In this document: positions 1 to 20,091 of the stretch, piece by piece
Layout of the letters: every line of letters begins with the position of its first letter
Numbering within the stretch: the stretch's first letter is position 1
From: an uncultured Oscillospiraceae bacterium
GTDB lineage: Bacteria; Bacillota_A; Clostridia; Oscillospirales; Oscillospiraceae
NCBI GenBank assembly: GCA_900770015.1
Contig: CAAGIU010000331.1
Location: forward strand, 1 to 20,091
DNA: 20,091 nt
Direction: 5' to 3'
Program-made: the position numbers and the translations under genes
Notes under the pieces: generated by a model
Database searches by the model: none
What the model saw: the letters and a program-made list of their open reading frames with translations, nothing else
What the model was told of the DNA's origin: nothing

Positions 1-112
1 CTGAAGGAGAGAGCGTTGGTCGACCACCAGCGCTTCCCTCGTTACGCATCAAAAGAACCGGGGCTCTCTCCCTCAGTCAGCCTTTGGCTGACAGCTCCCT
101 CCCAGAGGGAGC
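1..112. repeat. Palindromic intergenic repeat cut by the left window edge
   Basis: Three nested inverted repeats are visible. Bases 1-14 pair with 63-76 (13 of 14 match), 76-82 pairs with 86-92 (GTCAGCC/GGCTGAC) and 94-101 pairs with 105-112 (GCTCCCTC/GAGGGAGC). No open reading frame here has a ribosome site. CCCTCAGTCAGCC-type palindromes of this sort are familiar as dispersed intergenic repeats of gut Clostridia; that family assignment is from memory. The element probably continues to the left, outside the window. Confidence 0.6.
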
Positions 113-188
113 CTTTGGTGCACACCGCCAAATTACAATTTATCGCAATGCTGAGGCAAACCGATATGCACATTTTGTAAAATTATGC

Positions 189-217
189 TTGCAATCGATA
201 CAGCGCAGTGGTATAAT
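189..217 (+). promoter_or_regulatory. Promoter of the aromatic amino acid operon
   Basis: A -35 box TTGCAA (189-194) and a perfect -10 box TATAAT (212-217) are separated by 17 bp. The -10 box is preceded by TGG, giving an extended -10. Transcription should start near 224, so the RNA carries a leader of about 195 nt before aroF. That leader holds the attenuator described below. Confidence 0.8.
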
Positions 218-246
218 TTCTGTAGTTTCCGTTGGAGGCCAAAGAA

Positions 247-315
247 ATGAACGCTGTTTCCTTTGCTGCACAGTTTTATTTTGGCTACTATTACTTTTTT
301 ACCCGGAAAAAGTAA
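247..315 (+). CDS. Phe/Tyr-rich leader peptide of the aro operon attenuator
   Basis: This 22-codon ORF has an ATG at 247 preceded by GGAGG at 234-238, and ends with TAA at 313-315. The second half reads FYFGYYYFFTRKK, so 5 Phe and 4 Tyr occur in 22 residues, with no Trp. It lies between the operon promoter and a terminator hairpin that directly precedes aroF. Such composition and position are the hallmark of ribosome-mediated attenuation, as in the enteric pheA and trp leaders. Stalling at the Tyr-Tyr-Tyr-Phe-Phe run (286-300) would report a shortage of charged tRNA-Tyr or tRNA-Phe. The amino acids match the operon content, which includes both tyrA and pheA. The peptide itself probably has no function beyond its translation. 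The ORF and its composition are seen directly; the mechanism is inferred. Confidence 0.85.
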   Translation: MNAVSFAAQFYFGYYYFFTRKK

Positions 316-377
316 TAGCGATTTGTGCTGCAAAGCTTCCGACAGAAGCCAAAAATCGATTCTTTAACGCCGCACGA
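288..377 (+). promoter_or_regulatory. Alternative leader RNA hairpins (pause hairpin and antiterminator)
   Basis: A perfect 12-bp stem pairs 288-299 with 307-318 and overlaps the Tyr/Phe codons and the stop codon of the leader peptide; this is the candidate 1:2 pause hairpin. Further on, 323-335 can pair with 362-377. GTGCTGC (325-331) pairs with GCCGCAC (369-375) with one mismatch, AAAG (332-335) pairs with CTTT (362-365), and a small hairpin 335-339/345-349 lies inside. This second pairing consumes the 5' arm of the terminator and so is a candidate antiterminator. A ribosome at the stop codon 313-315 would cover roughly up to 328-330 and block it. A ribosome stalled at 286-300 would leave it free. 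Pairings were found by eye and no folding energy was computed. Confidence 0.6.
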
Positions 378-399
378 TTCGCCGTGCGGCGTTATTTTT
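366..399 (+). terminator. Attenuator terminator upstream of aroF
   Basis: A perfect 11-bp GC-rich stem (AACGCCGCACG at 366-376 with its complement at 383-393, loop of 6) is followed by TATTTTTG with five consecutive T at 395-399. It lies after the operon promoter and immediately before the aroF ribosome site, AAGGAG at 402-407. It therefore cannot be the end of an upstream gene and must act within the leader. Confidence 0.85.
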
Positions 400-418
400 G
401 TAAGGAGCTGTAAAAAAT

Positions 419-1420
419 ATGATCGCGATTCTGAAACACGGCACCACCCCCGACCAGACCTCCCATCTGGTGGATTGGCTGAAGCACATGAATCTGGATG
501 TCCACATTTCCCAGGGCCAGGAGGTCACCATTCTGGGCCTCATCGGCGATACCAGCCGGGTGGACATGGAGCTGCTGAACAGTCTGGAAATTGTGGAGAG
601 CGTCAAGCGGGTGTCCGAGCCCTTCAAGCAGGCAAACCGGAAGTTCCATCCCCAGGACTCCGTCATCGAAGCCGGCGGCACCAGAATCGGCGGCGGTTAT
701 TTCGGCATGATTGCCGGCCCCTGCTCCGTGGAGAGTGAGGAGCAGATCATCGGAGTGGCAATGGCTGTCAAGGAGGCCGGAGCTAACTTCCTCCGGGGCG
801 GCGCCTTCAAGCCCCGCACCTCTCCCTACGCCTTCCAGGGCATGGGCGCCGAGGGCATCCAGCTGCTGCTGAAGGCCAAGGAGGCCACGGGACTGCCCAT
901 TGTCACGGAGCTGATGAACATCAACACCCTGGATTTGTTTGACGATGTGGACGTGATTCAGGTGGGCGCCCGGAATATGCAGAATTTTGACCTGCTGAAG
1001 GAAGTGGGCAAGACCAGAAAGCCCATCCTCTTAAAGCGCGGCCTGGCCAATACCCTGCAGGAGCTGCTGATGAGCGCGGAATACATCATGAGCGAGGGCA
1101 ATGAGAACGTCATCCTCTGCGAGCGGGGCATCCGCACCTTTGAAACCGCCACCAGAAACACCCTGGATCTGTCCTGCGTCCCGGTGCTCCATGAGCTGAG
1201 CCACCTGCCGGTGGTCATCGACCCCAGCCATGCCACCGGAAAATCCCGGCTGGTGCCCTCCATGGCCTATGCTGCCGCTGCCTGCGGCGCCGACGGCCTG
1301 ATGATCGAGGTGCACAACAACCCCGAACGTGCCCTGTGCGACGGCGCCCAGTCCCTGACCCCTGCCCAGTTTGAAGAAGTCAGCCGCAAGGTGCAGCAGA
1401 TCCGTGAGGTTATGGTATGA
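419..1420 (+). CDS. aroF: 3-deoxy-7-phosphoheptulonate (DAHP) synthase
   Basis: Condenses phosphoenolpyruvate and erythrose-4-phosphate to DAHP, the first committed step of the shikimate pathway, in the cytoplasm. The 333-residue protein has an N-terminal ferredoxin-like (ACT-like) domain at about 1-75, as in the Thermotoga type Ibeta enzyme, then the TIM barrel. Visible motifs are AGPCSVES (99-106, with metal-ligand Cys102), KPRTSPYAFQG (131-141), DPSHATG (268-274) and IEVH (296-299). The N-terminal domain suggests feedback inhibition by Tyr or Phe; that is family knowledge. The start is the ATG after AAGGAG (402-407). It is the first structural gene after the attenuator, and its stop overlaps the tyrA start (ATGA). 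The symbol could equally be aroG or aroA(G) in other nomenclatures. Confidence 0.95.
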   Translation: MIAILKHGTTPDQTSHLVDWLKHMNLDVHISQGQEVTILGLIGDTSRVDMELLNSLEIVESVKRVSEPFKQANRKFHPQDSVIEAGGTRIGGGYFGMIAGPCSVESEEQIIGVAMAVKEAGANFLRGGAFKPRTSPYAFQGMGAEGIQLLLKAKEATGLPIVTELMNINTLDLFDDVDVIQVGARNMQNFDLLKEVGKTRKPILLKRGLANTLQELLMSAEYIMSEGNENVILCERGIRTFETATRNTLDLSCVPVLHELSHLPVVIDPSHATGKSRLVPSMAYAAAACGADGLMIEVHNNPERALCDGAQSLTPAQFEEVSRKVQQIREVMV

Positions 1421-2256
1421 TTGTTGGAATTTTGGGCCTGGGCCTCATCGGCGGCTCTCTGGCCAGAGCCTATAAGCTGGCGGGTCACACGGTTTATGTG
1501 AAAAACCGGGACGAGCAGATGCTGCGCTTTGCCATGCTCTCCGGCGCCGTGGACGGCAGGCTGGACGAAACCACCGTCCCCCAGTGCGATCTTCTGCTGC
1601 TGGCCATCTATCCCAAGGGCTGTGCCGACTGGCTGGAGGAAAATGCCCCTCTGGTCAGCCGGGATGCTCTCGTCATCGACTGCTGCGGCATCAAGCAGGA
1701 GGTCTGCGCCCGGTGCTTCCCCCTTGCGGAGCAGTATGGCTTCACCTTTGTGGGCGGTCACCCCATGGCAGGCTCCCAGTTCTCCGGCTTCAAGTACAGC
1801 CGGGCGACCCTGTTCCAGGGAGCGCCCATGGTGCTGGTGCCGCCCAAGTACGACGATATGGCGCTGCTGCAGCGGGTGAAGGATGTGCTTGCCCCCTGCG
1901 GCTTCGGCTTCTTCTCCGTCACCACGGCGGCGGATCACGACCGGATGATCGCCTTCACTTCTCAAATGCCCCACATTCTGAGCAATGCATTTATCAAGTC
2001 CCCCACCGCATTGGAGCACAAGGGCTTCTCCGCCGGAAGCTACCGGGACCTGACCCGGGTGGCCTGGCTGAACGCGGGCATGTGGACAGAGCTGTTCCTG
2101 GAAAACCGGGAGAATCTGCTCTTTGAGCTGGATCAGTATATCGGCAGCCTCACCGCCTATCGGGATGCGCTGCAGGAACGGGATGCCGACCGGCTCTATC
2201 GGCTGCTGGACGAGGGCAAACGCCGGAAGGAAGAGGTGGACGGATGCAAAAAGTAA
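1417..2256 (+). CDS. tyrA: Prephenate dehydrogenase
   Basis: Oxidatively decarboxylates prephenate to 4-hydroxyphenylpyruvate with NAD(P)+, the committed step to tyrosine. The 279-aa protein opens with a Rossmann motif GLGLIGGSLA (7-16). Further on it has GGHPMAGS, with the conserved His of the family, and a helical C-terminal domain with SAGSYRDLTR and WTELFLENR. No C-terminal ACT domain and no fused chorismate mutase are present, so Tyr feedback on this enzyme is not evident. The chorismate mutase activity it needs is supplied by pheA in the same operon. Translation is coupled to aroF by the ATGA overlap at 1417-1420, and the gene overlaps aroB by 13 bp. Confidence 0.94.
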   Translation: MIVGILGLGLIGGSLARAYKLAGHTVYVKNRDEQMLRFAMLSGAVDGRLDETTVPQCDLLLLAIYPKGCADWLEENAPLVSRDALVIDCCGIKQEVCARCFPLAEQYGFTFVGGHPMAGSQFSGFKYSRATLFQGAPMVLVPPKYDDMALLQRVKDVLAPCGFGFFSVTTAADHDRMIAFTSQMPHILSNAFIKSPTALEHKGFSAGSYRDLTRVAWLNAGMWTELFLENRENLLFELDQYIGSLTAYRDALQERDADRLYRLLDEGKRRKEEVDGCKK

Positions 2257-3296
2257 CCGTGAACGCCTCCCGCTCCTATGACATCCTCATCGGCAGCGGC
2301 CTGCTGGCGACCCTGGGAGCCGAGGCGCGGAAATTCCCCAAGGTGAAAAAGGTCTGCATTGTCAGCGAGACCAATGTCTATCCCCGCCACGGTTCTGCTG
2401 CCGAGCAGAGCCTGCGGGATGCGGGCTTTGAGGTCGTTTCTTATGTCTTCCCCGCAGGCGAAGAGAGCAAGTGCGGCGCAACGTATCTGGATCTGCTGAA
2501 TTTCCTGGCCCAAAACCAGCTGACCCGCTCGGATCTGCTGGTGGCTCTGGGCGGCGGCGTTGTGGGTGACCTGACGGGCTTTGCCGCGGCCACCTTCCTG
2601 CGGGGAGTGAAATTCATCCAGGTGCCCACCACCCTGCTGGCGGCGGTGGATTCCTCCGTGGGCGGCAAGACCGCCATCGATCTGCCTGCGGGAAAAAATC
2701 TGGCGGGGGCATTCTACCAGCCCAGTCTGGTGCTCTGCGATACCGATACCCTGAAAACCCTGCCGGAGGATATCTTCCGGGACGGCTGTGCCGAGGTCAT
2801 CAAGTACGGCGTGATCTACGACCGGGCATTCTTCGACTATCTGACCCAGGCGGGACCGGATTTTGACCGGGAGGCCGTCATCCGCCGCTGCGTGGAGCTG
2901 AAGCGGGATGTGGTGATGCAGGACGAATTTGACACCGGCGAGCGGATGAAGCTGAATCTGGGTCACACCATCGGCCACGGCGTGGAGGCCAGGAGCCATT
3001 TCGGCCTGTCCCACGGAAAATCCGTCGCCATCGGCATGGCCATGGTCTGCCGGGCCGCCGCGAAAAACGGCATGCTCTCTCCGGAGGATGCCCAAAAAGT
3101 GGAGGCTACCCTCTGCGCCTACGGTCTGCCCGTGAGGACGGAGTACCCGGCGGATGAAATCCTGAGCTATATGCTCTCCGACAAGAAGCGCTCCGGCGGC
3201 ACCGTTCCGCTGATTATCCCCACTGCCATCGGCCGCTGTGACATCGTCCCCACCCCGGTGGAAGAACTGAAAGCCTTTGTTGAAGCAGGAATCTGA
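2244..3296 (+). CDS. aroB: 3-dehydroquinate synthase
   Basis: Converts DAHP to 3-dehydroquinate, using catalytic NAD+ and a divalent metal (step 2 of the shikimate pathway). At 350 aa it has the family's usual length. Seen are the nucleotide-binding GGGVVGD (103-109), PTTLLAAVDSSVGGKTAID (128-146) and the candidate metal ligands Glu184 (CAEVIKYG), His in NLGHTIGHGVEA (238-249) and His257 (LSHG). The ATG lies inside the end of tyrA, 13 bp before its end, which implies translational coupling. The gene ends one base before the aroA start. Confidence 0.96.
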   Translation: MQKVTVNASRSYDILIGSGLLATLGAEARKFPKVKKVCIVSETNVYPRHGSAAEQSLRDAGFEVVSYVFPAGEESKCGATYLDLLNFLAQNQLTRSDLLVALGGGVVGDLTGFAAATFLRGVKFIQVPTTLLAAVDSSVGGKTAIDLPAGKNLAGAFYQPSLVLCDTDTLKTLPEDIFRDGCAEVIKYGVIYDRAFFDYLTQAGPDFDREAVIRRCVELKRDVVMQDEFDTGERMKLNLGHTIGHGVEARSHFGLSHGKSVAIGMAMVCRAAAKNGMLSPEDAQKVEATLCAYGLPVRTEYPADEILSYMLSDKKRSGGTVPLIIPTAIGRCDIVPTPVEELKAFVEAGI

Positions 3297-3297
3297 T

Positions 3298-4494
3298 ATG
3301 GATATTACCATCACACCCCGAAAACTCCACGGCCACATCACGGCCATCCCCTCCAAATCCCAGGCCCACCGGCTGCTGATCTGCGCCGCCTTTGCAGAGC
3401 ACGAAACCACCCTTCGCTGCCCGGATACCAACCGGGACATCGAAGCCACCGCCGAGTGCCTGCGATCTCTTGGCGCCAAAATCCAGCGGACGGAAGAAGG
3501 CTACACGGTTTTCCCAATCCAATCCATTCCGACCTCCGCCGTGCTTCCCTGTCACGACAGCGGCTCCACGCTGCGGTTCCTGCTGCCGGTGGCGGGTGCC
3601 CTGGGGGTGGACACGGTGTTTCAGATGGAGGGCAGACTCCCCCAGCGCCCCCTTTCCCCCATGTGGGAGGAGATGGAGCGGATGGGCTGCCGGCTCTCCA
3701 GACCCACGGAAACAACCATTCGCTGTCAGGGCAGACTTTCCCCCGGCACCTTCACCATCAGCGGCGGCGTTTCCAGCCAGTTCATCACGGGGCTGCTGCT
3801 GGCCTGCGCCCTGATTCCCGGGAAAAGCCGAATTGAAATCACCGGGAAATTGGAATCTGCCCCCTATGTGACCATGACCCTGCGGGCCATGGAGATATTC
3901 GGACTGCCGTGCGAGGATTTCACTGTGCACGGCGGAAAGGGCTTTTCTTCTCCCGGGAAACTCACTGTGGAGGGCGATTGGAGCAACGGCGCCTTCTTCC
4001 TGGCGGCAAAGGCGCTGGGAAGCGGCGTGGAAGTGGAGAATCTCTCCCCGGATTCCCCTCAGGGCGACCGGGCGGCGGCGGAGCTGCTGCCGGGTCTATC
4101 CGATAATCTGACCATTGATGCCTCCGACATTCCCGATCTGGTTCCCATTCTGGCCGTCATCGCCGCCTGCAAGCGGGGTGCTAAATTTACCAACATCGCC
4201 CGGCTGCGGCTGAAGGAATCCGACCGGGTGGAGTCCGTCCTTGCCATGCTCCGCAGTCTGGGCGGCAGGGCCGAGGCGGACGAAACCACCATGACCGTCT
4301 TCGGCACCGGGCTGGTTGGCGGCACGGTGGATGCCAGAAACGACCACCGCATCGCCATGTCCGCCGCCATCGCCGCCACGGTGTGCACCGAAAACGTCAC
4401 CATTCTGGGAGCGGAGTGTGTCCAGAAATCCTATCCCCAATTCTTTGAAGAATACCGAAAACTGGGAGGTTGCTATGAGCAGTACCTACGGTGA
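3298..4494 (+). CDS. aroA: 3-phosphoshikimate 1-carboxyvinyltransferase (EPSP synthase)
   Basis: Transfers the enolpyruvyl group of PEP to shikimate-3-phosphate, giving EPSP. The 398-residue protein carries SKSQAHR (19-25), DSGSTLRFL (87-95), EGRLPQRPLSP (111-121), GGVSSQFITG (156-165), LKESDRVES and NDHRIAMSAA, which together cover the substrate-binding loops of both domains. DSGSTLRF replaces the GNAGTxxR loop of class I (E. coli-like) enzymes, which is common in Firmicutes. I chose ATG 3298, one base after the aroB stop and after AGCAGGA, rather than an in-frame TTG at 3277 that lies inside aroB. The 3' end overlaps aroC by 20 bp. Confidence 0.95.
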   Translation: MDITITPRKLHGHITAIPSKSQAHRLLICAAFAEHETTLRCPDTNRDIEATAECLRSLGAKIQRTEEGYTVFPIQSIPTSAVLPCHDSGSTLRFLLPVAGALGVDTVFQMEGRLPQRPLSPMWEEMERMGCRLSRPTETTIRCQGRLSPGTFTISGGVSSQFITGLLLACALIPGKSRIEITGKLESAPYVTMTLRAMEIFGLPCEDFTVHGGKGFSSPGKLTVEGDWSNGAFFLAAKALGSGVEVENLSPDSPQGDRAAAELLPGLSDNLTIDASDIPDLVPILAVIAACKRGAKFTNIARLRLKESDRVESVLAMLRSLGGRAEADETTMTVFGTGLVGGTVDARNDHRIAMSAAIAATVCTENVTILGAECVQKSYPQFFEEYRKLGGCYEQYLR

Positions 4495-5554
4495 ACATTT
4501 GAAATTGTCCATTTTCGGCCAGTCCCACGGCGCTGCCATCGGCATGACCCTGGACGGCATCCCCGCGGGACTTCCCGTGGACGAGGCTGTGCTGCAGGAA
4601 TTCCTCAACCGCCGGGCACCGGGGCAGAATGACTGGTCCACCCCCCGCAAGGAAGAGGACCGGCCGGAATTTCTAAGCGGTGTGCTGAACGGTTTCACCT
4701 GCGGCGCGCCCATTGCCGCCATCATCCGCAACAAAAATACCCGCTCCGGGGACTATGCCAATCTCATGGACTGCCCCCGGCCCGGCCACGCCGATTACAC
4801 CGCCCAGATCAAATACGGCGGCTATCAGGACGTATCCGGCGGCGGCCATTTCTCCGGCCGGCTGACGGCACCGCTGTGCATTGCGGGAGGCCTCTGCAAG
4901 CAGTGGCTGGAAGAATATGGCATCCGGGTGGGCGCCCACATCGCCGCCATTGCCGGGGTGCAGGACGCGGCGTTTGACCCGATGCATCCACAACTGGATG
5001 CCGTGGGCACCGATTTTCCCGTATTGAACGCCGAAGCCGGAGCCAAAATGCGGGAGGCGGTTTCCGCAGCCCGGATGGACCTGGACAGCGTGGGCGGCGT
5101 CATCGAGTGCGCCGTCACGGGACTGCCCGCAGGACTGGGCGAACCCATGTTCGGCGGTGTGGAAGGACGGATTGCCCAGATCGTCTACGGCATTCCCGCT
5201 GTTAAGGGCGTGGAATTCGGCATCGGCTTTGCGACGGCTGCCCTCCGGGGAAGCCAGAATAACGACGATTTCCGCATGGAGGACGGCAAGGTGGTCACTG
5301 CCACCAACCACTGCGGCGGAATCCTGGGCGGCATCACCAGCGGTATGCCCCTGCTGTTCCGGGCGGCATTCAAGCCCACCCCCTCCATCTCCCGGCCCCA
5401 GCAGAGCGTGTCGCTTTCCCAGGGCGAAAACCGGGATCTGGTGGTGAAGGGCCGTCACGACCCCTGCATCGTCCCCCGGGCGGTGCCGGTGGTGGAGGCC
5501 GCTGCCGCCATCGCCATTTTTGACCTGCTGCTGCAAAACGGCTGGAAGAGATAA
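4475..5554 (+). CDS. aroC: Chorismate synthase
   Basis: Eliminates phosphate from EPSP to give chorismate; the family uses reduced FMN. The 359-aa protein shows FGQSHGAAIG (14-23, with His18), RPGHADY (102-108, with His105), SGGGHFSGRLTAP (121-133), GSQNNDDF, GGILGGITSGMPL and RHDPCIVPRAVPVVEA. The first motif has Gln where many homologues have Glu (FGESHG), and SGGGHFSGR replaces the commoner SGGGRxSAR. Both are, from memory, usual in clostridial AroC. The start is ATG 4475, five bases after GGGAGG (4464-4469), inside the end of aroA. This is the last gene before the MITE interruption. Confidence 0.95.
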   Translation: MSSTYGEHLKLSIFGQSHGAAIGMTLDGIPAGLPVDEAVLQEFLNRRAPGQNDWSTPRKEEDRPEFLSGVLNGFTCGAPIAAIIRNKNTRSGDYANLMDCPRPGHADYTAQIKYGGYQDVSGGGHFSGRLTAPLCIAGGLCKQWLEEYGIRVGAHIAAIAGVQDAAFDPMHPQLDAVGTDFPVLNAEAGAKMREAVSAARMDLDSVGGVIECAVTGLPAGLGEPMFGGVEGRIAQIVYGIPAVKGVEFGIGFATAALRGSQNNDDFRMEDGKVVTATNHCGGILGGITSGMPLLFRAAFKPTPSISRPQQSVSLSQGENRDLVVKGRHDPCIVPRAVPVVEAAAAIAIFDLLLQNGWKR

Positions 5555-5597
5555 AAAAACAACCCTGCTGCAAATTGGAATTTGGCGATGTTTTTTT
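5554..5597 (+). terminator. Weak terminator-like palindrome after aroC
   Basis: AAAAAACA (5554-5561) can pair with TGTTTTTT (5589-5596), with CAAATT/AATTTG inside (5571-5576/5579-5584), and a run of seven T follows at 5591-5597. The stem is AT-rich with large internal loops, so it is a poor intrinsic terminator by eye. If it works, expression of pheA and the genes beyond it would be reduced relative to aroF-aroC. Confidence 0.3.
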
Positions 5598-5606
5598 GCC
5601 CAGCCA

Positions 5607-5754
5607 CTGTAGGGGAGGATAGTATCCTCCCGCGCGGTGTAACCCGATTTGACCCGAAACGTTGGGCGAATCCGTACCGCGTCTCATGTGATACCATTCA
5701 ACGAAACATGCGAAAAAATGTTATGTGGCGGGAGGATGATATCCTCCCCTACAG
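5607..5754. mobile_element. MITE-like element, copy 1, between aroC and pheA
   Basis: The ends are inverted repeats, CTGTAGGGGAGGAT at the left and ATCCTCCCCTACAG at the right, and each end is itself a small palindrome (GGGAGGAT-ATCCTCCC). The interior carries GTTGGGCGAA and CATTCAACGAAACA. Copies with the same ends and interior words lie at 9808-9951 (inverted orientation) and from 19988 to the window edge (same orientation). The length of 148 bp and absence of coding capacity fit a non-autonomous miniature element. No target duplication could be assigned. Similarity to copy 2 extends leftward into the flanking GCCCAGCCA, so the true boundary may be about 10 bp outside. Confidence 0.75.
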
Positions 5755-5822
5755 CAGCGGAGAAGTTTTTTAATCAACGATCCGGAAACCGATCAAGCAA
5801 AACAAAAGGAAGAAGGAGCCTC

Positions 5823-6965
5823 ATGGATATTACCGAACTGAGAGCCGAGATTGATAAAATCGATGAAGAATTGGTGAAGCTGTTCTGCGCCCGGATGGAA
5901 ATTAGCGCCAAAGTGGCGGACTACAAGCGGGAGCGGAATCTGCCAATCTTCGTGCCCGCCCGGGAGCGGGAGATTCTGCAGACCATGGCGGAAAAGGCCG
6001 GCCCTGAGATGGCGGGCTATACCAGAAGCCTCTACTCCACCATTTTTGAGCTGAGCCGCAGCTATCAGGCCAAGCGGAACGGCCACCAGACGCCGCTGTA
6101 CCATGCCATCACCCAGGCCATCGAGAATACTCCCAAGCTCTTTCCCCAGGCACCCATGGTGGCCTGTCAGGGTGTGGAGGGGGCCTACTCCCAGCTGGCC
6201 TGTGAAAAAATTTTCAAAAGCCCCATGATTCTCTACTTCAAGAATTTTGATGCGGTGTTCTCCGCCATCGAGCAGGGCATGTGCCAGTACGGCATCCTGC
6301 CCATTGAGAATTCCACGGCAGGCTCCGTCAACCAGGTCTATGACCTGATGATCCAGCACAATTTCTCCATCGTCCGCACCTTCCGCCTGAAGGTGGACCA
6401 CAACCTGCTGGCAAACCCCGGTGTAAAGCTGGGGGACATCCGGGAAGTTTACTCCCACGAGCAGGCCATCAGCCAGTGCAGCGGTTTCTTAAGCAAGCTG
6501 CCCGGGGTGAATGTGGTTGCCGTTGCCAACACGGCGGTGGCGGCGGAAATGGTGGCGAAATCCGGACGGAAGGATGTGGCGGCCCTCAGCAGCCGCTCCT
6601 GTGCCCAGCTCTACGGTCTAGAAAATCTGGCTTCCTCCGTGCAGGACAAGGGCAACAACCGCACCCGGTTTATCTGCATCAGCAAAAATCTGGAAATCTA
6701 CCCCGGCTCGGACAAGACCAGCATCATGATGATCCTGAACCACAAGCCCGGCGCGCTGTACAAGGTGCTGGCGCGGCTCTATACCCTGGGCATCAACGTG
6801 ACCAAGCTGGAATCGAGGCCCCTGCCGGACCGGGAATTTGAGTTTATGTTCTACTTTGACCTGGAAACCTCCATCTATTCCGGGGAATTCGTGCAGCTGA
6901 TGTGCGAATTGGAGGATTTCTGCGAGGAATTCAAGTATCTGGGCAGCTATACAGAGGTGGTTTAA
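5823..6965 (+). CDS. pheA: Bifunctional chorismate mutase / prephenate dehydratase (P-protein)
   Basis: Converts chorismate to prephenate and then to phenylpyruvate, the committed Phe branch; its mutase also feeds TyrA. Domains in the 380 residues are an AroQ-class chorismate mutase (about 1-85, starting MDITELRAEIDKIDEELV), prephenate dehydratase (about 113-287, with GVEGAYSQ, LPIENSTAGSVN, SHEQAISQC and the catalytic TRF at 281-283), and a regulatory ACT domain (about 299-375, with GAL at 310-312 and ESRP at 330-333). The GAL and ESRP motifs are the Phe-binding signatures, so feedback inhibition by Phe is expected. I chose ATG 5823, four bases after AAGGAG (5813-5818). A longer in-frame reading back to 5649 runs through the MITE and has no ribosome site. 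The next gene begins immediately at 6966. Confidence 0.95.
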   Translation: MDITELRAEIDKIDEELVKLFCARMEISAKVADYKRERNLPIFVPAREREILQTMAEKAGPEMAGYTRSLYSTIFELSRSYQAKRNGHQTPLYHAITQAIENTPKLFPQAPMVACQGVEGAYSQLACEKIFKSPMILYFKNFDAVFSAIEQGMCQYGILPIENSTAGSVNQVYDLMIQHNFSIVRTFRLKVDHNLLANPGVKLGDIREVYSHEQAISQCSGFLSKLPGVNVVAVANTAVAAEMVAKSGRKDVAALSSRSCAQLYGLENLASSVQDKGNNRTRFICISKNLEIYPGSDKTSIMMILNHKPGALYKVLARLYTLGINVTKLESRPLPDREFEFMFYFDLETSIYSGEFVQLMCELEDFCEEFKYLGSYTEVV

Positions 6966-8186
6966 ATGCAGTGCGGACTTCTCGGGCGGAAGCTGGGTCA
7001 CAGCTATTCTCCGCAGATCCATTCCCATCTGGCGTCCTACGAGTATACCCTTTTTGAAAAGGAGCCGGAGGAGCTGGAAGCTTTTCTGAAAAACGGCAGC
7101 TTCACCGGTCTCAACGTGACGATCCCCTATAAAAAGGATGTGATTCCCTACCTGGACGAGCTTTCCCCCACGGCGAAGCGGCTGGGGGCGGTGAACACCA
7201 TTGTCCGGCGGGAAGACGGCAGCCTCATCGGCCACAACACCGATTACTTCGGCTTCCGCTCCATGGTGCTCAGAAGCGGGCTGGCTGTGGCGGGGAAAAA
7301 GGGGCTGGTGCTGGGCAGCGGCGGCGCTTCCAATACGGCGGTGGCCGCATTGGAGGAAATGGGCGCTCAGGTTGTGGTGATCTCCCGCTCCGGGGAGAAC
7401 AATTATGACAACCTGCACCTTAACGCCGATGCCGCCGTCATCGTCAATACCACCCCGGTGGGCATGTATCCCAAAACCGGGGTCAGCCCCATCAGCCTGG
7501 AGCGGTTCCAAAAGCTGGAGGGCGTACTGGATGTGGTGTACAATCCTGCCAGAACACAGCTGCTGCTGGACGCGGAAAGCCGGGGCCTGATTGCCATGAA
7601 CGGCCTTTGGATGCTGGTGGCCCAGGCCAAGGAAAGCGCCGAATGGTTTGCCGGGATGCAGATTCCCGACGGGAAAATCGCCAAAATCCACGGCCTTCTC
7701 CGCGCGCAGATGGAAAACATCATCCTCATCGGAATGCCCGGCTGCGGCAAGACCACCGTGGGGCAGGCTCTGGCAACCATGCAGGGCAAGCGCTTTGTGG
7801 ATGCCGATGCCGTCCTGGAAGAGCGGGTGGGCAGGAAGATTACCGACATCATCCCCACCGACGGCGAGGAAGCGTTCCGGCAGATGGAAACCGACACCCT
7901 GGCGGAGCTGGGAAAGCAGAGCGGCCTGGTCATCGCCACCGGCGGCGGCTGCGTCACCCGGGAGCGGAACTACCCGCTGCTGCACCAGAATGGCACCATC
8001 CTCTGGCTGACCCGGGACCTGAATAAGCTGCCCACCCACGGGCGGCCCCTCTCCCAGACGGGGAAGCTGCAGCAGATGTATGCAGTCAGAGAGCCCATGT
8101 ACCGGCGCTTTGCCGATGCCGTTATCTCCAACGACGCTGCGGTGGAGCAGACCATTGCCCAAATCTGCGCCTTGCAGGAAACATAA
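6966..8186 (+). CDS. aroE-aroK: Shikimate dehydrogenase - shikimate kinase fusion
   Basis: A single 406-residue protein combining two shikimate steps. Residues 1-248 are shikimate dehydrogenase, with GHSYSP for shikimate binding (11-16), the catalytic Lys in TIPYKKD (K56 or K57), GAVNTI (75-80), NTD (91-93) and the nucleotide loop LGSGGAS (116-122). Residues 249-406 are shikimate kinase, with a Walker A GMPGCGKTT (256-264), DADAV for shikimate and Mg binding (279-283), TGGGCV (325-330) and REPMYRRFAD (375-384). No ribosome site or stop lies at the junction near 7710, although the kinase half begins with an in-frame Met (249). The dehydrogenase part is short, because the stretch after the nucleotide loop is compressed. 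The gene starts at the base after the pheA stop. Confidence 0.93.
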   Translation: MQCGLLGRKLGHSYSPQIHSHLASYEYTLFEKEPEELEAFLKNGSFTGLNVTIPYKKDVIPYLDELSPTAKRLGAVNTIVRREDGSLIGHNTDYFGFRSMVLRSGLAVAGKKGLVLGSGGASNTAVAALEEMGAQVVVISRSGENNYDNLHLNADAAVIVNTTPVGMYPKTGVSPISLERFQKLEGVLDVVYNPARTQLLLDAESRGLIAMNGLWMLVAQAKESAEWFAGMQIPDGKIAKIHGLLRAQMENIILIGMPGCGKTTVGQALATMQGKRFVDADAVLEERVGRKITDIIPTDGEEAFRQMETDTLAELGKQSGLVIATGGGCVTRERNYPLLHQNGTILWLTRDLNKLPTHGRPLSQTGKLQQMYAVREPMYRRFADAVISNDAAVEQTIAQICALQET

Positions 8187-8201
8187 CAGGAGGAGCGTAT
8201 T

Positions 8202-8642
8202 ATGAAAATTCTCGTCATCAACGGCCCCAACCTCAACTTTCTGGGCATTCGGGAGCCGGGTATTTACGGAAAAAACACCTTCGCCGATCTGCTGACCATG
8301 CTGGACGCCTGGGGCAAAGACCTGGGGGTTGAGGTGGAGCAGTACCAGTCCAACCACGAGGGCGACCTGGTGGACAAGATCCAGTGGGCCTACGGCAGGG
8401 TGGACGGCATCGTCATCAATCCCGCCGCCTATACCCACACCAGCGTAGCCATTCTGGATGCGCTGAAGGCCGTGTCCATTCCCGCGGTGGAGGTGCACAT
8501 CTCCGATGTGGATTCCAGAGAAGCCTTCCGGCAGGTTTCCTATGCGGGTCTTGCCTGCAAACACACCATCAAGGGTCAGGGTTTTGACGGCTACCGTCAG
8601 GCCATGGTCTGGCTGGTGGAGCACTACGGAAGCAAATCATGA
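8202..8642 (+). CDS. aroQ: Type II 3-dehydroquinate dehydratase
   Basis: Dehydrates 3-dehydroquinate to 3-dehydroshikimate (step 3). At 146 aa it has the length of the dodecameric type II enzyme, which is unrelated to AroD. Motifs are INGPNLNFLGIREPGIYG (6-23, with the catalytic Tyr22), QSNHEGDLVD (49-58), NPAAYTHTS (73-81) and EVHISD (97-102, with the catalytic His99). Most homologues read NPGAYTHTS or NPGALTHTS. The start is ATG 8202, eight bases after AGGAGG (8188-8193). The stop overlaps the next gene by ATGA, coupling their translation. Confidence 0.96.
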   Translation: MKILVINGPNLNFLGIREPGIYGKNTFADLLTMLDAWGKDLGVEVEQYQSNHEGDLVDKIQWAYGRVDGIVINPAAYTHTSVAILDALKAVSIPAVEVHISDVDSREAFRQVSYAGLACKHTIKGQGFDGYRQAMVWLVEHYGSKS

Positions 8643-9739
8643 ACATCCCTGTGATCCGCTCCTCCATGCCGCCCATGGAGGAATACATGGCGGAAATCGC
8701 CCCCCTGTGGGAGAGCCGGTATCTGTCCAACCACGGCGAAAAGGCGCGGGAGCTGGAGCGCCGGGCGGCGGAATATCTGGGAGCAGACCATGCCGTCAGC
8801 GCCGTCAACGGGCATCAGGCTCTGGAGCTCATCCTGCAGGCCATGGAGCTGAAGGGTGAGGTGATTACCACGCCGTTTACCTTCGTCTCCACCGTGGCCG
8901 CCATTGTCCGTTGCGGCCTGACCCCGGTGTTCTGCGACATCCGGGAGGATGACTGCACCCTGGACCCGGAGAAGCTCGAGGGGCTCATCACGGAGAAAAC
9001 CTGCGCCATATTGCCGGTGCATGTCTATGGCAATTTCTGCCGGGTGGAGGAAATCGACGCCATTGCGAAAAAGCATGGTCTGAAGGTCATCTATGATTCG
9101 GCCCATGCCTTCGGAGCCACATACCGGGGGCAGGGGGCAGGCAGCTTCGGCGATGCTTCCATGTTCAGTTTCCACGCCACCAAGGCTTTCCACAGCGCGG
9201 AGGGCGGTCTGGTGACCTGTCGGGATGCGCATCTGACGGATGCGCTGTGGCAGCTGCAGAATTTCGGCCTCAGCGGTGCGGCAGATGTGCAGCGGGTGGC
9301 GGGAAACGCCAAAATGAACGAATTCTCCGCCGCCATGGGCCTGTGCAACCTGCGGCACCTGGGTGAATACCTGGAAGGCCGGAAACGGGCATATCTGCAA
9401 TACCTGTCCCGGCTGGATGGAATCCGGGGCGTGAGGCTCAACCGGTTTGCCGGGGGCGTGGAGCCGAACTACACCTATTTCCCGGTTTGGATTGACCCGG
9501 AGGAAGCGGGCTTCAGCAGGGACGATCTGGCAGAGGAGCTGGAAAAACACGGCATCGGCAGCAGAAAGTATTTCTCCCCGGCGGTCTGCGACATGGAGCC
9601 TTACCGCAAATACGACCGGGGACAGACCCCCATCGCCAGGAAAGCCGCCTCCCAGGTACTGACGCTTCCCATGTACGCGGAGCTGACGCAGACAGAAGTG
9701 GATGAAATCTGCGATGTGATTCTGAAGCTGTGCAAATAA
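8639..9739 (+). CDS. DegT/DnrJ/EryC1/StrS-family PLP aminotransferase
   Basis: A 366-residue fold-type I PLP enzyme. Signatures seen are NGHQALELIL (57-66), VYDSAHAFGA (150-159, with Asp153 for the pyridine nitrogen) and SFHATKAFHSAEGG (177-190, with Lys182 as the likely Schiff-base lysine). The family mostly transaminates nucleotide-linked keto-sugars, and one branch contains 3-amino-5-hydroxybenzoate (AHBA) synthase, which acts on a shikimate-type ring. It overlaps aroQ by 4 bp and is the last gene before a strong terminator, so it is expressed with the whole aromatic pathway. No glycosyltransferase or sugar-nucleotide gene is nearby. Its substrate cannot be told from sequence: a sugar, a shikimate-type ketone, or even an aromatic keto acid are all conceivable, and only the family assignment is firm. 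Confidence 0.88.
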   Translation: MNIPVIRSSMPPMEEYMAEIAPLWESRYLSNHGEKARELERRAAEYLGADHAVSAVNGHQALELILQAMELKGEVITTPFTFVSTVAAIVRCGLTPVFCDIREDDCTLDPEKLEGLITEKTCAILPVHVYGNFCRVEEIDAIAKKHGLKVIYDSAHAFGATYRGQGAGSFGDASMFSFHATKAFHSAEGGLVTCRDAHLTDALWQLQNFGLSGAADVQRVAGNAKMNEFSAAMGLCNLRHLGEYLEGRKRAYLQYLSRLDGIRGVRLNRFAGGVEPNYTYFPVWIDPEEAGFSRDDLAEELEKHGIGSRKYFSPAVCDMEPYRKYDRGQTPIARKAASQVLTLPMYAELTQTEVDEICDVILKLCK

Positions 9740-9779
9740 AAAAGCCATGACAAGGCAATTCGCTTTGTCATGGCTTTTT
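9739..9779 (+). terminator. Intrinsic terminator ending the aro operon
   Basis: A long stem pairs AAAAGCCATGACAAGGC (9740-9756) with GCTTTGTCATGGCTTTT (9762-9778), with one G-T pair and a 5-nt loop, and ends in T9775-9779. It begins at the aminotransferase stop codon. Because the stem carries A on one side and T on the other it could terminate both strands, but no gene reads into it from the right except possibly the HAD gene. Confidence 0.93.
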
Positions 9780-9807
9780 GACGTGAAAAATGATTTGCCG
9801 CACCCTC

Positions 9808-9951
9808 GTAGGGGAGGCTATTAGCCTCCCGCCACGTAGGTCGCCTGCGTGTTTGGTTGAATGGGTAATTGTCCTGCTTTGTACGAATTCGCCCAACAAA
9901 GTACTTACTTGGGAAGCCCCACTGCGCGGGAGGATGATATCCTCCCCTACA
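9808..9951. mobile_element. MITE-like element, copy 2, inverted orientation
   Basis: It begins GTAGGGGAGGCTATTAGCC and ends GATGATATCCTCCCCTACA. Read on the - strand it contains GTTGGGCGAATTCGTAC and CCATTCAACCAAACA, matching the interior of copies 1 and 3. The left terminal palindrome has changed to GGGAGGCTATTAGCCTCCC with both arms altered together, which suggests selection on, or repair through, the hairpin. It lies between the convergent aro operon and the trmB operon and may serve as a 3' end for the latter. Confidence 0.75.
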
Positions 9952-9969
9952 TTGGCTGGGCAGTCCCGG

Positions 9970-10755
9970 TCAGATCAATCCGTAATGGATCAGGGCCTTT
10001 TCGATTCCGTCGTCCAGAACATCGGCGGTGACGTATTCGCAGACGGCTTTGGCTTCTTCGGAGCCGTTGCCCAGGCAGACGCTGTGGGCGGCCAGGGCGA
10101 ACATGGGCAGGTCGTTGGTGCTGTCGCCGATGGCCATGGTCTGCTCCCGGTCAGCGCCCAGCCGGTCCAGAATCGTCTGCATACCCCCGGCCTTGGAAAA
10201 GCCCTTCAGCACCAGCTCATACATGGTATTCTCCCGGGCAATGATGGTGAAATCCGTTTCCATTTCCCGGAGGAACGCTTCCAAATTGCTGCCCTCCACG
10301 GGGAAGGTGACGAACTTCACGAAGTCAGGCTCATTGGGGTCGGTGAGGGTATGGATGGGGAAGCCCACGCTGCGCAGCCGCTCCACCTCCCGGGACATGA
10401 TGGGATGGCGGGAATGCTCGCCGTCCAGCAGAATGCCGCCGTCCTCCGTCTCATAGAAGGAGCGCATGCCGTATTTCCGGGAGCAGGCCACCGCCTTCCG
10501 GCGCAGGGCAGCCTCCGGCTTTGCTCGCACCAGCCACTCCCCGTCCAGAAAAACCTCCATGCCGCAGCCGCAGGCAAAGCCCCGGAAGGCCATTTGCTTG
10601 ACCCGGGCATCCACCTGATAGTAGGGCCTGCCGGTGTTGACGATGGCAACGTGCCCGTTTTCCTTCAGTTTTTCCACTGCCCGGACGGCGGATTCCGGGA
10701 TTGCGTTGGTATGCCCGTCAATGATGGTTCCGTCGATATCGAAAAATACGACCAT
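9970..10755 (-). CDS. HAD-superfamily (Cof-type, IIB) phosphatase
   Basis: A 261-aa soluble hydrolase with motif I DIDGT (6-10, with nucleophile Asp6 and acid/base Asp8), motif II in NTGRP (40-44), a conserved Lys in the LVLKGFSKAGGM stretch (181-192) and motif IV GDSTNDLPMF (210-219). The large cap between motifs II and III is typical of HAD-IIB/Cof enzymes, which dephosphorylate sugar phosphates, pyridoxal phosphate or flavin mononucleotide; the substrate here is unknown. The start is ATG 10755 after AAAGGAGA. An in-frame reading extends upstream but runs inside the peptidase gene and has no ribosome site. It is the last gene of the - strand operon, 31 bp after the peptidase. Confidence 0.88.
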   Translation of the reverse strand: MVVFFDIDGTIIDGHTNAIPESAVRAVEKLKENGHVAIVNTGRPYYQVDARVKQMAFRGFACGCGMEVFLDGEWLVRAKPEAALRRKAVACSRKYGMRSFYETEDGGILLDGEHSRHPIMSREVERLRSVGFPIHTLTDPNEPDFVKFVTFPVEGSNLEAFLREMETDFTIIARENTMYELVLKGFSKAGGMQTILDRLGADREQTMAIGDSTNDLPMFALAAHSVCLGNGSEEAKAVCEYVTADVLDDGIEKALIHYGLI

Positions 10756-10786
10756 GGTGTCTCCTTTTGTATCTGACTGTTTTCTC

Positions 10787-11725
10787 TTATGCGCCCCCGG
10801 GCAGCCCCAGGGCTGCGGTGACGAGGATGCCCAGATTGTCCCGGTAGATGGAATCAAACTGGGAAATCGGCAGGGGATTTTCCCCCAGGCCTGCCTCGAT
10901 GGTATAGCCGGGGCGGCGGAAGGTCTGGATGAACCAGTCCTTGTAGCCTGCGAAGCCGGATTCGTAGGGCACATCCGCCAGGGTGTAGCCGCTGACGCGG
11001 GCCAATTCCTCCCCCAGCTCCCGGGCTCCCTCCACCTGATAGTCGTCAAACTGCCAGTAGATCACCTGGCCCTGGGTGTGGAATGCCAGGGTGACCCTTG
11101 GGTCCACCTCCTCGGTGTATTGGGCCATGGCCCGGGATTCCCGCTGGGTCAGCGGCGCCCGGCCAACATAGTCCCTGGGGCCGGCGCGGTCATAGCCCTG
11201 GCTGAATTTGATCTCTCTGGCTTTCAGCCAGCCTGCGGGATACTGCAGGTTCAAATCCACCCCCAGAAGATTGGCCTTCCAGCCGCTGGGGAAGGGAATG
11301 CTGGGATAGAATGCCGCCAGTGCCTCGGCGGCGGCATATTGCAGGGTGCCCACCTCAATGGCTCCGGTGACCAGATCCACCCCGTCGGGGTTTACCATGG
11401 GTACGGTATGGATGGTGCAGTTGCTGTCAATGATCTTGCCATCCACACCCCAGATTTGTCCGCCGCTGCGGATGGCTTCCGCCAGCTCCTCCACAAATTT
11501 CAGAAGAACGGGGGTGGTGATCCATTCGTTGGCGTGATGGGCGGCGGAAAACAGCACGTTTCGCGCTCCCTGACCGATGACCAGGGTTTTCACGGGCCGT
11601 TCAAAGGCCGTCTGGGTCAGGATTTCACTGCGGCAAAAGGGATACTCCGCCACAATGGCATCGATGGTCTGGCTGCACAGCGCAGAAGTCATTGGTACGT
11701 CGGTTTTTACAATTGCCAAATTCAT
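10787..11725 (-). CDS. M14-family zinc peptidase, gamma-D-glutamyl-diamino acid endopeptidase-like
   Basis: A 312-residue metallopeptidase. It has SAAHHANEW (60-68, with zinc ligands His64 and Glu67 as HxxE), VNPDGVDLV (111-119), GVDLNLQYPAGW, a downstream FHTQGQVIYW with the third zinc His, and TIEAGLGENPLP with the catalytic Glu. In ordinary carboxypeptidases the fourth motif reads DLNRNFP; here the Arg that grips a C-terminal carboxylate is missing. That is typical of the YqgT/ENP1-type enzymes that cleave gamma-D-Glu-diaminopimelate bonds in peptidoglycan peptides. There is no signal peptide or LysM domain, so a cytoplasmic role in muropeptide recycling is likely (inference). It follows mnmG by 42 bp. 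Its ribosome site lies in a hairpin. Confidence 0.85.
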   Translation of the reverse strand: MNLAIVKTDVPMTSALCSQTIDAIVAEYPFCRSEILTQTAFERPVKTLVIGQGARNVLFSAAHHANEWITTPVLLKFVEELAEAIRSGGQIWGVDGKIIDSNCTIHTVPMVNPDGVDLVTGAIEVGTLQYAAAEALAAFYPSIPFPSGWKANLLGVDLNLQYPAGWLKAREIKFSQGYDRAGPRDYVGRAPLTQRESRAMAQYTEEVDPRVTLAFHTQGQVIYWQFDDYQVEGARELGEELARVSGYTLADVPYESGFAGYKDWFIQTFRRPGYTIEAGLGENPLPISQFDSIYRDNLGILVTAALGLPGGA

Positions 11726-11753
11726 CGCCTCCGGAAAGTATATGCCGGAGGCG
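11726..11753 (-). promoter_or_regulatory. Hairpin that includes the ribosome site of the M14 peptidase
   Basis: CGCCTCCGG (11726-11734) and CCGGAGGCG (11745-11753) are perfect 9-bp complements with a 10-nt loop. On the - strand the 3' arm contains the GGAGG that lies two bases before the peptidase ATG. In the mRNA the Shine-Dalgarno sequence would thus be paired. No T-run follows, so it is not a usual terminator for mnmG. Confidence 0.6.
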
Positions 11754-11767
11754 GTGGTTTTGATGCC

Positions 11768-13669
11768 TTACAACGAAGAAGTTCCTGGGGGCTGCTTCTT
11801 TTGGCCGCTGGTTTCCAGATAGATCAGCAGCACGGCAATGTCGGCGGGGCTGACGCCGGAGATTCTTCCGGCCTGACCGATGGACATGGGGCGGATCTCA
11901 CTCAGCTTCTGCCGGGCTTCCAGCCGCAGGCCGGCGATGGCGTCGTAGTCGATGTCATCCGGCAGCAGCCGGGATTCCTCCTTCCGGAATTCCTCCACCT
12001 GTTTCTCCTGGCGCAGCAGATACCCTGCGTATTTCAGCTGGATCTCCACCTCTTCGGTGACGGCTTTGGGGAGCGCGGGACGCTGGGGGTCAAAGGGGGC
12101 GATGTCGTCATACCCGATTTCTGGGCGGCGGATCAGATCGGCCAGACGGACGGAGTTGGAAACCTTGGTGCTGCCCTTTTCTTCCAGCATCCGGTTCAGG
12201 GCTTCGCTGCCGGGAACGCCGCTTGCTTCCAGACGATTCCGCTCCCGGCGGACGGCTTCGTATTTTTCCTCCACCTGGCGCAGCCGCTCCCGGGGCACCA
12301 GGCCGATGGCGGCGCCGATGGCGGTGAGCCGCTGGTCGGCGTTGTCCTGCCGGTGGAGCAGGCGGTATTCGCTGCGGCTGGTCATGATCCGGTAGGGCTC
12401 CTCCGTGCCCTTGGTCACCAGATCGTCGATGAGGGTGCCGATGTAGCTGGTGTCCCGGGTCAGGATCATGGGGTCGCGGCCCTGGAGCTTCAGGGCGGCG
12501 TTGATGCCCGCCACCAGACCCTGGACGGCGGCCTCCTCATAGCCGGAGGTGCCGTTGAACTGGCCGGCTCCGTAGAGACCGGAGATTTTCTTACATTCCA
12601 GGGTGGGCAGCAGCTGGGTGGGGTCGATGCATTCGTATTCGATGGCGTAGGCCGGGCGCATCATTTCCGCGTGCTCCAGACCGGGGATGGTGCGCAGCAT
12701 CTGCAGCTGCACATCCTCCGGCAGGCTGGAGGAAAAGCCCTGAATGTACATTTCCTCCGTGTCCAACCCACATGGCTCGATGAAGAGCTGATGCCGGGAC
12801 TTGTCGGCAAAGCGGACGATCTTCGTCTCGATGCTGGGGCAGTACCGGGGGCCGACGCCGGAGATGGTGCCGTCGTACATGGGGCTGCGGTGGAGGTTCT
12901 CCCGGATGATCCGGTGGGTTTCCTCATTGGTGTAGGTCAGGTAGCACACGGCGGAATTGTTCACCTTGTGCTCCGTGCGGAAGGAGAAGGGCTCCACGGT
13001 GTCGTCACCGGGCTGGAGCTCCATTTTGGAAAAATCGATGCTGCGGCGGTTGACTCTGGGGGGTGTGCCGGTTTTGAAGCGCCGCAGGCTCAGCCCCAGG
13101 GATCTCAGGCAGTCGGCAAGACCCTGGCTCGGGTGCATCCCGTCGGGGCCGGAGGGGATGACGCACTCTCCGGTGATGACGGTGGAGTCCAAATAGGTGC
13201 CCGTGGCGATGATGACGGCCCTGCAGGGGTACTGCGCCCCCAGCTGGGTCCGGACACCGCAGACCGCCCCGTTTTCCGTGAGAATTTCCGTGATCTGGGC
13301 CTGCTTCAGCTCCAGATGCTCCTGCTGCTCCAGGGTGTGCTTCATATAGAGCTTGTATCTGGCCCGATCCGCCTGGGCCCGGAGGGAATGGACGGCAGGG
13401 CCTTTGCCCCGGTTAAGCATCCGGTACTGGATGCAGCTATGGTCCGCGGCCAGCCCCATTTCTCCGCCCAGAGCATCCAGCTCCCGCACCAGATGGCCCT
13501 TGCCGGTGCCGCCGATGGCGGGGTTGCAGGGCATATTGCCCACGGCATCCAGATTGATGGTAAAGAGGATGGTGTGCAGTCCCAGCCTTGCCGCGGCCAG
13601 CGCCGCCTCAATCCCCGCATGGCCCGCGCCGATCACCGCCACATCGCAGCTGCCTGCGGAGTAAGTCAT
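11768..13669 (-). CDS. mnmG: tRNA uridine-5-carboxymethylaminomethyl modification enzyme, FAD subunit
   Basis: With MnmE and in the cytoplasm, MnmG installs the carboxymethylaminomethyl group at U34 of tRNAs reading split codon boxes, using FAD and methylene-tetrahydrofolate. The 633-residue length is usual. Seen are the FAD loop [10 protein letters not shown] (14-23), [11 protein letters not shown] (a MnmG signature), [12 protein letters not shown], the signature [18 protein letters not shown] and a helical C-terminal MnmE-interaction region (about 550-630). The ATG at 13669 follows GAGGAGG and overlaps the trmB stop as ATGA. In many Firmicutes mnmG sits beside mnmE and rsmG near the origin; here it is paired with trmB, another tRNA-modification gene. 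Confidence 0.96.
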
Positions 13670-14355
13670 TGGGCATCCTCCTCAGGGCTGGCCTTTTTCT
13701 CCTCAGGCGGCAGGACAAAGGGCTTGCAGACCACCTCACAGCGGTTGATGGGGGTACCCAGACCGTAAAACTTTTCTTCGTAGCCGGTCATGATGCCCAC
13801 GATGCCGTTTGCGTGGAGGTCCCGGGTGACGTTTTTGGTTTCCAGGCCGCAGGCGGCAAATTCCTCCAGGCTGAACTCGAACAGGGGGGCGTTGTCGGTT
13901 TTGAAGTGGAATTCCCCGCCTTCGCGCACCACCCGGCAGTACTTCTCCAGGAAGCCCCGGTGGGTCAGGCGGCGCTTGGCGTTTTTCTTCCGGGGCCAGG
14001 GGTCGGGGAAGTTGATGAACAGACGGTCGATCTCCCCGGGGGCGAAGAAATCCTCCATCATGGCAACGTCCAGATCGATGTAGAATACGTTGGTCAGTCC
14101 CATATCCCGGGCTTTTTCCATGGCCACCACCACGGCCTCCCGGCAGCGTTCCACGGCGATGAGCAGCACATCGGGATTGGCCTGGGCGGTTTCGGCGGTG
14201 AACTTGCCCTTGCCGCAGCCCACCTCCACCCACAGCGCGGTGCAGCCGGGCTTCAGAGAGCGCCAGTTCCCCTTCATGGCGGCGGGCTCGGCGATCCGGT
14301 AGGCCGCGCACCGCTCCATTCGCGGCTCCAGATTCCGCATTTTTCTCATTCTCAT
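13666..14355 (-). CDS. trmB: tRNA (guanine-N7-)-methyltransferase
   Basis: Methylates G46 in the tRNA variable loop with S-adenosylmethionine. The 229-aa protein shows the SAM-binding [10 protein letters not shown], the family signature [18 protein letters not shown] and FKTDN. A short basic N-terminus (MRMRKMRN) precedes the fold. The start is ATG 14355, seven bases after GGAGG; two further Met codons within the next six could also start. The gene is first in the operon, 38 nt after the predicted transcription start, and overlaps mnmG by four bases. Confidence 0.95.
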
Positions 14356-14399
14356 AGGTAATCCTCCAAAGTCACAGGAATCATTTCTTTCAACCCTCC

Positions 14400-14427
14400 A
14401 TTATACAATAAAATCCCCCATTGTCAA
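14400..14427 (-). promoter_or_regulatory. Promoter of the trmB-mnmG-peptidase-HAD operon
   Basis: On the - strand a perfect TTGACA (14422-14427) and a perfect TATAAT (14400-14405) are separated by 16 bp. Transcription would start near 14393, leaving a short leader before trmB with no obvious regulatory fold. Confidence 0.85.
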
Positions 14428-14493
14428 ACATGGGTTGGTGCAGGGAAAGAATGCTCGTACGCTGCGCGAAATCATTTTGCAGGCTTCTTGTCA

Positions 14494-14522
14494 TTGCGAA
14501 TATACGAATGTTATGGTATAAT
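14494..14522 (+). promoter_or_regulatory. Promoter of the small two-gene unit
   Basis: TTGCGA (14494-14499) and a perfect TATAAT (14517-14522) are 17 bp apart, and TGG precedes the -10 box (extended -10). It is about 60 bp before the first ATG at 14589 and points away from the trmB promoter. Confidence 0.75.
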
Positions 14523-14588
14523 AATATCAAACCAATTATTCTGCCTGCACGTTGCTCAATTCTGTGCTTTTTTAATGGAGGAATCAAA

Positions 14589-14861
14589 ATGATGTACCCA
14601 TTCCTGACCCTTGACGATTCCACCGAGCTCGTCCACTCGGAAATGCGCCCGGACAATACGGTGAAGGTATACGTGGAAAAGCCGGACGAAAAAGACTGCT
14701 TTCACTGCGCCTCCTGTATTCTCCCCGGCTACCGGTGGCAGGATGTTTCCGGCTTCACGGAGGCAGAGCTTTCCCGCTATGAGGAAGTGATCCGCTCCAC
14801 CGCCCATCTGATTCTTCGCTTTGCACAGGAAGGAGGATTTGACAGTGCCGCAGGTTTTTAA
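14589..14861 (+). CDS. Small protein of unknown function, partner of the DUF4160 protein
   Basis: A 90-aa acidic protein with a good ribosome site (GGAGG, 14577-14581) and its own promoter. I do not recognise a named domain with certainty. It opens MMYPFLTLDDSTELVHSE and holds three clustered cysteines in DCFHCASC (Cys37, 40, 43). A predicted helical C-terminal half (about 56-82) follows. It has no membrane segment or signal peptide. It overlaps the following DUF4160 gene by 17 bp, so the two are translated together and may form a complex. The pairing of two small overlapping genes recalls toxin-antitoxin layouts, but nothing in the sequence proves that. Confidence 0.8.
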   Translation: MMYPFLTLDDSTELVHSEMRPDNTVKVYVEKPDEKDCFHCASCILPGYRWQDVSGFTEAELSRYEEVIRSTAHLILRFAQEGGFDSAAGF

Positions 14862-15123
14862 GATCGGTTCTTACTGGGTCTATTTCTGGGCAAACGAGAA
14901 TGAACCACTGGAACCTGTCCATGTCCATGTTTCTCAGGGGGCACCAACTGCAAACGCGACAAAAATCTGGATCACGTCCGCCGGAGGCTGTTACCTGTGC
15001 AATAACAATTCCCAAATCCCTGCACGAACCCTTCGAAATATTATGATGATTATTGAAGCCAGAAGCAGCGAAGTCATTGAAAAGTGGATTTCTTTCTTTG
15101 GCTCTGCATCTTTTTACTGCTGA
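14845..15123 (+). CDS. DUF4160-family protein
   Basis: A 92-aa protein beginning MPQVFKIGSYWVYFWANE with PVHVHVSQG at 24-32, the pattern of DUF4160 (a short beta-rich domain with a conserved HxH; function unknown). I chose the GTG at 14845, eight bases after AAGGAGG (14830-14836), because the family typically starts MPxV. TTG codons at 14839 and 14821 are the alternatives. The downstream half (KIWITSAGGCYLCNNN, then a helix at about 60-84) also fits the family. In many genomes DUF4160 genes sit next to DUF2442 genes; here the partner is a different small protein. A toxin-antitoxin role is only a guess. Confidence 0.85.
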   Translation: MPQVFKIGSYWVYFWANENEPLEPVHVHVSQGAPTANATKIWITSAGGCYLCNNNSQIPARTLRNIMMIIEARSSEVIEKWISFFGSASFYC

Positions 15124-15140
15124 TATTTTTTCCAAATGAA

Positions 15141-15175
15141 AACCCGGGCGTTCCCATTATGGGCAGGTCCGGGTT
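15141..15175 (-). terminator. Terminator of degV
   Basis: AACCCGG (15141-15147) pairs with CCGGGTT (15169-15175), and an inner stem CCCA-TTA-TGGG (15153-15163) sits in the loop. On the - strand the stem ends in TTTT. It begins four bases after the degV stop and may also stop transcription coming from the DUF4160 gene, although on + it is followed by no T-run. Confidence 0.65.
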
Positions 15176-15178
15176 GTA

Positions 15179-16009
15179 TCATTTGGTTTCAATGCCGATG
15201 AGGACGGCGCCGCGCTCGGCGTAGTAGCTGCACAGGCCTCCGCTCAGGGAGATGGCGATGTCGGCATCCGGCCATTTCTCCCGGAAGGCTGCGGCGTATT
15301 TCTCCGCCAGCTCCGGGTTTTCCACATGGGTGATGCGGACCTTGCCGCCTTGATAGCCTGCCGCGGTCATGTGGGACATCAGCTCGGGGATGGCCTTCCG
15401 GTCGCCGCGGCACTTGCCCAACTGGGCCAGGGTGCCCTCGGGGCTGGCGGTACCCACGATGCGGATGCCCAGCACGCCCACGGCTGCGGCAGCCACCTTG
15501 CTGACCCGGCCGTTCTGGGACAGGTTGTGCAGGGACTGCAGGCTGAAGAACAGGCGCAGGTGCTCCTGATACTCCCGGATCTGTGATTCCACCTCTTCAA
15601 AGGGCAGGCCCTCATCGGTGAGCTTTTTCAGCATTTCCAGAATCAGCAGCAGCTCGGGGCCGGTGCTCAGGCTGTCGAAGACAGCAATTTTGGCATCGGG
15701 GTGGTCGTGCAGGTACAGCTGCTTTGCGGCCATGGCGGCATTGTAGGAGCCGGAAAGACCGCTGGTGATGGTGAGGGCATAGATCTCGTCGGCACCCTCG
15801 AAGGTGGTCATCCAGCCGTCCACGCTGGGGCAAGCGGTGTAGGATCGACCCCTGTAGGAAGCCAGATAGTCCAGCATTTCGGTGATGTTCAGATGGGCAT
15901 TATCGGTGAAGCTCCGCTCGTCGGTGGAGATAATCATGGGGACAAAGGAAATCTCCATCCCGGGAATCCTGGGAAGATCGCAGGAGGAGTCGGCAGCAAA
16001 ACGAATCAT
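15179..16009 (-). CDS. DegV-family fatty-acid-binding protein
   Basis: A 276-aa protein with the two DegV hallmarks, ADSSCDLP (6-13) and ITSGLSGSYNAA (81-92), plus a C-terminal subdomain ending AERGAVLIGIETK. DegV/FakB-type proteins bind a fatty acid and present it to the kinase FakA for phosphorylation and phospholipid synthesis. No fakA is in this window, so which DegV paralogue this is stays open. The start is ATG 16009, eight bases after GGAGG. The frame is open for 14 codons upstream but without a ribosome site. It is transcribed divergently from the DUF1836 regulator, an arrangement I recall from other Firmicutes. Confidence 0.92.
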   Translation of the reverse strand: MIRFAADSSCDLPRIPGMEISFVPMIISTDERSFTDNAHLNITEMLDYLASYRGRSYTACPSVDGWMTTFEGADEIYALTITSGLSGSYNAAMAAKQLYLHDHPDAKIAVFDSLSTGPELLLILEMLKKLTDEGLPFEEVESQIREYQEHLRLFFSLQSLHNLSQNGRVSKVAAAAVGVLGIRIVGTASPEGTLAQLGKCRGDRKAIPELMSHMTAAGYQGGKVRITHVENPELAEKYAAAFREKWPDADIAISLSGGLCSYYAERGAVLIGIETK

Positions 16010-16041
16010 GGGAATAACCTCCTTATTTTCAGGCTGGCTAC

Positions 16042-16070
16042 ATAGTAACACGTTTTATAATACCTGTCAA
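16042..16070 (-). promoter_or_regulatory. Promoter of degV
   Basis: On the - strand a perfect TTGACA (16065-16070) is followed after 17 bp by TACTAT (16042-16047). The -35 box forms the left end of the palindrome at 16065-16095. Confidence 0.78.
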
Positions 16071-16095
16071 TCGGTTTTTGAAAAACCTGTTGACA
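16065..16095. promoter_or_regulatory. 31-bp palindrome spanning the divergent -35 boxes: candidate operator
   Basis: Outer arms TGTCAA (16065-16070) and TTGACA (16090-16095) and inner arms GGTTTTT (16073-16079) and AAAAACC (16081-16087) are exact complements, with two unmatched positions on each side between them and a single central G at 16080. In each 15-bp half, 13 positions match. It sits exactly between degV and the DUF1836 gene, so a dimer bound there would cover both -35 boxes. The neighbouring DUF1836 protein, which has a predicted HTH, is the obvious candidate (inference). Confidence 0.6.
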
Positions 16096-16118
16096 ATTCC
16101 GGGGAAAAGTTATAGGAT
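16090..16118 (+). promoter_or_regulatory. Promoter of the DUF1836 gene
   Basis: TTGACA (16090-16095) is followed after 17 bp by TAGGAT (16113-16118), a 4-of-6 match to the -10 consensus. This is weaker than the degV promoter on the other side of the palindrome. Confidence 0.6.
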
Positions 16119-16150
16119 AGTTTCCATCAAGAGAAAGGGGGATATTCCGA

Positions 16151-16678
16151 ATGAATGCACAGCAACAGCAGGAGATTCAGAAATTTGTCACCGAATTTCA
16201 CCTGCCCAGATACCGGGAGCTGCCGGATTTCGGATTGCATCTGGAACAGGTCACCCGGTATGTCAGCCGCTATATTCCCGCCCCCGTCACCGGCTCCATG
16301 GTCAGCAACTACGTCAAGCAGAAGATCATCCCCGGCCCGGTGAAGAAATCCTATCCCCGGGAATCCCTGGCGTATCTCATTTTCCTGTCCTACATCAAGA
16401 CCGTCATGCCCCTGGAGGACATCCGGCTGATGATCGGCATCCAGAAAAACAGCTACAGCCTGGAGGTGTCCTACGATTATTTCTGCGATGAGCTGGAAAA
16501 CCTGCTGCAGTACGCCTGCGGGATGAAGGAAGCACCGGAGTTCATCGGTGTAACCCACACGGAGGAAAAGGAGCTGCTACGCACCGCGCTGCTGTCCATC
16601 ACCTATAAGGTGTATCTGGATCAATCCGTGAAACTGATCCGTGCCAACGGAATCAAGCACCAGGAAACACCCGTATAA
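16151..16678 (+). CDS. DUF1836-family putative transcriptional regulator
   Basis: A 175-aa protein matching DUF1836. The sequence includes LPRYRELPDFGLHLEQVTRY (18-37), then a MerR-like helix-turn-helix region with VTGSMVSNYVKQKIIPGPVK (46-65) followed by YPRESLAYLIFLSYIKTVMP, and a helical C-terminal half likely for dimerisation. DUF1836 proteins are assumed to be DNA-binding regulators in Firmicutes; targets are unknown to me. It starts at ATG 16151 after AAGGGGGA. It is divergent from degV across a palindromic intergenic region, suggesting autoregulation and control of degV. Confidence 0.88.
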   Translation: MNAQQQQEIQKFVTEFHLPRYRELPDFGLHLEQVTRYVSRYIPAPVTGSMVSNYVKQKIIPGPVKKSYPRESLAYLIFLSYIKTVMPLEDIRLMIGIQKNSYSLEVSYDYFCDELENLLQYACGMKEAPEFIGVTHTEEKELLRTALLSITYKVYLDQSVKLIRANGIKHQETPV

Positions 16679-16683
16679 AAATT

Positions 16684-16715
16684 GCTGCCCCACATTCTGT
16701 GAGGCAGCTTGTTCT
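16684..16715 (+). terminator. Probable terminator after the DUF1836 gene
   Basis: GCTGCC-C-CACA (16684-16694) pairs with TGTG-A-GGCAGC (16698-16708) around a 3-nt loop, one C-A mismatch, and is followed by TTGTTCT. The T-run is imperfect, so efficiency is uncertain. Confidence 0.6.
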
Positions 16716-16717
16716 CT

Positions 16718-16881
16718 AGGCAACACCGCTTAGGTGGGTGCTGCGGGTTTCGGCAGATCTTTTACCCCAATCGTGCAGTATGAAAAATGGGAAATACACA
16801 AAGTATTCCCGCATTTTTCATACTTTCGCTTGGTGCAAAATCTCTTGCCGAATCTCCTTGCTCCATTATGCGGTGTTGCCT
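16718..16881. repeat. 164-bp inverted-repeat (MITE-like) element abutting the ECF gene stop
   Basis: The ends AGGCAACACCGC (16718-16729) and GCGGTGTTGCCT (16870-16881) are exact complements. The two halves are complementary along most of their roughly 80-bp length. For example TTCGGCA at 16749-16755 faces TGCCGAA, and GTATGAAAAATG on the left faces CATTTTTCATAC on the right, close to the centre. It has no coding capacity, and its right end touches the ECF stop codon (16882-16884). It may be a non-autonomous mobile element now serving as the 3' end of that gene. It is unrelated in sequence to the TGTAGGGG family. Confidence 0.7.
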
Positions 16882-17976
16882 TTATTTTACTTCACAGCGG
16901 AGGATCTCACCGGTTTTTTCGTTGATGGTGAGGCTCACGGTGCCGATCTGTTCCAGGACGCCGGCATCGGCGGCCTTGGTGGCGGGAGTCTTGGACACGC
17001 CGCGCAGGTATTCCAGCTTTTCCTCGGCGGTGGTGCAGTTCTCCAGCTCGTAGCCCTCCATGGCATCCATATCGGCCTTGAAGATGATGGCGGTGTAGTT
17101 CATCTCATTGCTGAGGAACTTCTTGTTGGAGTTGGTGACGGTGGTCACCAGGGTCAGATCATCATAGTCATCGGTGGCATCCAGCAGCGCCTGGGTGACT
17201 CTGGTATTGGCATCGTAGCGCTGGGTGCCCTGGGACTTGGTGATGAGGTTGGTGGTGTTGTAGTAGTAGGTCAGGTAGCCGAACAGGGCGCCGATGCTGA
17301 TCACGAACAGCACGCCCAGGGTCACCAGCTGCTTTTTGGAGAATTTCAGCGCTTCTTTTGCGTCGGCGCCGGTGTAGGTCAGACCCAGGCGGTTGGTGAT
17401 GGGAACCATGACAGACAGGAACAGGGTCAGCACCACGGACTCAATGGGGAACATGCAGATGTTCTTGATGACGCCCGGCAGTGCCAGCGCGAAGGTGTAT
17501 GCCTTGCCGCCCATGTAGATGGAGTAGTACCACATCATCAGGGGAATCTGCAGAACCATGTTGACGAACACGCAGATGCAGAAGCGGCTGAGCATGGTGC
17601 GCACGGGGGTCACCTTGGCCCGGTACAGGAACAGGGCGAAGACCACGGAGCCTGCAATCTCCTGGAACATGAAGGGGATGAAGTACACGCCGTCGGGGAC
17701 CATCAGGTAACCCAGAACGTCGGAGACGGCGGCGCAGAGGGCGGCCATCACAGGACCGAAGACCATGGCGCCCAGGGCGTTGGCCAGGAATGCGGTGTTG
17801 ATTCTCAGACCGGGGGCCAGGGGGATGGACAGCGTCTTCATGGCCACACGGACGGCGATCATCAGCGCGGCGAACACCAGAACGCGGGTGTCCCTGAGCT
17901 CCATGGCGGCATCGCGCCAGTAGGCCTTGGAGAAGGGATGGGGGTAAAGGGTGCGGGATTTTTGTGTTTTGGGCAT
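16882..17976 (-). CDS. ECF transporter S component (folate-family-like) with C-terminal extension
   Basis: The N-terminal 200 residues form an S component of an energy-coupling-factor vitamin transporter: hydrophobic segments at about 31-50, 62-90, 105-120, 132-150 and 165-192, with LRINTAFLANALGAMVFGP, SDVLGYLMVPDGVYFIPF and the general layout of folate-type (FolT-like) S components. Substrate specificity is inferred only from overall resemblance. S components are usually about 170-210 aa; this one has 364, with another membrane segment at about 217-237 and a polar tail of about 125 residues (238-364) that I do not recognise. The start is ATG 17976, eight bases after AAGGAGG. No ATPase or T component is nearby, so it would be a group II (shared module) S component. 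No promoter is visible between the ncRNA terminator and its ribosome site. Confidence 0.8.
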   Translation of the reverse strand: MPKTQKSRTLYPHPFSKAYWRDAAMELRDTRVLVFAALMIAVRVAMKTLSIPLAPGLRINTAFLANALGAMVFGPVMAALCAAVSDVLGYLMVPDGVYFIPFMFQEIAGSVVFALFLYRAKVTPVRTMLSRFCICVFVNMVLQIPLMMWYYSIYMGGKAYTFALALPGVIKNICMFPIESVVLTLFLSVMVPITNRLGLTYTGADAKEALKFSKKQLVTLGVLFVISIGALFGYLTYYYNTTNLITKSQGTQRYDANTRVTQALLDATDDYDDLTLVTTVTNSNKKFLSNEMNYTAIIFKADMDAMEGYELENCTTAEEKLEYLRGVSKTPATKAADAGVLEQIGTVSLTINEKTGEILRCEVK

Positions 17977-18044
17977 AAAAATATCCTCCTTTTTTGTAGG
18001 GGCGTCCGTGTTTGGCGGCGTGCGTGCCCAACGGCCCGGAAATG

Positions 18045-18075
18045 AAAAACCCCAGAGGGTACAATACCTCTGGGG
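18045..18075 (-). terminator. Intrinsic terminator of the candidate ncRNA / ECF leader
   Basis: CCCCAGAGG (18050-18058) and CCTCTGGGG (18067-18075) form a perfect 9-bp stem with an 8-nt loop. On the - strand it is followed directly by TTTTT. Flanking AATGAAAAA and TTTTTCATT extend the symmetry. It lies 69 bp before the ECF start codon, so it either ends an independent RNA or is the regulated terminator of the ECF leader. Confidence 0.88.
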
Positions 18076-18281
18076 AGAATTTTTCATTCACGAGTTTCCC
18101 GTGGGGAAGGGCCGGTCCATCCACCGCCAGCCGTTCGCCCAAACGAGTTTCGTTGCTACATAAAGGAGGTCATCCTATATGGCGCAGCGGGTGCGGATAC
18201 CCTATCGCGGACGAGCGTCCTTCGTCTGCCATACAACTCCCCATTCTGGCAGCACTTCACGCAGGGTTTCCTACTCTGTTC
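18045..18281 (-). ncRNA. Candidate structured noncoding RNA, about 238 nt (possibly raiA-type)
   Basis: A transcript bounded by a promoter (18288-18316) and an intrinsic terminator contains no - strand ORF with a ribosome site, but many short stems. From its 5' end these are CTGCC/GGCAG around 17 nt, GACGA/TCGTC around 7 nt, GGGT/ACCC, CATA-AGGA/TCCT-TATG with a U-U mismatch, ACGA-AAC-TCGT and CACG/CGTG. Density of hairpins and lack of coding suggest a functional RNA. Size, abundance in Firmicutes and own terminator would suit the raiA-motif RNA, a large structured RNA of unknown function, but I cannot confirm that match from memory. Alternatives are a long riboswitch controlling the downstream ECF transporter, or a divergent 6S RNA. 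I found no match to the THF, TPP, cobalamin, FMN or T-box hallmarks. Confidence 0.55.
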
Positions 18282-18287
18282 GCCATC

Positions 18288-18316
18288 ACTATACAGGAAA
18301 AGGGAGAATTTGTAAA
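18288..18316 (-). promoter_or_regulatory. Promoter of the candidate ncRNA
   Basis: On the - strand TTTACA (18311-18316) and TATAGT (18288-18293) are 17 bp apart, each 5 of 6 to consensus. The start would be near 18281. It lies just after the 4Fe-4S protein stop, so the RNA is transcribed independently of the redox operon. Confidence 0.75.
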
Positions 18317-18339
18317 GTACTATTTTTCGAAAAAGGGAA

Positions 18340-19209
18340 CTATTTCTGCAAAGCGGAGGATTTCGTTCCGGAAGCGGTCTGTTTCCGGCGCCGGAAGCCG
18401 CAGGAGAGGGCCTGGGTGGGGCAAGCATGGACACAGTCGCCGCAGCGGATGCATTCGGCACTGTTGGGTTCCCGGCTGGGATCGATGCCCATCCGGCAGA
18501 CGCGGGCGCATTTTCCGCAGGAGACGCACTTGTCCCTGTCCAGCTCGTTGCGGTAGAGGGCGACCTTGTTGAACAGACCGTAGATGGCCCCCAGCGGGCA
18601 AAGGTACTTGCAGAAGGGACGCCAGATGATGAGGCACACGGCGGCGATCCACAGCAGGACGAGCAGCTTCCACACGAAGATGCCGCCCAGCTGGGAGCGG
18701 ACTGCAGCGTCCCTGGCGGCAAGCAGAATTCCCGCAATGGTGCCGGAGGGGCAAAGGTATTTGCAGAAGAAGGGCGTCAACGCGTACACCGACGGCAGCA
18801 CGATGACCAGCAGAAGCAATACTGCATATTTCAGATACCGCAGCGCCCGGTCTCCAGGGAAATGCTTTCGCTTGGGCACACCGGGGATTTTGTGAAGCAG
18901 CTCCTGCAAAAACCCGAAGGGACACAAGAATCCGCACACCGCCCGTCCCAGCAGCGCGCCGAAAAAGATCAGCAGACCCACCACATAATAGGGAAACCGG
19001 AATTTCAGGCCGGAAAGGAACCCCTGCAGGGAGCCGATGGGGCAGGAGCCCACCGCCCCGGGGCAGGAATAGCAGTTGAGGCCGGGAACGCAGACATTTT
19101 TGATGGGCCCCTGATAGATCTTCCCGGTGAAGAAGCCCCGGAAATTGGCGTTTTGCAGAAGGGTTGCTATGGTGAGAATGGTATATCGTTTTTTATCCAA
19201 TGCCAACAC
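18340..19209 (-). CDS. Polytopic 4Fe-4S ferredoxin-type membrane protein (NapH/YccM-like)
   Basis: A 289-residue membrane iron-sulfur protein. Hydrophobic segments lie at about 73-90, 124-145 and 178-198. Repeated cysteine motifs at membrane borders are CYSCPGAVGSCPIG (46-59), CGFLCPFG (92-99), CKYLCPSG (149-156) and CKYLCPLG (200-207), a pattern of the NapH/NosR/YccM group. Two C-terminal 4Fe-4S clusters are given by CVSCGKCARVC (228-238) and CIRCGDCVHAC (253-263). It probably moves electrons across or along the membrane, from quinol or ferredoxin to an outer thiol partner (inference). The start is uncertain: GTG 19209, or TTG 19206 or 19200, with a weak GGAG upstream. Reading begins inside the end of the CXXC mini-protein gene, so translation is coupled. 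Confidence 0.85.
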   Translation of the reverse strand: MLALDKKRYTILTIATLLQNANFRGFFTGKIYQGPIKNVCVPGLNCYSCPGAVGSCPIGSLQGFLSGLKFRFPYYVVGLLIFFGALLGRAVCGFLCPFGFLQELLHKIPGVPKRKHFPGDRALRYLKYAVLLLLVIVLPSVYALTPFFCKYLCPSGTIAGILLAARDAAVRSQLGGIFVWKLLVLLWIAAVCLIIWRPFCKYLCPLGAIYGLFNKVALYRNELDRDKCVSCGKCARVCRMGIDPSREPNSAECIRCGDCVHACPTQALSCGFRRRKQTASGTKSSALQK

Positions 19210-19330
19210 ACTCCATACAGACGCGAATGGCCTTCATAAGCACCTGGGCGGGCTGACCCTCCTGGATGCCGATGAGGATCAGGACAGCGGCTGCGGCAAT
19301 CAGGAGCCAGGCAGTTATATTCCGTCTCAT
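19193..19330 (-). CDS. CD1871A-family CXXC motif mini-protein
   Basis: A 45-aa protein reading MRRNITAWLLIAAAAVLILI (1-20), then a short linker, and ending MKAIRVCMECVGIG (32-45). It has one membrane helix (about 7-22) and a C-terminal CXXC (Cys38, Cys41), matching the small CD1871A family that ends in a CLECIGIG-like motif. The ATG overlaps the stop of the TlpA-like gene (ATGA at 19327-19330), and its stop lies inside the start of the 4Fe-4S gene, so the three are translated as one unit. The CXXC in a membrane-tethered peptide suggests a thiol redox relay between the other two proteins (inference). Confidence 0.88.
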   Translation of the reverse strand: MRRNITAWLLIAAAAVLILIGIQEGQPAQVLMKAIRVCMECVGIG

Positions 19331-19887
19331 AGATATTTCTCGATCAGGCTGACCCATCCGTCGCGGTTCAGCGCCCCGGCAAAGGGTCCGTATACAATGG
19401 CGCCCGTGCTGTCCACGATGACGGTTGTGGGCACATAGCCGGTCTGCAGGTGGTCAAAGTCCTGGGTGTAGCGGAGAATGGGGTAGGTGACCCCGGTTTT
19501 CTCCAGCACGGCGGCCACATCGTCCTCGGCGTCGGGGGTGGCGTAGATGCCGAGAATCAGAACGCCCCTGTCGGCGTAATCTACACTGATTTCCTGCAGG
19601 TCAGGCATTTCGCTGACGCAGGGGCCGCACCAGGGCTCCCAGAAATTCAGAATGGTCAGGCTGTGTTCGGCAAAGACCTGCTCGGTCCAGATGCTTCCCT
19701 CCGCATCTTCGGCGGAGAAGGTGAGGACGGAGGTCGGGGCGGCAGTTTCGGTGGGCGCTGCCTGGGTTTCGGTTTGGGTGGGCTGCGGTTCCGTTTCCGT
19801 GGGCTGGGTTTCGGTTTCTGCCGGGGCGGCAGCGCAGGCGCTCAGCAGCAGCGCCAGCAGGATAAAAAGAGAAAACAGTCGTTTCAT
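19327..19887 (-). CDS. TlpA/ResA-like thiol-disulfide oxidoreductase lipoprotein
   Basis: A 186-aa secreted lipoprotein. A signal peptide with lipobox LLSAC (Cys18) is followed by a low-complexity Thr/Glu/Pro/Gln linker (about 19-53) with repeated PTETE/PTQTE units, and then a thioredoxin-fold domain (about 55-186) with WEPWCGPC (83-90), whose active cysteines are 87 and 90. GYVPTTVIVDSTG near the C-terminus holds the cis-Pro loop. It acts outside the membrane, keeping cysteines reduced or handling disulfides. The start is ATG 19887, eight bases after AGGAGG; the longer open frame upstream runs into the MITE. It is first of the three-gene redox operon. No convincing promoter was found upstream; a weak TTGCTG-18-TATTCT is possible. 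Confidence 0.92.
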   Translation of the reverse strand: MKRLFSLFILLALLLSACAAAPAETETQPTETEPQPTQTETQAAPTETAAPTSVLTFSAEDAEGSIWTEQVFAEHSLTILNFWEPWCGPCVSEMPDLQEISVDYADRGVLILGIYATPDAEDDVAAVLEKTGVTYPILRYTQDFDHLQTGYVPTTVIVDSTGAIVYGPFAGALNRDGWVSLIEKYL

Positions 19888-19987
19888 GGAAAATACCTCC
19901 TGGGGAATGAATAAAGAATATGTTCCTGTAAGATGACACAGCAAGCGGATAAATTGCAATTTGCAGAGCAGATTCTTGGGACCGCCA

Positions 19988-20091
19988 CTGTAGGGGAGGA
20001 TATCATCCTCCCGCGCAGGGAAAGCCCCCATAATGCAACCATGTTGGGCGAATTCGTATCCATGTCCAACATTTTCCCATTCAACCGAACA
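19988..20091. mobile_element. MITE-like element, copy 3, truncated by the right window edge
   Basis: It starts CTGTAGGGGAGGATATCATC and contains GTTGGGCGAATTCGTATCC and CCCATTCAACCGAACA, in the same order and orientation as copy 1 and reversed relative to copy 2. The right terminal repeat is outside the window. It lies upstream of the TlpA-like gene. Confidence 0.72.

Follow-up and report, generated by a model that had tools for sequence, protein, structure and literature searches.

A Phe/Tyr leader peptide and a very probable ribosome-mediated attenuator before the shikimate-Phe-Tyr operon of an uncultured Oscillospiraceae bacterium

The leader that precedes aroF in a stretch of 20,091 nucleotides from an uncultured Oscillospiraceae bacterium (contig CAAGIU010000331.1; the whole stretch is referred to as the window) is very probably a ribosome-mediated transcription attenuator. 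A sequence-only reading had interpreted this region as a Phe/Tyr leader-peptide attenuator of a shikimate-Phe-Tyr operon, with a promoter, a leader ORF with its ribosome site, a hairpin, an antiterminator and a terminator placed in that order before aroF. All parts were found in the claimed order (Table 1), and the core of the reading held in that the codons, the terminator and the complementarity of strands 2 and 3 recur in relatives. We consider it highly likely that a classical four-strand ribosome-mediated attenuator adjusts the transcription of aroF-tyrA-aroB-aroA-aroC-pheA-aroEK-aroQ to the amounts of charged tRNA-Phe and tRNA-Tyr available. The enzymes encoded in the operon lead to Phe and Tyr, and we infer that the operon is transcribed as a whole from the leader promoter.

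Table 1. Positions of the leader elements and of the genes downstream, in window coordinates
Feature	Position	Strand	Basis or remark
Promoter, sigma-70 type, TTGCAA-17 nt-TATAAT, TG before the -10 hexamer	189-217	+	pattern in sequence
Leader ribosome-site region, partner 334-350, -20.5 kcal/mol	224-240	+	folding; strong here, generally not conserved
Leader ribosome site GGAGG, 8 nt before ATG	234-238	+	sequence
Leader peptide ORF, ATG, 22 codons, MNAVSFAAQFYFGYYYFFTRKK	247-315	+	sequence; similar ORFs at aroF of relatives
Strand 1, covering codons F6-A7-A8-Q9 and the end of S5; partner 323-335, can sequester the antiterminator strand	261-273	+	folding
Predicted regulatory codons F10 Y11 F12 G13 Y14 Y15 Y16 F17 F18	274-300	+	ribosome-stall models
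Hairpin between the Tyr-Tyr-Tyr-Phe-Phe codons and the stop-codon surroundings, 288-300/306-318	288-318	+	folding
Strand 2; 320-331 pairs with 369-380 (antiterminator), 323-335 with strand 1	320-335	+	folding
Intrinsic terminator: strand 3 (5' arm, 365-376), loop, strand 4 (3' arm, 383-394), T run 395-399	365-399	+	sequence, alignment
aroF ribosome site AAGGAG	402-407	+	sequence
aroF, DAHP synthase	419-1420	+	TIGR01361
tyrA, prephenate dehydrogenase	1417-2256	+	
aroB, 3-dehydroquinate synthase	2244-3296	+	TIGR01357
aroA, EPSP synthase	3301-4494	+	start codon tentative
aroC, chorismate synthase	4478-5554	+	start codon tentative
pheA, chorismate mutase and prephenate dehydratase	5826-6965	+	start codon tentative
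aroE-aroK fusion, shikimate dehydrogenase and shikimate kinase	6966-8186	+	
aroQ, type II 3-dehydroquinate dehydratase	8202-8642	+	
DegT/DnrJ/EryC1-type aminotransferase	8639-9739	+	4-nt overlap with aroQ

Counting the codons of the leader ORF gave 5 Phe and 4 Tyr among 22, confirming the nine that had been noted before, and an ORF with at least 8 Phe/Tyr codons in 10 appeared in only 3 of 20,000 first-order Markov shuffles of positions 189-418. The leader RNA folds with a z-score of -5.6, and none of 200 shuffles folded equally well. The hairpin that involves the Tyr-Tyr-Tyr-Phe-Phe codons has 13 pairs (-13.5 kcal/mol), the antiterminator reaches -12.2 kcal/mol, and the terminator has 12 pairs at 365-394 with an energy of -21.6 kcal/mol as a hairpin and -23.7 kcal/mol as a duplex. 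In 11 of 12 near relatives, the top-ranking site at 29-48 nt ahead of the leader is a TTGCA -35 element followed by a -10-like hexamer; in the twelfth (L004) it is discernible by eye. The transcript probably starts at about position 224, and the leader ORF is presumably translated. Strand 1 and the helix 224-240/334-350 are two features that go beyond the earlier account. A palindromic stretch before the promoter (68-113, CTCCCTCAGTCAGCC...GGCTGACAGCTCCCTCCCAGAGGGAGCC) has, by eye only, the look of an interspersed repeat.

To collect relatives, we searched genome contigs with AroF and retained the best 80 of 596 confirmed relatives (61-85% identity), most of which are metagenome assemblies that carry the label Clostridia or that of a member of the class. 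Using a strict rule (ATG start, at most 50 residues, at least 6 Phe/Tyr/Trp in 10, at most 400 nt from aroF), a leader was identified at 67 of the 81 aroF loci formed by these 80 and the window, and in 63 of the 67 a terminator was present as well; searching these loci on the reverse strand yielded 1 leader and 1 with a terminator. Relatives lacking the codons or the terminator had been named beforehand as evidence against an attenuator: 63 of the 81 loci have both, but 14 are without a leader under the strict rule. With a looser rule (5 in 10, within 450 nt of aroF) we obtained 74 leaders, 68 of them with a terminator, and these 68 loci were used for the strand tests below. Under the looser rule three loci had no leader (L012, L055 and L047, the last with only 186 nt upstream), four had weak candidates only (L035, L049, L057 and L075), and at six (L036, L037, L046, L053, L059 and L074) there was no terminator matching the search pattern. 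ORFs with at least 7 Phe/Tyr in 10 residues occurred upstream of aroF in 53 of the 81 regions versus 1 of 1,356 random windows from the same loci.

For a class-wide sample, 196 genomes of the class were drawn evenly, of which 145 contained aroF matches, and the upstream sequence was examined for 147 of the 149 places listed. The strict rule identified a leader at 60 of the 147 aroF places, 52 of which had a terminator (4 and 1 on the reverse strand). The remaining 87 places include more distant paralogues, and some of them are under T-boxes.

The usual view is that Firmicutes detect a lack of amino acids through T-boxes, and Clostridia are known for T-boxes. We found T-boxes in all six of the relatives' genomes that were searched, and at 7 of 40 leaderless clostridial aroF upstream regions, a set hand-picked to include all those with a T-box-like motif. 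It is nevertheless extremely improbable that a T-box riboswitch or another aptamer is in control in the window and that the ORF is incidental: Phe/Tyr ORFs of such density exceed chance, the window contains no T-box at the gathering score, and none is listed up to E = 5 for positions 150-450. Other riboswitches were rejected on the same search, there being no Rfam match to the leader at the gathering score, with the T-box (RF00230) absent up to E = 5. Four genomes with two aroF genes (G051, L154/L191; G079, L162/L200; G131, L161/L190; G034, L212/L195) carry one copy under a T-box, and their other copy has neither a T-box at the gathering score nor a Phe/Tyr leader.

Pooling the two samples gave 115 leaders with a terminator (L111 duplicates L001), among which 108 contain at least two Phe and at least two Tyr. 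The densest 10-residue stretches of the pooled leaders hold 424 Phe, 396 Tyr and 18 Trp residues, and Trp is present in 21 of the 115 leaders. Four leaders with Trp amid Phe and Tyr (L015 at 1657-1752 with WYWYYF, from the looser set, L063, L077 and L079) hint at a sensing of all three aromatic amino acids. For the window, a response to each of Phe and Tyr is what we predict.

The composition of the peptides bears on two other explanations for the leader. Ligand-responsive leader peptides that stall the ribosome exist, TnaC being an arrest peptide that senses Trp, and the nascent chain in the ribosome tunnel could in principle act as a sensor of free Phe/Tyr or of some other ligand in place of charged tRNA. 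We regard this as very improbable since an arrest peptide is expected to keep particular residues, whereas Phe and Tyr interchange across the sample and the flanking residues vary, as judged by eye. Rather unlikely, though less so, is an attenuator that is real but responsive to only one of the two amino acids, Phe or Tyr, with the codons for the other held in place by RNA pairing. The CTATTACTTTTTT block, which pairs with the stop region, shows hardly any variation near the window, a few leaders are without one of the two residues (L056 and L077 lack Phe, L139 lacks Tyr), and the Phe-Tyr-Phe leader aroR of Corynebacterium glutamicum reportedly responds to Phe but not to Tyr (PMC11802643). Against this, Phe and Tyr are used about equally (424:396) and 108 of the 115 leaders have retained at least two of each despite widely differing peptides. 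In addition, stalls at both kinds of codons opened the modelled switch in 49 of the 68 loci, compared to 2 loci for Phe only and 3 for Tyr only; in the other 14 loci stalls at neither Phe nor Tyr exceeded the stop by 0.1.

Strand 1 is complementary to strand 2, strand 2 to strand 3 and strand 3 to strand 4, and these parts recur among the relatives. To quantify the complementarity of strands 2 and 3, we used a comparison of own pairs with those formed between loci, because shuffling each linker alone gave a weak signal (median z = -1.0; 23 of 68 loci below -1.65). Strand 2 paired with its own strand 3 by on average 2.95 kcal/mol better than the row and column means predict across the 68 loci, which are diverse in sequence, with an advantage for the own pair in 56 of them and none of 2,000 permutations as good. 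Kinship partly remains in this test and is shared by its five control pairings, which yielded mean values (kcal/mol) of +0.24 for strand 4, -0.12 for the reversed strand 3, -0.13 and -0.43 for two stretches of aroF and -0.31 for upstream DNA. Likewise, the own pair of strands 1 and 2 had the advantage in 53 of 66 loci, which was matched by none of 5,000 permutations.

An alignment of the leader across relatives, as proposed earlier, was also inspected for covariation, using a close set of 12 sequences (the window and 11 relatives). Covariation is evident for the terminator, where 6 of 12 pairs have changed on both sides, the changing pairs being the outer ones, but weak for strands 2 and 3, where 3 pairs have changed on both sides and 20 of 500 shuffles scored as high. 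The weakness of the latter among the closest sequences is explained by the near absence of variation in this pairing: TTTGTGCTGC in strand 2 and CCGCAC in strand 3 are invariant or nearly so in the 12 sequences. In the hairpin at 288-318, 9 of 13 pairs do not vary in this set. A constitutive terminator that happens to follow a short chance ORF, with no switching, would account for a terminator that is very stable and the winner at equilibrium, but hardly for the way in which the leader, the terminator and the complementarity of strands 2 and 3 recur together, and we consider such an arrangement very unlikely.

How the ribosome might set the four strands was explored by folding. In the first model the leader ribosome site is occupied and the RNA is cut after strand 3. 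Across the 68 loci, the median fraction of strand 3 paired upstream was 0.75 when the ribosome stood at the first four aromatic codons, compared with 0.48 at the stop codon and 0.40 without a ribosome; the value at the codons exceeded that at the stop by more than 0.1 in 51 loci and was lower in 4. The contrast for the window in this run was small (0.61 at the first four codons, 0.44 at the stop and 0.39 free). In a less constrained model the stalled and the free leader of the window were alike (0.41 and 0.44, with 0.19 at the stop). With a ribosome at the start codon, strand 3 pairing over the 68 loci was in that run about the same as with a codon stall (means 0.57 and 0.60; p = 0.12), and the position of the ribosome is therefore resolved mainly against the stop.

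The pairing of strands 2 and 3 in the window was then followed codon by codon. With the ribosome site occupied, its predicted value was 0.63-0.88 as long as the A-site codon lay at 274-289, did not exceed 0.18 for 292-310 and was 0.00 at the stop, whereas omission of all RNA 5' of the ribosome gave 0.63-0.88 from 274 to 310 and 0.40 at the stop. Stalls at 274-291 are thus predicted to open the switch of the window in both models tried. The earlier suggestion that a stall on the Tyr-Tyr-Tyr-Phe-Phe run frees the antiterminator agrees with these results for stalls at 274-289, but not for 292-310 if the ribosome site is occupied; the model without upstream RNA opens up to 310. It had also been suggested that a ribosome finishing at 313-315 masks positions 323-335. 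The standard footprint of a ribosome on the stop codon extends over about 296-325, which masks the start of this arm but not the rest.

When the complete 5' end was folded and a second ribosome was left out, the antiterminator reached at most 0.04 at every ribosome position in the window, because 224-240 pairs with 334-350. Folding with and without masking had been proposed previously; the pairing of strands 2 and 3 formed at stalls if the ribosome site was occupied, but not with the full 5' end. Since the switch is missing from equilibrium folds of the full leader, it must, if functional, act during transcription, like known attenuators. Likewise, inclusion of strand 4 let the terminator win at equilibrium in both states (0.91), which implies that the switch must be kinetic; equilibrium folding was for this reason rejected as proof of the switch. 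The helix of the ribosome site with 334-350 was tried as a general anti-antiterminator. It has a z-score of -3.7 in the window and -3.6 in L009, but the median over 59 loci is -0.27, with 11 below -1.65, and we do not put it forward as conserved. The leader of the window contains an ORF with a ribosome site, a run of codons for the amino acids produced, an intrinsic terminator, strand 1, and a pairing of strands 2 and 3 that is seen by comparison and in the model with the ribosome site occupied, and is absent at equilibrium with the full 5' end.

In the proposed mechanism, RNA polymerase would start at about position 224 and the leader would be loaded by a ribosome. If charged Phe- or Tyr-tRNA were short, the ribosome would stall in F10-Y15, cover strand 1 (261-273) and open the YYYFF hairpin; the free strand 2 (320-331) could then pair with 369-380 while transcription proceeds, no terminator would form and the operon would be read. 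If both tRNAs were charged, the ribosome would reach the stop codon and either strand 1 would close on strand 2 or the ribosome would cover the start of strand 2, whereupon strand 3 would pair with strand 4 and transcription would end at about position 399. Refolding of strand 1 onto strand 2 is probably a main closing route after the passage of the ribosome, beside partial masking at the stop. Expression of the operon would in this way depend on tRNA charging.

Using tblastn, the order aroF-tyrA-aroB-aroA-aroC-pheA-aroE/K-aroQ was recovered in 32 of the 55 relatives' loci with at least 8,200 nt downstream, and 27 of these 32 eight-gene loci also have the leader and terminator. Other relatives' loci lack one or more of the genes, such as tyrA in L013 and aroB in L043, or have them in a different order, as in the Lentisphaerota and Kiritimatiellota rows. 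The operon had been described as consisting of nine genes; eight of these are shared, but for the ninth, the DegT-type gene, tblastn detected no counterpart at any of the 80 loci from relatives, of which 50 extend at least 9,400 nt past the start of aroF.

Several other features of the window were recorded. The gap between aroC and pheA is about 270 nt long and contains a repeat that is present elsewhere in the window, while in the loci L001-L010 the distance from aroF to pheA is shorter by about 250-275 nt in nine of ten cases (L005 ends before pheA). This short repeat with inverted arms (GTAGGGGAGGATATCATCCTCCC-like) occurs at 5597-5760, 9794-9962 and 19984-20018, the GTAGGGGAGGATATCATCCTCCC-like copies being two with both arms and a third that consists of a single arm near the end of the window, and the copy between aroC and pheA looks like a small mobile element. 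A THF riboswitch (RF01831, 84.5 bits) is located on the minus strand at 18183-18280, upstream of a gene for a 401-residue protein (16882-18087, minus strand) in which residues 67-225 match the S components of ECF transporters; this protein may be a folate transporter that has an additional stretch at its C-terminus.

Aromatic-rich leaders with a terminator were also found before aroF in seven rows (L019, L020, L029, L044, L045, L063 and L077) that belong to Spirochaetota, Lentisphaerota, Kiritimatiellota and one neighbour. Metagenome assemblies are among the six other than L077, which is the isolate Treponema bryantii XBD1002, sits on a long branch and has a leader with Tyr and Trp and without Phe. 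The same eight-gene order as in the window is present in L020 (Treponemataceae). When the aroF tree was labelled by leader, 11 changes were counted versus a mean of 12.3 for shuffled labels (69 of 500 shuffles as low), and we therefore make no claim of a single origin for the leader. Tentatively, and with somewhat more doubt than belief, we suggest that the entire shikimate-Phe-Tyr operon is, across Clostridia, controlled to a major extent by an attenuator reading pooled Phe or Tyr tRNAs (in some lines also Trp), that it acts as an OR gate for a shortage of either tRNA, and that other phyla have acquired it together with aroF and, in at least one case, with the complete operon. If such control of the full aromatic pathway were widespread among gut Clostridia, the view of how the supply of aromatic amino acids is controlled there would change, and the leader would offer a natural test of one attenuator that reads two tRNAs at once. 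The breadth of the leader, its whole-operon setting and the rows in other phyla are what specialists might not expect.

Since such leaders have been reported earlier, the kind of control is not new. The leaders of enterobacterial pheA and pheST exert ribosome-mediated attenuation with Phe codons. They belong to other genes and to another lineage than the window (Rfam Phe_leader, RF01859), and assignment of the window to this family was rejected at 18.7 bits (E = 0.89) versus a gathering score of 55. Attenuation of pheA and pheST is named in PMC11802643. PMC2659441 lists aroF with an attenuator sensing Tyr-tRNA, after a 1980 paper; the attenuator hypothesised for enterobacterial aroF-tyrA (Camakaris et al. 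1980, as related in PMC2659441 and PMC8632094) thus concerns aroF too, but in another lineage and with Tyr-tRNA. Leader-peptide attenuators in Firmicutes, Peptostreptococcaceae included, are described for histidine in PMC9413887; these are of the same leader-peptide type but have histidine codons and precede his operons. For the Actinobacteria studied in PMC1262725, no conserved RNA element was reported for phenylalanine or tyrosine operons.

The sequence-only reading had considered that this use of attenuation may be undescribed in the lineage. The leader of the window itself was not found described in the open-licence PubMed Central literature, where most subscription papers are missing, but Stav et al. 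2019 (PMC6429828) reported two candidate uORFs that contain F and Y and precede shikimate genes, with Clostridium novyi as one of five genomes scanned. In that study, these uORFs have F and Y upstream of shikimate metabolism genes, as here, and the motifs may be the same as or related to the leader of the window. The motif uORFC-13-1, as summarized in PMC8632094, is a uORF with at least one Phe residue and a terminator upstream of aroF, with 24 representatives from Acholeplasma and environmental sequences only; it resembles the window in the Phe codon(s), terminator and position before aroF and differs in that Tyr is unmentioned in that summary. A further likeness is aroR-aroF of C. glutamicum (Neshat et al. 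2014), where a leader with Phe and Tyr before a DAHP synthase gene is subject to ribosome-mediated attenuation and, in the accounts of PMC11802643 and PMC4046766, a Phe-Tyr-Phe leader responds to Phe and not to Tyr. Whereas this actinobacterial leader is described with Phe-Tyr-Phe only, the leader of the window has nine Phe/Tyr codons and stands before an eight-gene shikimate-Phe-Tyr operon.
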